Of a stretch of DNA of 64,000 nt, positions 1 to 64,000 are shown piece after piece. Location: assembly GCA_938017985.1 (NCBI GenBank), contig CALIKS010000001.1, positions 210,745 through 274,744 of the forward strand, read 5' to 3'. Source of the stretch: an uncultured archaeon. GTDB lineage: Archaea; Thermoproteota; Nitrososphaeria_A; Caldarchaeales; Calditenuaceae. The notes under the pieces are model-generated. The model was not told the DNA's origin. It did no database searches and saw only the letters and a list, made by a program, of their open reading frames with translations. How positions within the stretch are numbered: the first letter of the stretch is position 1; each line of letters starts with the position of its first letter. Both the position numbers and the translations under genes were made by a program.

Positions 1-2
1 TG

Positions 3-143
3 TTTGAAAAAATTAGTCTTGAGGACACCATCATACCTATACCTAAATTGATACAACTCGTAAGACTTTTAAAAAAAGAATTTGGATTCCCTCAATCATT
101 TCCTTTAACGGTTGAAGAATTTGTAGATTCATTAATAGGGTAG
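3..143 (+). CDS. C-terminal end of a protein, probably ECF/CbiO-type ABC ATPase (truncated by window start)
   Basis: Frame open from base 3 to TAG at 141-143, reading FEKISLEDTIIPIPKLIQLVRLLKKEFGFPQSFPLTVEEFVDSLIG; lies 7 bp upstream of a second ECF ATPase gene. Confidence 0.6.
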   Translation, partial: FEKISLEDTIIPIPKLIQLVRLLKKEFGFPQSFPLTVEEFVDSLIG

Positions 144-150
144 ATGAGGA

Positions 151-978
151 ATGATAGAGGTAGAGAAAGTTCGTTACATCTATCCAAATGGCGTAGAAGC
201 TCTTAGAGGTGTATCCCTCGATATAAGGGAGGGAGAACTCATAGCAATAATGGGTGAGAATGGGTCAGGTAAAACAACACTCATAAAACATCTTAACGGA
301 TTGCTGAAACCCGTTGAGGGAAGAGTCTTAATAGATGGAGTTGATACACGTAAGTCCTCAGTAGCAGAATTGTCTAAAAAAGTTGGAATAGTATTCCAAT
401 CACCGGACTCAATGTTTTTCTCTGAGTCAGTCTGGGATGAAGTTTACTTCTCGCTGAAAATTTTGGGATATCAAAGCGGAGAAGCAGAAAGCAAAGTAGA
501 GTGGGCACTAAAATACATGGATTTATGGAAATATAGAGATAGGTCACCATTCACGCTTAGTGGAGGCGAAAAGAAAAGATTATCAATAGCAATTGTATTG
601 GCTTGGCAGCCTAAGTATATAGTAATTGATGAGCCGACTGTAGGTCAAGATGCCCCCAACAGAAAGAGGCTAGAACTACTGATTAATAAGCTAAGAAAAG
701 ACGGAGTCACTGTCATACTATCATCTCATGATGTGGAATTCATAGTAGATCTGCGTCCAAGGGTCATTCTATTATCTAGAGGCCAAATAATTGCAGATGG
801 CCCCGCTGAGTCAATACTAACAGACGAAGATAAACTAGAAAAAAGCTCGCTTTTGCTACCACAAATACCGCTATTAATGAAAAGATTGGCAGGAATCGGC
901 GTTAACCCTGGTTGCCTAACAGTAGACGAGGCGATCCGAGAAATATCAAGCAAATTCAAGTCACAAAAAATCTGGTGA
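151..978 (+). CDS. Energy-coupling factor (ECF) transporter ATP-binding protein
   Basis: Walker A GENGSGKTT, Q-loop VFQSPD, signature LSGGE, Walker B YIVIDEPT, H-loop SSHD; followed by EcfT-like gene. Confidence 0.93.
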   Translation: MIEVEKVRYIYPNGVEALRGVSLDIREGELIAIMGENGSGKTTLIKHLNGLLKPVEGRVLIDGVDTRKSSVAELSKKVGIVFQSPDSMFFSESVWDEVYFSLKILGYQSGEAESKVEWALKYMDLWKYRDRSPFTLSGGEKKRLSIAIVLAWQPKYIVIDEPTVGQDAPNRKRLELLINKLRKDGVTVILSSHDVEFIVDLRPRVILLSRGQIIADGPAESILTDEDKLEKSSLLLPQIPLLMKRLAGIGVNPGCLTVDEAIREISSKFKSQKIW

Positions 979-986
979 GGCTAAAA

Positions 987-1775
987 GTGTCTCTTAAAAT
1001 TTTGGAAGGATTAAGATTCAAGAACATTGACACACCTATTCATAGACTTGACCCGAGGGTCAAACTACTCGTGTCTCTTTACCTATTCGTAATCGTAATT
1101 ATCTTTGGTAATGAATGGGGAGGAATGTTTACGATATCCATCATAGTTATTTTGGTCGAGATCTTATTGCTCAAGATAGGACGTGTACACAAGGCAATGC
1201 TTAACACTTTGAGGGGGGTATTACCAATCATTCTATTCATTACTATTATCCAATTATTACAATTACTAGGCAATTCTCAACCGATCGACTTAATACTTTA
1301 CCGAGCAGCTGCATACACATTTAGGTTTCTAGCATTTATAGCATCATTCTCACTCTTCTTCTTAACTACAACGCCGGACGAGGTGGGCAACGTTCTTACA
1401 TTCATGAAAATACCATACAATTATGCGTTTGCGCTAGTCGCAGCTATTCGTTTTACACCAGTAATAGCCGATGAGATACAACAGATCATCGACTCACAAA
1501 AATCAAGAGGCCTAGACTTTGAGAAAGGAAATCTTTTTAGTAGACTAAAAAGATTAACATACGTATTTGTACCATTGATGGTTAGCATCATTAGACGCTC
1601 CTATGAGATGGCAGAAGCCCTAGAGATAAAATGCTTCGGCGCATCTAAGAAGAGAACCAGCTATAAAGAACTTAAATTCTCAACTATAGATTTTATTGCA
1701 TTAATACTTGCGACACTTTTCTTTACCATAGCCTTTACAGCAAGATATCTAAATCTATTAAGTGGAATGCCTTAA
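987..1775 (+). CDS. ECF transporter transmembrane protein EcfT
   Basis: HRLDPRVKLL N-terminus, multiple TM segments, SRGLDF and A-E-A-L-E motifs typical of EcfT; GTG start at 987 preferred over the track start at 912. Confidence 0.88.
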   Translation: MSLKILEGLRFKNIDTPIHRLDPRVKLLVSLYLFVIVIIFGNEWGGMFTISIIVILVEILLLKIGRVHKAMLNTLRGVLPIILFITIIQLLQLLGNSQPIDLILYRAAAYTFRFLAFIASFSLFFLTTTPDEVGNVLTFMKIPYNYAFALVAAIRFTPVIADEIQQIIDSQKSRGLDFEKGNLFSRLKRLTYVFVPLMVSIIRRSYEMAEALEIKCFGASKKRTSYKELKFSTIDFIALILATLFFTIAFTARYLNLLSGMP

Positions 1776-2755
1776 AATTTTATTTTACTATGCCTTTCTT
1801 TAATTACGTCATAAATATCATTTAACAGTGATGCAACAGTAGACTCGCCTGCTCCTTCGCCGATAAGTGTTAAGGTTTTCAAAACATTACTCTTAATATT
1901 TATTGCATTTAATGTTCCGTGAACGCATAGGGGGTGATTTAGCCTAATCAGTCTAGGCTCAACAGACAGCTCTCCATCCTCTATACTTCCTATGAGCTTA
2001 ATTGTCATTCCGTTATCTTTAGCAGCAGATATTGCCTCAGGCGTAACTTTTGTTACACCTACAATCTTTACGTCACTTAAATTTTTATTTAAATTCATTA
2101 TTGAGTTTGCGAGAATTAATATTTTAACGGCTGTGTCGATGCCTTCTACATCGAGCGTAGGATTTCTTTCCGCAATGCCTAGCATTATGGCCTCTCTTAG
2201 CGCTAGCTCAAAAGTTAACCCTTCGAAATGCATTCTTGTTAAAATATAGTTTGTCGTACCGTTCAGTATTCCCCTAATAGAAATAATATCATCACCCTGA
2301 AGACATTTATTTACTAGTGAAAATATAGGAATGCCACCTCCTACCGTTCCCTCATATTTGAAAATCACGTTCTTCTCATCTGCGATTCTTTTCAATTCCT
2401 TTAAGGCTAATAAAACTGGGCCCTTATTCGCAGTAACTACGTCGATTTCCTCTTTAAGCGCAGTCCTAATATGAGTAATTCCAGGCTCTCCCGTTGAGAT
2501 GTTAGTAGGAGTGAGCTCAATCAAAAGATCTATATATTCTTTTGTCAAGAGCTCAGTTGCTCGTCCTTTTTCAAATCCTTCATTGTCTTCGAGAGGCTCC
2601 TTTATCTTTTCAAGTTGTAAGCCGTCCCTTTTGTAGAGATATCCCTTGCTGTTTGCGAGGCCTACTATTTTTAATTCTTCTACAGGTCTGTTAAGTAATC
2701 TCTTAGCGAGGGCCTTGCCTAAGAAGCCATATCCCAGTATTAAGGCTCTAATCAA
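1772..2755 (-). CDS. hom: Homoserine dehydrogenase
   Basis: GYGFLGKALAKRLL Rossmann N-terminus, TANKGP, GTVGGGIPIF, LNGTTNYIL motifs. Confidence 0.93.
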   Translation of the reverse strand: MIRALILGYGFLGKALAKRLLNRPVEELKIVGLANSKGYLYKRDGLQLEKIKEPLEDNEGFEKGRATELLTKEYIDLLIELTPTNISTGEPGITHIRTALKEEIDVVTANKGPVLLALKELKRIADEKNVIFKYEGTVGGGIPIFSLVNKCLQGDDIISIRGILNGTTNYILTRMHFEGLTFELALREAIMLGIAERNPTLDVEGIDTAVKILILANSIMNLNKNLSDVKIVGVTKVTPEAISAAKDNGMTIKLIGSIEDGELSVEPRLIRLNHPLCVHGTLNAINIKSNVLKTLTLIGEGAGESTVASLLNDIYDVIKERHSKIKF

Positions 2756-3225
2756 TTTTCCTCTTCTCTTATTAATAAGCAGTCACTGCTGCTAATAACT
2801 GATTGGAGTGATTTTAAGAGCCTGTGCCGCTTTTCGAGCGGTGTATCAATGATAAGCTTTAGACATGGTGTCTTTGAGCTGCCAATTAGTGATAGTCCAA
2901 TTAGTCTAGCACCTTCGTTTTGAAGAGTAGACGTGATTAAGTCAATGTCTATTGCGCCAATTAAAAGAAAAGTCTCTACTTTTTTTTCAAGTGTCTCGGA
3001 CTCCATTACTGGGACTCCTATTGATTCGATACTGCTTTTTGCTTTTTCTAATTGTTCTGAGCTAGGAAATTCTACATTTATGCTTACAGGAACATATCCC
3101 GCAGTTATTCTATCTCTATTATGAATAATTGAGATTATGTTTCCACCGTGAATTGCAATTTGTTCTAAAACATTTAATAAAGTGCCAGGCCTATCAACTA
3201 GTCCTAACGTTAACCTTACCTTCAT
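2752..3225 (-). CDS. ACT-domain protein, probable regulator paired with homoserine dehydrogenase
   Basis: ACT-like LVDRPGTLLNVLEQIAIHGGNIISI; 4-bp overlap with hom. Confidence 0.8.
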   Translation of the reverse strand: MKVRLTLGLVDRPGTLLNVLEQIAIHGGNIISIIHNRDRITAGYVPVSINVEFPSSEQLEKAKSSIESIGVPVMESETLEKKVETFLLIGAIDIDLITSTLQNEGARLIGLSLIGSSKTPCLKLIIDTPLEKRHRLLKSLQSVISSSDCLLIREEEN

Positions 3226-3276
3226 CTCGAAATAATGTAGTAAAATGATTCTAAAAATACCTTTTCCTCAAGTACA

Positions 3277-3696
3277 TTATTTTGATTTTTGCTCTCTTTC
3301 ATTACTGAGCCTAACTATTTTTTCTTCTTTCGAAACTGGGGATTCTTTTTTGCGTTCTAATTCAGCCAACTCAAAAAGGGAAGTTGACAAGTGCTGTGAT
3401 AATGTCGGATGAAGCTTCAAGTATTTTCTTTGACTTGGCTTGGATAAGTAACCTATATCGACAAGCGTTTCAAGTAATCCTGATACGCTGCGTCTGTATC
3501 CCTTCTGATTTTTTATTTCTTCAGGCAAAAAGTCATCAAGGTCTCGTAGCATAAATGGAGAGGGAGGCATATTAGAGAGGGCGGCAATAACAGCAGCAAT
3601 ATGTTCCTCTTTTAAGTATCTCCTGCCCCTAGAAAGGAGTAATAGTACAGGGTTCTTCCAGCTATTTTTTGATTTAACGTTGTCCTGAGACATCAC
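3277..3696 (-). CDS. Hypothetical protein, possible winged-helix fold, last gene of rpoD/ribosomal operon
   Basis: Abuts rpl13 stop/start with no gap; VSGLLETLVDIGYLSKPSQRKYLKLHP resembles a wing-helix tail. Confidence 0.6.
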   Translation of the reverse strand: MMSQDNVKSKNSWKNPVLLLLSRGRRYLKEEHIAAVIAALSNMPPSPFMLRDLDDFLPEEIKNQKGYRRSVSGLLETLVDIGYLSKPSQRKYLKLHPTLSQHLSTSLFELAELERKKESPVSKEEKIVRLSNEREQKSK

Positions 3697-4173
3697 TTAT
3701 ATCTTCTCTTTACTTCCTATAAGTTTAGCTATTTCACCAAGCCTGTATATTCTAATTATCTTACCACTTCTTGAAACTTCTCGTTTATGAAGAGCGTCCT
3801 CAATCTTTACCTTCTGAACATTTCTATATTTCTCAGGTGTTCCTGAATAAACTTTTAGTCTCTTTAATGCTTCTCTTCCTTTAGCCTTTTTTCTCGGAAG
3901 CATTCTAGCAATTGTGTACCAGAGTATTCTGTCGCTTCTTCTCGGAAACCAAACTTGGACTTTACTTAGCGATGAATACCATGTCCTATTAATTAATCGA
4001 TTGTATCTTTCAAGAATTGCTGATTTGTTTCCTGTGATTATTACATCTTTCGCATTTAATACGACTACTTTTTTACCGCCTAATAGCATTTTAGCGATTC
4101 TTGACGCCATTCTTCCTAGCCTATGTCCAGAACCATCAACAACAATTTCATCTTCTTTCTCTAGCACCATCAC
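3697..4173 (-). CDS. rpl13: 50S ribosomal protein L13
   Basis: VVDGSGHRLGRMASRIAKMLLGGKKVVVLNAKDVIITG; ARMLPRKKAKGREALKRLKVY. Confidence 0.97.
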   Translation of the reverse strand: MMVLEKEDEIVVDGSGHRLGRMASRIAKMLLGGKKVVVLNAKDVIITGNKSAILERYNRLINRTWYSSLSKVQVWFPRRSDRILWYTIARMLPRKKAKGREALKRLKVYSGTPEKYRNVQKVKIEDALHKREVSRSGKIIRIYRLGEIAKLIGSKEKI

Positions 4174-4180
4174 TTAACAA

Positions 4181-4522
4181 TCACCTAATAATCTTGAAAC
4201 CTGAAACTGTTGTTTTTTCTTTGATAAAGTCTTCTAGATAAATTGGGTCCCCCCCGGCCATCTTTACTTTCTGATATGATTTTTCTGAGAAATCAAATGC
4301 AACTACTAATAACGGATGTCTAAGCACTCCATTACCTAACACTTTTCCTACTACAAAGACTTTTTCATTAGGCGAAGTAATCCTATTTAGCTCATATAAA
4401 TTAATGACCCTTCGTCTTCGTCTTGATTTTTTCAAATTGTCAGCTATTACTGCCCAGAATTTCTCTTTTTTTGATAAGTCGTCAATTACTCGGATTAGAT
4501 GTTGATACTTTTCCCTCTTCAT
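4181..4522 (-). CDS. rpl18e: 50S ribosomal protein L18e
   Basis: RRRRRVINLYELNRIT, KVLGNGVLRHPLLVVAFDFSEKSYQKVKMAGGDPIYLEDF; start could be ATG 4522 or GTG 4537. Confidence 0.93.
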   Translation of the reverse strand: MKREKYQHLIRVIDDLSKKEKFWAVIADNLKKSRRRRRVINLYELNRITSPNEKVFVVGKVLGNGVLRHPLLVVAFDFSEKSYQKVKMAGGDPIYLEDFIKEKTTVSGFKIIR

Positions 4523-5168
4523 TTTCAAGTTTTTCACCTCTAAGTGAGTCTATCATTGTCTGGGATAACTCGTTAGTTATTTCTTCAAAAATCTTTACTG
4601 CCTCTAATATAATACGTCTTGGTTCCAAAAATCCGAAAGATTCAATAAATAAATATTTCGAATCATCATCATAAGAAAGTGTTGCTATTGCTGGTTGCCA
4701 CTTCGCATGCATCTTCCCCTTTCCTAATCTCACGTATAGTTCTAATTCAATAGCTTGTCCAGGCGCAAGTTTTACGATTGGAAAATCACCGTTGATTGGT
4801 CCTACGATGCCTGTATCACCTACAGGCTTGATGTCTCTAGAATATACAGTGATAGGTGACTCATTTGCCACTGCTTTAATTGAAAACCTCGCTGTGCACT
4901 TTTCACATCCTAACTTGCTTTTGCAATCACATGTTTCTGGAAGTCTGTAATTATCTAGGTCTGTAACAAAGGGTATTAATGAGATTCTATAAGCTAGGAC
5001 CTCATTCATCATAGAGGAAGTATTCTCGATTATCAATACGTCATCTACAGCCATGACTGGTACCTCATTTATTATGATTCGTCTGATTGAATTTAAAACT
5101 GACAGTGGAATTCCCCTGAATAATAATTTTATCTTTTGCTCATCTTCTTGAATTATTGATGCTTGCAT
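4482..5168 (-). CDS. rpoD: DNA-directed RNA polymerase subunit D
   Basis: LFRGIPLSVLNSIRRIIINEVPVMAVDDVLIIENTSSMMNEVLAYRISLIPF; first gene of the L18e-L13 operon. Confidence 0.96.
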   Translation of the reverse strand: MQASIIQEDEQKIKLLFRGIPLSVLNSIRRIIINEVPVMAVDDVLIIENTSSMMNEVLAYRISLIPFVTDLDNYRLPETCDCKSKLGCEKCTARFSIKAVANESPITVYSRDIKPVGDTGIVGPINGDFPIVKLAPGQAIELELYVRLGKGKMHAKWQPAIATLSYDDDSKYLFIESFGFLEPRRIILEAVKIFEEITNELSQTMIDSLRGEKLENEEGKVSTSNPSN

Positions 5169-5370
5169 TATTAGTTACCAGTCCAAATACCTGTCTCGTA
5201 TAAATATATACCTATTTGCGACATAACAGAGAAAATCATTCATAGGAAAAGACATATTGTTAGGAGACGTTATTACACACTGATTTGGTATTATGTAGCA
5301 TTTACGATATTAGATACGTTTGACTTGAACATTTAAAATTTGATTAAAATTTATGGCTAATTATGTAAAA

Positions 5371-5380
5371 ATATATAAAT
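5371..5380 (+). promoter_or_regulatory. Candidate TATA box for the zinc-ribbon microprotein
   Basis: ATATATAAAT about 35 nt upstream of the ATG at 5411. Confidence 0.4.
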
Positions 5381-5410
5381 TATTAATGCATGTTATATTT
5401 TAGGTTGGCC

Positions 5411-5527
5411 ATGTCTCAAAAAGTAGTACATTTAGTAGAAGAATGTCCTAGATGTCATGCAGAATTGCCTCCACAAGCACATCGATGCCATAGATGTGGA
5501 CTCTGCGTTTCTTGTTCAACACAGTAA
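5411..5527 (+). CDS. Zinc-ribbon microprotein, 38 aa
   Basis: MSQKVVHLVEECPRCHAELPPQAHRCHRCGLCVSCSTQ; CxxC..CxxCGxCxxC; absent from the supplied ORF track because of length. Confidence 0.6.
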   Translation: MSQKVVHLVEECPRCHAELPPQAHRCHRCGLCVSCSTQ

Positions 5528-5536
5528 TATAAGGCT

Positions 5537-6517
5537 TCATAACTGGACCCGCTGTTTCTCTTCTAAGGCCAATGCTTTATAACCCAGATTACGTAGAAAT
5601 TTTGCGAAAGTGATTGAGTGACCATACGTTGTGATGACCCTCTCAGGCGATACTGCCTCCACGTAGTCTACAAGTCCTTTAAAATCTGCATGCGAGCTCA
5701 AGGGAAAGGCTGCATCAAACTGCGGAAAAGGTGTTGATACTGCCCAACCAGTCGCTATTGCCCATTTTGTTCTACGAGGAGTAAAAACTCTAGCACTCAT
5801 GGAAGCAGTTACGTAAACAAATTCGCCATTTCTTATTATTTCATTAGTGTTAATTGAATTTATTGACTCGAAAGACATCCATGGATAGGTCTTCTTATAG
5901 ACCAACGAGACTTTATACACATCTGGGCTTAATATAACATCAACGTTTAGCAAGTTGTTAACAATTGCTATTATCTCTTGAGCCTTGCCTGCTGTATATA
6001 CTTTAAAGCAGGGAATAAATCCGTCTTTCAGCGTCCTTACAATCCACTTAGTTATTTGAGCATAGATACATTCTCTGGGACCGAACTTATAGAGTGGCGC
6101 CCCATACGTAGCTTCTATTAACAAATCTTTAGCCTCGACCGCTTCTGCCGGCTTCTCGAGAATAGTTTCCACCGTGTTTAAGTCACCAGTATAAACAATC
6201 TCCTCACTAGGAGTATCAATCTTAAACAAACATGAACCTAACATGTGTCCAGAGTTCATTGACGAAATCCGGATATTTTCAAGAGGAGCTACTGCCTCGC
6301 CATAGTTAGACGTTATGTGATTATTTATCCTTACTTTCCTTGCCCTAAGAATATGGAATGTTTCGTCAGTCATCATTACGAGTCCAGACGCACCCCCCCA
6401 ATGATCAAGATGAGCATGAGTTATGCAGGCAATGTCGCTGGATGATGAGCTGTCCAAAAAGACAGCTTTTTTATCAAATATAATTCTGAGTTCTCTATCG
6501 AGTTGAAGAGTTACCAT
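5537..6517 (-). CDS. Metallo-beta-lactamase-fold nuclease-like protein (mRNA 3'-end processing/exonuclease family)
   Basis: THAHLDHWGG, SGHMLGSC, YTGDLN, FPLSSHADFKGLVDYVEAVSPERVITTYGH. Confidence 0.85.
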   Translation of the reverse strand: MVTLQLDRELRIIFDKKAVFLDSSSSSDIACITHAHLDHWGGASGLVMMTDETFHILRARKVRINNHITSNYGEAVAPLENIRISSMNSGHMLGSCLFKIDTPSEEIVYTGDLNTVETILEKPAEAVEAKDLLIEATYGAPLYKFGPRECIYAQITKWIVRTLKDGFIPCFKVYTAGKAQEIIAIVNNLLNVDVILSPDVYKVSLVYKKTYPWMSFESINSINTNEIIRNGEFVYVTASMSARVFTPRRTKWAIATGWAVSTPFPQFDAAFPLSSHADFKGLVDYVEAVSPERVITTYGHSITFAKFLRNLGYKALALEEKQRVQL

Positions 6518-6662
6518 CCTGAGTAATATTGAACCTTTGGTCTGACTTAACTTTTTCTACTCCTAGAAGTGAGACTAATATTTAATTGTCTTGACTTTTC
6601 CCGCTGAATTTATACAGACAAATTCATTAATAAGTGGTCTAACCATAAAAATCTCGGAGAAT

Positions 6663-7994
6663 ATGAGGTTTGTAGAATTATACGAAGAGGCGGTGGACAT
6701 AAAAGGTAGCGTCCTATGTGTTGGACTTGACCCCCCAGTAGAAAATTTTAGTACACCACAAGAAAAAACAAAATTTTGTCTAGAGATAATTGAAAAAGTA
6801 GGTCAGAACTGTAGTGCAATAAAAATAAATGAGAATTTTGTGAGAGACCTGTCTATTGAGCATCATTTAGAGATTACTCAAAGAGCAAAAATGAATAATC
6901 TACTACTTATATATGATTGTAAGCTAGGCGACATTGGAAATTCCTCAAAGTCTGGGATGTATTTGGTGAAAAGGATGGGCTATGACGCGCTAACGGTTAA
7001 TCCCATACTAGGCAATCTTCGTGAGATAAGTAGAGAAGCTCATAATCTTGGACTTGGGATATTCTCCTTGATATATCCTTCAAATCCCGAGGCATATAAA
7101 TACTATAAGAAAAAAATAGCAAATGACTCAGAGCTATATAAGTATCTTCTTATCGATAGTATAGAGTCAAATGTAGATGGTGTCATAGTTGGTCTAAGCC
7201 CTGACATAACCCCTGTTGAGATCCAATACATAAGGAAAAAAGTGGGTAAGGATATGATAATACTGTTTCCCGGAGTAGGAGCTCAGGGTGGAGACATAGA
7301 AAAAGCCATCAATAATGGAGGAGATAAAGTTCTCATAAATGTGGGCAGAGCAATCATAATGTCTAGCGACCCCGAGAAGGAGTCAATGAGGTATAATGAG
7401 CTCATAATGGAACTTAAAGAGTTCATCGATGTTTCTACCACTATTCTAAAGACGGAGGGAGCTTTCAACTTATCGAAAGAACCTATCAAGCTCTCGAGTG
7501 GAAAATTATCAAATTACTACATTGATTGTCGAGCGATATATTCAGACCCTGAAGCACGAAATATTGTTGTAAAATCTATGGAAAGACTCATCAGAAGAAA
7601 AGTTGGTAAGAAGGGGTTCAAGGTCGTAACAACGGCGAGCGCTGGTATACCAATAGCAAGCATAATTGCAGACAAATTCGGAGTAGGCCTCGTCTATTAC
7701 AGGGCAGAGAAGAAAGACTATGGCTTGTCAAAGAAAATAGAAGGAATAGTAAGAGAAGATGAATACTTTATAGGAGTCGACGACTTAACCACTACGGGGA
7801 GGACAGCATTAGAATGTATTAAAGCTATAAGGGCGAGCGGAGGTATCATAGAAAAATACTTCGTGATATTCGATAGACTCGAAGGAGCCAAGGAATTACT
7901 AGCTACTGAAGGAGTAGAACTATATAGCTTAGCTAGAACTTCCGACAAATTCAAAGAATTAGTCGAAGAATATTATAAAGAAAAGCAGACTTAA
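6663..7994 (+). CDS. Fusion protein: orotidine-5'-phosphate decarboxylase (N) and orotate phosphoribosyltransferase (C)
   Basis: N-half CVGLDPP, YDCKLGDIGNSS; C-half LSSGKLSNYYIDCR, GVGLVYYRAEKKDYG, FIGVDDLTTTGRTA; ATG at 6663 preferred over the TTG at 6591. Confidence 0.9.
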   Translation: MRFVELYEEAVDIKGSVLCVGLDPPVENFSTPQEKTKFCLEIIEKVGQNCSAIKINENFVRDLSIEHHLEITQRAKMNNLLLIYDCKLGDIGNSSKSGMYLVKRMGYDALTVNPILGNLREISREAHNLGLGIFSLIYPSNPEAYKYYKKKIANDSELYKYLLIDSIESNVDGVIVGLSPDITPVEIQYIRKKVGKDMIILFPGVGAQGGDIEKAINNGGDKVLINVGRAIIMSSDPEKESMRYNELIMELKEFIDVSTTILKTEGAFNLSKEPIKLSSGKLSNYYIDCRAIYSDPEARNIVVKSMERLIRRKVGKKGFKVVTTASAGIPIASIIADKFGVGLVYYRAEKKDYGLSKKIEGIVREDEYFIGVDDLTTTGRTALECIKAIRASGGIIEKYFVIFDRLEGAKELLATEGVELYSLARTSDKFKELVEEYYKEKQT

Positions 7995-7995
7995 A

Positions 7996-9018
7996 ATGAT
8001 GAAGTTAGACTCTCTCATTCATGGAGCTTTACTGCGACTACCTCCTGAAACAGCTCATGATTTAGGCCTAGCCTTATTGAGAATCATGCCTCCTCTGAGT
8101 TTTGTCTCAGATGAAAACGTTAAAGTAAAAACAAGATTTGGGATACTAAATAACCCAGTAGGACTCGCCGGAGGGTTTGATAAAACAGGCAAATGCATCA
8201 GACAGCTTGAAAAACTTGGTTTTGGATATCTTGTCGTCGGGACAGTGACAAGGGATGCAAGAAAGGGTAACAAAAGGCCTAGAATCCTTCGTCGGCCGGA
8301 CGAATTTTCACTCGTAAACGCGATGGGTTTTCCAAATCCAGGCATTAAACAATTCTTAAAAAATGTTAAACACAATAAACCTAGGTCAACCCCGACCGTT
8401 ATTAGCATTAGTGATGAAAAAATAGAAAATTTAATTGAGTGCTACAAGATGGCTCAAGAAGTAGCCTGGGCAATTGAGATAAATATTAGTTCACCGAATA
8501 CTCCTGCTTTGCGCCACTACTTCCAACTCGAAGTGTTTAATGATTTAGTGCAAAGAATTAAAGAGAGAAGGATTATACCTACATATCTTAAGCTACCACC
8601 TATGACATCATCTGAGGAAAAATCCAGAATAATTGACTTAGCTAAGGCCTGGTGGGAGGCTGGACTAGACGGAGTAACTGTTGTTAATACTCTACCAGTA
8701 ATAGAGCCTAAACTATCAACTGGGACTGGTGGAATGAGTGGGCGACCATTATTCAGCTATATGCTGAATAGTGTTAAGACAGTATATGTACTAACTGATG
8801 GCGAGCTTGAGATTAATGCAGTCGGCGGCATATTTAGTGGAAAAGATGCATTACTCGCTATCATGAATGGAGCAACAACTGTTCAACTATACACGGCACT
8901 GGTGTATAGGGGTCCGCGAATAGTAGCTAAAATCCTAGAGGAATTATTAATTGAGCTAAAAAAGAATGGTCTTAGCTCAGTCGAAGAAGCCCGGGGAATT
9001 GTTTTAAGACAACAATAG
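7996..9018 (+). CDS. pyrD: Dihydroorotate dehydrogenase
   Basis: NPVGLAGGFDKTGKCI, EINISSPNTPALR, LKLPPM; next to pyrFE fusion. Confidence 0.9.
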   Translation: MMKLDSLIHGALLRLPPETAHDLGLALLRIMPPLSFVSDENVKVKTRFGILNNPVGLAGGFDKTGKCIRQLEKLGFGYLVVGTVTRDARKGNKRPRILRRPDEFSLVNAMGFPNPGIKQFLKNVKHNKPRSTPTVISISDEKIENLIECYKMAQEVAWAIEINISSPNTPALRHYFQLEVFNDLVQRIKERRIIPTYLKLPPMTSSEEKSRIIDLAKAWWEAGLDGVTVVNTLPVIEPKLSTGTGGMSGRPLFSYMLNSVKTVYVLTDGELEINAVGGIFSGKDALLAIMNGATTVQLYTALVYRGPRIVAKILEELLIELKKNGLSSVEEARGIVLRQQ

Positions 9019-9078
9019 AATTATTAATTAGTTAAGATGAGTTTTTAAGTCTCTTTCTACTCGCTAATCAGAGAAGAA

Positions 9079-10821
9079 ATGCAGCCCACGTCTTCGATGG
9101 CATCAAAGTATCGATACTTGTTTAAGGTTCCAGGCTCAAAACATGCTATCATTCTATTAATTTTGACGAGCGTATTAATAGGATTGTTCCAGTCAGTTGC
9201 GACGCTTCATGATTTTTATTCTTCGGTTATAGTTAATGTTTTGGCGCTTAGCTTCATTCCTATCTTAGTTAATGTCTTGTTAAAAAATACTATTCTTAAG
9301 AATTTTAGAGTTAGTAGTCTGAGAAGAATTAATCATCTATCCCTTTTCGAGAATTATTTTATTTTAGCTGCGTCCCTAATAGGATTTTTGATAAGCCATA
9401 TAGAGAAAAACTCGTCCATATATTCAGTGGTGTTTTGCTCAGTCCTATCGCTAATTATTTACATTAGAGTGACTATCCTATGTACGTTTATTCCGAGCGC
9501 CTTTTTTAGGGGATTTATTGCAGGAATATTGGAGCCGCTAGCGAGAGGAATAATGCTTGCTTCAATGTTACCTAATATCTTTAATATTGAAATGATTGCC
9601 ACATCTATTAGTATAGGAATTATATTTTCTACAATTTCTCTAATAATACTTGCTAGACCGATTAAGGAAAACGTTAGTCCACTTAGACTTGCAGGTGGAT
9701 TCGTCTCGTCATTACTGGTCGGAGACGGAAACTACCTAGAAAGTATGTTAGAAAGATTAAGCTCCGAATACAGCGGTGTCTCTGATGTTTTTCTATTTAA
9801 GCGAATCGATGGAAAAAAGGTAGCAGTAATAATTCCTCCATTCCATTTTGGCCCATTCAGGACAATTGGTAGCTCTATGCTCAGCTTCTATATTGATACA
9901 GAACTTCAAAAGTATGGAATTGAAGCTGTAGTATTAAAAGGATGCACAGGCCACGAAGCAAATCTAGTCTCAAACGAAGAATCAAAAAAGATAAGCAAGG
10001 AAATTGCAGAAAAAATTCATAATAATGATGCTGATTTTACTGATGTCATCTGTTTTTATCCAGCTCGTCGTCAAGGTAGAGTGAATATTTTAGGCTTCAA
10101 CTTTAGCGGTAAGATTGTATTAATACCCACCCTTCATCCGGAGCCAATGGAAGATTTACCTCAAATAATTTCACACATAGCATCTCATTACAACGCTCTG
10201 GTCATCGATCCTCATAATTCATACCTAGAAAAGTTTTCAGGACTAAGCGAGGCAGATATAGGTTCGTTCACTGATGCAATTATCTCATCAGTTAAAAATC
10301 TTTCAAACTCGTTATGTGGAAACTTCAGTTTGGGCTTTAAGCGTATGGTGCCTAAGAATTATGGATTGTCAGATGGACTCGGAGTCGGCGGCTTTAATTT
10401 ACTTGGATTTATTATCTCCGGTAGGAAGGTAGCATTAGCAATAATTGATGGTAATAATGCACTACCAACAGTAAGGGATAAAGTAATTGAAACCTTAAGT
10501 AAGGACGGATGGGATGCAGTAGAATTGCTCACTACTGATACACATATGGTAAACGGCGTCTCTCTGGGCGGTAAGGGTTACTATGCGATAGGTGAAAAGA
10601 TTACACCTGAAGAGGTATCCGGTGTCTTTAAAGAGCTCTCAAAAGCGGTACTAAATGACCTTGAAAAAGCTGAAGTCAAATACGTTAAGGTAAGACACGA
10701 ATTCTCCAAGATATTCTCTGAAGATTTATTAGCGAGACTAGCAAAGAAATCCAGCCACTTACTCACTGCTTATCTAATCCTGCTGGCTCTATCATTAATT
10801 GTTCCTTTAACTATTCTCTAA
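9079..10821 (+). CDS. DUF2070-type archaeal multi-TM protein
   Basis: N-terminal multi-TM region followed by soluble domain with PPFHFGPFRTIGSSML, KGCTGHEANLVS, DGNNALP, TTDTHMVNGVS, and a C-terminal TM segment. Confidence 0.75.
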   Translation: MQPTSSMASKYRYLFKVPGSKHAIILLILTSVLIGLFQSVATLHDFYSSVIVNVLALSFIPILVNVLLKNTILKNFRVSSLRRINHLSLFENYFILAASLIGFLISHIEKNSSIYSVVFCSVLSLIIYIRVTILCTFIPSAFFRGFIAGILEPLARGIMLASMLPNIFNIEMIATSISIGIIFSTISLIILARPIKENVSPLRLAGGFVSSLLVGDGNYLESMLERLSSEYSGVSDVFLFKRIDGKKVAVIIPPFHFGPFRTIGSSMLSFYIDTELQKYGIEAVVLKGCTGHEANLVSNEESKKISKEIAEKIHNNDADFTDVICFYPARRQGRVNILGFNFSGKIVLIPTLHPEPMEDLPQIISHIASHYNALVIDPHNSYLEKFSGLSEADIGSFTDAIISSVKNLSNSLCGNFSLGFKRMVPKNYGLSDGLGVGGFNLLGFIISGRKVALAIIDGNNALPTVRDKVIETLSKDGWDAVELLTTDTHMVNGVSLGGKGYYAIGEKITPEEVSGVFKELSKAVLNDLEKAEVKYVKVRHEFSKIFSEDLLARLAKKSSHLLTAYLILLALSLIVPLTIL

Positions 10822-10829
10822 AGATTTAA

Positions 10830-11135
10830 TTGTTAAAACAATCTCATCATATTGGGGTAGTCTTGCTGTCAAAAGAGCCCATAATAATTGTTGGAAAAAA
10901 ACCAATAATTAAATACGTCACTGCGTGTATAACAGTTTTCAACCGCGGTGAAAGATCTTTAACTCTAAGAGCACGCGGCAAAAGAATCTCTAACTGCGTA
11001 GACGTAGTGAATCAGTTGAGAAGAAGCTTCATTACTGATTTAACAATAAAACAGATCGAAATTGGCACTGAAACATTAGGTCAAAGTGATAAATATAGAT
11101 ACATAAGTTATATAGAGATTAGAATAGCTAGGTAG
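10830..11135 (+). CDS. albA: DNA/RNA-binding protein Alba (first paralogue)
   Basis: IIIVGKKPIIKYVTACITVFNRGERSLTLRARGKRISNCVDVVNQLRRSF; start uncertain (TTG 10830 or 10863). Confidence 0.9.
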   Translation: MLKQSHHIGVVLLSKEPIIIVGKKPIIKYVTACITVFNRGERSLTLRARGKRISNCVDVVNQLRRSFITDLTIKQIEIGTETLGQSDKYRYISYIEIRIAR

Positions 11136-11144
11136 AGTGAAAAA

Positions 11145-12533
11145 ATGACTATCTCAAAGACTGACAACAGAAAAAAAATTTCAAGTTTCTTAAGGGACCC
11201 TAGAGTACTGTCAATTATTATTTTGCTTTTTGTTTTAGGGCTTAAGTTATCGGTAATAAACTATCCTTCTCCAGAGAAGTCTCCAAATGAGTGTATTTCA
11301 AACTTAGAGGGGTGTGGATTTGTTTTTGACGAAGCGCATTACGTCCCAGCGGTGAGGAAATTAATTATGGGACAAGCAACTAATAATGAGCATCCTCCAC
11401 TTAGTAAATATTTGATTATGCTCGGAATCGCTATATTTGGAGATAACCCTATTGGTTGGAGATTTTTCTCCGCGCTTTCAGGAGCAGCCAGTGTTTCACT
11501 ACTTTTTCTTATATCGTATAATTTTTTACGAAAAATCGAACTTGCCTTAGCAACGACTCTTATCTATTTAGGGGACGTAATGACTTTTAATCTTAGCTCA
11601 ATAGCTATGCTTGACGCTCCTGCATTAATGTTCTTATTATTAGGCATCTTACTAATCATGAATAAACGTAGAGTTTTAGGATATGTGATACTTGGGTTAT
11701 CAGTATTATGTAAAACATCTTCAATTTTTGGTGTGTTTACCATTACTCTGGTAGATTCATTTTTTATCACTCCTAAAGAGGGGCGTCTAAAAAAGCGATT
11801 AGAGAAAGGACTAAACTCCGCTGCCCTCTCACTTATATTGGTTATGAGCGTCTTTCTAACTGGACTCGCTATTTATGATTACGCGTATAATGTTTTTTCG
11901 AGCCCCATTGAGCATCTAGATTATATTTTGAACTACCATACTTCTTTAAGCTTTCGCTGTTCTGATTATAATGCCTTCCTCTACTGCATCCATAAGGATA
12001 GTCCATACTCAGAAGAAGGAGTCATTGTTGACTTACCCCTGAGATGGACTATACCCATCAATACGTTTGCTCCTTCTCCTTACCATGTGGTTGAAGTGAC
12101 CGTCGATGGATATTCTTATAAACCAATAGCATACTATGGCATATATTCTCCAATATGGTGGCTGACATGGATAGTCTTAGTAGTCACTGCACCCTCAGCT
12201 TTAAAAAATTTATTACACTTATTCTCAGGAAGGCATGGAGGCATCGATGAAAAAAAATTGCTGGACGTTTTCGTATTTTTCTGGATCTGTTTCAACTATC
12301 TCGTTTACTTTCCAGTGGCCTACTTACTGCATAGATGGGTATACACTTTCTATTTTATTCAGACGGTCCCCGCTATTGCACTCTCTCTTCCGAGTATCTT
12401 ATGGGAGGACCGAATAGGCAGACTAATACTAATAATGGTAATTGGAGTTCAATTATGGTGGCTCTTCATGTGGTTCCCAGTAAAATCAGAGCTCCATGTA
12501 TCTATGCTAAAGTCCTTAGGACTACCAGCATAA
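11145..12533 (+). CDS. PMT-family (GT39-like) membrane glycosyltransferase
   Basis: VFDEAHYVPAVRKLI, NEHPPLSKYLIMLG, many TM helices, HRWVYTFYFIQTVPAIAL. Confidence 0.8.
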   Translation: MTISKTDNRKKISSFLRDPRVLSIIILLFVLGLKLSVINYPSPEKSPNECISNLEGCGFVFDEAHYVPAVRKLIMGQATNNEHPPLSKYLIMLGIAIFGDNPIGWRFFSALSGAASVSLLFLISYNFLRKIELALATTLIYLGDVMTFNLSSIAMLDAPALMFLLLGILLIMNKRRVLGYVILGLSVLCKTSSIFGVFTITLVDSFFITPKEGRLKKRLEKGLNSAALSLILVMSVFLTGLAIYDYAYNVFSSPIEHLDYILNYHTSLSFRCSDYNAFLYCIHKDSPYSEEGVIVDLPLRWTIPINTFAPSPYHVVEVTVDGYSYKPIAYYGIYSPIWWLTWIVLVVTAPSALKNLLHLFSGRHGGIDEKKLLDVFVFFWICFNYLVYFPVAYLLHRWVYTFYFIQTVPAIALSLPSILWEDRIGRLILIMVIGVQLWWLFMWFPVKSELHVSMLKSLGLPA

Positions 12534-12581
12534 TCTTGCAAACCATTTATATTTTGGTGTTTAAGGAATTAATAGTTGAAG

Positions 12582-12860
12582 ATGAAAGTACCTGCAACGA
12601 TTAATACGTATTGTACAAAATGCAATGCCCATACTGAACATACAGTGACTCTTTACAAGAAGGGGAAGGAGAGAGGGTTGGCAATAGGCGCGCGTAGGCA
12701 TGAAAGAGAGCTCCATGGCTATGGTGGACAGAAATACCCTATACAGAGAAATAAAGCGAAAACGACAGATAAGAAAACGTTAGTACTTACATGTAAAAAA
12801 TGTGGGAGAAAAACAATGAGAAGCGGTGTAAGGCTTAGAAAACTCGAGATTATAAGGTGA
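12582..12860 (+). CDS. rpl44e: 50S ribosomal protein L44e
   Basis: MKVPATINTYCTKCNAHTEHTVTLYKKGKERGLAIGARRHERELHGYGGQKYP; CKKCGRKTMR. Confidence 0.96.
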   Translation: MKVPATINTYCTKCNAHTEHTVTLYKKGKERGLAIGARRHERELHGYGGQKYPIQRNKAKTTDKKTLVLTCKKCGRKTMRSGVRLRKLEIIR

Positions 12861-13072
12861 TTGAACGAATGGTAAGGATTAATGTTTCTGCACTGATTCC
12901 CCGCCCGACATCAAAGTTCTTGCTAGTCATGTGTAATTACTGTGGAAATAAACAAGTTATTCCCGATACAGCTAAGACTATCGTGACTTGTAAGGTATGT
13001 AAAGAAATAATTGCAAAGCCAACGGGTGGAAAAGCAAAAATATTCGGGAAAGTGGAGAAAGTATTAGATTAA
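12857..13072 (+). CDS. rps27e: 30S ribosomal protein S27e
   Basis: IPRPTSKFLLVMCNYCGNKQVIPDTAKTIVTCKVCKEIIAKPTGGKAKI. Confidence 0.95.
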   Translation: MIERMVRINVSALIPRPTSKFLLVMCNYCGNKQVIPDTAKTIVTCKVCKEIIAKPTGGKAKIFGKVEKVLD

Positions 13073-14044
13073 AGCTAATCTCCTAAGCTCTTTGCCAACC
13101 TTCTCTAATGGATGACTTTCTACCTGAGCCATCATTTTCTCAAGGTCTTGATAGGCGTCTGGATTTCCTGTCCACGACTTCTCAAATTCTCCACTTTTTA
13201 TTCGTTCTAAAGCCTTCTTCATGTTTTCCTTTACATGTTCATCGACGATTTTCGGCCCGACTAAGAGGCCACCGAACTTAGCAGTATCTGATACCCCCCT
13301 CAACATGTTGATTAATCCTCCGGCGTATATCAGGTCCACGATTAGTTTTAGCTCATTGCATACTTCATAGTAAGCTAACTCGGGCTGATAGCCATTCTCT
13401 ATTAAAACCTCGAATCCCTTCTTAATAAGCTCCATTACGCCGCCTACTAGTACGGCCTGTTCTCCTAAAAGGTCAGTTTCCGTCTCTTCTTCGAATGTCG
13501 TCTCTATTACACCTGCCCTAGTTGAGCCTATGGCTTTAGCTATTGCTAATGCTTTCTGCCTAGCCTTACCTGACCTGTCTTGGTAGACTGCTATTAATGA
13601 AGGGACTCCTTTGCCCTCAAGATATTTTTGTCTAAGTAACGCGCCCGGAGATTTCGGAGCTACTAATATAACGTCTACAAAATCAGGCGGGATTATTCTC
13701 TTAAAGTGTATGTTATATCCGTGAGCAAATACTAGAGTTTTACCATTATTAAGCTCTCCAACTATTTCATTATTGAAGACTGTAGGCATCGGCACGTCTG
13801 GAATCAGCATCATTATTACATCTCCTATTGAAGCTGCTTTTTTTATCGGTAGAGGCTTAAAACCATCCTTGATAGCCTCTCCCCAGCCCTTTCCACCTTC
13901 TCTTAAACCAATCACCACGTCTAAGCCAGAGTCTCTCATATTCAAGGCCTGCGCCCTGCCTTGACTTCCATACCCTATGACTGATATTTTCTTACCAATT
14001 AAGTATTCAAGCGATGCATCATTCTCATAGTAGACTTTAGCCAT
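13064..14044 (-). CDS. ilvC: Ketol-acid reductoisomerase
   Basis: KISVIGYGSQGRAQALNMRDSGLDVVIGLREG, VAPKSPGALLRQKYLEGKGVPSLIAV. Confidence 0.97.
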   Translation of the reverse strand: MAKVYYENDASLEYLIGKKISVIGYGSQGRAQALNMRDSGLDVVIGLREGGKGWGEAIKDGFKPLPIKKAASIGDVIMMLIPDVPMPTVFNNEIVGELNNGKTLVFAHGYNIHFKRIIPPDFVDVILVAPKSPGALLRQKYLEGKGVPSLIAVYQDRSGKARQKALAIAKAIGSTRAGVIETTFEEETETDLLGEQAVLVGGVMELIKKGFEVLIENGYQPELAYYEVCNELKLIVDLIYAGGLINMLRGVSDTAKFGGLLVGPKIVDEHVKENMKKALERIKSGEFEKSWTGNPDAYQDLEKMMAQVESHPLEKVGKELRRLALI

Positions 14045-14046
14045 CG

Positions 14047-14337
14047 TTAGTACACCTCTTCATCAATGTGTATGAGAGCTGCTGGAAAATCAACTATGAT
14101 TGCCTTGATACATTCTTTATTATTCATCGCTGTCTTCATGATAGAATGGGCTGAATCGATCTTTCCTTCATATTCCATGATCATTTCTCTTTCACCACTT
14201 TTTTTGACAGGACTTAAATATAAACTCCTAATCCCATCTCCATGAATGCTTGCTAGTTGACTAGCAGTAGAGAGAGCATTTTGAATATTTCTAAATATAA
14301 ATTTAATAATGTATTTACTAGAAGCTTCATTGGACAT
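14047..14337 (-). CDS. Hypothetical 96-aa protein in the ilv operon
   Basis: Located between the ACT subunit gene and ilvC with short/overlapping junctions; no motif assigned. Confidence 0.6.
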   Translation of the reverse strand: MSNEASSKYIIKFIFRNIQNALSTASQLASIHGDGIRSLYLSPVKKSGEREMIMEYEGKIDSAHSIMKTAMNNKECIKAIIVDFPAALIHIDEEVY

Positions 14338-14584
14338 CTCGCGCCACCTCTATGGACATAAGGTCAACACTTTTAAAATATGGAAACAATATTAATTTGT
14401 TCAGTAACCATTGAATTTTTTCTTCTCTGCCGTCAATTAATAGTTGGGCATTTAGTATTTCTGGGCTTGCCTGTTTTATGTTTGCCTCGATTAAGCTAAG
14501 GCGTGCCTGCTTAATCAACAATATAAGCTTGCCAAGTGCCTCAGGCTGATTATTTAGTGATAACTGAAGTCGATATCTTGCCAT
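14327..14584 (-). CDS. ilvN: Acetolactate synthase small (ACT) regulatory subunit-like protein
   Basis: MARYRLQLSLNNQPEALGKLILLIKQARLSLIEANIKQAS; overlaps the end of ilvB; track start at 14677 is too long. Confidence 0.7.
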   Translation of the reverse strand: MARYRLQLSLNNQPEALGKLILLIKQARLSLIEANIKQASPEILNAQLLIDGREEKIQWLLNKLILFPYFKSVDLMSIEVARDVQ

Positions 14585-16283
14585 GCCCATCAAACCCAGG
14601 TGGGGCAATATAGTCCGCCAGCCATCTTCCAGGAGGAACCATTGGGAATACTTTTTCATTTTTATCGATTGGAACATCTATCACTATTGCATCATTATTC
14701 CTGACAGCCCTTCTAAGAGTCATTCTAACTTCATCATAGCTTTGTGTAAAAACACCCTCCACGCCGAAAGCCTCTGCAAGCTTAACGAAATCTGTTGTTT
14801 CTGTGAGGTCAACATCCTTGAACCTCTTACCGTAGAATAGGTCTTGCCATTGTCTAACCATTCCTAAGGCGCGATTATCAAAAATGACGGTTATCACAGG
14901 ATAGTTATACTCAACGATATTACTTAGCGTCTGACACGTCATCTGGAAGCTTCCGTCACCATCTATATTGACAACTATCCTGTCTGGAGCAGCAACCTTT
15001 GCACCGAAAGCGGCTGGAAGACCAAATCCCATCGTCCCTAACCCAGCACTCGTAATATATGTTCCCGGCTCTAACACCTTAAAAAACAAATTGGCCCACA
15101 TCTGATGTTGTCCAACACCAGTAGTAACTATCGCTGATCTCGGAATCTCTTCCCTGATAAGTTTAACGATCTTCCACGAATTTAACCTCGACTCATCGGT
15201 TTGGCTCATCATATACTCCTCATAAGCATTTTTCAAATCTCGTAGTTTATCAATCCATTCAACATCTTTTCTAGACAAGCCATGAGTAATTAACTTATTT
15301 ATCAAGTTATTCAAAACTAATTTTGCATCTCCGATAAGCTTCACGTCTGGGATCACATTTTTCCCTAGTTCGCTTGCGTCAATATCTATATGAATTATTT
15401 TTCGACCTTTCTTAAAATCCGCTGGTGGACCAATAGCCCTGTCAGACAACCTTGTCCCCACAGCTATTACTAGGTCTGAATTAATTATGGCCATGTTTGC
15501 TTCTAATCTGCCATGCATGCCGACACTTCCTAAGACAAACGGATGATCTTGTGGGATGCAAGTCTTTCCCGGAAGCGTTGTTACGATCGGAGCATTAATT
15601 AGCTCAGCGAGTTTCAATACCTCACTTGTAGCACCACTAAAATGTACACCACCACCAACAAGAATTGTGACTCTGTTTACGGAAGAAATAAGGGAAGCTG
15701 CTTTTTCAAGCTCGGCATCTATAGGTAATTTGGGTTTCCAGAGAAATGCTGGGTCTGGTATAGCATCGGAATTATCTAGTTCACCGATGTCCTCCTGCAT
15801 GACATCTCTCGGAATATCTATAAGTGTGGGTCCGGGTCGTCCAGAATATGCACAATTATAAGCATTAACAAATTCTTTAACCAGTCGCTTCGAGTCTGTT
15901 ACTGTCGCGGCATACTTAACATGGGGTAAAACAAGCCCCACAATGTCGGCCTCCTGAAATGCATCGGTACCCATAAATGCGCGGACGACTTGACCTGTCA
16001 AGGCTACAATGGGAACACTATCCATTGCTGCATTAACTATTCCTGTAATCAAGTTAGTAGCTCCGGGACCAGAAGTGGCAGTAACTATTCCAGGCCTCTT
16101 TTTAACTCTTGCATATCCATCAGCAGCATGGGCCGCCTGTTGTTCATGTCTCATCAAAATGCTGCTTATATTTGAATCATAAAGTGCATCGTATAGTGGA
16201 AGGTTAGACCCCCCAGGTATGCCGAAAATTACTTCAACACCAAGCTCCTCCATTTTTTTAACCATTAAATTAATGGCCTTCAT
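14550..16283 (-). CDS. ilvB: Acetolactate synthase large subunit
   Basis: ThDP enzyme: EVIFGIPGGSNLPLYDAL, RHEQQAAHAADGYAR, GLGTMGFGLPAAFGAK, NIDGDGSFQMTCQ. Confidence 0.95.
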   Translation of the reverse strand: MKAINLMVKKMEELGVEVIFGIPGGSNLPLYDALYDSNISSILMRHEQQAAHAADGYARVKKRPGIVTATSGPGATNLITGIVNAAMDSVPIVALTGQVVRAFMGTDAFQEADIVGLVLPHVKYAATVTDSKRLVKEFVNAYNCAYSGRPGPTLIDIPRDVMQEDIGELDNSDAIPDPAFLWKPKLPIDAELEKAASLISSVNRVTILVGGGVHFSGATSEVLKLAELINAPIVTTLPGKTCIPQDHPFVLGSVGMHGRLEANMAIINSDLVIAVGTRLSDRAIGPPADFKKGRKIIHIDIDASELGKNVIPDVKLIGDAKLVLNNLINKLITHGLSRKDVEWIDKLRDLKNAYEEYMMSQTDESRLNSWKIVKLIREEIPRSAIVTTGVGQHQMWANLFFKVLEPGTYITSAGLGTMGFGLPAAFGAKVAAPDRIVVNIDGDGSFQMTCQTLSNIVEYNYPVITVIFDNRALGMVRQWQDLFYGKRFKDVDLTETTDFVKLAEAFGVEGVFTQSYDEVRMTLRRAVRNNDAIVIDVPIDKNEKVFPMVPPGRWLADYIAPPGFDGHGKISTSVITK

Positions 16284-17827
16284 GTACTCTCACTCATCAT
16301 GCCTTGTTTTTTAAAAAGCATAAGATACTGACTGATTGCACCAGCGACTGCATTTAAAGTACTATTTATTATTCCTCGTCCTAGACCACGACCCGTGAAC
16401 TCGTGACCATCTATCATTAATTTTATATCGACCTCAATGGGATGTCTTTCCTCGTCTGGTGGAAAATAGATTTCATAATCTACGACCTCGACATCGCTAG
16501 TAATCTTTTTAAGTGCTGAAACACCTGCATTTATTACAGCGCGAATTATATGGGTCGATTCACCCTCACCGATTATTGATTCTCCTAGAAAGTTCATTCT
16601 AACAGTACATTTGTTCATCTCTTTATTGCACCAAAAATTAAAATCCTCTACATATGCAGCGGGTTTAACTTCTCCCTTTAGTACGTCATTTACGATGGAG
16701 ACAATCATATATTCAGAAATCTTTTCACCAATGTCTCCCAGTTCCTTAATCTTATCAAGTATTTGTTTGACTTGAGCATTTGAAAGATCGTATCCATGGT
16801 CTTTTAGAATCTTCCTTATAGCATGCATCCCCGAGTGTTTGCCAATTACTATTCTTCTCGACTGCCCGACTTCTTCAGGAAGGATGGGCTCATATGTAAT
16901 TGGATTGCTAATAATTCCATGGACATGAATTCCGCTTTCATGCGAAAATGCGTTTCGTCCTACTATTGCCTTGTTCTTTGGGACTGCTATGCCTGTCTTT
17001 AAAGCAACAAGCCTAGAAACCTTATTTATCAAGGGTAGATTGATACCTGTCTCTACACCGTAAAGGAATCTAAGAGCAGATGCGACCTCCTCTAGGCTCG
17101 CGTTGCCAGCTCTTTCCCCTATACCATTAACAGTTACGTGCACTATCTCTGCCCCGCCTTCAACGCCTGCTAGTGTATTTGCAGTAGCTAGACCTAAATC
17201 ATCATGGCAATGAACAGCCACTGGTATCTTTGTTGCTTCCCTCGTCATTCTGACCAGCATCTTCATCACAACTGGAATTGCTATTCCAACCGTATCTGGA
17301 ATGTCTATGCTGTCGGCACCCGCATCTCTTACAGCTCTATAAACATTTAATAAAAATTCAAAGTCTGTCCTTGTTGCATCTTCAGCAGAGAAGTGAACTA
17401 TCATTCCATACGACTTAGCATACTCAGTCATTTTTACCGCCTTTTCAAGAACTTGTTCTGGAGATAGTCTTAGTTTATATCTCATATGAATCTCAGAGGT
17501 GGCAATGAATATGTGAATCCAATCAGCGCCTGTACTTGCAGCCAAGTCTATGTCACGTTCTTCGCACCTGCTCAAAACACATGTTTTTGACCTTAGTCCT
17601 AAACTTGTTATCTGCTTTATCGCTTCTAGTTCTCCACGGGATACGGCTGGGAAACCTGCCTCTATAATTCCGACCCCCAAGTCGGCGAGGGACTCTGCAA
17701 TCTCAAGCTTATCTTCTATTCGCAGAGAAACACCAGCTGTCTGCTCGCCATCTCGGAGAGTAGTGTCAAGGAAATACACACGCTGAGGCAAGACATATTC
17801 CCTAGACAGAAAGGGGCGCCAAATCAT
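16280..17827 (-). CDS. leuA: 2-isopropylmalate synthase / (R)-citramalate synthase family
   Basis: FLDTTLRDGEQTAGVSL, HCHDDLGLATANTLAGVEGGA, HESGIHVHGI, C-terminal LeuA_dimer region. Confidence 0.92.
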   Translation of the reverse strand: MIWRPFLSREYVLPQRVYFLDTTLRDGEQTAGVSLRIEDKLEIAESLADLGVGIIEAGFPAVSRGELEAIKQITSLGLRSKTCVLSRCEERDIDLAASTGADWIHIFIATSEIHMRYKLRLSPEQVLEKAVKMTEYAKSYGMIVHFSAEDATRTDFEFLLNVYRAVRDAGADSIDIPDTVGIAIPVVMKMLVRMTREATKIPVAVHCHDDLGLATANTLAGVEGGAEIVHVTVNGIGERAGNASLEEVASALRFLYGVETGINLPLINKVSRLVALKTGIAVPKNKAIVGRNAFSHESGIHVHGIISNPITYEPILPEEVGQSRRIVIGKHSGMHAIRKILKDHGYDLSNAQVKQILDKIKELGDIGEKISEYMIVSIVNDVLKGEVKPAAYVEDFNFWCNKEMNKCTVRMNFLGESIIGEGESTHIIRAVINAGVSALKKITSDVEVVDYEIYFPPDEERHPIEVDIKLMIDGHEFTGRGLGRGIINSTLNAVAGAISQYLMLFKKQGMMSEST

Positions 17828-17836
17828 ATTCCCACC

Positions 17837-17959
17837 TTAAAGTACTACAAGAAGAAGCAATACAACAATAATGAGTGGGGATACTATTATTTCAGTGATT
17901 GTCTGACTGTTTAATACTTCATACTTTCCGTAAGCAATAACTCCCCCACCGCTTGCTGA
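17837..17959 (-). other. Short open frame upstream of leuA without a canonical start codon (leader peptide or Sec61beta-like remnant)
   Basis: Reads SASGGGVIAYGKYEVLNSQTITEIIVSPLIIVVLLLLVVL then TAA, 9 bp before leuA ATG; upstream boundary is an in-frame TAA at 17960-17962. Confidence 0.35.
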
Positions 17960-17960
17960 T

Positions 17961-17969
17961 TAATATAAA
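17961..17969 (-). promoter_or_regulatory. Candidate TATA box of the leuA-ilv operon
   Basis: Reverse strand TTTATATTA, which would imply a leader of roughly 110 nt. Confidence 0.35.
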
Positions 17970-18050
17970 CGTGTCAAATATAAATCTTTCTTCTCTTTTG
18001 TTTTTTACCAAAAAATAAACATAAAAACATGATAATCAGTTTGAACACTA

Positions 18051-18311
18051 ATGTCAGAGAGAATTCCACAGTATTGCGTGGAAATAAAGAAGAGTTCAAA
18101 GTCCTTCAAGGTAGACCAGATGCTCGTAGAAAACTTAAAGAAATCACTAAGCTCAAAAATGATTACTGCAATGAAGAAAGAATACGTAAACTGTCCAGTG
18201 GCAAAGCAAGAAGTCGTATTCCTAGTTTGTTTTAATTGCAAATCATACATTAGGAGAGTAAAAGGCGTGGTACATTGCGAAGGAAAGGAATTTGGTCTTA
18301 AAGAAATTTAA
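18051..18311 (+). CDS. Hypothetical 86-aa protein
   Basis: ATG-initiated ORF; C-x28-C-x2-C pattern, lysine-rich; adjacent to phosphatase gene. Confidence 0.55.
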   Translation: MSERIPQYCVEIKKSSKSFKVDQMLVENLKKSLSSKMITAMKKEYVNCPVAKQEVVFLVCFNCKSYIRRVKGVVHCEGKEFGLKEI

Positions 18312-18339
18312 TAAAAACTACTTCGTATAATTATTTTCT

Positions 18340-19128
18340 GTGCAAATTAGGGTCGATATGGTTAAAAATCTAGCACAAGAACTAATTGCAATAGTTAAAG
18401 AAGAAGAAACAGTCATTAAGATTAGTTCTAACAATGTGTTAGTTGTAGGCGATACGCATGGTGATGTAGATACTACTGTAGAAGCTTTAAGTTATGAATC
18501 AGACGTTTATATATTCTTAGGAGATTATGTCGATAGAGGCCCCTATCAAATCGAGAATATTGTTGAGTTAATGCACGCTAAAGTCAAAGAACCAAGAAGA
18601 ATTATTCTCCTACGTGGAAATCATGAGACACCTTCCATGAATTTTGTATACGGATTTTATGAAACAGTCAGTCGCAGACTCGGCAGAAGCGCTTATGGAA
18701 TATTTACTGAAGTCTTCAGTCATCTGCCTCTAGCGGCAATTATTAACGAAAAATTTCTCCTATTACATGGAGGTATCCCTGAAGGAATAACTAAGATTGA
18801 AGAAATAGAGAAGACTAAGAGGCCCGAGGAAGAAGTCACAGACCCAGTCGCTTTTCAGGTACTGTGGAACGACCCCGTGACCTACATAGACGATTTCTCT
18901 TCAAGCCTAAGAGGACCAGGCGCCAAAGTATTTGGAAAAAAAGCGTTATTAAAATTCCTGCATAACAATAACTTAGAACTTTTAATAAGAGCTCATGAAC
19001 CAGTATATAACGGATATAAATATATGTTTGATAAAAAACTATTAACAATTTTCTCCTGCAGATACTATAACATTAAACCATGTGCAGCAAAAATTGTGGA
19101 TGACAATATTAACATTCAATACATTTGA
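18340..19128 (+). CDS. PPP-family serine/threonine protein phosphatase (PP1/PP2A-like)
   Basis: GDTHGD, FLGDYVDRG, LLRGNHETP, LLHGGIP, AHEPV. Confidence 0.9.
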   Translation: MQIRVDMVKNLAQELIAIVKEEETVIKISSNNVLVVGDTHGDVDTTVEALSYESDVYIFLGDYVDRGPYQIENIVELMHAKVKEPRRIILLRGNHETPSMNFVYGFYETVSRRLGRSAYGIFTEVFSHLPLAAIINEKFLLLHGGIPEGITKIEEIEKTKRPEEEVTDPVAFQVLWNDPVTYIDDFSSSLRGPGAKVFGKKALLKFLHNNNLELLIRAHEPVYNGYKYMFDKKLLTIFSCRYYNIKPCAAKIVDDNINIQYI

Positions 19129-19173
19129 ATAGCGTGAACAGAAGATCAATAAAAATTACAATAGTGACTTGAT

Positions 19174-20535
19174 TCAAGACGGTCCAGGGACTTGTTGTCC
19201 ATTATTTGGTTCGTTACTAATTTTCTCTGGCTTTATAATTAAAGTCTCTCCGTTCTTATAAATTCTTACAAGGTCGCCTACTTTTAGTCCTAACTCCTCT
19301 GCAATATTCATCGGAATAGTAATTCTCCTGCCTGACAATATTTTTAGTGGCTTCAAATCTTTATCCTCAACGACTTTTAGATTACTTTGCTTTTCATCCA
19401 TTATTTTTGCTACCTCTTTTCCGGAATCATCAGTCTTTTCACTATCCCTCTTTACTGTAGCAGGCTTCCTCTCAATTCTTCTACGGTAAAGAAGATACGC
19501 ACCTACCCCTGCAAGACCGACTGATTGAGCCACTGCCAATGATTTAACAATGCTCCCCTCACTTGTAGCCTGTGATAACATTACCTGCAATGTATTTAGA
19601 TTTCTCTCTCTTTCCTCAGCCAATGCTCTAAGCTCTCCAATCATTTTTAATGAACCTTCATAATTTACCTGCAAGTCTGAATGTCTGCTTTTCAAATCGT
19701 TATAAATCGATTGAAGAACATTAAGTTCCTTACTGATTAGTTCATAGTCTCTCCTTATTTCTTGATGTTCTTTTTGTAGTGTTTCGTAATTTATTCTCAA
19801 GGATTCAAATCTTCCTTTAAGCGACCCATAGTCTTGGACAAGAGCTATGTAAACATTGTTTAACTCATCATGCTTCTTTAGGAGCTCATCGTATTTTTTC
19901 TTTATTTCGTTATAGTTCTTATCAAGCATGGATAGTTTAGTACTCAGGACGAGATTCAAGTTATTGGCAGATACCAATTCATTTTCCAAATTTTCTATCT
20001 GCTTCTCAAGCTCACTAATCTTGAGTTCTAATTCCTTTACATCTTTTTTATAATCATCTAGCAGCTTTAACAATTGAGAATACGTTGGTGTCCGAATTGT
20101 CATCATGTAAAATGTGTCCGAAATTTTGAATTCGTCATCTATATCATATATTGCGTATACTTCTGCTTTTAAATAAGGGTCAGGCTTAGCGGCAGTTGGA
20201 ACACAGACACTTATTGTCTTAGAGTATAAAATTCCCGGCTCATCGACGTTAATGTTATCTAATAATTTCTTATCAAATATTTTAGTCGTTGTAGAGTCGG
20301 CAATATATGTTAACTTGAGAATGACAGTAAGATTTTCAATAACGTTAAAAGCGCTCACATCCACGCTTATCTTGAAGCACGACCCAATCTCTACCTCAGT
20401 AGGATAGCTAAGTTTTATCGCTACATTGTTATCTTTTAAAATATTAAATCCACTTGCGGCATACGCAGTCGCAGTCGATGATAACATTATCGCTATTATG
20501 ATTCCAATAACAATATTAGTCAAGTATTTCTCCAC
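19174..20535 (-). CDS. Secreted/membrane coiled-coil protein with C-terminal SpoVT-AbrB domain
   Basis: N-terminal signal peptide MEKYLTNIVIGIIIAIMLSSTATAYA; long heptad region aa ~155-325; TM VAQSVGLAGVGAYLLYRRR; C-terminal LKILSGRRITIPMNIAEELGLKVGDLVRIYKNGETLIIKP. Confidence 0.75.
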   Translation of the reverse strand: MEKYLTNIVIGIIIAIMLSSTATAYAASGFNILKDNNVAIKLSYPTEVEIGSCFKISVDVSAFNVIENLTVILKLTYIADSTTTKIFDKKLLDNINVDEPGILYSKTISVCVPTAAKPDPYLKAEVYAIYDIDDEFKISDTFYMMTIRTPTYSQLLKLLDDYKKDVKELELKISELEKQIENLENELVSANNLNLVLSTKLSMLDKNYNEIKKKYDELLKKHDELNNVYIALVQDYGSLKGRFESLRINYETLQKEHQEIRRDYELISKELNVLQSIYNDLKSRHSDLQVNYEGSLKMIGELRALAEERERNLNTLQVMLSQATSEGSIVKSLAVAQSVGLAGVGAYLLYRRRIERKPATVKRDSEKTDDSGKEVAKIMDEKQSNLKVVEDKDLKPLKILSGRRITIPMNIAEELGLKVGDLVRIYKNGETLIIKPEKISNEPNNGQQVPGPS

Positions 20536-20793
20536 CTAACTTCACCTATTTAATAATAGAAAATGAATGGTATATATAGAGTCGTTGTAGCCGCCAGTAT
20601 CAAATAAACAACTCCACATCGATTATTTATAAAATCTGAGCTACATCTTAGCTACATAACCCCCTTTAAATATTTTAAGTGTAGGCCTTTTTGTATCGCT
20701 CCGCAGTTTACAATTTAATTGGCGGCGTTAATACGGATACCGACCTATACAAACCTACGACTGATTTAAAACTACCTTTTTTGTATTCATTAT

Positions 20794-21669
20794 TCAGGTT
20801 AGGCTACTGATGACTAGTTTTACTACATCGCTTGGTGTCTGTGCAACCTTTATTCCGGCAATTTTCATTATTTCTATCTTTGAGTGTGCATCGCCTATGC
20901 CCATTGATATGATTGCGCCTGCATGTCCCATTCTTTTGCCAATTGGTGCGGTTCTACCAGCGACATATCCAATTACTGGCTTTTCATACTTTACTTGTCT
21001 GATATATTTAGCGGTCATTTCTTCTGCCTCTCCACCTATTTCACCGATGAGCACTACGCACTTTGTAGAACTATCTTGTCGAAACATTTCTAATGCGTCT
21101 ATAAAACTGGTGCCAATAATTGGGTCGCCTCCAATTCCAATGGCCGTGCTCTGTCCGATATGAACGTTTGTTAGACTCATAGCTACTTCATAAGTTAATG
21201 TTCCGCTACGAGATACAATGCCAACTGGACCGGGAGAAAATAATCGCTCAGGCATTATTCCGACTTTACATTTACTTGGTGTTATTATTCCCGGACAATT
21301 CGGGCCTACAATCCTAGAACCTTTAGCCCTTGCATACGTGATAAGCCTAAGACTCTCATGGATGGGAATTCCTTCAGTAATAACTACTATGAGCTTTATC
21401 CCAGCATCAATTGCTTCATAACATGCGTCGCATGCATTTTGAGCCGGTACAAATACAATGGAAGTATTAATCTCTGGATGAGAGCTAAGGGCTTCCTCTA
21501 CAGAGTCATAAACTTTAACTCCAAAAACTTCAGTCCCTCCTCTGCCAGGAGTTACCCCAGCAATGATTTTTGTTCCATAGTTCAACATTGCCTCAGTATG
21601 TAATCTGCCTTCCTTTCCCGTAATGCCTTGAACCATTACATTTGTTCTATCATCTATAAGGATTCCCAT
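20794..21669 (-). CDS. sucD: Succinate-CoA ligase, alpha subunit
   Basis: VMVQGITGKEGRLHTEAMLNYGTKIIAGVTPGRGG, IVGPNCPGII, AGRTAPIGKRMGHAGAII. Confidence 0.95.
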   Translation of the reverse strand: MGILIDDRTNVMVQGITGKEGRLHTEAMLNYGTKIIAGVTPGRGGTEVFGVKVYDSVEEALSSHPEINTSIVFVPAQNACDACYEAIDAGIKLIVVITEGIPIHESLRLITYARAKGSRIVGPNCPGIITPSKCKVGIMPERLFSPGPVGIVSRSGTLTYEVAMSLTNVHIGQSTAIGIGGDPIIGTSFIDALEMFRQDSSTKCVVLIGEIGGEAEEMTAKYIRQVKYEKPVIGYVAGRTAPIGKRMGHAGAIISMGIGDAHSKIEIMKIAGIKVAQTPSDVVKLVISSLT

Positions 21670-21703
21670 ACCAAACCAAAATAAAAATGGTTAATTATAA
21701 TAT

Positions 21704-22399
21704 CTAAATTTTTATTTGTTTTGTTAGCAACCAAGACGAGAAAACTATGAACAAAAAATAAATTATTATGGACTTAAAAAGAATAGTTAAACAAAGATCA
21801 AATTGCGACTGAATCCTAAAATCATTCATTATAAAACTCATTAGATCCACTATCGGCCAATAAGAAAGATGAGTGGCTAGGCTATGGGAAAAACTACTTG
21901 ATAATGCAAAGGGCAATAATAGCATTTCAAAAGTCATAGAAATAATAATTAAAGTAGAAATATCATTCAATAAGGCTCTAAACAATGTACCGAAGGCATA
22001 TGACAATAAACCAGTGGTCACTAATAAAATAAAAACTAAAAACGTTGATTCATTAACGCTTTTTATCAATAGATATTTAGTGATTATGAACAGAATTGCC
22101 GATGCAAGAGTTATTATTAAAGAATTAACAATAAGTGTACCAGTAATTTCGAGAGAATTATAAAAAGCACCGACTTGATGTATAACTCGCCAGCCGCCTC
22201 TCATGAGCTCAGAAAATAGTATAGGTGCAATCAAAGTCATTAGTTGAAATGCAAAGATGCCTGAAAAAACAAAACTATTTTCATTAAAAAAAACTAATTT
22301 AGCAAAAGATAAAATTATTGACGGCAATGTTATGACTGGTATTACTTTATGGAACGTTCTTTTGAGACTAATAAGTTCTAGTAATAGTAAATTTTTCAA
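21704..22399 (-). CDS. ABC-2/CcmB-like membrane permease
   Basis: Six predicted TM segments; 4-bp overlap with ABC ATPase-like gene. Confidence 0.6.
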   Translation of the reverse strand: MKNLLLLELISLKRTFHKVIPVITLPSIILSFAKLVFFNENSFVFSGIFAFQLMTLIAPILFSELMRGGWRVIHQVGAFYNSLEITGTLIVNSLIITLASAILFIITKYLLIKSVNESTFLVFILLVTTGLLSYAFGTLFRALLNDISTLIIISMTFEMLLLPFALSSSFSHSLATHLSYWPIVDLMSFIMNDFRIQSQFDLCLTILFKSIIIYFLFIVFSSWLLTKQIKI

Positions 22400-23331
22400 T
22401 CGTGCATTTCACCAACCAGTTTGCTGTATAATTGTCTCATAACCTCATTCATGCCTAACCGCTCAATAGACATTTGCTGAATTCCTAAATTTAGTGAATA
22501 TAACAATTCAATAGTTGTTGCTAAATCATTTTTAAAGTCTTTAAGCCAGATCTTTATTACTCCATCACGACTAAACCCGAGTTTCTTAATGGTAGGAAAT
22601 TTGCTTAATTTTTCGATCGTGATTTTTAGATCTAAGGGCCTAATCGCTAAATAATACTCATCTATCACTACCTTGATTAATTCATTAATTATTCCTTGAG
22701 CAATAATCTTATTATTAACGATAAAGGCAACCTTGTCTGTCTCTTTTAGATGGTCAAATGACGAGGCTGACAATATACAAGTAATACCTGACTCTGAAGC
22801 CTCTCTGAGATAACTATAAACCAGTTCATGATAATTATAACTCAAATTTTCAAAAGGTCTTGACAGAACAAATATTTTGTAGCCTCCGACAAATATATAT
22901 GCTAAGGCTGCTACCTTCAATTCGGATTCGCTTAGTCTACCTAATAATGTCTCTGAAAGATTGGATAGATTAAGCTTTTTAAGAACCGTTTCTATTTGCA
23001 TTTTCTTGTTAGCCCCTTTAATTCCACTTCTGTTACAGGATAGTTCGAGATATTCTTTTAATTTTAAAGATTTAGGTACGTAAGGCTTTGGAGGTAGGTA
23101 GCCGATTATGCTAGATACGTATCTTAGATTCTTCTGCAGCTTATATCCATAAATCTCTATAGTACCATATGAAGGAGAAATGACGCCTGCTATCATAGCT
23201 AATAGTAAGTCAGATAAATAATTGCCATACAAGGTAAGCTGCTCTCCCTCGAAGAGATCTAAGTCTATATTGGATAATATTTCTTTACCCTTATCAAGCA
23301 ATGTCACGTTCTTTAATGAGACAGCAATCAT
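22396..23331 (-). CDS. Degenerate ABC ATPase-like protein
   Basis: Overall ABC fold order retained (SPSYGTIEIYGYKL, LKEYLELSC, LSESELKVAALAYIF), but Walker A, Walker B and H-loop residues are replaced. Confidence 0.65.
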   Translation of the reverse strand: MIAVSLKNVTLLDKGKEILSNIDLDLFEGEQLTLYGNYLSDLLLAMIAGVISPSYGTIEIYGYKLQKNLRYVSSIIGYLPPKPYVPKSLKLKEYLELSCNRSGIKGANKKMQIETVLKKLNLSNLSETLLGRLSESELKVAALAYIFVGGYKIFVLSRPFENLSYNYHELVYSYLREASESGITCILSASSFDHLKETDKVAFIVNNKIIAQGIINELIKVVIDEYYLAIRPLDLKITIEKLSKFPTIKKLGFSRDGVIKIWLKDFKNDLATTIELLYSLNLGIQQMSIERLGMNEVMRQLYSKLVGEMHD

Positions 23332-23424
23332 TTACCGTAAATAATAAAAAATACTTATAATAACTTTATGTATTATTAGTAAATTTATATTCCAGGTAAT
23401 ACCTTTATATAAATTAGAAAAGCA

Positions 23425-23931
23425 TTGATGATAATTGATGAAGAAGGTGTTATCGAGTTAATTAAGATAATAGGAGGAGAAGAGGCAGTTAAAATTGCTC
23501 ATAAATTGCTGAAGAGACCAGGATTAACAGATGACGAAATAGCCACGATGCTAGAAATGGATATAAAGCATGTTAGAAAAATACTTCATAAACTTCACGA
23601 CCTTTCATTACTTACCTATGAAATGGCCTTTGACAAGAAAAACAATAGACGCGTATTCAAATGGCGGCTACAGCAAGAACAAGTTATAGGGGTCATTAAA
23701 GCACAGCTAAAAAAGATATACAATAGACTACAATTATTAAGAGAATACTTCAATAGGAATCAGTTTTATTGGTGTGGAAATACATCATGTAAGAAATATA
23801 CATTCGACTTTGCATTAGACTATTTTTTTAAGTGTCCTTCATGTGGACAAAAACTTAATTATTATGACCCCGCACCAATTTTGTCAGCTATAGATAAAAA
23901 AATAATGGATATCGAAAAGATGCTCGGTTAA
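23425..23931 (+). CDS. tfe: Transcription factor E (TFE alpha)
   Basis: Winged-helix N-terminus (LTDDEIATMLEMDIKHVRKILHKLHDLSLLTYE) plus C-terminal zinc ribbon WCGNTSC..FKCPSCGQKL. Confidence 0.93.
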   Translation: MMIIDEEGVIELIKIIGGEEAVKIAHKLLKRPGLTDDEIATMLEMDIKHVRKILHKLHDLSLLTYEMAFDKKNNRRVFKWRLQQEQVIGVIKAQLKKIYNRLQLLREYFNRNQFYWCGNTSCKKYTFDFALDYFFKCPSCGQKLNYYDPAPILSAIDKKIMDIEKMLG

Positions 23932-23934
23932 GAC

Positions 23935-24471
23935 ATGCGAAGCATAACAGTGTTAAGGATTGGACATAGAATTGATAGAGACCAAAGAATATCAACTCAT
24001 GTAGCACTTACTGCAAGAGCATTTGGAGCAAATCTAGTTATATTTACAGGTGATGAAGATAGTAAACTACTTAATTCGATAAATAAAGTGGTGGAAAAAT
24101 GGGGCGGAGTCTTCAAATCTTACTATTCACACAGTTGGAGGGAGGTAATTAATAGTGCTAAGTCTCGAGGCGACTATGTTGTCCATCTCACGATGTACGG
24201 CATAAATCTGCCCGACGTTTTAGAAGAAATAAAAGAAAACTTCAAACAAAAAGACCTATTATTGGTAATTGGCGGAGCAAAAGTTCCATCAGAGGTCTAT
24301 AGCTTAGCTGATATTAACGTTGCCATTACAAATCAACCCCATAGCGAAGTAGCGGCACTTGCGGTCTTCCTCAGAGAATTACTCGGAAACTCAATATACA
24401 ATTTATCTTTTCCAAATGCTAAAATATTCATTCAACCAAGCAAATTTTGTAAGAAAATTAAACGTGCATAA
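23935..24471 (+). CDS. tRNA (cytidine(56)-2'-O)-methyltransferase (aTrm56)
   Basis: VLRIGHRIDRDQRISTHVALTARAFGA, VHLTMYGI, VIGGAKVPSEVY, AITNQPHSEVAALAVFL. Confidence 0.93.
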   Translation: MRSITVLRIGHRIDRDQRISTHVALTARAFGANLVIFTGDEDSKLLNSINKVVEKWGGVFKSYYSHSWREVINSAKSRGDYVVHLTMYGINLPDVLEEIKENFKQKDLLLVIGGAKVPSEVYSLADINVAITNQPHSEVAALAVFLRELLGNSIYNLSFPNAKIFIQPSKFCKKIKRA

Positions 24472-24511
24472 AAAATAAGCTAATAACGAAGTACAAAAAT
24501 ATTAATTATAA

Positions 24512-24584
24512 GGGCCGTTGGTCTAGTGGTTATGACGCCGCCCTGACGCGGCGGAGGTCCCCGGTTCGAGTCCGGGACGGCCCA
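24512..24584 (+). tRNA. tRNA-Val (GAC)
   Basis: GGGCCGT/ACGGCCC acceptor, anticodon stem CCGCC/GGCGG with loop CTGACGC, T-arm CCCGGTTCGAGTCCGGG. Confidence 0.96.
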
Positions 24585-24613
24585 TCAGTTAAGGAAGACA
24601 ATGATAGCATTTT

Positions 24614-26062
24614 TTAATTTGTCTGTGGGCTCAGTTTTACCTCTCGAAGCCTGATTGATGGGCCTCCAAACCAGACCGGGATTGCCTGTAGTGGATCTCC
24701 TTTTCCGCAGTATCCTGCATAAAAGGCTAAATCTCTTCCTATAGCGTCTATTGATGAATATAATCCTTGTGTTGTAAGCTCGATTGCAGGTTGGTATACC
24801 ATTCCAGCTATTTCACCGTCGCAAATGAGGTATGATTCTACTCCTACATATCTCTGATTCCATCTCTTGTCATCAATGTTCCATTCGAGATAACTTTTTA
24901 TGTATACACCTAACTTTATGTCATCTATTAATTCATCAAACGAATAGTCTCCAGGCTTCATGTATGTGTTTGACATTCTAATTATTGGTTCTCTATTGTA
25001 TAGGCTCGCCCTCGCTGCCCCATTACTTTTTAGACCCAGCTCGGCAGCTGTCTCCCTGTTGTGAAGTAACTCTTTGATGCATCCTCCCTCAACTAAAACT
25101 CTTTCGCGTGCCTCCACGCCTTCATCATCATATACGTAATAACCAAATGATCCCGGAAGTTTAGGATCGTCTACAATTGTAACCAGCTCTGATCCTATGC
25201 GTTTCCCTATCAGCTCAGGCTTGACGTATGTTTCACCTGCTTGGGCAGCCTCTCTGCCTAGCATTCTGTCAGCCTCTGATGGGTGTCCAGTTGATTCATG
25301 ACATACAAGAGCAACAATCTCTGATTCAAGGACTACATCTATCTTATCCATTGGCGGAGGTTTTGCGGTTAATACTGCCTTAGAAATATTTGTCACTTCT
25401 TCACGAATCTTCAGGTCTAACTGCCATCTTTCAACTATTTCCCATCCACCAGTCGCTCCCATATTTTCATAGCGCTGCAGAGAACGCTGATTGTTAGATA
25501 TTGTAAATGAATAAGTAGCCATTTCGTAGGGGACTTTAGTACAGATATATGCACCATCTGTGTTTATAATGATTTTTTCAACTATGCTATAACCAATGCT
25601 TAAGAGTCTGCCAGAAGTTTTTACATCGAAGATTCGTGCCGCAGAAACTAACTCACCATCTATATCCTTCAGTAATTGCAGTCTGCTTTCAGCATCTACA
25701 TTTTCTGGATTTACTCTGGGCTTTACGACGATTTTATCCTTATACATTTTTTCCTCAGATAAATTTACACCCTTTTTAATTAATGCAGAAGAAGATCTGG
25801 CCATACTAATTGCTTCTTTTACTGCTTCTTCTATCTTATTTTTCATGAGGCTGCTTACTGATGAAAAACCAATGGCAGAATTAATTAGGACTCTTATTCC
25901 TATTCCCCTAATACTAGACTTGCTACTTATTTCAGGTATTCCGTTCTTAAGCAAAGATTCTTCATGCACGTTAGATTGATATCTTGCCTCAGCATATTTT
26001 GCTCCTAGTCTTGATGCTATCCTAATCGCATAATTTAGAAGATCCTCCATAATCAATCCCAT
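24614..26062 (-). CDS. tldD: TldD-type metalloprotease
   Basis: HESTGHPSEADRMLGREAAQAGETYV, LPGSFGYYVYDDEGV, LLHNRETA; TldD/PmbA family. Confidence 0.92.
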   Translation of the reverse strand: MGLIMEDLLNYAIRIASRLGAKYAEARYQSNVHEESLLKNGIPEISSKSSIRGIGIRVLINSAIGFSSVSSLMKNKIEEAVKEAISMARSSSALIKKGVNLSEEKMYKDKIVVKPRVNPENVDAESRLQLLKDIDGELVSAARIFDVKTSGRLLSIGYSIVEKIIINTDGAYICTKVPYEMATYSFTISNNQRSLQRYENMGATGGWEIVERWQLDLKIREEVTNISKAVLTAKPPPMDKIDVVLESEIVALVCHESTGHPSEADRMLGREAAQAGETYVKPELIGKRIGSELVTIVDDPKLPGSFGYYVYDDEGVEARERVLVEGGCIKELLHNRETAAELGLKSNGAARASLYNREPIIRMSNTYMKPGDYSFDELIDDIKLGVYIKSYLEWNIDDKRWNQRYVGVESYLICDGEIAGMVYQPAIELTTQGLYSSIDAIGRDLAFYAGYCGKGDPLQAIPVWFGGPSIRLREVKLSPQTN

Positions 26063-26349
26063 ACTTTACTTCTAGGCCTTAAATCGCGAGTCTCCTTCTC
26101 CAAGTGATATAGCATATCTTTAGCTTTTTCAGAAATATATCGAGACTTTATGTAAAGAGTCTCAGCCTGTATTCTTATATTTTCAGGAGTAGAAGTATCT
26201 GAAATCATAACACTTAGCGACTCGAGTATATCCTCCACGTATTTTATAATTAATTCGATTCTTGAGCCAGCCTCTAGTTGTTTTTCTAAAAATTGCAGCG
26301 TCTCTCTCATTTCATCAACAATCTTCGTTAAATCTTGAGTAGGCCCCAT
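26053..26349 (-). CDS. Hypothetical helical protein, 98 aa
   Basis: Overlaps tldD start; predicted all-helical. Confidence 0.55.
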   Translation of the reverse strand: MGPTQDLTKIVDEMRETLQFLEKQLEAGSRIELIIKYVEDILESLSVMISDTSTPENIRIQAETLYIKSRYISEKAKDMLYHLEKETRDLRPRSKVWD

Positions 26350-26448
26350 TATCTCTATAGAATAATTCGGTAGGCTTTCTATAAGCTTTTCTACACTACC
26401 ATTAAGATTTATCGATAAGAACTACTATTAAAAATATTAATAATAGCC

Positions 26449-27171
26449 ATGAGAATCTCTGATTGTCCGGAATTATACGTAGTCCTAAGCACTTCTATAA
26501 GAAATATTCCTATGTTTAGAGAAAAAAGAGAATATGTGTTACGAAAAATCTTGCAAGCGAATTTATTAATAACATGTCAGGAGCTAAGCATGAAGTTGGG
26601 AGTTACTGAGGGCGAAGCATTCGTTCTACTACGAGACTTAAGGTTATGGTATTATGAAGTTGAGGAAGAGATTCTGATTAGCAAGTATTTTAAACCAAAG
26701 TATAGGTTCGCTGGTGTAGGAGGGACTTTTGATAACCTTCACATCGGACATCTAGCCCTATTAAATGTAGCCTTCAGATTAGCCGAAAAAGTGTATGTGG
26801 GTTGTGTATCAGACGAATTACTCAAAAAGCTCGACAAAAAGGGACAGATCGCAACCTTTGAAGAGCGGAAAAAACTGCTTGAAGATACAATAAGAAAATA
26901 TGGCTGGTCTGATAAGGCAGAGATCGGCATACTGGATGATCCTTATGGACCAATGATTACTCGATCGGACTTTGACCTACTAGTGGTCAGCCCATTCACT
27001 TATAGTAGAGCCATTGAGATTAATGAATTACGGATTAAAAAAGGCTTAAGTCCAGTAAGCATCGAGACATGTCCAGTCGTGTTGGCTGAAGATGGAAAGC
27101 CTATCTCAAGCACTAGGGTAAGAATGGGTGAAGTCCACCCCGATGGCAGAATTAAACGAATCCAAATATGA
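26449..27171 (+). CDS. Archaeal phosphopantetheine adenylyltransferase with N-terminal HTH-like extension
   Basis: Nucleotidyltransferase motif GGTFDNLHIGHLALL, SSTRVR near C-terminus; about 80 extra N-terminal residues. Confidence 0.88.
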   Translation: MRISDCPELYVVLSTSIRNIPMFREKREYVLRKILQANLLITCQELSMKLGVTEGEAFVLLRDLRLWYYEVEEEILISKYFKPKYRFAGVGGTFDNLHIGHLALLNVAFRLAEKVYVGCVSDELLKKLDKKGQIATFEERKKLLEDTIRKYGWSDKAEIGILDDPYGPMITRSDFDLLVVSPFTYSRAIEINELRIKKGLSPVSIETCPVVLAEDGKPISSTRVRMGEVHPDGRIKRIQI

Positions 27172-28072
27172 ATAAGACAATAAAAGTTATGATGCTCACT
27201 ACAATAGTAGTGGTGGTCGATAACGAATAGTAGTGTTTAGTTGCAATTACGCTATATCCAATTATCCATATCCAAGATAGTAATGAGAATAGGCCAGCCA
27301 TGAAGTTCAAAGGTGGAATAGGATAATATATCATGTCTGAAAAAGTGCTAAATTCTATTGTTCGCCATTTTAAACTTTTTACTTCAACATCTCCAAGATT
27401 AAGTATTTTATCATCTATATACGCTGCTGCTGATTTAATTGTTATGTATTCGGTTAGCTCGCTAAGATCTATCGTCATTCCTCTTTGGTATATTTCAGAC
27501 CAATCAGGACTAGTTCCGTTCATGAAAACAGCCATCGCTATGAGCTGATCAGCATTAATCTTTTCTGCATATATCTCAACACTACTTAGGTTAGATAGAT
27601 ATTTACCTGCCAATTCAGCGTTACTTAGTTTTACGTCTCTTAACGTAGCAGAGACTATGTTGACTTCTGTGAAAGGTGAGTTAAATGCTGATATAGAGAA
27701 TATTAGTGAAATCATTATGATTGCTAAAGAAGAATGAAAAACTATACTGATTAATGGGTATGATTTTATCTCTCCACTTTTTACAAAGATTAAGGTAACT
27801 CTCAATATAAGCAGTATGAGCAGCATGCCAAATACTACGTATATTATTCTGCCAAAGATTATGTCCCAAACTGAAGTGTAAGGTGCAGTGAAAGTCCTCA
27901 AGATTGGCATAAAGAACTCGATTTTTATTTTAAATAACCCATAGTAAAGTGCAGAACAGATTGCTGATAAGGTTGCTAACAAGTAAATTAAAATTGCTCT
28001 CTTAAATTTTAAGGACACTTCAAGTGATGAAGCCAATTTTCTTGGATCAACCAGCTCTCTCCAAGCAATCAT
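27152..28072 (-). CDS. Multi-TM hypothetical protein, possibly Yip1-like
   Basis: About five hydrophobic segments with one extracytoplasmic loop; convergent with PPAT gene. Confidence 0.6.
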   Translation of the reverse strand: MIAWRELVDPRKLASSLEVSLKFKRAILIYLLATLSAICSALYYGLFKIKIEFFMPILRTFTAPYTSVWDIIFGRIIYVVFGMLLILLILRVTLIFVKSGEIKSYPLISIVFHSSLAIIMISLIFSISAFNSPFTEVNIVSATLRDVKLSNAELAGKYLSNLSSVEIYAEKINADQLIAMAVFMNGTSPDWSEIYQRGMTIDLSELTEYITIKSAAAYIDDKILNLGDVEVKSLKWRTIEFSTFSDMIYYPIPPLNFMAGLFSLLSWIWIIGYSVIATKHYYSLSTTTTIVVSIITFIVLFIFGFV

Positions 28073-28110
28073 ACTTTACAATTTGTTAGAGGGGTTGATA
28101 TAATTTTGCT

Positions 28111-28812
28111 TTACCTTCGATATTTATAATAATGACATTTTTCGTTTATAATGCATTTTTCACATAGAGGGTTCTTCGCTTTACAGATTTTTCTTCCATG
28201 CATAATTAATAGTAAATGCGCCGTATGCCTGTCATCTGGGTTAAATATTTGGTCTAGCTTTCTTCTTATGTCCTCATACCCCGCGTTGTATGGCACCAAA
28301 CCAAGCCTTTTAGCTATTCGAGATATATGAGTATCGACGGGCACTGTTTTTAATATACCGCAATTAAGTAAGAGAACATCACTAGTCTTTGGGCCGACAT
28401 TTGGCAAACTCATTAGCTCCTTTCTAATATCAATATTCTTATTCTTTAGCAGTTTTGAAAGGTCCCCGTCATACTTAGATATGATTATTTTGGATAATTT
28501 TTTTAATGCCTTAGACTTTGACTTATTTAAGCCTGCTGGTCTAATCGCCGAGGAAATCGTCCTGACGTTTAGTCGGGCAATACCGCAAGGTGTTATATCC
28601 GTAATCTTCTCCAAGTTTCTATACGCAGTAACCGCGGCTTTGTCAGTAGAGTTTTGAGACAATATCGTCGCTACTAATATCTTAAATGGATCTTTATATC
28701 CACTGTCCTTAAAAACGGATGAAAAGTAAAAATATGCTTGATTATACGTTGAGCGCAGTTTTTCAATTAACCATTCGCCAAGTTTTCCTTCGTTATCGAT
28801 TAGTATGGACAT
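28111..28812 (-). CDS. nth: Endonuclease III-type DNA glycosylase/AP lyase
   Basis: ILSQNSTDKAA, LMSLPNVGPKTSDVLL, VPVDTHISRIAKRLG, 4Fe-4S loop CKAKNPLCEKCIINEKC. Confidence 0.93.
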   Translation of the reverse strand: MSILIDNEGKLGEWLIEKLRSTYNQAYFYFSSVFKDSGYKDPFKILVATILSQNSTDKAAVTAYRNLEKITDITPCGIARLNVRTISSAIRPAGLNKSKSKALKKLSKIIISKYDGDLSKLLKNKNIDIRKELMSLPNVGPKTSDVLLLNCGILKTVPVDTHISRIAKRLGLVPYNAGYEDIRRKLDQIFNPDDRHTAHLLLIMHGRKICKAKNPLCEKCIINEKCHYYKYRR

Positions 28813-28916
28813 TTAGAATTAACTGGTGTTTATTTCATTTAAATTTTAATGAAGCTTTCAAGACCAATTAATTATTGAATACTTATATTATGGCTAAAAT
28901 ACATGAGATTTGAAAA

Positions 28917-29834
28917 TTGATATCGCAGTCTCTCATCATTCGTTTGATTAAACCATTTTTTACAGCGACACGACACTTGATTATGCGGCCATACACAATA
29001 AAATATCCATACGAAAGGATACGAAATCTTTTGTCTGAAAATTATAAGTACGATCCCAAGGCTGGAATAGCTTATCCAGGATATAAAGGAAGACACGTCC
29101 TCTATCTAAATAAATGTACTGGATGTAGCCTATGCGATTTAACATGTCAGAACATTGCAGAGGCAATAACAATGGTTTACGCATACGATATATCGTTACA
29201 AATTGATGAAAAAAATTATGACGCAGCGTTAAAAGGTGAACAAAAGATTGCTGAACTAATAAATGAAATAATCAAAGGCCTGCAAGATGTCACTTCAATT
29301 TTTCGAATCAAAAGAAGTGTATCTCATCCGATGGGCATTTTTTATCCAGAGATAAACAGGTATGTTAATGAAGATGGCACGATTTTAATTAGGCTTAACA
29401 AGGAGCCCTTATGGGAGAATAGGTCAGACTTATTATCCTTAAAATATCTATCAAGTTCCTTTAAGAGGTTGAGCTCGATTGGATGGAAAGTGATAAAGAC
29501 AATAGATAAATCTCCAGACATGGAAGGTTATTCTATTTCGAATGATACATATAGTATTAAATTGATAATTGAGAAAAGAGATTTTAAACTTGAACAGAAT
29601 AAGAAATCGTATTTCCCTCAGGTCGATTATGGGCGTTGTGTTTTTTGTGGCTTCTGTGTAGATGCGTGTCCATTCTTAGCATTAGAAATGTCTCAAGACA
29701 TTGAACTTTCATCTATCTCTAGGCAGGGGCTTGTCTATAATCCAATAGCTCTTTCAGCAAAAGGATTATCTACTCCACCACCATCAACCAATCCTATCGA
29801 CGCGATATATGGCTGGTTAAAAAATAAGATTTAA
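28917..29834 (+). CDS. nuoI: NuoI-like ferredoxin subunit with large insertion
   Basis: CTGCSLCDLTCQNIAEAI and CVFCGFCVDACPFLAL, separated by about 170 residues; RPYTIKYPYE N-terminus. Confidence 0.8.
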   Translation: MISQSLIIRLIKPFFTATRHLIMRPYTIKYPYERIRNLLSENYKYDPKAGIAYPGYKGRHVLYLNKCTGCSLCDLTCQNIAEAITMVYAYDISLQIDEKNYDAALKGEQKIAELINEIIKGLQDVTSIFRIKRSVSHPMGIFYPEINRYVNEDGTILIRLNKEPLWENRSDLLSLKYLSSSFKRLSSIGWKVIKTIDKSPDMEGYSISNDTYSIKLIIEKRDFKLEQNKKSYFPQVDYGRCVFCGFCVDACPFLALEMSQDIELSSISRQGLVYNPIALSAKGLSTPPPSTNPIDAIYGWLKNKI

Positions 29835-29911
29835 ATAAAGTCAGGAGAAAAATAGAGATATAGAATCTATCATATTAAATTTATATATCAGGCAAAGAAT
29901 CTAAACAATGT

Positions 29912-31006
29912 ATGAGTGACGTAAAAGTAGTAGACCTTATCAAGAAATTTGACAAGGTACTTGCTGTAAATGGAGTATCTATTGACATTAAGAGCGGTGA
30001 TTTCGTTGTTTTGCTGGGACCTTCAGGCTGTGGAAAGACGACGACGCTTAGATGTATCGCTGGACTTGAATCACCTGATTCTGGAGAAATTTATATTGAG
30101 GACAGACTTGTTAATGATCTTCCACCTAAAGATAGAGATGTCGCCATGGTATTCCAGAATTATGCCCTGTATCCACACATGACTGCCTTTGATAATATCG
30201 CATTTCCACTAAAAATGAGGAAGGTGCCGAAGGATGAAATTGAGAGACGAGTAAAGGAAGTCGCTAAACTTTTAAACATTGAACATCTGCTAAGCAGGAA
30301 GCCTAGGCAACTTAGTGGAGGAGAACAGCAGAGAGTAGCGTTAGGTAGAGCATTGGTTCGTAAGCCCAAAGTGTTCTTGATGGATGAGCCACTAAGCAAT
30401 CTTGACGCAAAATTAAGAATATTCATGAGAGCAGAGCTGAAGCGTCTTCAGAAGGAATTAAAAGTGACGACTGTATATGTCACTCATGACCAGGCAGAAG
30501 CCATGGCTATGGCTGACAAGATCGCTGTTATGAACAATGGTAAACTTCTACAATATGATGAACCTTCAGCAATTTATCATCGTCCCGCAAGTATTTTTGT
30601 GGCAGCTTTTCTCGGAAGCCCACCAATGAACATGATAAAGACGTCTATGTCTCGGAAAAACGGCGATTTAGTGCTTGATGCAGGTGCATTTATGTATAAA
30701 CTCCCTAAAGAAATAGGCGATTTAGTGTCTAACCAGGCATCATCATCAGAGGTTTACTTGGGTGTCCGACCAGAAGACTTATTGGTCTCAGTAGAGAAGT
30801 CTCCGAACTCTGTTTTTAGCGCGGAAGTATATGTCGTGGAGCCTCAGGGACCAAACCTCGTCTTAGACCTTAGAGTAGGCGACCAGATAATAAAAGCTTT
30901 GACACCACTGACTCTGGATGTAAAACTCGGCCAGCAAGTATGGGTGGGATTTGACCTTAAGAAAGCCCATATATTTGATGGTAGAACAGAAGCAACATTG
31001 TATTAA
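29912..31006 (+). CDS. Sugar-type ABC transporter ATP-binding protein (MalK/UgpC family)
   Basis: GPSGCGKTTTLR, LSGGEQQRVALGRALVRKPKVFLMDEPLSNLDAKLR, C-terminal TOBE region (GVRPED). Confidence 0.94.
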   Translation: MSDVKVVDLIKKFDKVLAVNGVSIDIKSGDFVVLLGPSGCGKTTTLRCIAGLESPDSGEIYIEDRLVNDLPPKDRDVAMVFQNYALYPHMTAFDNIAFPLKMRKVPKDEIERRVKEVAKLLNIEHLLSRKPRQLSGGEQQRVALGRALVRKPKVFLMDEPLSNLDAKLRIFMRAELKRLQKELKVTTVYVTHDQAEAMAMADKIAVMNNGKLLQYDEPSAIYHRPASIFVAAFLGSPPMNMIKTSMSRKNGDLVLDAGAFMYKLPKEIGDLVSNQASSSEVYLGVRPEDLLVSVEKSPNSVFSAEVYVVEPQGPNLVLDLRVGDQIIKALTPLTLDVKLGQQVWVGFDLKKAHIFDGRTEATLY

Positions 31007-31070
31007 TTTTTCAAGTGATTTCTAATAGAGATATCTAATATAGTGGCAGTAGTAATATTTTTCTGTAAAA

Positions 31071-31421
31071 ATGGTGTCAGAAGTAGATATTGACATATTA
31101 AACGATGCATTACAGGTTTTAAACAAAGTAAGAGCGTCTTTGCGGAGCTTTTTAGAAACAGATGACTATAGTTTCATAGAGGAGGCATATAAATATTGCT
31201 TAGAACTTATGGATGATCAACGGTTAAGTAATTATAATCTTCATGGAAAAGACGATCTATTGAAGAATCTAGCATCAATCCTCGAGAAGGTACGTTCACA
31301 TAAAACTAACTTAAATCTTATAGAACATGGATTATTAGTCCAGCAGGTTGTTTATGCATTGACCCGAGCAAACATAATGGCAGTTGGCATCGAGTTTAGA
31401 ATAAAGAGATACAGGGGTTAA
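31071..31421 (+). CDS. Hypothetical helical protein, 116 aa
   Basis: ATG-initiated, convergent with nuoH; no motif. Confidence 0.5.
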   Translation: MVSEVDIDILNDALQVLNKVRASLRSFLETDDYSFIEEAYKYCLELMDDQRLSNYNLHGKDDLLKNLASILEKVRSHKTNLNLIEHGLLVQQVVYALTRANIMAVGIEFRIKRYRG

Positions 31422-31429
31422 TGCCTCAT

Positions 31430-32479
31430 TTAGAATCCCAAGAGAATGATTGTTAATAAAAGATTTATGAATCCAATAGGTATAAGATATCTCCAGCCAA
31501 GGTCTAAGACTTTTTCTATGGTAACCCTAGGATAAGCGCCCCTAATTATGACCAGTATCGTGAACAATATTAATGCCTTGAATATCACCCAAAATGGAGC
31601 CGATACTGTCTCAGGAATATAAGGAATTTGAGGACCATGCCATCCGCCTAGGTATAGGAGAGATGCTAAGATACAAAGTGACAGAGTTTTTTCATATGAT
31701 GTGAATTGTATCATCAAAAAATACACCCCTGAATATTCAGTATGCCAACCAGACACAATTTCGCTTTCAGCTGTTGGTATATCAAACGGAATTCTCTCGG
31801 ACTCAGCCATCATTGTAATAAAAAATACAATGAATCCGATAAATTGAGGTATGATAAATGGCATACCACGCTGCGATTCTACAATTTTTATTATGTCAAA
31901 AGACCTTGCCATTAAAATTATCCCAGTAAGAGCTATAAAGAGTGGGACTTCATATCCAAAGAGCTGTAATGCAAACCTAGTCATCCCGATAAAAGGATAT
32001 TTACTCCTAGCCGTGTAGGCCGCCAATATGATTGGTAAAGGACTTATGGCTAGGACGCCGAAGAAAAGCAAGAGGCCTATATCGGATGGATAAATTATCC
32101 ACTCCGGGCTAAACGGTAAGAACGCAAACAATAATAATGCTAATATTAATGCTACAGGGGGCATCATTACAAAAGAATATTTATTCCTGACGTCAGGTAC
32201 GACTCTTTCTTTTGATAAGATCTTTAACGCATCTGCTACCAACTGAAGAATACCACTTACTTTCCCGACATGTAACGGACCAACTCTGAGCATGATTCTA
32301 GCAAGGATTTTCCGCTCATACCAAACGGCAAACAGTCCTAGGATTATGCCGAAGAGAGCGCCAGGGAAAATTACTGCCTTAACGAATGGCTCACTAAATG
32401 TATACTTAATCACTGTTCTGACAGACTCAGGGATAGAATTTAGAACGTTAATTAAAAATTGGACGTGGTCAAAAGGCAT
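31430..32479 (-). CDS. nuoH: NADH-quinone oxidoreductase subunit H
   Basis: WYERKILARIMLRVGPLHVG, LQLVADALKILSKE, AESERIPFDIPTAESEIVSGWHTEYSG. Confidence 0.96.
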   Translation of the reverse strand: MPFDHVQFLINVLNSIPESVRTVIKYTFSEPFVKAVIFPGALFGIILGLFAVWYERKILARIMLRVGPLHVGKVSGILQLVADALKILSKERVVPDVRNKYSFVMMPPVALILALLLFAFLPFSPEWIIYPSDIGLLLFFGVLAISPLPIILAAYTARSKYPFIGMTRFALQLFGYEVPLFIALTGIILMARSFDIIKIVESQRGMPFIIPQFIGFIVFFITMMAESERIPFDIPTAESEIVSGWHTEYSGVYFLMIQFTSYEKTLSLCILASLLYLGGWHGPQIPYIPETVSAPFWVIFKALILFTILVIIRGAYPRVTIEKVLDLGWRYLIPIGFINLLLTIILLGF

Positions 32480-32899
32480 TTAAACAACACCTCTCTCTAA
32501 TTTTTGAGTCAAGCTCTTTAGATACAGGCTTAAGTAAATAGAAATAGCCGTAACGAGAGATAGAACGATTATTCCGGCAATTAGAGCTTCCGAAGATTCC
32601 ATTAATGACATTGAAGTTACAAAAGCAATCAAAGCGAGAAGTGCATATGCAATATAGATTATAACGTAAGGAAAGTACTCGATCGGGTAGGGATTAATTC
32701 TATAAGGAAATGGTGTTTGCCCCGACTCAAAAGGTATCTTCTTAACTTTCGACGGTTTTCTTGGAGCAAGAATAACTGAAACCAAGTAAAATATAACTGG
32801 GGCAAGTATACAGAATGATGCATAAATGACAAAGGCATTTTGCAATATTTCCATGAGTAATTCCTGAACCAACTCATTTAACTCAAAAAGTTGCTGCAA
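32480..32899 (-). CDS. nuoA: NADH-quinone oxidoreductase subunit A
   Basis: KKIPFESGQTPF...Y; three TM segments; directly upstream of nuoH. Confidence 0.9.
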   Translation of the reverse strand: MQQLFELNELVQELLMEILQNAFVIYASFCILAPVIFYLVSVILAPRKPSKVKKIPFESGQTPFPYRINPYPIEYFPYVIIYIAYALLALIAFVTSMSLMESSEALIAGIIVLSLVTAISIYLSLYLKSLTQKLERGVV

Positions 32900-32976
32900 T
32901 ATAAATATATGAATTTTGAATGAGTGTATATTTTACTAGATTTGCGATATATTATCTGAAATAGTGCTAATGATAG

Positions 32977-34281
32977 TCATGGCATTAATCTGAACTTATC
33001 TCGAGGAAAGAGGATTGTTTCTCTAATGTTTGTTTTTCGGGTTAAAACCATTAATAGCCTCTCAAACCCTAGCCCCCATCCAGCATGTTGTGGCATTCCA
33101 TAATCATAGACCTTTAAATGATAATTAAACGCTGAGGGATTTAGTCCCTTTTCACGGATCCTCCTTTCTAATAATGCTCTATCAGAGATTCGTGTTCCTC
33201 CCGAGGATAATTCTAACCACTGATACATCAGATCAAAAGATTCTGATAATAATTCATTAGACTCGCATGGCTTTATGTAAAACGGTTTAGAATCTGTTGG
33301 AAAATGGGTTATAAAGTAAAATCCTAAATGTTTCCTTCCAAGCTGTCTTAGCTCTTCAGTTGTAAAGTCTTCTCCCCATTTCTTCTTTATCCCAATACTT
33401 TCTAATTCTCTTAAGGCTTCATCATACGTTATTCGCAGGAAAGGTCTTCTAGGAACTTTGAGGTTTACATTTAATAATTCAAGTTCTCTCTTTCTTTCAA
33501 AGAGTACTTTCATAATTACATGAACAATTAATCCTTCAAGAATATCCATAACGTCTTCATAGTTAGAAAAGGCAGCCTCGATATCTATAGAAGTAAACTC
33601 ACTAATGTGACGCCTGGTATGTGATTCTTCAGCCCTAAAGAATGGGCCTATTTCAAAAACGCGTTCAAAGATTGTTACTAGTTCCTCTTTATAGAGCTGT
33701 GGGCTTTGTGCAAGATATGCGATTTTATCAAAATACTTAACTTCAAATAAGCTAGCTCCTCCTTCAGTTGCTGTAGCTATTATCCGCGGCGTCCTGACTT
33801 CTACAAATCCTAATGAACGCAAGTACTCTCGACAAGCATTTAAGACCGTATCTCCTATCAAAAAAATTGCCCTATGCTCTGGACGTCTCAAGTCAAGTAT
33901 TCTATATTCAAGTCGAGTATTCATCGACGCTTTAACCTTCCCTACTACGTCATACGGTAATGGTTCAACCGACTTACTCAAAACTTTAATACTCATGACC
34001 TTAACTTCTGCACCTAATCTAGACTTAGGTTCAGCCCTAACTACACCATCTACCATTATGACAGATTCTTTACTGATCTTCTCCAATTCAGACAAACTTT
34101 CTTTGCTTAATTCGTTTCGCCTTAAGCTTAATTGGCAGGTTCCAGTAATATCGCGTAGAATTAAGAAAACAAGTGCTCCAAGGTCTCTGACTTCATGTAC
34201 CCAGCCTAGTAAATATCCCGCTAGACCATCATTACTTTCATTTACATCTGATGCGAAGATTCTTTTTTCTAGTTTCTGCAC
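32977..34281 (-). CDS. aspS: Aspartyl-tRNA synthetase (archaeal type)
   Basis: FEVRTPRIIATATEGGASLFEV (as VEVRTPRI), LAQSPQLYKEEL, FEIGPFFRAEESHTRRHISEFTSIDIE, GWGLGFERLLM. Confidence 0.93.
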   Translation of the reverse strand: MQKLEKRIFASDVNESNDGLAGYLLGWVHEVRDLGALVFLILRDITGTCQLSLRRNELSKESLSELEKISKESVIMVDGVVRAEPKSRLGAEVKVMSIKVLSKSVEPLPYDVVGKVKASMNTRLEYRILDLRRPEHRAIFLIGDTVLNACREYLRSLGFVEVRTPRIIATATEGGASLFEVKYFDKIAYLAQSPQLYKEELVTIFERVFEIGPFFRAEESHTRRHISEFTSIDIEAAFSNYEDVMDILEGLIVHVIMKVLFERKRELELLNVNLKVPRRPFLRITYDEALRELESIGIKKKWGEDFTTEELRQLGRKHLGFYFITHFPTDSKPFYIKPCESNELLSESFDLMYQWLELSSGGTRISDRALLERRIREKGLNPSAFNYHLKVYDYGMPQHAGWGLGFERLLMVLTRKTNIRETILFPRDKFRLMP

Positions 34282-34330
34282 CTACGCCACCACTGCTTTA
34301 TGAAATATATAACTACTACTAAAATTTAGT

Positions 34331-34834
34331 CTAGCTTGAGAGAAATCTTATCCTAATAGTCTTTCCTTTTAATAATTTTACAAGCTCAACGAGTGTTTGG
34401 TCAGGAATACTAATTTTAGACTTATTGTCTATTAAGAGTCCAAATTCTTCAGTTCCGTCGGGCAGCCATATCTTACTAATTGATACTAGTCTAGCGGGTG
34501 CAATTAATGCGCTTAAAAATTCATTAAAATTATAACTATCCCTCAATATCCTTACTTTTTTCTTACTTTTCGCATCGATTCTAGCCTCTAAAAGTAATAG
34601 TTGGGCCTGGCTGACATCTTCCATAAATCTTAGAAAAATATAAATTACTCCCTGTAACTCTACTGATTTTATATATTCAGAATTTTGCAGAAAAATAAAA
34701 TTTTTTTCTTCATCTAGTAGTGCAGCCATGATTTTTATGTCCAGCGGCGAGATAATGTTCTCTCGAAGCTTCGCTTCGCATTTTCCACAAAGTACACCGC
34801 TCTTTATGTCGAATTGGCATACCGGCAATTTCAA
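34331..34834 (-). CDS. NusA-like/KH-type archaeal RNA-binding protein
   Basis: CQFDIKSGVLCGKCEAKL N-terminal zinc motif; ARLVSISKIWLPDGTEEFGLLI; placement near translation genes. Confidence 0.55.
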   Translation of the reverse strand: MKLPVCQFDIKSGVLCGKCEAKLRENIISPLDIKIMAALLDEEKNFIFLQNSEYIKSVELQGVIYIFLRFMEDVSQAQLLLLEARIDAKSKKKVRILRDSYNFNEFLSALIAPARLVSISKIWLPDGTEEFGLLIDNKSKISIPDQTLVELVKLLKGKTIRIRFLSS

Positions 34835-34888
34835 GTTTCATCACCCGTCTTTGCATTCCAGCCCGCCTCCGATTAGTCTGCTGATGAA

Positions 34889-35158
34889 TTACTGACCAAC
34901 TCTTATTTCAATCGTACTGACGTTAACATCTCTCCCGTCTTGTCCCTTAATCATGTCTGTACCTATCTTAATCTCGTGGACCTTAAGGTCTTTAAAGAAT
35001 CTGTTTTTCAAGATCTGCACGACATCTACAGCTCTGCTAATTGATCTTCCTCTGGCTTTTAACGTCACATTTTGTCCCTGCTGCAGCGATATCAGACACG
35101 CCAAGACATAGCTCATGGCCGGTTTCTTACCTATTAATACCGTTACTTCAGACGACAT
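34889..35158 (-). CDS. albA: DNA/RNA-binding protein Alba (second paralogue)
   Basis: VLIGKKPAMSYVLACLISLQQGQNVTLKARGRSISRAVDVVQILKNRF. Confidence 0.95.
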   Translation of the reverse strand: MSSEVTVLIGKKPAMSYVLACLISLQQGQNVTLKARGRSISRAVDVVQILKNRFFKDLKVHEIKIGTDMIKGQDGRDVNVSTIEIRVGQ

Positions 35159-35314
35159 GCACATCTACCTCTGTGGCTGGCGTGTTTACTAACGACATAC
35201 CACAATAAAAATATTATCTTTAAAAATAAGATAAGCGCTAAAAAACCGTACTTAATTGATGAATCATGATAAATATTGGTCATGCTCATCAGATATTAAT
35301 AATTATAGTGGATG

Positions 35315-35387
35315 TGGGCCGTCCCGGACTCGAACCGGGGACCTCCGCCGTGTGAGGGCGGCGTCATAACCACTAGACCAACGGCCC
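35315..35387 (-). tRNA. tRNA-Val (CAC)
   Basis: Reverse complement GGGCCGT...CCGCC-CTCACAC-GGCGG...ACGGCCCA. Confidence 0.96.
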
Positions 35388-35501
35388 AAATTTATCCTTT
35401 GGGTATAATGTACATTTTCTTTAATAAAAATTTTATGAATTTTTCGTACAGCAATATTGTTTGGAAATCTTTATTTAGAACTTAATATAAATTTCTCTAC
35501 T

Positions 35502-36902
35502 ATGAATAACAAAAAAGTTTTTCTTGATGAGAATGATATTCCGAGGCAATGGTATAACATTTTACCCGATTTGCCTGCCCAACTTCCGCCTCCAATTGAT
35601 CCTAATACCAGAGAACCAATTAACCCAAAAGCCTTAGAGAGAATTTTTCCACGAGCATTGATTGAGCAGGAGATTAGCGCTGATAGATGGATAGACATTC
35701 CTTCAGAAGTGCGGGATATATACACGATGTGGAGGCCAACTCCACTAATAAGAGCTAAGCGACTTGAGAAATTTTTAAAAACACCTGCGCGGATTTACTA
35801 CAAGTATGAAGGAGTAAGTCCTCCGGGTTCACATAAACCAAACACTGCGGTAGCTCAGGCGTATTATAACTATAAGGAAGGTATTGAGAGACTTGCCACC
35901 GAGACTGGTGCTGGACAATGGGGCTCTGCCTTGGCATTTGCTTGCAACTTATTCGGACTGAAATGTACTGTATATATGGTCAGGTCGAGTTACGATCAGA
36001 AGCCATATAGAAGAGTGCTTATGCATTGTTGGGGAGCTGATGTTTATCCTAGTCCAAGCAATAATACGAAATTTGGAAAAACAATACTTGATAAAAATCC
36101 TAATCATCCAGGAAGTCTCGGAATTGCTATTAGTGAAGCTATAGAGGATGCAGTTACTCATGAAAACGTAAAGTACAGTTTAGGAAGCGTGTTGAATCAT
36201 GTACTAATTCATCAAACAGTCCAAGGTCTCGAAGCGAAAAAGCAACTTGAAATTTTGAATGAATATCCCGACATAGTGGCAGGTTGTGTAGGTGGTGGTA
36301 GCAGCTTTTCAGGATTATTTTGGCCGTTTTATTATGATGTTTATGTTGCAAAGAAATCACCAAAGATGGTTAAGTTTATTGCAACTGAACCAACAGCTTG
36401 TCCAACAATGACGAGGGGAATATATACGTACGATTTTGGAGACACTGCTAAAAAGACACCTTTATTAGCCATGTATACTTTAGGCTCTGATTTCATACCA
36501 GCTCCTATTCACGCAGGTGGATTAAGATATCACGGCGATGCACCGACACTGTGTTTATTGCTGAAGCATCATCTAATTGAGCCGATCGCGTATAACCAAG
36601 TCCAAGTTTTTGAAGCTGCAACTATTTTTGCAAGGACTGAGGGAATAATTCCTGCTCCAGAACCATCCCACACTATTAGATACGTGATAGAAGAGGCCTT
36701 ACGCTGTAAACACACAGGCGAAGAAAAAGTAATCCTCTTCAACTTATGCGGCCATGGCTACTTCGACCTCCAAGCATACCAAGAATTCTTTGAAGGCAAA
36801 CTACCGGCATGGGAATATCCAGAAGAAGAAGTTAAGAAATCAATTGATAAGCATCTCGAAGAATATCCCTGGATAAAAGAACTACCATTCTTACGACAGT
36901 AA
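35502..36902 (+). CDS. trpB2: Tryptophan synthase beta chain, TrpB2 type
   Basis: [66 protein letters not shown]. Confidence 0.95.
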
Positions 36903-36912
36903 GAAGCCTCAT

Positions 36913-36923
36913 TATATATAAAT
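36913..36923 (+). promoter_or_regulatory. Candidate TATA box for rpl40e
   Basis: TATATATAAAT 33 nt upstream of the L40e ATG; SD-like GAGGAGA follows. Confidence 0.4.
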
Positions 36924-36955
36924 ATTGGCATAAAACCTGTTAGAGGAGAACAGCT

Positions 36956-37117
36956 ATGCCAATTACTGATACTACTTTGTTGCAACTGGCCCAGCGAAAA
37001 AGATTAAACTACAAAATATGTCGTGACTGCGGTGCAAAGAATGCGCCCACAGCGGAGAAATGCAGGAAATGCAGAAGTTATAACTTAAGATGGAAGAAGC
37101 GTGAGATTAAGAGATAA
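36956..37117 (+). CDS. rpl40e: 50S ribosomal protein L40e
   Basis: MPITDTTLLQLAQRKRLNYKICRDCGAKNAPTAEKCRKCRSYNLRWKKREIKR; below the length cutoff of the ORF track. Confidence 0.95.
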   Translation: MPITDTTLLQLAQRKRLNYKICRDCGAKNAPTAEKCRKCRSYNLRWKKREIKR

Positions 37118-37140
37118 AATGCCGTAATCGTAGAAATAAT

Positions 37141-37809
37141 CTAAGCGACAAATAAATCTTCAAGAGATTTCTTAATAATTTTTACTGAGAATATCTCTGT
37201 AAAATTTTTCACGAAAATTCTTTTAACATCTTCTAATGATATGTCTCTACCTAAAATTTCGTTTAAAGATGTAATAAGGCTAGGCTCAAACCCGCAAGGT
37301 TTAATCATTTTGAAGTAATTTAAATTAACGTTTATATTTATTGCTACTCCATGATATGCTATCCAGTTCTTAATTGCTAATCCTATTGAGGCGATTTTTT
37401 TACCGTTGACCCATACTCCTGGCTTTTTATCCATCCTTTCAGCCGGAATACCATATTCCTTAAGCGTTAAGATACATACATTTTCTAGCATTTCTACGAA
37501 TTGAGGTACATCTAGACGCATTTTTATCAGGTTGACTATTGGATACGCGACAAGCTGCCCGGGACCATGATATGTAGCTGATCCTCCTCTCTCCACTTTG
37601 ATGACAGGAATATCCGTTCCGGGAATATCTTCTAATTTTCCTCGCTTACCAATGGTGTAGACGTGGGGATGTTCAACTGTTATTAAAACATCGGGAAGTT
37701 CATTTACAAGTCTCTTGTTCACAAGGTGTCTTTGAAAGTTTAGCGCTTTATTATACTCCATGAATCCAAGATCAAGATGATACATTATACGTTCATGAAA
37801 TCTTGACAT
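37141..37809 (-). CDS. lipB: Lipoyl(octanoyl) transferase
   Basis: VTVEHPHVYTIGKRG, VERGGSATYHGPGQLVAYPIV, PGVWVNGKKIASIGLAIKNWIAYHGVAIN. Confidence 0.95.
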   Translation of the reverse strand: MSRFHERIMYHLDLGFMEYNKALNFQRHLVNKRLVNELPDVLITVEHPHVYTIGKRGKLEDIPGTDIPVIKVERGGSATYHGPGQLVAYPIVNLIKMRLDVPQFVEMLENVCILTLKEYGIPAERMDKKPGVWVNGKKIASIGLAIKNWIAYHGVAININVNLNYFKMIKPCGFEPSLITSLNEILGRDISLEDVKRIFVKNFTEIFSVKIIKKSLEDLFVA

Positions 37810-39181
37810 AATGTATTCCTTTTCCTGCAATCGATTTTATAGCCTCGCTATATATTTCTGAATAAGTCGGATGCACAAATATTATTCTTGATAATTCATC
37901 AATAGTATTTTTAGTTGACATTAAAATAGATGCGTAATTAATTAGCTCTGTTGCTAATGGGCCCACTATTTGAATTCCTAAAATTACGCCTGCACCATTG
38001 TAAATCACTTTTATGAATGTGTTTCTTTTAGTCTCTATTGATCCCTTACCAATGCTCATGTAAGGAATCTTAATTACATTTACGTTTATACCATTTTTTA
38101 CTGCCTCAGCCTCAGTTAACCCTATCATAGCCACTTCTGGTTCTGTAAATATCCCAATAGGCACTAATTTTTCGTCAATAGTACACTCATGAGAAGCGAT
38201 ATTTTCAGCACATATTATTCCCTGTGCCGATGCCCGATGGGCTAAGAAAGGAGGACCAGTAATATCTCCAACGGCAAATATTCCTTCTACGCTAGTTTTT
38301 TGTCTTTCATCAACTTTAATGAATCCTTTTGACGTTAATTTTATTCCAAGTCTTTCGAGCTGATAAACTTCCTTAATGGGAGTTTTACCAACAGCAACTA
38401 ATACATAATCAACGATGTATTTTTCTCCATTTGAGAGCCTTATCTTTACATCATTATTATCATACTCGTATGACTCAACAGAAGTGTTTAAATGAATTTT
38501 GAGTCCCTGCATCTCTAGGGAACGTTTTAAAGTCGATGAAATGTCTTTATCGACGTTTGGAAGCAACTGGTCTAGTATTTCGACTATAATTATCTCTGAG
38601 CCTAGCTTTGCATATGCTAGGCCTAATTCTAATCCTATTGCTCCTCCCCCCACTACCATTAATCTTTTTGGTATATTATCTAATGATAATGCCTCTTTAA
38701 ACGAGATTATTCTACGTCCGTCGAATGGTAAAACCTCTAGCTGAGCAGGCATAGAACCCATTGCTAGGACTACGTATTTTGTTTCAATTGACCTAGTACA
38801 TACACCGTCGTTTATCACAACCTTATTGACATCTACTAATTTTCCTTCGCCTTTTATCAAATCGACTTTATTTGTCTTGAGTAGATACGAAATACCTTCC
38901 CTCAATCTTCTAATTATTGCATCTTTTTTACTCCATAATTGTAAAATTGATGGTTCTATGTTTCCATTGACCAGCCCGTGTTTTATTAGTTCTTTTACAT
39001 TATAAATCTTAGTAGAATAATCTATTAGTAATTTTGAGGGGATGCATCCATAGTTTGTACATTCCCCGCCTAGCTCGTGTTTTTCAACTAGGAGGGTTTT
39101 AAATCCTAACTGTGCTAGTCTAATGGCAGAGACGTACCCGCCAGGGCCAGCTCCAATAACTACAGCATCATAATTTTTCAT
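37793..39181 (-). CDS. lpd: Dihydrolipoamide dehydrogenase
   Basis: VIGAGPGGYVSAIRLAQLG, GGECTNYGCIPSK, C-terminal HPTYSE. Confidence 0.95.
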   Translation of the reverse strand: MKNYDAVVIGAGPGGYVSAIRLAQLGFKTLLVEKHELGGECTNYGCIPSKLLIDYSTKIYNVKELIKHGLVNGNIEPSILQLWSKKDAIIRRLREGISYLLKTNKVDLIKGEGKLVDVNKVVINDGVCTRSIETKYVVLAMGSMPAQLEVLPFDGRRIISFKEALSLDNIPKRLMVVGGGAIGLELGLAYAKLGSEIIIVEILDQLLPNVDKDISSTLKRSLEMQGLKIHLNTSVESYEYDNNDVKIRLSNGEKYIVDYVLVAVGKTPIKEVYQLERLGIKLTSKGFIKVDERQKTSVEGIFAVGDITGPPFLAHRASAQGIICAENIASHECTIDEKLVPIGIFTEPEVAMIGLTEAEAVKNGINVNVIKIPYMSIGKGSIETKRNTFIKVIYNGAGVILGIQIVGPLATELINYASILMSTKNTIDELSRIIFVHPTYSEIYSEAIKSIAGKGIHYVKIS

Positions 39182-39189
39182 TATTTGAA

Positions 39190-40092
39190 TTATTTAATAT
39201 TGTAGGATAAAAACCTATTATTTTTTATTAAGAATTCAGCTGCTTTGTATGAGCTTCTTACAAGTGGTCCTGCAACTACTAGTTTAAATCCCATGTCCTC
39301 GGCTATTTTTTTGTATTTATCGAAAAGTGCTGGCTCTACGTATTTTAGTACAGGTAAATGGATGTTCTTTAGGCTTGGTCTCAGATACTGTCCAATAAAA
39401 ACAATATCGACATTAGCTTCTCTTATCAATTTGAGAGAATTGACTATGTCTTCCTCGTTCTCACCGAGTCCTAGCATAAATGAAGTTTTAGTAATTAGTT
39501 GTGGATTTAATTCTTTAGCCGTCCTAAGGACGTTTAGTGACAAATCAAAGGAGGCACGTTTATCCCGTACATATGGAGATAGCCTATAAACTGTCTCTAC
39601 ATTGTGACATAATACGTCTGGGCCTGCATCTATAACTTGTTTTATTAACATTACTTCTCCTCGAAAATCAGGTATCAGGGCTTCTACAATTACGTTGGGG
39701 CAACTTTTCTTGATCGATTCTATAGTCTTTGCAAATTGAAGTGCTCCTCCATCAGGTAAATCGTCTCTGCACACTGAGGTCAAAACTACATATTTAAGAC
39801 CAAGCTCCTTTACGGCTTCTGCGACACGTATATGCTCAGTTGTATCTACTCTTCCTCTTGGGTTTCCCTTCGTCACGGCGCAAAACCTACAACTCCTAGT
39901 ACAGACATCTCCCAGTATCATGATTGTACCTGTCCCACTCTCCCAGCATTCAGCAATATTCGGGCATAAAGCTTCTTCGCAGACAGTGTGAAGTTGATAC
40001 TTCTTGAATATTCTTGATACTTTTCCATAAGAGGGATAGGACGGTAATTTTGTTCTGAGCCATCCAGGTTTTCTTAACGAGTTATTAATCAT
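39190..40092 (-). CDS. lipA: Lipoyl synthase
   Basis: Radical SAM motif CTRSCRFCAV; CEEALCPNIAECWESGTGTIMILGDVCTR; PSLKN. Confidence 0.96.
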   Translation of the reverse strand: MINNSLRKPGWLRTKLPSYPSYGKVSRIFKKYQLHTVCEEALCPNIAECWESGTGTIMILGDVCTRSCRFCAVTKGNPRGRVDTTEHIRVAEAVKELGLKYVVLTSVCRDDLPDGGALQFAKTIESIKKSCPNVIVEALIPDFRGEVMLIKQVIDAGPDVLCHNVETVYRLSPYVRDKRASFDLSLNVLRTAKELNPQLITKTSFMLGLGENEEDIVNSLKLIREANVDIVFIGQYLRPSLKNIHLPVLKYVEPALFDKYKKIAEDMGFKLVVAGPLVRSSYKAAEFLIKNNRFLSYNIK

Positions 40093-40151
40093 TGATTATT
40101 ATGAATTTCAACTTAAATATATCCATGATTATAAATTCATAGCTAAAACAT

Positions 40152-41036
40152 TTAATGAACAGATTGTTCCTCATCTTTGTCTCGCTTGTATGGCTCTACA
40201 TGAATAATAAGGTCGGCAATTACAAAATCACTTACTGTGTCCTTGATTTTTCTCTCTACTTCATGCGCAATCTCATGGGCTTTATCTAAAGAAATTTCTG
40301 GATCTAGAAGCAAGTGCATGTCTATGAAGTATCCTTTTAATGTTTTTCTGCTTCTGACCATATGAGAATCCATAACTCCGCTTACCGTCATGCTAATCTT
40401 CTTAACTTCCTCTATCAATGATTTAGGCAATCCCTCATCGATCAATGAAGTCAATGAAGATTTAAGATTAGTAACTATTGCATAAATAAATACAAAACTT
40501 ACTGCCATTGCTGCTAACGCATCAAAGACGGGGTTAAGCTCGATTGCTAATATAACTCCTACGAGAATAATTATTGAGTCTGTTAAATCAACAAGAAGAT
40601 GTCTAGTTTCTGCCTGAATAGCTAGTGCACCTGTTTTTTTAGAGCTCCACGATAATAATAGATATGAGAATAAGGGTAGTACTAATGAAAGTACTGCAAA
40701 GTAGAGTGCCTCTTCATCTATTTTTATAGGCTCCAAAAACCGTCCTATCGAGGGTAAAAGAATCAGCATTACAGAAGCTGACATAATAATAGAAGTAACA
40801 ATTGCTGAAATATTTTGATATTTGTAATGACCGTATGGATGATCCACATCTGGAGGTAGTGCTGACCTCTTTAAAAAATAGAGAAGAAAAGACAAACTCA
40901 ATACGTTTATTCCAGCCTCGACACCACCGAATAAAACCGCTAGACTTTTCGTAACAATTCCCCCTATAATTAAGATAGTCATGGCTAAGATATTCAGAGT
41001 AAAGACCGCATAAAGCATCTTGTATCCAGACATCAA
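40152..41036 (-). CDS. Cation diffusion facilitator (CDF) transporter
   Basis: DVDHPYGHYKYQNISA, AETRHLLVDLTDS, cytoplasmic C-terminal domain with HxxAHEIAHEVE. Confidence 0.92.
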   Translation of the reverse strand: MMSGYKMLYAVFTLNILAMTILIIGGIVTKSLAVLFGGVEAGINVLSLSFLLYFLKRSALPPDVDHPYGHYKYQNISAIVTSIIMSASVMLILLPSIGRFLEPIKIDEEALYFAVLSLVLPLFSYLLLSWSSKKTGALAIQAETRHLLVDLTDSIIILVGVILAIELNPVFDALAAMAVSFVFIYAIVTNLKSSLTSLIDEGLPKSLIEEVKKISMTVSGVMDSHMVRSRKTLKGYFIDMHLLLDPEISLDKAHEIAHEVERKIKDTVSDFVIADLIIHVEPYKRDKDEEQSVH

Positions 41037-41156
41037 AAATCACTTATTAAAATGAATAGGGATACTTTTAAGTTATTTTGGCATGATTATTTTTGTAAAA
41101 AATAGAGCTGTTATTTTTTAACATATACTGACAAATTGTCTTTTACTGTAGTATCA

Positions 41157-41231
41157 CGCCTGGGCCGGGATTTGAACCCGGGTCCGGCGGGCGACAGCCG
41201 CCGATACTAGACCTGGCTATACTACCCAGGC
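41157..41231 (-). tRNA. tRNA-Asp (GTC)
   Basis: Reverse complement GCCTGGG...GGCGG-CTGTCGC-CCGCC...CCCAGGC-G; discriminator G73. Confidence 0.95.
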
Positions 41232-41448
41232 AAATTCAATTGATCTCTCCGTCTTGTCGTCTTGCCAGGCCTGTATATAAACAATTAATTGGGAAAAAAT
41301 AAATCTTCTCTTACTTAGGATAGTTTTTCCTGACTTAACTTTTTAAGGGGGAGAAATGTTAACAAGCTTTACATGGCCTCAATTTTTCGCATATGCTTCA
41401 GTTTAGATTAGAATAATTGAATACCGCAAATGTTTCTTAATTTAGATA

Positions 41449-42462
41449 TTATTGTTGATCAATGAGATGCCAAAGCTCGTCTATTACTGGACTGTCGATT
41501 TTTGTCTCACCAGACTTATCTATCAATAATTTATCTGTTTTCTTAGTTATCCTTCCGATAATTCTCGCCCCGACTTTTCTAAGAATTTTCATGTCTAGGT
41601 TCCTGATTGTTGCGAGTAGAACACCTGAGCTTATGAGCCTTAACGGATCAATTTTTAATGCCCTGCATATCTCGGCTGTTACTTTTGAAACTGGGATCAT
41701 TTCTTTCCATACTTTGAATCCACAATTAGATGCTTTTGCTAGTTCATATAGGCCTCCAATTATGCCTCCTTCCGTAGGATCATGCATTGAAGTTACACCT
41801 GAATGTCTAGCTAGGTATAATGCCTCTTTAACTACGCTGATATGTCTAAAGTATTTTTTTGCAATATTTATCGTTGGGACGGGGACCCCTCTTTTTCTAA
41901 GCCTCTCTTCAAAATCGCTAGCAAGTATTGCTGTTCCCTCTAATCCGGCTGTTTTACTCATTATTATGTAGTCTCCAGGCATGGCTCCAGATGTTGTAAT
42001 AATCTTCTTTGAAATAAGTGTCCCAGACATATGTCCAATGACTATAGGAGAAGTTATAAAGGGTGCGACTTCTGTGTGGCCAGTAACAATAGCAACTCCT
42101 AAAGATTTAGCCGCCTCATGCATCTGTCTGGTTATCATTTTTAGATCTGAAAGTGTGGCGTTTCGAGGTAGCAATATACATGCTGAGAACCATTTAGGTT
42201 CTCCTCCACATACAGCTATGTCATTAGCATTTATGTGAATGGATAACCATCCTAATAATTCCCGTGAACCAGTAACGGGGTCACATGCCATCACAACCTT
42301 ATTTGAACTAAGTTTAACAATACCAGCGTCTTCGCCATATTTTGGCGGTAATAACACATCCTGTCTCTTCTTACCCAAAAATTTTAATATATATTGTCTA
42401 AGAGCCTCCTCAGGGATCTTTCCAAGCTTTAATGATTTATATTGAGTCAATCTCTGCATCAT
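41449..42462 (-). CDS. AIR synthase/HypE-ThiL superfamily protein
   Basis: GEDAGIVKL, NDIAVCGGEPKWF, TGHTEVAP, MHDPTEGGIIGGLYELA. Confidence 0.85.
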   Translation of the reverse strand: MMQRLTQYKSLKLGKIPEEALRQYILKFLGKKRQDVLLPPKYGEDAGIVKLSSNKVVMACDPVTGSRELLGWLSIHINANDIAVCGGEPKWFSACILLPRNATLSDLKMITRQMHEAAKSLGVAIVTGHTEVAPFITSPIVIGHMSGTLISKKIITTSGAMPGDYIIMSKTAGLEGTAILASDFEERLRKRGVPVPTINIAKKYFRHISVVKEALYLARHSGVTSMHDPTEGGIIGGLYELAKASNCGFKVWKEMIPVSKVTAEICRALKIDPLRLISSGVLLATIRNLDMKILRKVGARIIGRITKKTDKLLIDKSGETKIDSPVIDELWHLIDQQ

Positions 42463-42487
42463 TTAATAAATGATATGAAGTTATAAA

Positions 42488-43918
42488 TTATTTTGAACGT
42501 TTTAGCTTACGTGTCCTATGAGGTCTTCTCATAACAACTACAATTAATGCAGCAAGCAAAACGAACAGTAAAATTAGTTCAATAGAGAGCATCATTACTT
42601 GCCCCATATCTACCACATTGGTGCCAGTAGTAGTTATGTAAGTTGTTGCTGTTGATTTAGTAGTTGTTACAGTTTCAGTTGTCACTATTATGCCATTTTT
42701 TATACTAAATGTTCCTGCTGTCGACTTGATAAGATTATCACCCCAGTCAAGAACTTCTATCACAAAAGTAATCTTGCCATCTAAGTCGTTTAGCAAAATG
42801 GATGCAACAAACTTATTATTGACATTCTTTATCATTGGAACCATTTTTAGTTTTTTATTTCCTTGCATAACAACAACTCGCGGATATCCATCTTTAATAT
42901 CCATCTCCCGGTCTTTAATGGTTGCCTCGATAAATAGCTCAGATTCGCTCTTAATAGTTGAGGTAACTTCCGATATCTCGGGAGAATATGAGACGATTAC
43001 ATAGCCTAAGTTATTCTTTTTTACATCGATAAAGTATACCTTGCTCTTTTTAAGAAGATCTGAAAATGTAGGTAAAATTCCTCCAAGCGAACGTTCTGTA
43101 ATCGAATCATCAATAATCTCACCGATTACTCCTGAAGCCGCATTAACAAATATAATTCTTGTAGGCTCTATCGCGTAGAGCTTGTTTATTCCAATGGTAC
43201 CTGATTTTGGCTTGAATGTTTTTAATGGTGCTGTTGAATCAATTGATATAAAAGATATAGAATTATCATTAGAGATTATCCATGCTTCATTTTCAGATAC
43301 TGCGAGTATAGCATATAAAAGTGTATTTAGTGTAATAGACTTCTCTATGCCAGTTGAAGTATCAATTCTACGTATGCTTTTTCCATCAGGACCAATATAC
43401 CACACATATATACCGAACTCGCTGAGACCTTGAGCAGAATCAATCATATCTATATTAAATTCTTTTACGATAACTCCTTCCTCATTAATTAATAAAAGAT
43501 CATTAGAGCCTATTAGTTTTATCCAAAATCCATTGAGGGAATTCCAAGAATTTTCTACTGGCTTAGGCAACACTACTGTTTTGTACATTTCTAATGATGT
43601 GAGGTCAATGAGTATGACTTTGTCATTTCCTCGTTCAAAAGCCATTATTTTGTCACCACTTCTTAAAATTTTAGTCGCTTCAATTGGCAGGTTTACTATT
43701 CTAACAGATTCTGATGTCAAGTCTACTCTACAAACAATTTTTTCTAATGGCAAAGCTAACCACACATAGCCATAATCATCTACGAGCATATCGGATGGTG
43801 TAGATGTTAGTGGCGGATAGGTCAGATGTATTGGCTCAGACATAGAATTTACAGGTGCAATGATTGATAGAAATAGAAATTGTAATATTGCTAAAACTAT
43901 TAGTTTAGTCTTGTCCAT
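42488..43918 (-). CDS. Secreted, TM-anchored beta-propeller-like surface protein
   Basis: N-terminal signal peptide, Vgb-like repeats (DDYGYVWLALPLEKIVCRVD), Thr-rich stalk, C-terminal TM and RRPHRTRKLKRSK tail. Confidence 0.65.
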   Translation of the reverse strand: MDKTKLIVLAILQFLFLSIIAPVNSMSEPIHLTYPPLTSTPSDMLVDDYGYVWLALPLEKIVCRVDLTSESVRIVNLPIEATKILRSGDKIMAFERGNDKVILIDLTSLEMYKTVVLPKPVENSWNSLNGFWIKLIGSNDLLLINEEGVIVKEFNIDMIDSAQGLSEFGIYVWYIGPDGKSIRRIDTSTGIEKSITLNTLLYAILAVSENEAWIISNDNSISFISIDSTAPLKTFKPKSGTIGINKLYAIEPTRIIFVNAASGVIGEIIDDSITERSLGGILPTFSDLLKKSKVYFIDVKKNNLGYVIVSYSPEISEVTSTIKSESELFIEATIKDREMDIKDGYPRVVVMQGNKKLKMVPMIKNVNNKFVASILLNDLDGKITFVIEVLDWGDNLIKSTAGTFSIKNGIIVTTETVTTTKSTATTYITTTGTNVVDMGQVMMLSIELILLFVLLAALIVVVMRRPHRTRKLKRSK

Positions 43919-43991
43919 ACTTCTGTCTATGTGTTGGTGACTAAACCTAAATATATATTTGAGATTTCCTCCTTGTTATGTTGAGTACTAA

Positions 43992-45365
43992 ATGAGTACG
44001 ATAATTAAAAATACAGATGAGTTATTTGACAGGTTTTCTGAATCAAATGAATTAATTAGACTACTCGTGGAGTGCATTTCTAAAGCTATAGAAAGTGTTC
44101 AGCCAATGACTGCCCTTGCCAATCACGTAAAACTTCAAGAAAATGTACTTATTATTAATAATCATGAGTTTGATTTGAAAAAATTTGAAAGGATATTCCT
44201 TCTGTCTGTTGGGAAAGCTTCTCTTGGAATGTCTGAATTCGTCATAAACCTATTAAGAAAAAATATTGATGGAGGAGTCGTTATTTACCCGGAAGGGGCT
44301 GAGAAACCAAAGATTAATGCTCCAAATATTGATTTTATCGAGTCTAGTCATCCAGTCCCAAATGAAAAGGGGCTAAGGGCCGCTAGCAAGGTCGTAGAAT
44401 TATCAAGAACTATCAAACCTAACGACCTAATCATATTTTTATTATCAGGTGGCGCCTCGGCACTACTCCCCTTGCCATTTGAAGGAATTAGTTTAGAAGA
44501 TAAAATAGAGACGACAAAAATACTTCTTAAGGCTGGAGCTACGATACATGAGGTCAATACAGTAAGAAAGCATATCTCAGCGATAAAGGGTGGAAGACTT
44601 GCAGAAATGCTATACCCAGCTACTGTGATAAGTCTAATTATTTCAGATGTTCCGGGAGATAATCTAGAAGTTATAGGGTCCGGACCCACGGTACCAGACC
44701 CTACAACCTTTAAGGATGCGTACAATATTTTGATCATGAGAAACATCAAGGATAAAATTCCTGAGAATGTTGTTAGATTAATAGAAAACGGGGTTAGAGG
44801 ATACATCAAAGAGACGCCAAAACCATCCTCGCATGTTTTTCAGAAGGTTAGAAATTTCATCGTCGCAAGGGTTAGAGATGCTTGCTTAGCAGCGGCCGAA
44901 CACGCAAATAAGAAGGGATGGAATACAATTATCTTATCTGACGAAGTTGAGGGAGAAGCATCCTCAGTAGGCAAGGTATTCGGCTCAATTGCTAAGTACT
45001 ATCATAAGAAAAGTAAGTTGTTAATAGTGAGTGGGGGAGAAACAACCGTAAGAGTAAAGGGAAACGGAATTGGTGGAAGAAATCAAGAGGTAGCACTAGC
45101 AGCGTCTATAAAGATTGCTGGACTAAAAGATGTTCTTGTATGCTCTATGGGTACTGATGGAATTGATGGTCCTACCGATGCTGCAGGTGCAATAGTAGAT
45201 GGAAAAACATACAATTTGGGAGTATCGAATATGATGCACCCAGAAGATTACTTAAACAATAATGATTCATATAACTATTTCAAAAAGATTGGTGGACTCA
45301 TCTTCACTGGCTATACTGGTACAAACGTCGGAGATATATCAATGATTCTGACCACTAATTCTTAA
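43992..45365 (+). CDS. Glycerate 2-kinase (MOFRL family)
   Basis: SVGKASLGMSEFV, SSHPVPNEKGLRAA, FLLSGGASALL, VRKHISAIKGGRLAE, GGRNQEVALAASI, GTDGIDGPTDAAGAIVD. Confidence 0.95.
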   Translation: MSTIIKNTDELFDRFSESNELIRLLVECISKAIESVQPMTALANHVKLQENVLIINNHEFDLKKFERIFLLSVGKASLGMSEFVINLLRKNIDGGVVIYPEGAEKPKINAPNIDFIESSHPVPNEKGLRAASKVVELSRTIKPNDLIIFLLSGGASALLPLPFEGISLEDKIETTKILLKAGATIHEVNTVRKHISAIKGGRLAEMLYPATVISLIISDVPGDNLEVIGSGPTVPDPTTFKDAYNILIMRNIKDKIPENVVRLIENGVRGYIKETPKPSSHVFQKVRNFIVARVRDACLAAAEHANKKGWNTIILSDEVEGEASSVGKVFGSIAKYYHKKSKLLIVSGGETTVRVKGNGIGGRNQEVALAASIKIAGLKDVLVCSMGTDGIDGPTDAAGAIVDGKTYNLGVSNMMHPEDYLNNNDSYNYFKKIGGLIFTGYTGTNVGDISMILTTNS

Positions 45366-45393
45366 ATTTCAGACCACCAACATTTAATTCATA

Positions 45394-46599
45394 ATGTTTC
45401 CCTACAACTATGTATCTGATTTTTCAATCAACATATCTGAGAGACATGAATCGCTTAGAGAAGAGATAAAAAAATTCGTAGAGAAAGAACTAAAGCCTAG
45501 AGCAAAAAATATTGAAGAATCCGACAACTTGCCCGATGATTTACTAAGATTGGCGGCGAGCTATAGATTAACAGGACTCGGAGTGCCACGTGAACTATGT
45601 GGAAGAGGTGAAGATCAGCTAAGCATAGTAATTTTTATTGAGGAAGTAAGCAAAGTATGTCCATCCTTCGCAACTGCAATAATGGTTCAGTACCTATTTA
45701 TGCTTCCGATAATTCTTTTTGGAAGTATTCAACAAAAATTAAAGTACGTGTCCTGCATAGCGCGTGGTGAAAAATTCGGGGCTCATGCCGTGACTGAAGT
45801 AGAAGCGGGTAGTGACATAGCTGGAATTAGGACAACTGCTCGAAGAGAAGGAGATGGGTGGATAATCAATGGGCAAAAACGATTCATAACATTTGCAGAT
45901 AAAGCCGATTATCTCACCATATTGGCCAGGACAAGTGATCTGACAGAACAAAAACAGAGATGGAGAGGCTTAACTATGTTTATAATTGATAGAACATTCG
46001 AAGGTGTCGAAATAGGACCAAAAATAAAAGTAATGGGGTTGAATGGTATTCATCCATTTAGTTTATACCTAAACAATGTATGGGTGCCTAACGACTCGGT
46101 TCTAGGTAAAGTTGACGAAGGATTTAAGATAGCGGTAAGAGCATATAATTACGGAAGAGTCTATGCCGCCGCTCAGGCCGTAGGCATAGCGCAATCGGTA
46201 CTAGAAAAATGCATTGACTATAGTAGTAAGCGAGAAGCTTTTGGCCAACCGTTGATTTCTTTCCAAGGAGTACAATTCCCACTCGTTGATTTGTTAAGCT
46301 CAGTAATCAGTGCTAGGTTATTGACCTACTGGGCCGCTATGGCTCTTGACAAAAGAGGAGACGACATTATCGCTCCTGCTTTAGCGAAACTTTATGCTAC
46401 CGAAGTCGCTGAAAAAACCGCACTCAAAGGTATCGAGATACATGGAGGGGTAGGGGTAACGCAAGAGGGCCTAATTGAGAGATTCTTAAGAGACTCAGAA
46501 GTAATTAAAATATATGAGGGCACACCAGCTATACTTCGATTAACTATAATTCACCAAATATTGAAGTTAATAAGCAAAAATGTTCAGTCAGAAAAATAA
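45394..46599 (+). CDS. Acyl-CoA dehydrogenase
   Basis: AVTEVEAGSDIAGIRTTARREGDGWIINGQKRFIT, SKREAFGQPLISFQGVQFPL, EIHGGVGVTQE. Confidence 0.95.
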   Translation: MFPYNYVSDFSINISERHESLREEIKKFVEKELKPRAKNIEESDNLPDDLLRLAASYRLTGLGVPRELCGRGEDQLSIVIFIEEVSKVCPSFATAIMVQYLFMLPIILFGSIQQKLKYVSCIARGEKFGAHAVTEVEAGSDIAGIRTTARREGDGWIINGQKRFITFADKADYLTILARTSDLTEQKQRWRGLTMFIIDRTFEGVEIGPKIKVMGLNGIHPFSLYLNNVWVPNDSVLGKVDEGFKIAVRAYNYGRVYAAAQAVGIAQSVLEKCIDYSSKREAFGQPLISFQGVQFPLVDLLSSVISARLLTYWAAMALDKRGDDIIAPALAKLYATEVAEKTALKGIEIHGGVGVTQEGLIERFLRDSEVIKIYEGTPAILRLTIIHQILKLISKNVQSEK

Positions 46600-46681
46600 G
46601 TCGTAAATTTTCCAAAAACATATATTCATCAAACATATTTAAGTAGCTCTTAATCATATTTATTAGGGCTGGAAACTCAAG

Positions 46682-47290
46682 ATGCGCTCATCAATTAGGT
46701 TAGTGATGGGTGCAGTTACGACTTTTTTAGTAGTAGCATTATCCCGATACTTCTCCTACATAAACTATTCTATCCCCCTACTAGACATTATCGCAATCGC
46801 ATTAGTTGCTCTTATTCCAGGATTATTAGGTACATCATTTATGGTTTCGGCTGTAGCTGCAGGTTTAGGATCTGTTCTAGGGTTATTGTGCTGGCTTACA
46901 TTTTTTTATACACCTATTTCTGGCGAGATAGCTTTTTTAACAAGTTTCTTAGCATTAGAGCCCAATATAGGCTACATAATAATTCTTTCATTTACGTTTG
47001 TAATAGCTGGTCTAATTGGACATGTATTCAGTAGCTACACGGCAAGTCAAGGGGTTGAAGAAAGGACTGAAACTCAAAAGATAGAGGAAAAAATCGAAGA
47101 AACTAAACCTGAAGTTCAAAAGAAAATAGAAGAACCTGAAAAATTAGAAAAACCTCCTTCTACATTTTCAGAAACATTAGTAAAACCTCAGCAGCTCGAG
47201 GAAGAAATATACATAATCTGTAAGTTCTGCTCTGAGCCTGTTCCTGAGGGAGCTACATTTTGTCCTCATTGCGGAAGGAAAGTTAAATAA
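46682..47290 (+). CDS. Membrane protein with acidic/lysine linker and C-terminal zinc ribbon
   Basis: Several TM segments, EK-rich linker, then CKFCSEPVPEGATFCPHCGRK. Confidence 0.7.
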   Translation: MRSSIRLVMGAVTTFLVVALSRYFSYINYSIPLLDIIAIALVALIPGLLGTSFMVSAVAAGLGSVLGLLCWLTFFYTPISGEIAFLTSFLALEPNIGYIIILSFTFVIAGLIGHVFSSYTASQGVEERTETQKIEEKIEETKPEVQKKIEEPEKLEKPPSTFSETLVKPQQLEEEIYIICKFCSEPVPEGATFCPHCGRKVK

Positions 47291-47301
47291 AGACCCTCTT
47301 T

Positions 47302-47568
47302 TTACTTCTTCTCTTCAGTCTCACGCTTTGGTTGTTCAAGCTCGGTTATAGGCTCGGGCGGCGGAGTAGATACAAGTGTATAGCCAATCCATCCCACTAC
47401 AGTCAATATAGCTCCAACGCCTGCAAAAAGTGTTATTCTGACAACCCATAGGACAACTTCAGGATTAGGAACAAAAAACATTAACCATGCATAGATAACT
47501 ATTCCAGCAATCGATCCTATTAATAATACTGCTCCTATACTCTTGTCGCTCATCTCGTTTAACACCAA
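47302..47568 (-). CDS. Small membrane protein, two TM segments
   Basis: ATG start; convergent with zinc-ribbon membrane protein. Confidence 0.55.
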   Translation of the reverse strand: MVLNEMSDKSIGAVLLIGSIAGIVIYAWLMFFVPNPEVVLWVVRITLFAGVGAILTVVGWIGYTLVSTPPPEPITELEQPKRETEEKK

Positions 47569-47662
47569 TTCTTAATTTGAGATGGCTACTTTTAAATCTT
47601 CACCTATTTAAGAATAATTGCGTGAAATACTTATCAATCAAGTAGGATAATTATTTCTCGGA

Positions 47663-50494
47663 TTGCTAGAAGATTTAGAAAAATTACTTGCTAAACCCGT
47701 CATAGATGCGATTAAAGAAAGATTCGGCGAACTTACAGAGGCGCAAAAGACCGCTATTCCATACATATTAAAAGGAGAAGACATACTTCTCATGACACCA
47801 ACAGGGACTGGAAAGACGGAAGCAGCTCTTTTACCTATTCTGAGCATCTTGATTATGAATCGAGACATAAAACCCATCTCTACTCTGTACATCACTCCTC
47901 TCAGAGCTTTAAATAGGGACTTGCTTGACCGCATAGATTGGTGGTGTCAAAGACTGGATATTACAGTCGCAGTAAGACACGGAGACACGTCTGAAAGAGA
48001 AAGAAGGGCACAGTCACTTAGTCCTCCTCAGATATTAATCATTACTCCTGAAGCCCTTCAATCTTTGTTGATTGGAAAAGTGTTAAGGAAATACTTAGCC
48101 AATGTTAGATGGATAATAATCGATGAGGCACATGAATTAGCAACTGATAAAAGAGGGGCTCAACTAGCAGTAGCTCTTCGTAGATTGAGAAAAATAACTA
48201 CGCAAGATTATCAAATCATAGGAATTTCTGCCACCGTTGGTAGTGCAGAAGAAGTCGGCAAGTTCTTAGTGGGCTCAACGAAGCAATGTAAAGTATTGAG
48301 TATCCCAATGCCACGCGAAACAATAATAACTCTACTCTTCCCTGTTCCTTCCGAATCTGATAAAGAGCTGGCAAACTATTTAGGAGTAGCTCCTGACGTC
48401 GCTGCCAGGCTTAGAGTAATTAAGGAACTGGTTGAAAAACACTCATCAACACTTATCTTTACTAATACTAGACCACTAGCTGAAATTTTAGCTAATAGAT
48501 TTAAGGCATGGCTAGAAACGTTTCCTGTTTCTATTCATCATGGATCATTATCACGTGATAGGAGACTACACGTTGAACGTGAATTAAAATATGGACAGCT
48601 TCACGGATTAATATGTACCTCTAGTCTAGAAATGGGCATAGACATTGGACGAATAGAACTATGCATTCAATACAATTCACCTAGAGAAGTTACAAGAATT
48701 ATACAACGAGTAGGTAGGAGTGGTCATAAGATAGGGGGAACAGCTAAAGGCGTAATTATCGTAATGGATTCTGACGATGCACTCGAAGCTATGGTTATTT
48801 CTAAACGAGCGAAGGCCGGACTCTTAGAGCCAACAGTAATACTGAAAAATAGCCTAGACGTTGTTCAGCACCAGATTGCTGGTCTACTCTTAGAATATTC
48901 TCGCTTAAGAATTGATGAAATACTCGCACTTCTTAAGGAGACATATAACTACAAAGATTTTAGCCAAGAAATGCTTCAAGAAGTCTTGGATTTTATGTCA
49001 AGTATAGGACTTGCGAAGATAGACAAGGCAGGAAACGTAATGCGTCCGAATAATCAGAAAAGACTGTTCGAATACTACTTCAATAACCTATCAATGATAC
49101 CTGAAGAAAAGCAATATCTAGTAATAAATATAGAAAACAATGAACCTGTTGGGATTCTTGATGAGAGTTTTGTAGCGGAATATGGAGAGGTTGGAGTCAA
49201 ATTCATTCTTGCAGGAAGAGCATGGATAATTGCAAGCATGTCAGGTGAGAGAATATATGTATCGCATACCAAGGAAGGGGAGGGAGCCGTACCATCTTGG
49301 GTTGGAGACGAGATACCTGTCCCTCATGAAGTAGCAATCGAGGTAGGAGAAATTAGGCGTAGATACGTCGAGATGTTAAGTCGTGGGTACAGCAGCGAAA
49401 AAGCAATTTCCCTCCTGTCATCAGAATATGAAGTGCAGCCCGATGTCATGGCGAGAAGCCTAAGGGAAGTAGATGCACATATCAAGTTAAAAATCCCTGT
49501 ACCGACCGATAGAGAAGTATTGATTGAAAAAGCAGGAGACTTTGTCGTCCTCCATTTATGTGGAGGACTCAAAATTAATAGAACGATAGGCCGCATTTTA
49601 TCAGTTTACTTGGCTGAAAAAGTAGGAGCGCCAGTTAGCTTAGTTTCTGACCCTTACAGAGTAGTTTTAAAGTCAAAACATATAGATCATGAATTAATAC
49701 TAGAAGCCTTAAAAGAACAATTCACTGAGGAACAATTAATACATTCAGTTGAGACATCGAATATTTTTAAGAGACGACTCATCCACATAGCTCGTAAAAT
49801 GGGCATAGTAGAAAAAGAAGCCAGCCTATTAGACATAGGTACTCAACAACTAGTCTTAAGCCTCAGAGACAAAGCTCCATATAAGGAAGCACTTAACTTT
49901 ACATTGGTATCGGACTATGACTGGGAAGGAGCTAAGAGAATATTAGAAATGATAAGAGATGGGCACATTAGTGTCTCAACATACGTATCAACTACTCCGA
50001 GCCCATTAGCAACTTTGACAATAAATCGTTATCTTTATGAATTTGAAATATTTACACCCGAGAGGCTACATAAAGTCATTATTAATGCAGTTAAAGGAAG
50101 GTTATTCGCTGAAAGGGTCACGCTAGTCTGCACGTCATGTTACTTATACACCCAAGATGTCGAGGTAGGAGAAATTGAAGAACGGCCAGAATGTAAAAAC
50201 TGTGGTTCACGTAGACTTGGAGTCTTTAAACACGACATGCATTATTCGGATTTATTAATCAATAAAAGGGGAAAATCACTTTCCTTAGAAGAAAAAAGAC
50301 TGGCTAGAGAGATAGAAAAAACTGCAAGTCTAGTAGAGAAGTATGGAAAGTCAGCAATCGTCGCATTTGCTGGAAGAAACTTAACGCTAAAAATGGTTGA
50401 AGAAATACTATCAAAAGAATCTAATGTTAGTCCAAAATTAATAGAATTAATAATTGAGGCTGAAAAGAAAAGATTGCTAGAGCTTTTCAAATAA
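47663..50494 (+). CDS. lhr: Lhr-type DEAD/DEAH superfamily 2 helicase
   Basis: LLMTPTGTGKTEAALLP, DEAHEL, GISATVG, TSSLEMGIDIG, QRVGRSGH; long C-terminal Lhr extension; zinc-knuckle CTSC..CKNC. Confidence 0.95.
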   Translation: MLEDLEKLLAKPVIDAIKERFGELTEAQKTAIPYILKGEDILLMTPTGTGKTEAALLPILSILIMNRDIKPISTLYITPLRALNRDLLDRIDWWCQRLDITVAVRHGDTSERERRAQSLSPPQILIITPEALQSLLIGKVLRKYLANVRWIIIDEAHELATDKRGAQLAVALRRLRKITTQDYQIIGISATVGSAEEVGKFLVGSTKQCKVLSIPMPRETIITLLFPVPSESDKELANYLGVAPDVAARLRVIKELVEKHSSTLIFTNTRPLAEILANRFKAWLETFPVSIHHGSLSRDRRLHVERELKYGQLHGLICTSSLEMGIDIGRIELCIQYNSPREVTRIIQRVGRSGHKIGGTAKGVIIVMDSDDALEAMVISKRAKAGLLEPTVILKNSLDVVQHQIAGLLLEYSRLRIDEILALLKETYNYKDFSQEMLQEVLDFMSSIGLAKIDKAGNVMRPNNQKRLFEYYFNNLSMIPEEKQYLVINIENNEPVGILDESFVAEYGEVGVKFILAGRAWIIASMSGERIYVSHTKEGEGAVPSWVGDEIPVPHEVAIEVGEIRRRYVEMLSRGYSSEKAISLLSSEYEVQPDVMARSLREVDAHIKLKIPVPTDREVLIEKAGDFVVLHLCGGLKINRTIGRILSVYLAEKVGAPVSLVSDPYRVVLKSKHIDHELILEALKEQFTEEQLIHSVETSNIFKRRLIHIARKMGIVEKEASLLDIGTQQLVLSLRDKAPYKEALNFTLVSDYDWEGAKRILEMIRDGHISVSTYVSTTPSPLATLTINRYLYEFEIFTPERLHKVIINAVKGRLFAERVTLVCTSCYLYTQDVEVGEIEERPECKNCGSRRLGVFKHDMHYSDLLINKRGKSLSLEEKRLAREIEKTASLVEKYGKSAIVAFAGRNLTLKMVEEILSKESNVSPKLIELIIEAEKKRLLELFK

Positions 50495-50510
50495 GCATTT
50501 TATCTCCGGG

Positions 50511-51116
50511 TCAAGGAGACTCTTTATTAAGAGTACTGTTTAGACTTTTTTCTTGCTCAGTAATATTTAAGAATGCTTTTAGCAGTTCTTGTTTATCAAC
50601 CTCAACTTTTGTTCTCCAGCCAATTGATACTGTACCATCATCATTCTTTATTAGATAACCCCTTCTTGACAATCTCTCTAAAATTGCTTCGACACGCCAT
50701 TTTTGGTACTTTGTTTCTAGCATTTCAACTATTTCTTTATAATTGGCTTTTTCATTCTTGGTAAAGAGATATGCAAGGGTTGCAGATAAGACGGCTAGTT
50801 CGTCAAGACTATATCCGAGAGTTGGGATGTCAGAGATGTTTAAAGGCTCAGATAACACAACGTAAAACCTAGCCCTATCTAAATCATTCTCTTCTGATTT
50901 TTGGTCATATACAATCCTTACTTGCAACCCAATATCTTTAAGCCTTGAATTTAGGCTCTCAATAATTTTGGGATAATTCTTTCCTAATCGTCTTTTAAGT
51001 TCCCATCCCCTTACTCCTGGAAGCCGATGCCCAGAAGCGACCATTAATGATAGGGCAGTAGATAACTTCTTTTCTAGTCTTTTTAACTCCTCATCAGTCT
51101 TACTCATTCCGACCAC
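50511..51116 (-). CDS. KITE-type tandem winged-helix protein (ScpB/Nse3-MAGE-like)
   Basis: YPKIIESLNSRLKDIGLQVRIVYDQ...ARFYVVLSEPL followed by DELAVLSATLAYLFTKNEKANYKEIVEML...LSRRGYLIKNDDGTVSIGWRTKVEVD; operon with SMC-like gene. Confidence 0.6.
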   Translation of the reverse strand: MVGMSKTDEELKRLEKKLSTALSLMVASGHRLPGVRGWELKRRLGKNYPKIIESLNSRLKDIGLQVRIVYDQKSEENDLDRARFYVVLSEPLNISDIPTLGYSLDELAVLSATLAYLFTKNEKANYKEIVEMLETKYQKWRVEAILERLSRRGYLIKNDDGTVSIGWRTKVEVDKQELLKAFLNITEQEKSLNSTLNKESP

Positions 51117-51849
51117 CTAGATTAATAACTAATGAAAATTTCCTTTCCTCCATCTTTTCCGGCTTTGATATTCTTATGAATATTTTACCATCAAGAGGTC
51201 TTACTTTCACCTCAACTTCTCCACTGCTGATTAGAAAGCTAAGAAGATAAGCCCTCTCAAACTTAGCATCTATACTTTCACTATCAATAAACTCCCAATA
51301 ATTAATCCAGTTTGGATATTTTTCAGCTAATTCCTTACGGATAATATTCAATTTATTTTCAATTACTGGTTCTTCCTCAAAAATGTATAGAGGCTCGCTT
51401 TGTAATTCAATACTTTGTAAATAATTATCATTAATTCTATTTTTTGTTGGAAGAGAAATAAAATGTTCATATCCTCTTAAAAGTAGGGGAATTGTTATCT
51501 GCTCTATCCTAACAATGGGCCTCCAAGCTAATAGAAGTGCTTGAACTAGATCCACAGTAGACGAAGATATGACTTTAGAAAAAATTATACTGCTATCAAT
51601 GAATAATGATCCCGCCCTCTCCCTTACCCACTTCTGCTGCACGCCTAGTACAATAGAAATTCTATAGAGAGTTTCTGCGTCTAGTATTACTGTTTCTGTA
51701 TCCTTGTATTTCTCAATAATCTCCCGTAACCTGTCTAATAAGCTCATGATGTTTATGCTAAATGGTTCTATACGCTGATCTGCTATATTGTCAAGAACAT
51801 TAATGAATCTTAAAAGTTCTTGCTTTGCTAAAACTATCTCGCTAACCAC
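51100..51849 (-). CDS. Kleisin-like (ScpA/Nse4-like) protein
   Basis: Sits between the SMC-like and KITE-like genes; C-terminal FERAYLLSFLISSGEVEVKVRPLDGKIFIRI resembles kleisin winged helix. Confidence 0.55.
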   Translation of the reverse strand: MVSEIVLAKQELLRFINVLDNIADQRIEPFSINIMSLLDRLREIIEKYKDTETVILDAETLYRISIVLGVQQKWVRERAGSLFIDSSIIFSKVISSSTVDLVQALLLAWRPIVRIEQITIPLLLRGYEHFISLPTKNRINDNYLQSIELQSEPLYIFEEEPVIENKLNIIRKELAEKYPNWINYWEFIDSESIDAKFERAYLLSFLISSGEVEVKVRPLDGKIFIRISKPEKMEERKFSLVINLGGRNE

Positions 51850-53589
51850 TTAGTCTTCCCCTTCTTGAATCACAAAGGATCTTCCTGAAACGTTTTGAAC
51901 GAGTATTATATTCATTTCCTCGGTGACTTGAATCTTGCTGGGCGTAATAAGTAAATATTGAGTATTTGGATATTTTTTAGCAGTTGAGAGAAGAATCTTC
52001 ATCATCAGTTCTTTATTAAGTGGATCCAAATGGACATCAAACTCGTCTACAGCTCTAATAGTTGATTTCATGTAGCTTTGTAAAGCTAATAAAAATGCAA
52101 GAGTAGCAACTACTCTTTCGCCCCCACTATGCATATGAGAGTCTAAAATAGTCGGATCGCTGCCTCTAAAACCAACATGTAGCTCAATGCTTGCTGTTGA
52201 GAGATCATCCAAATCCTTTAGTAATATATTGCCTCTCGCACCTATTGTAGATAGAATTTCCTGAAAAGTTGGCTCAACTTTTGAGATTATTTCTCTTAAT
52301 TTATTTCTCCAAACATCCTTTCTTTTATTTACTTCATCCAAAGCACGTTTTACATTTTCGTATATTTCCTCAGCCTTCCTCTTAATTTCAGTATACTTTG
52401 AGTCCGCTATTAAAAACATGTTTTCAGCCTCGTGCGATACAGTCCCGACTGAGGCGATCTGTAAAGTCGTAAGCCTAATTTCCTCAAGTACTTCATGTGG
52501 GTCTCTGTTTGAAATAATTCGTTCACCTTTTTCGAGCGCCTGCTTAGTATTCTGTTCCAATTCGCTGTTTAGCTTGTTAATCTCTCTAGCTAGCTCTTCC
52601 AGCTCTTTTTCTATCTGTTTTTTCCTAAACTCGGCTGCACCTTTTAGAGCAGCTGACTCAATAAGCTCATCTACATATTTTAAAATCTCGATTATCGGCA
52701 AGTTATTCTCTATACTACTTTTTACAGATTCCCTTATCATTGATATTTCTTGAAATTTGTTAACAATCTCAATTTCTAATTGTTCATCTTCTTTTTGTAA
52801 TTTTTCTTTCATTTTTATTTTTCTTTCAATTTCGTCCTCAATTCTTTTTACTAAACACCAAGCGTATTCTTTTTCTAGTTCTCTTCTCCTTGATTCGAGA
52901 AATCTTATTTTTGATAGTTTCTCTAATTCCGATCTCCAATATTCTACTGAGGCTTCTGCCTCAGCGAGTATCTTTTTTATGTTATTACTTTCAGACATAA
53001 GTGCTCTTAGCCTTGCCTCTGCTTCTACAATTCGCTCTCGTAGCAGTGAAATACCAATAGCATCCTCGACCATTTGGAGCTTTTCAACGTTATTTCTTGC
53101 GGCAAAATTTTCTATCATGTTTTGATGCATTATTATGAGCATGTTATTGGGGTTTATTCCAATACTCTTTAATAGTTGATCAACCTCAGCTTTCGTCCTG
53201 AATCTATTATTGACGTAATGCCAGTATTCACCTGTCTTTTTTATATATCTAGTTATTGCTATCGTATCTGAATTTATACTTCTTATTGGTCTTTTGTCAC
53301 CTACTAGAGAATTATCAAACATGACAGTTACTCTTGCCACTTCTTTACCTCGCTGAATTAAGTCACTCAATTTTTCTGCTCTTTCCGTATATGTCTGTCC
53401 CAATGCTACGGCTATTCCGAGGAGTATTGATGATTTTCCTGAACCATTAGGCCCAGTTATGATGTTTACTCCTTTATTGAGCTTTATTCTGGAGTATTCG
53501 TGGGACATGAAGTTTTCTAAAATGACTTCACGTACATACGTCCCAGTAGTCGTTAGGGTTTCGGCCTGAACAGCGCGGGTTCTATCCAT
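51850..53589 (-). CDS. Short SMC5/6-like ATPase (579 aa)
   Basis: LENFMSHEYSRIKLNKGVNIITGPNGSGKSSILLGIAVALGQ; signature HSGGERVVATLAFLLALQ; Walker B IRAVDEFDVHLDPLNKE; TQYLLITPSKI. Confidence 0.85.
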   Translation of the reverse strand: MDRTRAVQAETLTTTGTYVREVILENFMSHEYSRIKLNKGVNIITGPNGSGKSSILLGIAVALGQTYTERAEKLSDLIQRGKEVARVTVMFDNSLVGDKRPIRSINSDTIAITRYIKKTGEYWHYVNNRFRTKAEVDQLLKSIGINPNNMLIIMHQNMIENFAARNNVEKLQMVEDAIGISLLRERIVEAEARLRALMSESNNIKKILAEAEASVEYWRSELEKLSKIRFLESRRRELEKEYAWCLVKRIEDEIERKIKMKEKLQKEDEQLEIEIVNKFQEISMIRESVKSSIENNLPIIEILKYVDELIESAALKGAAEFRKKQIEKELEELAREINKLNSELEQNTKQALEKGERIISNRDPHEVLEEIRLTTLQIASVGTVSHEAENMFLIADSKYTEIKRKAEEIYENVKRALDEVNKRKDVWRNKLREIISKVEPTFQEILSTIGARGNILLKDLDDLSTASIELHVGFRGSDPTILDSHMHSGGERVVATLAFLLALQSYMKSTIRAVDEFDVHLDPLNKELMMKILLSTAKKYPNTQYLLITPSKIQVTEEMNIILVQNVSGRSFVIQEGED

Positions 53590-53729
53590 TCTATAATCAT
53601 TACATAGAATCTCATATATAGACTTCCCACGTTCACAACTATTTTAAAATACATCTTTATATTGTCGAATATTATCTATTAATGGTTAAATTCAATTGTT
53701 TATAAATATATACTACAGGGCAAACTAGC

Positions 53730-54179
53730 ATGGAAATAGACATTAAAACTACACTCGAGAGATTCAGGAGATTCATTATTTATAATACTTGCCTTTCCTT
53801 CATCCCTAAGGGCTACCTAAAAGACCCGTCAATATTTCCGGAGAGAAGCACAGATAAGGGAGAAATTTACGTCGAAGCAGCTAGCAAAGTCGAATTGGCC
53901 AAGATTCGCGACCTCACATTTGTGAAGGCTGCTGACATATTGGGAATAATATATCGATCCAAAACTGGTAACACATATCTAAAATGGCGACAAATTAAGG
54001 GAAGCATTGGTAGATTAACTGGCGTAGCTTCGCCTAACTCAATAGTAAATCTAATCGAGGCGAAAGTGATTACTAGAGAATATGTTGAAGAAGCATTAAA
54101 GGGAATGTCTGGACACTCATCCATGTCTAGAGCATCAAGCTCTATGAGTGCTGATACCACTAGAGAGTCTTCTCAGTAG
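53730..54179 (+). CDS. Hypothetical 149-aa protein with Ser-rich tail
   Basis: ATG-initiated; divergent from SMC-like operon; TATA-like TATAAATATATA upstream. Confidence 0.55.
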   Translation: MEIDIKTTLERFRRFIIYNTCLSFIPKGYLKDPSIFPERSTDKGEIYVEAASKVELAKIRDLTFVKAADILGIIYRSKTGNTYLKWRQIKGSIGRLTGVASPNSIVNLIEAKVITREYVEEALKGMSGHSSMSRASSSMSADTTRESSQ

Positions 54180-54668
54180 TAATTTACACCTACTGCAAGG
54201 ATGCTCGTTTTTATTATCAGTATCCATTATAGTGTTGCTAAAATACATAACACATTTGTCGTCAGCACAGTGCTTAAGTCCAAGTAAATGACCCACCTCA
54301 TGTGAAATTTCTTTTCTTAATCTACTGATATAGACTTTCTCGTTCTGGTTTCTGAGCCTAAATAAGGAGACTATAGCGATATTTCTATATGCTAATCCGA
54401 AACAGAAATTAAAGTTATTAATGTAGAGATCAAACTCAGTCAGCCATACTGTAGGTAATTTTGTATCCTTTAATACTCTTAGATATCCAAGCAGTTTAAT
54501 CCCATTGACTTGATTTCTATTTTGATCGATGAAATATCTGCCTTTATCCTCATTAATTGTCTCTACTTGTACTTCGAGTCCATAAATAGTTCTTAGTGTG
54601 TCGGATGCTTCCGCTAGTTCTCTTTCCATCCATCTTGGCGCAACAATGACTGCGTCCATCTCAAACAT
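54135..54668 (-). CDS. amzA: Archaemetzincin metalloprotease
   Basis: HEVGHLLGLKHCADDKCVMYFSNTIMDTD..CSRCK. Confidence 0.95.
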   Translation of the reverse strand: MFEMDAVIVAPRWMERELAEASDTLRTIYGLEVQVETINEDKGRYFIDQNRNQVNGIKLLGYLRVLKDTKLPTVWLTEFDLYINNFNFCFGLAYRNIAIVSLFRLRNQNEKVYISRLRKEISHEVGHLLGLKHCADDKCVMYFSNTIMDTDNKNEHPCSRCKLLLRRLSSGISTHRA

Positions 54669-54703
54669 AAATGCTACTGGTTAGGATAAATATTTATGTA
54701 CAA

Positions 54704-55279
54704 ATGACAGAGATATTATTCATCGCCGGGACGCCTGGTACTGGCAAAACAACGTTAGGACGTATTCTGAGTGAAAAAACAGGTTTAAAGTTTATTGAGA
54801 TAAGAGAATTAATTGGTCACAATAAATTAGATGTAGAATTAGAGATTGATGCGAGAACACTCTCTATTCGTGCTGGGAAAATGCTTCGAAGATTATCTTC
54901 AAAATCATTAGTGGCAACTCATATTGCTTTTAAACCCAGAGGAGTTAATGTTGAGAGAGTATTCGTGCTCAGACGTGATCCTTTCATGGTTATATCTTCA
55001 TTGCGGGATAGAGGATATTTAGAAGATAAAGTCCTAGAGAATGCTGAAGCAGAGTTTTTAGGAGTCGTATACTTCGAGATGCTTAAAAAATTTGGCCCAG
55101 AAAAAACTTGGCAGATAAACATAAGTAAAAGATCAATCGATGAGGCTGTTAATTTGTTAGTTAATGGTATCAATGGAGTCAACATAAACGAAGAAGTTGA
55201 TTGGATGAGTACTTTTGAGAAAGATGGCAGATTAGACGAATTATTAGCTTTGTTTTCCAAAAGGCTAAAATCTTTCTAA
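54704..55279 (+). CDS. AK6/Fap7-like adenylate kinase
   Basis: MTEILFIAGTPGTGKTTLGRILSEKTGLKFIEIRELI; VFVLRRDP; short AK6-like architecture. Confidence 0.85.
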   Translation: MTEILFIAGTPGTGKTTLGRILSEKTGLKFIEIRELIGHNKLDVELEIDARTLSIRAGKMLRRLSSKSLVATHIAFKPRGVNVERVFVLRRDPFMVISSLRDRGYLEDKVLENAEAEFLGVVYFEMLKKFGPEKTWQINISKRSIDEAVNLLVNGINGVNINEEVDWMSTFEKDGRLDELLALFSKRLKSF

Positions 55280-56308
55280 GTAATATGATGCTAGACTAGC
55301 TATGGCTTTAGCCATTTCTATTGTGCTCGATGAGCCGCCTAAATCATAGGTCACTGTTTTTCCTTCTCTAATTACTGATTCCGTTGCATTGAATATGCTT
55401 TGTGCATGTTTTTTATATCCGAGATATTCTAACATCCATGCTGCAGATAATATCATTGCGGTAGGATTTACTCTATATAGTCCTTTATATTTTGGTGCAC
55501 TTCCATGTGCGGGTTCAAACATTGCATATCTATCACCTATATTCGCAGAATAAATTAGTCCAATGTTACCCACAAGAGTGGAAGCAAGCTCTGAAATTAT
55601 ATCCATGAAAAGATTTGTACTAAGCAATACGCTCTGATTAAATCTTTGCGGGTTCTTTACGAGCTGCTGGGCCATATTATCAATGAAGTATTCTTCGAGC
55701 TCTATTCCTGGATATTCTTCAGCTACTTCACTCACTGCTTTCCAAAAAATACTATCAGTTAATCGTAAAACGTTTCTCTTTGTAATCGCTATGACTTTTT
55801 GGTATCCCCTTGACTTAGCTTGTTCAAAGGCTATCTTTGCAATTCTCATTGAGCCTCTTCTGCTAATCTTCCTTATGGCAATTCCTGTTTCATAGTCAAT
55901 CATAGCTTCAGCTCCTATGTAGAGTCCTTCTGTAGCCTCCCTAACACATAAAATTTCTATTTTTCCGAATGGTCCCTCTTTACCCTCAAAAGTCTTAATT
56001 GGTCTCAGATTAGCATAAAGATCCATCCTTCTTCTTATGGTGATAGCAACACTGCTGGGAGCATCAGGTTCTGGAGGAGTAGTAGTAGGGGCTTTCAAGC
56101 AGGCATCGCTATCAATGATTTCTTCCCAAGTCTCCTCGGGGATAAGAGTGGGCATCCTAGGTTTACCAGCTGATACCCACCATTCGTAACCTGCATTACA
56201 TATCTTAAATTCTATATCTGGTTTTACTTCATTTAAAACAAGTAGAGTAGCCTCTGTAAGCTCTGGTCCGACCCCATCGCCCTTAATTATGACTACCTTT
56301 TTTGTCAT
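55265..56308 (-). CDS. Isocitrate/isopropylmalate/homoisocitrate dehydrogenase family
   Basis: IKGDGVGPELTEA, YANLRPIKTF, RRGSMRIAKIAFEQAKSRG, GSAPKYKG. Confidence 0.9.
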   Translation of the reverse strand: MTKKVVIIKGDGVGPELTEATLLVLNEVKPDIEFKICNAGYEWWVSAGKPRMPTLIPEETWEEIIDSDACLKAPTTTPPEPDAPSSVAITIRRRMDLYANLRPIKTFEGKEGPFGKIEILCVREATEGLYIGAEAMIDYETGIAIRKISRRGSMRIAKIAFEQAKSRGYQKVIAITKRNVLRLTDSIFWKAVSEVAEEYPGIELEEYFIDNMAQQLVKNPQRFNQSVLLSTNLFMDIISELASTLVGNIGLIYSANIGDRYAMFEPAHGSAPKYKGLYRVNPTAMILSAAWMLEYLGYKKHAQSIFNATESVIREGKTVTYDLGGSSSTIEMAKAIASLASYYLERF

Positions 56309-56350
56309 TTTAATGCAATTTGTAATCAAGTAAAGAAATATTTTAGGATT

Positions 56351-56917
56351 TTAATTTCGCCATGGTTTCCTCTTCATCTTCAATCCGCATTTAGGACAAA
56401 ATATGTCTTTTATGTCGTACGTCTCATATTTGCACATTTCACAAACCATTTTCCACTGGATTAGTTGACTTATTCCTAAATACTTAATTCCTGACCATTT
56501 TATTTTAAAGGAGGCTGCAATGTTCTGTATTGAGTAGTCGTCGCTTATAATTGTGACATCAAGTCCTTGATCTTTAAGTTCAAGAGCCAGTGCAAGTATC
56601 TCTATATCAGTTTCTGATAAACTCCTTAACTCCCCTAATTCTGTAGACCTTTGCACGACTAGTTCTATGTATCTTTTTTGAGGAGAACAAAGATTCAACA
56701 TTCTTGATGCTACTAGTCCTTCAACTCTTGATTTCTGAATAATGCTTCCTCTTACTTCACTTACCACTGACTCGGTAGTGTATAATACACCCTCTCTCGG
56801 CTCAATTCCGCCAATCATGAAGGCTGAGGCGTCGAGAACATATACTTTTTTATCCTTTCCAACTGAGGCGTTTTCTGAGACGCTGGACAAACCAATTGAC
56901 ACCTGAAAGTCTAACAA
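56351..56917 (-). CDS. nob1: Nob1-like PIN-domain endoribonuclease with zinc ribbon
   Basis: VYVLDASAFMIGG, LSETDIEILALALEL, SDDYSIQNIA, CEMCKYETYDIKDIFCPKCGLKMKRK; start uncertain, internal GTG possible. Confidence 0.92.
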   Translation of the reverse strand: MLDFQVSIGLSSVSENASVGKDKKVYVLDASAFMIGGIEPREGVLYTTESVVSEVRGSIIQKSRVEGLVASRMLNLCSPQKRYIELVVQRSTELGELRSLSETDIEILALALELKDQGLDVTIISDDYSIQNIAASFKIKWSGIKYLGISQLIQWKMVCEMCKYETYDIKDIFCPKCGLKMKRKPWRN

Positions 56918-57650
56918 ACGCGGTATGGATATATGACTTTGATATCTCGATAAATGCGTCTCTGGAAATTCGTCTTAAGTAACCATCTATTAGTATTGAT
57001 GATTCTGATTTAGGTATCGAAATTGAGATTTTCTTGTTTGTTGAAAGAACGATAGGTGAAATATTTGTTAGCGACAGGACTGGATTTATAATGAAGCAGT
57101 CAAGCAAGTCATCTACAGCCGGCCCATGATTGGATAAATTATAAGCTGTTGATCCCAATGGCGTAGATACAATTATTCCATCTCCCACGAGTGTGAATAG
57201 TTTATTTCCGTCCATAGAAACAGTATACTCAATTATTTTACCAGGCATAACATTAGAAATATATGCTTCATTTATCGCGTCACCAATTTTTGCATCATTA
57301 AGCTTCACCTCCAATCTGATGTATCTTTCTATGTAGTACTCTCCTGTCAATATTTTTTCAACGGACTCTATTGCATTTTCCGGTCTACCCTCAGCTAAGT
57401 ATCCCCCCCTCCCATAAGATATAGCATATACAGGTGTCTCGGGCTCGGCTAAGTTATGAATAGCTGTCAGTATTGTACCATCACCTCCCAGTACTATGAG
57501 AATATCGCATGAGATTTGTGCGCCATTTACGACATCTTCCATGCTTAAACACTTGTATGGATAACCATATCTTTCTATCAGTCCGCAAATTTCACGAGCT
57601 TTATGAGCACTCTCAGGCTTTCTCAAAGTATGCACAACCGCTAACTCCAT
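56850..57650 (-). CDS. nadK: NAD kinase
   Basis: LIVLGGDGTILTAI, GDGIIVSTPLGSTAYNLSNHGPAVD. Confidence 0.95.
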   Translation of the reverse strand: MELAVVHTLRKPESAHKAREICGLIERYGYPYKCLSMEDVVNGAQISCDILIVLGGDGTILTAIHNLAEPETPVYAISYGRGGYLAEGRPENAIESVEKILTGEYYIERYIRLEVKLNDAKIGDAINEAYISNVMPGKIIEYTVSMDGNKLFTLVGDGIIVSTPLGSTAYNLSNHGPAVDDLLDCFIINPVLSLTNISPIVLSTNKKISISIPKSESSILIDGYLRRISRDAFIEISKSYIHTAFVRLSGVNWFVQRLRKRLSWKG

Positions 57651-57796
57651 CTTCAACCTCAATAAGAGTAATGAATTATCAGAGTAATAAACTAAAACGT
57701 TAGAGTTTTTTAAAGTAAAATTAGGGGCTAAGTGTTATGGGATATTTTTATTAAACATCTCCGTTATGTTTAATGTATTGATGTCATTTCTATTAA

Positions 57797-58341
57797 ATGG
57801 GTGTTCCGATGTCTAAAGACACAAAAAAGTGGAACGTTCTATTGGTGAGTTACGAGAGAGAGGAGCGCAGACTGCTAGAAGAGCTGCAGGGGATGGGTGA
57901 GTTCATTACTACGGGTTTTAGGAGCATACTGCTCGGCAGAGTCGATGATCTCGAAGCCTTTCTCAAAACCCTAAACGAAAAGGTGTCCTTCTCGCTGAGC
58001 AGGGTGATCCCGCTTGAGGAGACATTCTATGTAACCCCGAAAAAATAATCGAAGAGTTGAAGAATAGGCTTTACCGTTTTGCTGACAGAATATCTGACGG
58101 AGAGTCCTTCTGCGTGAGATTCGAGCGAAGAGGATTTAAGGGCCTAATCTCAAGCAAGGAGATGGAGCACCAGCTCGGAGGACACCTATACCTCATACTG
58201 AAGCAGCAGGGAAAGAGTCCGAAAGTCAACCTAGAGGATCCGGATAAAATAGTCACAGTCCAGCAGCTCGGAAACTTAATAGGAATAAGCCTAATAGATA
58301 AGGAACTCCGACATAAATATCCACAAGTACGCGTTAAATAA
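57797..58341 (+). pseudogene. THUMP-domain (TAN1-like) protein split by a -1 frame change at an A6 run
   Basis: Frame 1 57797-58048 (WNVLLVSYEREERRLLEELQGMGEF...RVIPLEETFYVTPKK stop) and frame 2 to 58341 (IIEELKNRLYRFADRISDGESFCVRFERRGFKGLISSKEMEHQLGGHLY...VNLEDPDKIVTVQQLGNLIGISLID) join at CCGAAAAAATAATC. Confidence 0.75.
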
Positions 58342-58435
58342 GGTAAGCTTAACGGCAAATTTATATCGTTGAGAATTAAGCTACTTTTCTCCATCCAGCC
58401 ACAGAATGTAAGACCTACACTATCATAATGCCATG

Positions 58436-58509
58436 TGGGCCCGGTGGGATTCGAACCCACGACCTACCGGTTATGAGCCGGCCGCTCCACCAGGCTGAGC
58501 TACGGGCCC
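58436..58509 (-). tRNA. tRNA with CAT anticodon (elongator Met or Ile2)
   Basis: Reverse complement GGGCCCG...GCCGG-CTCATAA-CCGGT...CGGGCCCA; lacks the three-G anticodon stem of an initiator. Confidence 0.93.
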
Positions 58510-58570
58510 GCTATCCATAATTATCTTAAAACTCTTGATAAATTTAAGCATAATTGCTAATGAGGTTTAC

Positions 58571-59254
58571 TCAAGATAGTAAAGGAAAGATTTCAGTGTA
58601 TATGTAATCAAGAAAATCTCTTTCTTCAAGTGGTGTGAAACAAGTCACTACACCGTTTCTTGTCAAGCCAATTACTTTACCCCCTTCACGGGATGTAAAT
58701 ACTATGTACCAAATTTTGCCATGTTTCAGGTACTCTTCATAAAGCGACGTATCTCTCAATGATGACCCCGCGAGAGCCAACTTTGCGACACCGGGTATAT
58801 CAATCTGGTCAAACCATATAAGCTTGGTTCCATCTGGATTTGATTCATGTATCTTCTGCATATTTTCAGAAGGAACATTCGATTCTATTATACTTCTATA
58901 GTTAAGGAATAATGAATTGCTGAGGGTTGTGGCTACAGAATTAGCAAAATATTTTTCTTGAGCGACGGTCAAATAAATTTTTTCTCCACGAAGTCTAAAG
59001 TCTATTACTGCGTCAATTGTTTTGATTATTGGTAAAACCTTTCCCCTCTGCTTAATCTTAACGAGTTTATCGCGACTAAAAATTGCAGTTACATAGTTCT
59101 TCCCTCCTGTCAAGTCATGCACATCCGTAACTAATTCAAACTCTGAATTTTCCTCCTTCACAGTCTCAACCAGCTTCAAACTATTCAATTTTGCTGCAAT
59201 TGTTCCGATAGTAGTTTCAGCCTTGACCTCGAATATCTTGGCAGTTAGAACCAT
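58571..59254 (-). CDS. Hypothetical protein, 227 aa
   Basis: Uninterrupted ATG ORF with normal composition; no recognised motif. Confidence 0.6.
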   Translation of the reverse strand: MVLTAKIFEVKAETTIGTIAAKLNSLKLVETVKEENSEFELVTDVHDLTGGKNYVTAIFSRDKLVKIKQRGKVLPIIKTIDAVIDFRLRGEKIYLTVAQEKYFANSVATTLSNSLFLNYRSIIESNVPSENMQKIHESNPDGTKLIWFDQIDIPGVAKLALAGSSLRDTSLYEEYLKHGKIWYIVFTSREGGKVIGLTRNGVVTCFTPLEERDFLDYIYTEIFPLLS

Positions 59255-59438
59255 TTCCTTAATTTCTCTATCCTATCCAATTATTTATATTAATCATTCC
59301 TCAAAATTGCGCTATCCTAAAATATTCTGTCATTGGTAATAAAGCGAACCTTATAAATCAGCAATCATATGCAATATCAGCTAAATGTTGAAAGAAGCGT
59401 TTCTACACGGATATGAATACTAACTTGGTGGTTATTGA

Positions 59439-61232
59439 ATGATCAGAGTAGCAGTAATGGATTTAGATAGGTGCCAACCGGATAAATGCGGCATACCATG
59501 TATCAATTTTTGCCCACCTGTAAAAAACGGCATAGAGACTATTAAGATGTCAGAAAAAGGATTTCCAGTCATTAACGAGAAACTCTGTATCGGGTGTGGA
59601 ATATGCGTCTCAAAATGTCCATTCAAGGTAATATCAATTGTTAACCTACCTATGGAGCTAAAATCAGACCTCATTCATCAATATGGAGTTAATGCATTTA
59701 GGCTTTACAGGTTACCTTTTGCTGAAAAAGGAAAAGTAACAGGAGTAGTCGGGAGGAATGGAATTGGTAAAAGCACAGCACTGAGCTTACTGGCTGGTCA
59801 GTTTAGACCAAATCTAGGAAGGATCGGTGAAGAGGTAAGCTGGGAAGAAGCAGCCAAATACTTTAGAGGATCACTAATTCAAGAATATTTTACACAACTA
59901 GCAAGGTCTGTCATGAAAATTAGTTTTAAGCCACAACAAGTAGACGCCATTCCAAAAGTGATTAGCGGCACTGTACGTCAATTATTATATAGACTCGGCC
60001 CTAATGAGCGAGTTGATGATATCGTAGAAAAACTCGAACTCAGACATTTACTTGATAGAGATGTTAAGGCCCTAAGTGGTGGTGAACTTCAAAGACTCGC
60101 AATTGCTGCAGCTCTGATTAAGGATTCCGAAGTACTCATCTTTGATGAGCCTTCAAGTTTTCTGGATGTGAGGCAAAGAACAAGGGTAGCTTCTATCATC
60201 AGAGAATCGGCAGAAGGAAACAAGCGAGTAATAGTATGTGACCATGACTTAGCTGTCCTTGACTATGTATCTGATACGGTCTTTATTTTTTATGGCGAGC
60301 CATCTGTCTACGGTGTTGTTTCTGGCCCATATGGCGTGCGGGAGGGAATTAATACATACCTCGAAGGATATCTGCCCCTAGAAAACATTAGATTCAGAGA
60401 ATATAAGATAGTTTTTCAGACGCATACGCCCAAAGCTAGTGAGGAGGCAGACAATGTTGGGCTATATTGGCCAGCCCTTAAGAAAAGCTATGATGGATTC
60501 AGTTTGACGGTAGAGTCGGGAGGCATTAAGCCCGGTCACGTATTAGGAATACTTGGACCTAATGGTATAGGAAAAACAACTTTTATCAAGTTGCTAGCCG
60601 GCCTTGAGAAAGACGATGATGGCAATAGGCTAGAATATAAGGCTGTGAGCTTAAAACCACAGCATCCGCAAAGAATTGACGCAAATGTTGAAGAGGTATT
60701 GAGAAAAGCAGCTGGACAATTTTTTGATTCAGAACTGTATCAATCAGAATTAATTAGACCTTTAAGATTAGATAAGCTATATCAAAGAAACTTAAATGAG
60801 CTAAGTGGTGGCGAGCTGCAGAAGGTCTCTATAGCCGAAGCACTATCTCGACCCGCAGAAATTTATCTTCTTGATGAACCAAGCGCATTCCTAGACGTCG
60901 AGGAAAGATATGTCGTGGCAAGATTGCTTAAGAGAATAGCAAGAGAGAGAGGCGCGTATATCTTTCTAGTTGACCATGACCTCTCAGTAATTGATTTCTC
61001 AGCATCAATGCTTATGGTTTTTAGAGGAAAACCCGGAGTAGAGGGTTATGCCTCACAGCCATTAGATTTGAGAAATGGATTTAACCTGTTCCTTTCAGAA
61101 TTAGGAATAACGTTTAGACGCGACCAGTCAAGTAATAGGCCTAGAATTAATAAGCCTGGTTCAAGGTTGGATCGTTGGCAAAAAACGATTGGCGAATATT
61201 ATTATCAGTCTCAGCAAGAATTATATGAATGA
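59439..61232 (+). CDS. rli1: Ribosome recycling ABC ATPase Rli1/ABCE1
   Basis: N-terminal CIGCGICVSKCPF, two ABC cassettes (GRNGIGKST, GPNGIGKTT; LSGGELQR, LSGGELQK). Confidence 0.97.
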   Translation: MIRVAVMDLDRCQPDKCGIPCINFCPPVKNGIETIKMSEKGFPVINEKLCIGCGICVSKCPFKVISIVNLPMELKSDLIHQYGVNAFRLYRLPFAEKGKVTGVVGRNGIGKSTALSLLAGQFRPNLGRIGEEVSWEEAAKYFRGSLIQEYFTQLARSVMKISFKPQQVDAIPKVISGTVRQLLYRLGPNERVDDIVEKLELRHLLDRDVKALSGGELQRLAIAAALIKDSEVLIFDEPSSFLDVRQRTRVASIIRESAEGNKRVIVCDHDLAVLDYVSDTVFIFYGEPSVYGVVSGPYGVREGINTYLEGYLPLENIRFREYKIVFQTHTPKASEEADNVGLYWPALKKSYDGFSLTVESGGIKPGHVLGILGPNGIGKTTFIKLLAGLEKDDDGNRLEYKAVSLKPQHPQRIDANVEEVLRKAAGQFFDSELYQSELIRPLRLDKLYQRNLNELSGGELQKVSIAEALSRPAEIYLLDEPSAFLDVEERYVVARLLKRIARERGAYIFLVDHDLSVIDFSASMLMVFRGKPGVEGYASQPLDLRNGFNLFLSELGITFRRDQSSNRPRINKPGSRLDRWQKTIGEYYYQSQQELYE

Positions 61233-61268
61233 CCTTGCTAAGCTTCGAAGGCAAATCTTTCATTGATT

Positions 61269-61430
61269 TTATATCAAACCATCTATGCAGGTTACCCGGC
61301 GTGTTCGGTCATCACCTTCTTTTAGACCCATTGCCTGAATTATCCTTACGCTTTCAGGATTTTCCCATATTTCCGCGATGCAGATCTTTTCCACTATCCC
61401 TGACATACAATACGACCGATGTTTGCGCAT
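61269..61430 (-). CDS. Candidate 53-aa microprotein
   Basis: MRKHRSYCMSGIVEKICIAEIWENPESVRIIQAMGLKEGDDRTRRVTCIDGLI; not in ORF track. Confidence 0.3.
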   Translation of the reverse strand: MRKHRSYCMSGIVEKICIAEIWENPESVRIIQAMGLKEGDDRTRRVTCIDGLI

Positions 61431-61548
61431 ATAAACGATAGATGTAATACCCGAAGGACTACTCTGATTCGGACTGATTAGCTATGAAAATCATTCTTTT
61501 TCTTATAGTCAACTTAAAATCGCGGTAACGATTATTTAATATATAAAA

Positions 61549-62076
61549 ATGCAAATGTTTAGACCATACACTGATTGGGAAAGATCAGCAGCATGCCTCG
61601 ACGATCTTCGACTCGGTAAACAACGTGTCGAAGCCAAGCAGATACTTTACGTATTTCTCCGAAAACTCGGCATTGTTAGAGATGGTAAACGTGGATGGCT
61701 TACACACCCCATTGTTCTTCTCTATTTCAATAATGGGAAGCCCTACATAGACGATGTAGTGGGTTTCTTCCAAGCATGCGTAAAAGAATGGAAGAAAAGA
61801 GGCAAGCAAAACTTCATCTGCCTTGACGATATTCAACAATTTATACGACAAATTGAAAAAACACCAGGCACACCAATAACACGTCTCCATGAAATCGAAT
61901 ATCGACGCATTCTTCTTATCAAAAACCCAAACCATTATGTTAAAGTTTTTTCCAAGTCTGAAATTCTTGAAGTCCTCGAAACCGAGCCCATAAAGATAAA
62001 CGGGGTCAATTCATGGCTCTTCAAAAACCCCGCAATTTACAAAAGAGTTATGCAGAAAATAAGGAAAATGTTATAG
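61549..62076 (+). CDS. Pyrimidine dimer DNA glycosylase-like / MSMEG_6728-type protein
   Basis: FRPYTDWERSAACLDDLRLGKQRVEAKQIL...GWLTHPIVLLYFNN; AKQ and HP motifs typical of the family. Confidence 0.75.
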   Translation: MQMFRPYTDWERSAACLDDLRLGKQRVEAKQILYVFLRKLGIVRDGKRGWLTHPIVLLYFNNGKPYIDDVVGFFQACVKEWKKRGKQNFICLDDIQQFIRQIEKTPGTPITRLHEIEYRRILLIKNPNHYVKVFSKSEILEVLETEPIKINGVNSWLFKNPAIYKRVMQKIRKML

Positions 62077-62265
62077 GTTAAACCAGCTTTATTCGAAGAT
62101 TATCCCTAGGTTTCAACATTGTTTATGTCTTAGATGCATCTCAATCTTTACCGATCAGAAGGCTCCTCACGGTGTGGTAAATTCGTAGCTAAAGAAGAGC
62201 GTTATGGATTAGCTTAATTGTATTAAACTATAAAAAATATTTGAAACTATATAGATCTGAACCAC

Positions 62266-62523
62266 TCATGCTAATAATTCAGCTTCAAGGAGAGCTTCCG
62301 CAAGTTGTTCTATTGGTTCCCTTAATTCTTCAGGGTCTTTATCAATTTGACTCGCTATATCTTCAACTACTTCATTTACCGTCTTGTCATTAAATGCATC
62401 CCACACAACTATTATTGACTCATTTACTCTATATGCTACACCATTCTCATTTACCAATAGAAGCTCTCCTTCCGGCGTCTGATTTATCCATCCTTTCTTG
62501 GTTAACTTACGGTCCTTATCCAT
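62266..62523 (-). CDS. PqqD-like small protein
   Basis: ELLLVNENGVAYRVNESIIVVWDAFNDKTVNEVVEDIASQIDKDPEELREPIEQLAEALLEAELL. Confidence 0.7.
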   Translation of the reverse strand: MDKDRKLTKKGWINQTPEGELLLVNENGVAYRVNESIIVVWDAFNDKTVNEVVEDIASQIDKDPEELREPIEQLAEALLEAELLA

Positions 62524-62621
62524 ATGTGAGGTAAGGACGCATTAAGTAATATATAACCTTTCGTACAATACCTTCATTTAATTAATAAGTATTTAAAAAA
62601 GATCGCTCATTGAGATATTAA

Positions 62622-63050
62622 TTGAGTCACGGTATCTACATTCTTGTCATCGAGCTTGCAGAAGATACGTACATAAAAATTGGTGGACTAGGCATGATTT
62701 ATTTCACGAATGGATGGTACTTATATGTGGGTTCAGGGCAAACTAATGTGGAAAAAAGAGTAAGTCGTCACTTTAATAAAATTAAGAAGCCGCGATGGCA
62801 CATTGATTATTTAGTAAATCATGATAAAGCATCTCCAAAAAAGGCCCTTATCCTAAACTTATCTAAAAAATTTGAGTGTAAAATATCAAAATTTATGGAG
62901 TCAATTAATTGTGAACCAATAATTGGTTTCGGCAGCACTGATTGTAATTGTAAGGCACATCTGTATAAACATAGTGATCCTGAATTTCTTTTAAATGAGA
63001 TCCTACATAATTTTGGCCACAAATTAAAATACTATTCAATAGAGAATTAA
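62622..63050 (+). CDS. GIY-YIG-like (DUF123) nuclease-family protein
   Basis: HGIYILVIEL...GWYLYVGSGQTNVEKRVSRHF...RWHIDYLV; TDCNCKAHLY. Confidence 0.88.
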   Translation: MSHGIYILVIELAEDTYIKIGGLGMIYFTNGWYLYVGSGQTNVEKRVSRHFNKIKKPRWHIDYLVNHDKASPKKALILNLSKKFECKISKFMESINCEPIIGFGSTDCNCKAHLYKHSDPEFLLNEILHNFGHKLKYYSIEN

Positions 63051-63087
63051 TTAAAATATTATTAGCCAGTTATTCTAGTTTACCGCT

Positions 63088-64000
63088 ATGGCTAGACTCA
63101 AAGAATTTGGATGCCACTTAGTAACGTCGAACTATACATTTTCTGAATTTTTTAGGTATTCTACATTAATCGATGCCTTAAATTTTGACCACTTAAAAAT
63201 AGGTGATCATACCCTAGTTCCAAATATTGCTGCACAGTATCCGAATGCCACCACGTTGCTAAGCGCATTAGGAGTGTTGACTAGAAATGTCCGGCTATCT
63301 ACTGCTGTTACTGATCCCTTTAGACGTCATCCAGTTGAAATTGCTCAATCCATATCCACACTTGATAGAATAACGAATGGAAGAACTGCTCTAGGGATAG
63401 GGGCAGGCGAAGCCATGAATCTACTTCCATACGGAATTGATTACAAAAAACCATTACAACGCCTAAAGGAAGCAGTCGAAGTAATCAAGTTATTATGGAG
63501 CGCAACACCTGATAATCCCGCGAATTATGACGGAGAAATTTTCAGGTTGAGGAATGCTTTTCTGCAGATTAGGCCTGTTCAATATCCTCATCCGCCTATT
63601 TATATTGGCGCTGCCGGTCCCAAGACGCGTGAACTTGTAGGCGAAATTGCTGATGGTTGGGCTCCTGTCGCTGTTGAGTCTCCGACCACACTTGCTAAAC
63701 ATATAGCTGACATAGAGAAAGGAGCCAAGAAATGGGATAGATCTTTGGAAAATATCGATATTGCGGTAACTGTCTATACTGCTGTTTCTCATGATGTGGA
63801 GACCGCCTATCGACAAGTTGTGCCTGTTGCTAAGTCCATGCTAATACAGCAACGCGAGGTCCTGGAGGAATTATCAGGAATCAAGATTCCTAAAGAATTG
63901 TCTCTCCAACATCTTGACCCCACTAATCCAAAAGTGGTTGAAAAAATTAAAGAAATCGCAGAGTCTATACCAAGAAGTGTCGTTGAAGAAATAGTTGCAA
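63088..64000 (+). CDS. LLM-class F420-dependent oxidoreductase (truncated by window end)
   Basis: Open frame from ATG 63088: GDHTLVPN, RHPVEIAQSISTLDRITNGRTALGIGAGE, RPVQYPHPPIYIGAAGPKTRELVGEIADGW. Confidence 0.93.
   Translation, partial: MARLKEFGCHLVTSNYTFSEFFRYSTLIDALNFDHLKIGDHTLVPNIAAQYPNATTLLSALGVLTRNVRLSTAVTDPFRRHPVEIAQSISTLDRITNGRTALGIGAGEAMNLLPYGIDYKKPLQRLKEAVEVIKLLWSATPDNPANYDGEIFRLRNAFLQIRPVQYPHPPIYIGAAGPKTRELVGEIADGWAPVAVESPTTLAKHIADIEKGAKKWDRSLENIDIAVTVYTAVSHDVETAYRQVVPVAKSMLIQQREVLEELSGIKIPKELSLQHLDPTNPKVVEKIKEIAESIPRSVVEEIVA

What the first reader, a model, noticed from the sequence alone, without database searches (positions are those of the whole stretch)
50511..53589. Compact SMC5/6-like operon: short SMC ATPase, kleisin-like and KITE/MAGE-like genes
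Three tightly packed minus-strand genes encode a 579-aa SMC-like ATPase with intact Walker A (GPNGSGKSS), signature (HSGGERVVATLAFLLALQ) and Walker B (RAVDEFDVHLDP), then a kleisin-like protein, then a tandem winged-helix protein. The N-terminal ENFMSHEYSRIKLNKGVNIITGPNGSGKSSILLGIAVALG and the C-terminal VDEFDVHLDPLNKE...TQYLLITPSKI look closer to eukaryotic SMC5/SMC6 heads than to SMC1-4 or bacterial SMC, which usually carry an FKSF motif and FxxFxxG. At 579 aa the protein is about half the length of a normal SMC, so its arms and hinge must be very short or absent. No zinc-hook CxxC is present. This could be a minimal archaeal loop-extruder or an ancestor-like SMC5/6 complex.
Basis: partly seen in the sequence, partly recalled or inferred. 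Interest (0 to 1): 0.82.

Follow-up and report, generated by a model that had tools for sequence, protein, structure and literature searches.

The report
Hinge-less archaeal SMC5/6-like operon
An archaeal three-gene operon encodes a small relative of the eukaryotic SMC5/6 genome-maintenance machine (motor, kleisin and KITE subunits), but its motor has very short arms and no hinge, which bears on where SMC5/6 came from and on how little of an SMC ring is needed.

Summary
Three tightly packed minus-strand genes (53589 to 50511) encode a 579-aa SMC ATPase, a 249-aa kleisin and a 201-aa tandem winged-helix (KITE) protein. The operon is contiguous in 28 of 31 assessable loci in several archaeal lineages. 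The ATPase profile scores eukaryotic SMC5/SMC6 above every other SMC; the canonical archaeal SMC shows the reverse preference. The kleisin is Nse4-like: the four top PDB hits are Nse4/EID3, and Pfam Nse4_C reaches 3.5e-7. The five best fold matches of the KITE are all Nse1/Nse3 structures. In a head tree the family is sister to SMC5+SMC6 (UFBoot 97), and grouping SMC5/6 with canonical SMC is rejected (AU p=0.035). The ATPase has no hinge: its model is a hairpin with a 4-residue, poorly conserved tip, and all 48 relatives compared are 555-699 aa. Deeper-branching Asgard-phylum relatives (831-1145 aa) keep hinges, so the form looks reduced rather than ancestral. In one family of the phylum the 17 operon-bearing genomes sampled show no canonical SMC. 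'SMC5/6-related' archaeal SMCs were published in 2021. The hinge-less architecture with a dedicated kleisin and KITE I did not find described, but a directly relevant 2024 preprint could not be read.

The parts
51850..53589 (-). short, hinge-less SMC5/6-like ATPase (579 aa): N-head about 18-180, arm helix 181-294, 4-residue turn 295-298, arm helices 299-354, 364-381 and 388-447, C-head 450-570
51100..51849 (-). Nse4-like kleisin (249 aa); the C-terminal domain (YWxF[IV]...RAYxLSFLxSxG) matches Pfam Nse4_C and the PDB chains of Nse4/EID3
50511..51116 (-). KITE (tandem winged-helix) protein, Nse1/Nse3(MAGE)-like (201 aa); likely homodimeric because it is the only copy found in the genome
47663..50494 (+). 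Lhr-type superfamily 2 helicase (943 aa), convergent, 16 bp from the KITE gene; a recurrent neighbour (14 of 27 loci with room downstream), possible functional partner, not an operon member
53730..54179 (+). 149-aa protein of unknown function, divergently transcribed from the SMC gene; neighbour conserved within part of the order; not shown to belong

Best explanation
The operon encodes an archaeal SMC-kleisin-KITE complex that is the sister group of eukaryotic SMC5/6 and has secondarily lost the hinge and most of the arms. Proposed working: two SMC subunits engage head to head on ATP; the Nse4-like kleisin bridges the neck of one and the cap of the other; a dimer of the single KITE rides on the kleisin and presses DNA onto the engaged heads. 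This gives an ATP-gated DNA clamp with two stub arms of about 15 nm and no hinge-closed ring. Its likely job is genome maintenance, such as handling replication or recombination intermediates, as SMC5/6 does and as the recurrent Lhr helicase neighbour hints. Where no canonical SMC is found it may also be the main chromosome organiser. Shown by computation: homology, fold, absence of a hinge, operon conservation, phylogenetic position. Inferred: subunit stoichiometry, the clamp mechanism, the role in repair.
For: Heads: the family profile scores SMC5 225, SMC6 214, human SMC5 179, archaeal canonical SMC 162, SMC2 136, SMC1 117, SMC3 116, SMC4 107, Rad50 51 bits. A canonical archaeal SMC query finds SMC3, SMC2 and SMC4 at 1e-87 to 1e-83 and no SMC5/6 at E<=1e-20. 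The ITP motif after Walker B is shared with SMC5/6 (47 of 48 members); the canonical SMCs printed from the alignment lack it. Tree: sister to SMC5+SMC6, SH-aLRT/UFBoot 93/97; canonical SMC + SMC3 separate, 93/99; SMC5/6 with canonical rejected by AU, p=0.035. Kleisin: Nse4_C in 10 of 17, best 3.5e-7; PDB top four Nse4/EID3, 1e-4. KITE: Pfam MAGE and SMC_Nse1 are the two most frequent families; five best folds are Nse1/Nse3, then JetC and MukE (model pLDDT 89.5). No hinge: model pLDDT 87.5 with a helix-turn-helix tip; tip residues 286-300 are among the least conserved of the protein; hinge hits in 200 genomes fall on other, mostly long canonical SMC frames, none on these loci. Operon. Absence of canonical SMC. 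Lhr neighbour.
Against: No complex was modelled and nothing was measured. The exact branching among eukaryotic SMC5/6, this family and the Asgard forms is not resolved (Asgard alternatives p=0.08-0.10) and long branches are present; the alternative placing this family with canonical SMC is only borderline (AU p=0.06). The eukaryotic sample in the tree is small (yeast SMC5, human SMC6, N-head of human SMC3). The kleisin was not folded, and its N-terminal (neck-binding) domain has only a weak ScpA hit. A tip-to-tip dimer cannot be excluded. Lhr linkage is partial, and shared neighbourhood is weak evidence of function.
Confidence: 0.75

Rival explanations
1. It is a ring after all: the short arms dimerise through their helical tips (as RecN-like or hook-type proteins do), so a small closed SMC-kleisin ring forms and works by topological entrapment or loop extrusion.
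For: SMC-kleisin complexes studied so far dimerise at the far end of the arm (established knowledge). The longer members (626-699 aa) put their extra length around the tip.
Against: The tip is among the most variable parts of the protein and is a 4-residue turn in the model. No CxxC hook in 48 members, no hinge family match at these loci.
Confidence: 0.3
2. It is an anti-plasmid or anti-phage defence complex of the Wadjet/MksBEF or Lamassu kind, using a short SMC with kleisin and KITE.
For: The SMC matches PADLOC mad3 (5.8e-28) and LmuB (1.2e-18). The KITE fold also resembles JetC and MukE. Wadjet uses the same subunit kinds.
Against: No nuclease gene in the operon, and none recognised consistently beside it. 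Same genes in nearly all sampled members of the window's order. Neighbours that were identified are housekeeping genes. SMC5 is a better match.
Confidence: 0.1
3. It is the archaeal ClsN/ASRP or RecN type: a Rad50-like short SMC-related ATPase unrelated to SMC5/6, whose neighbours are unrelated winged-helix regulators.
For: Similar length (ASRP model 593 positions; match 2e-13) and coiled-coil architecture.
Against: ASRP score 49.8 against a cut-off of 300; no zinc hook; SMC5/6 heads far above Rad50; neighbours match Nse4 and Nse1/Nse3.
Confidence: 0.03
4. The short hinge-less form is ancestral and hinges were acquired later in SMC5/6.
For: Simplest architecture; wide distribution among archaea.
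Against: Hinges occur in canonical SMC and in the deeper-branching Asgard-phylum relatives L092, L094 and L066/L099, and in eukaryotic SMC5/6 (established knowledge), so a single loss is simpler than repeated gains.
Confidence: 0.07

Closest known systems
Eukaryotic SMC5/6 complex (Smc5, Smc6, Nse4 kleisin, Nse1 and Nse3 KITEs)
   Same: Closest head sequences, ITP motif, Nse4-type kleisin, Nse1/Nse3-type KITE fold
   Different: One SMC gene of this type and one KITE gene found instead of two each; no hinge; arms of about 110 residues; no Nse2/Nse5/Nse6 identified in the operon; KITE of 201 aa with no RING match in Pfam
'SMC5/6-related' archaeal SMC (Yoshinaga & Inagaki 2021, described in PMC9389158)
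   Same: Archaeal SMC grouping with SMC5/6 (MLBP 100 in PMC9389158); very probably the same family
   Different: The passages of PMC9389158 that I read treat only the ATPase, not operon partners or hinge loss; the 2021 paper itself is not held
Smc-ScpAB / archaeal Smc-ScpA
   Same: SMC-kleisin(-KITE) principle; weak kleisin matches to ScpA
   Different: Canonical heads (FKSF motif, no ITP) and a hinge; archaeal Smc-ScpA generally lacks a KITE (Jeon et al. 2020, PMC7055376)
MukBEF / MksBEF / Wadjet (JetABCD)
   Same: KITE fold (JetC, MukE)
   Different: No nuclease subunit; heads closer to SMC5/6 and canonical SMC
ASRP family (ClsN/coalescin, Sph)
   Same: Archaeal, about 600 aa, coiled coil
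   Different: Most ASRPs have a zinc hook (PMC9389158); here none, and the score is far below the ASRP cut-off

Membership tests
SMC5/6 complex | SMC head groups with SMC5/SMC6 rather than SMC1-4 or canonical SMC | tested here: met
   profile ranking, reciprocal canonical query, tree UFBoot 97, AU p=0.035 against the alternative
SMC5/6 complex | delta-kleisin of the Nse4/EID family | tested here: met
   Nse4_C 3.5e-7 in the best member, 0.034 in the window member; PDB top four Nse4/EID3
SMC5/6 complex | KITE subunits of the Nse1/Nse3 (MAGE) kind | tested here: met
   Foldseek top five all Nse1/Nse3; Pfam MAGE 19/48 and SMC_Nse1 15/48, below cut-off in the window member
SMC5/6 complex | two different KITEs and two different SMCs (heterodimers) | tested here: not met
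   one KITE in the genome; the only other SMC hit at E<=0.001 in the genome is the canonical-type SMC on C20. The assembly is 83% complete
SMC5/6 complex | SMC hinge dimerisation domain | tested here: not met
   no PF06470 at these loci; model shows a 4-residue turn
SMC5/6 complex | Nse2 SUMO ligase and Nse5/6 loader | not tested
   not searched for in the genome; none in the operon
SMC5/6 complex | DNA clamping, loop extrusion or repair phenotype | not testable with these tools
   needs biochemistry
SMC superfamily (SMC proper) | bipartite ABC head with intact Walker A, signature and Walker B at the two ends of a coiled coil | tested here: met
   SMC_N 1e-33; invariant catalytic residues; model
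Rad50 / ASRP (zinc-hook proteins) | CxxC hook at the arm tip | tested here: not met
   0 of 48 have CxxC
Wadjet / Lamassu defence | linked effector nuclease | tested here: not met
   no such gene in the operon; the neighbours that were identified vary or are housekeeping genes
canonical archaeal Smc-ScpA(B) | FKSF-type head, ScpA kleisin (PF02616), hinge | tested here: not met
   ENFMS instead of FKSF, Nse4_C rather than ScpA match, no hinge

The most novel reading that the evidence does not exclude
A hinge-less SMC-kleisin-KITE machine: the archaeal sister complex of SMC5/6 works as an ATP-gated DNA clamp without any hinge-closed ring, and in some archaea it is the only SMC complex, so it must do chromosome organisation as well as repair.
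Probability: 0.45. Interest if true: 0.82.

Novelty: new variant of a known kind. Interest (0 to 1): 0.66.

Why it matters
SMC5/6 is the least understood eukaryotic SMC complex and its origin is debated. A set of archaeal operons encoding only a head-and-stub ATPase, an Nse4-like kleisin and one Nse1/3-like KITE would place the core of SMC5/6 in archaea as a unit, with the duplications (Smc5/Smc6, Nse1/Nse3) later. The hinge-less arms make it directly testable whether SMC action needs a closed ring or long arms. Most known archaeal SMC complexes lack a KITE (PMC7055376), so this also changes the picture of archaeal chromosome biology, especially in the family where no canonical SMC was found.

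Tried and rejected
Rad50/ASRP/RecN origin of the head: rejected by profile scores and absence of a hook. Defence-system reading: weak PADLOC matches only, no nuclease. The profile of the third gene against PDB sequences gave first nothing useful and later only a weak MAGE hit (7dg2_C, E=0.028); the fold comparison was needed. The Asgard-phylum operon L097 turned out to be a canonical SMC with hinge plus ScpB and was not used as an SMC5/6-like example. L095 (1057 aa, Asgard phylum, kleisin hit 4e-11) was too divergent and was left out of the tree. The full text of Yoshinaga & Inagaki 2021 and of van Hooff et al. 2024 (bioRxiv 2024.01.07.573240) is not held; the papers citing the latter that I looked at do not state its findings on archaeal subunits. 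Bacterial-type promoter patterns around the operon were not above expectation.

Full report
What is there. The three minus-strand genes exist exactly as described. The kleisin gene starts with GTG directly after the SMC stop codon, and the KITE start overlaps the kleisin stop, so the three are likely one transcript with coupled translation (sequence; inference). The motor has complete ABC motifs, with the key residues of Walker A, the Q-loop Gln, the signature and the Walker B Glu invariant or nearly so over 48 homologues.

Which SMC. Against the PDB, the single protein matches yeast Smc5 best (1e-31). A family profile gives SMC5 225 and SMC6 214 bits, then archaeal canonical SMC 162, SMC2 136, SMC1 117, SMC3 116, SMC4 107 and Rad50 51. 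A canonical SMC from an Asgard-phylum genome shows the opposite preference: SMC3, SMC2 and SMC4 at 1e-87 to 1e-83, and no SMC5/6 down to 1e-20. The diagnostic motifs agree: ENFMS instead of FKSF, and ITP after Walker B as in SMC5 (LITP) and SMC6 (LLTP) where canonical SMC has ITL or ISL. In a tree of concatenated head domains the family (99/100) is sister to SMC5+SMC6 (93/97), next come Asgard-phylum homologues, and canonical SMCs plus SMC3 form the other side (93/99). Forcing SMC5/6 to join canonical SMC is rejected (AU p=0.035); forcing this family to join canonical SMC is borderline (0.06); forcing SMC5/6 to join the Asgard forms is not rejected (0.08-0.10). So 'SMC5/6 side' is supported, but the precise sister group is open, and the eukaryotic sample is small.

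The partners. The kleisin shares the Nse4 C-terminal signature (YWxF...ETVxRAYxLSFLVxxG against human EID3 [28 protein letters not shown]): Pfam Nse4_C in 10 of 17 members, best 3.5e-7 (the window's own member only 0.034); the four top PDB hits are Nse4 and EID3, followed further down by weak ScpA matches. The third protein is predicted with high confidence (pLDDT 89.5) as a tandem winged helix; its five best PDB folds are chains of Nse1/Nse3 or Smc5/6 structures, then JetC and MukE. Pfam's two most frequent families among 48 members are MAGE and SMC_Nse1. Only one KITE gene was found in the genome, so a homodimer is the simplest reading.

Architecture. The SMC model (pLDDT 87.5) has a head, one unbroken helix of 114 residues, a 4-residue turn and three returning helices. 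There is no globular hinge; residues 286-300 are among the least conserved of the whole protein. Family lengths are 555-699 aa, the extra length of the longer ones lying around the tip. A search of 200 genomes of the phylum for the SMC hinge found it on other, mostly long SMC frames and never at these loci. In contrast, homologous operons in the phylum of Lokiarchaeota CR_4 carry an SMC with a hinge, of 831 or 1145 aa. Hinged forms thus surround the hinge-less clade in the tree (eukaryotic hinges from established knowledge), so loss is the simpler account and 'ancestor-like' is not supported for this protein, although the subunit set itself may be ancestral.

Distribution. The three genes are contiguous in 15 of 18 relatives examined (three have the SMC separated) and in 13 of 13 complete loci with named records: Thermofilales, Bathyarchaeota, a thaumarchaeote (UBA160), Methanodesulfokora, Hadesarchaea, 'Hodarchaeaceae' and others. 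The kleisin is found in 92 of 200 genomes of the window's phylum. In one family (f8) the 17 operon-bearing genomes sampled have no hinge hit, and a canonical SMC query in eight of them returns only the roughly 590-aa gene and at most weak Rad50-like hits. The window's own genome also has a canonical-type SMC (1159-aa open frame) but no detectable ScpA (the assembly is 83% complete).

Surroundings and likely role. An Lhr-type helicase lies convergently next to the KITE gene, here 16 bp away, and within 450 bp in 14 of 27 loci with at least 3 kb of room, across several lineages. Lhr helicases are linked to DNA repair (established knowledge), so a role at damaged or branched DNA is plausible, but this is inference from linkage. 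No nuclease was recognised with the operon, which speaks against a Wadjet- or Lamassu-type defence system.

What is known. PMC9389158 states that archaea have an 'SMC5/6-related' SMC clade with SMC5/6 (support 100), citing Yoshinaga & Inagaki 2021. The ATPase is therefore not new. Jeon et al. 2020 conclude that archaeal Smc complexes mostly lack KITEs. In the searches made I found no paper describing the archaeal Nse4/KITE partners or the hinge-less build, but a preprint on exactly this theme (van Hooff et al. 2024) could not be read, so priority is uncertain. Hence: new variant of a known kind.

Noticed in passing
L092:8578-9963 (-), L093:4419-5807 (+), L094:3877-4977 (+): In Asgard-phylum relatives the SMC-kleisin-KITE operon is directly preceded by another gene; in L092 and L094 it encodes an AAA+ ATPase, and a gene of the same length sits there in L093. 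A possible extra subunit or regulator, not seen beside the TACK operons examined.
   Followed up: partly
window genome G000:C20 (L100:1736-5194, -): The same genome carries a canonical-type SMC (1159-aa open frame) with a weak, divergent hinge match, but no ScpA kleisin is detectable in the assembly; the assembly is 83% complete.
   Followed up: partly
genomes G047, G056, G063, G070, G077, G091, G118, G123 (family f8): These archaea appear to have no canonical SMC; the short SMC5/6-like gene is the only SMC found.
   Followed up: yes
window 53730-54179 (+): A 149-aa protein with no Pfam match is divergently transcribed from the SMC gene and keeps this position in several genomes of the order.
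   Followed up: no
window 47663-50494 (+): The Lhr-type helicase is a recurrent convergent neighbour of the KITE gene in several archaeal lineages; its PADLOC matches (BrxHI 1e-98) probably reflect the helicase family rather than defence context.
   Followed up: partly
L034, L043, L044: In three relatives the SMC gene is separated from the kleisin-KITE pair, so the operon can split while the parts are kept.
   Followed up: partly
L095:8398-9336 and 10393-13563 (-): A very divergent Asgard-phylum locus with a 1057-aa SMC-like ATPase near a 313-aa protein matching the kleisin profile (4e-11); its position in the family is unknown.
   Followed up: no
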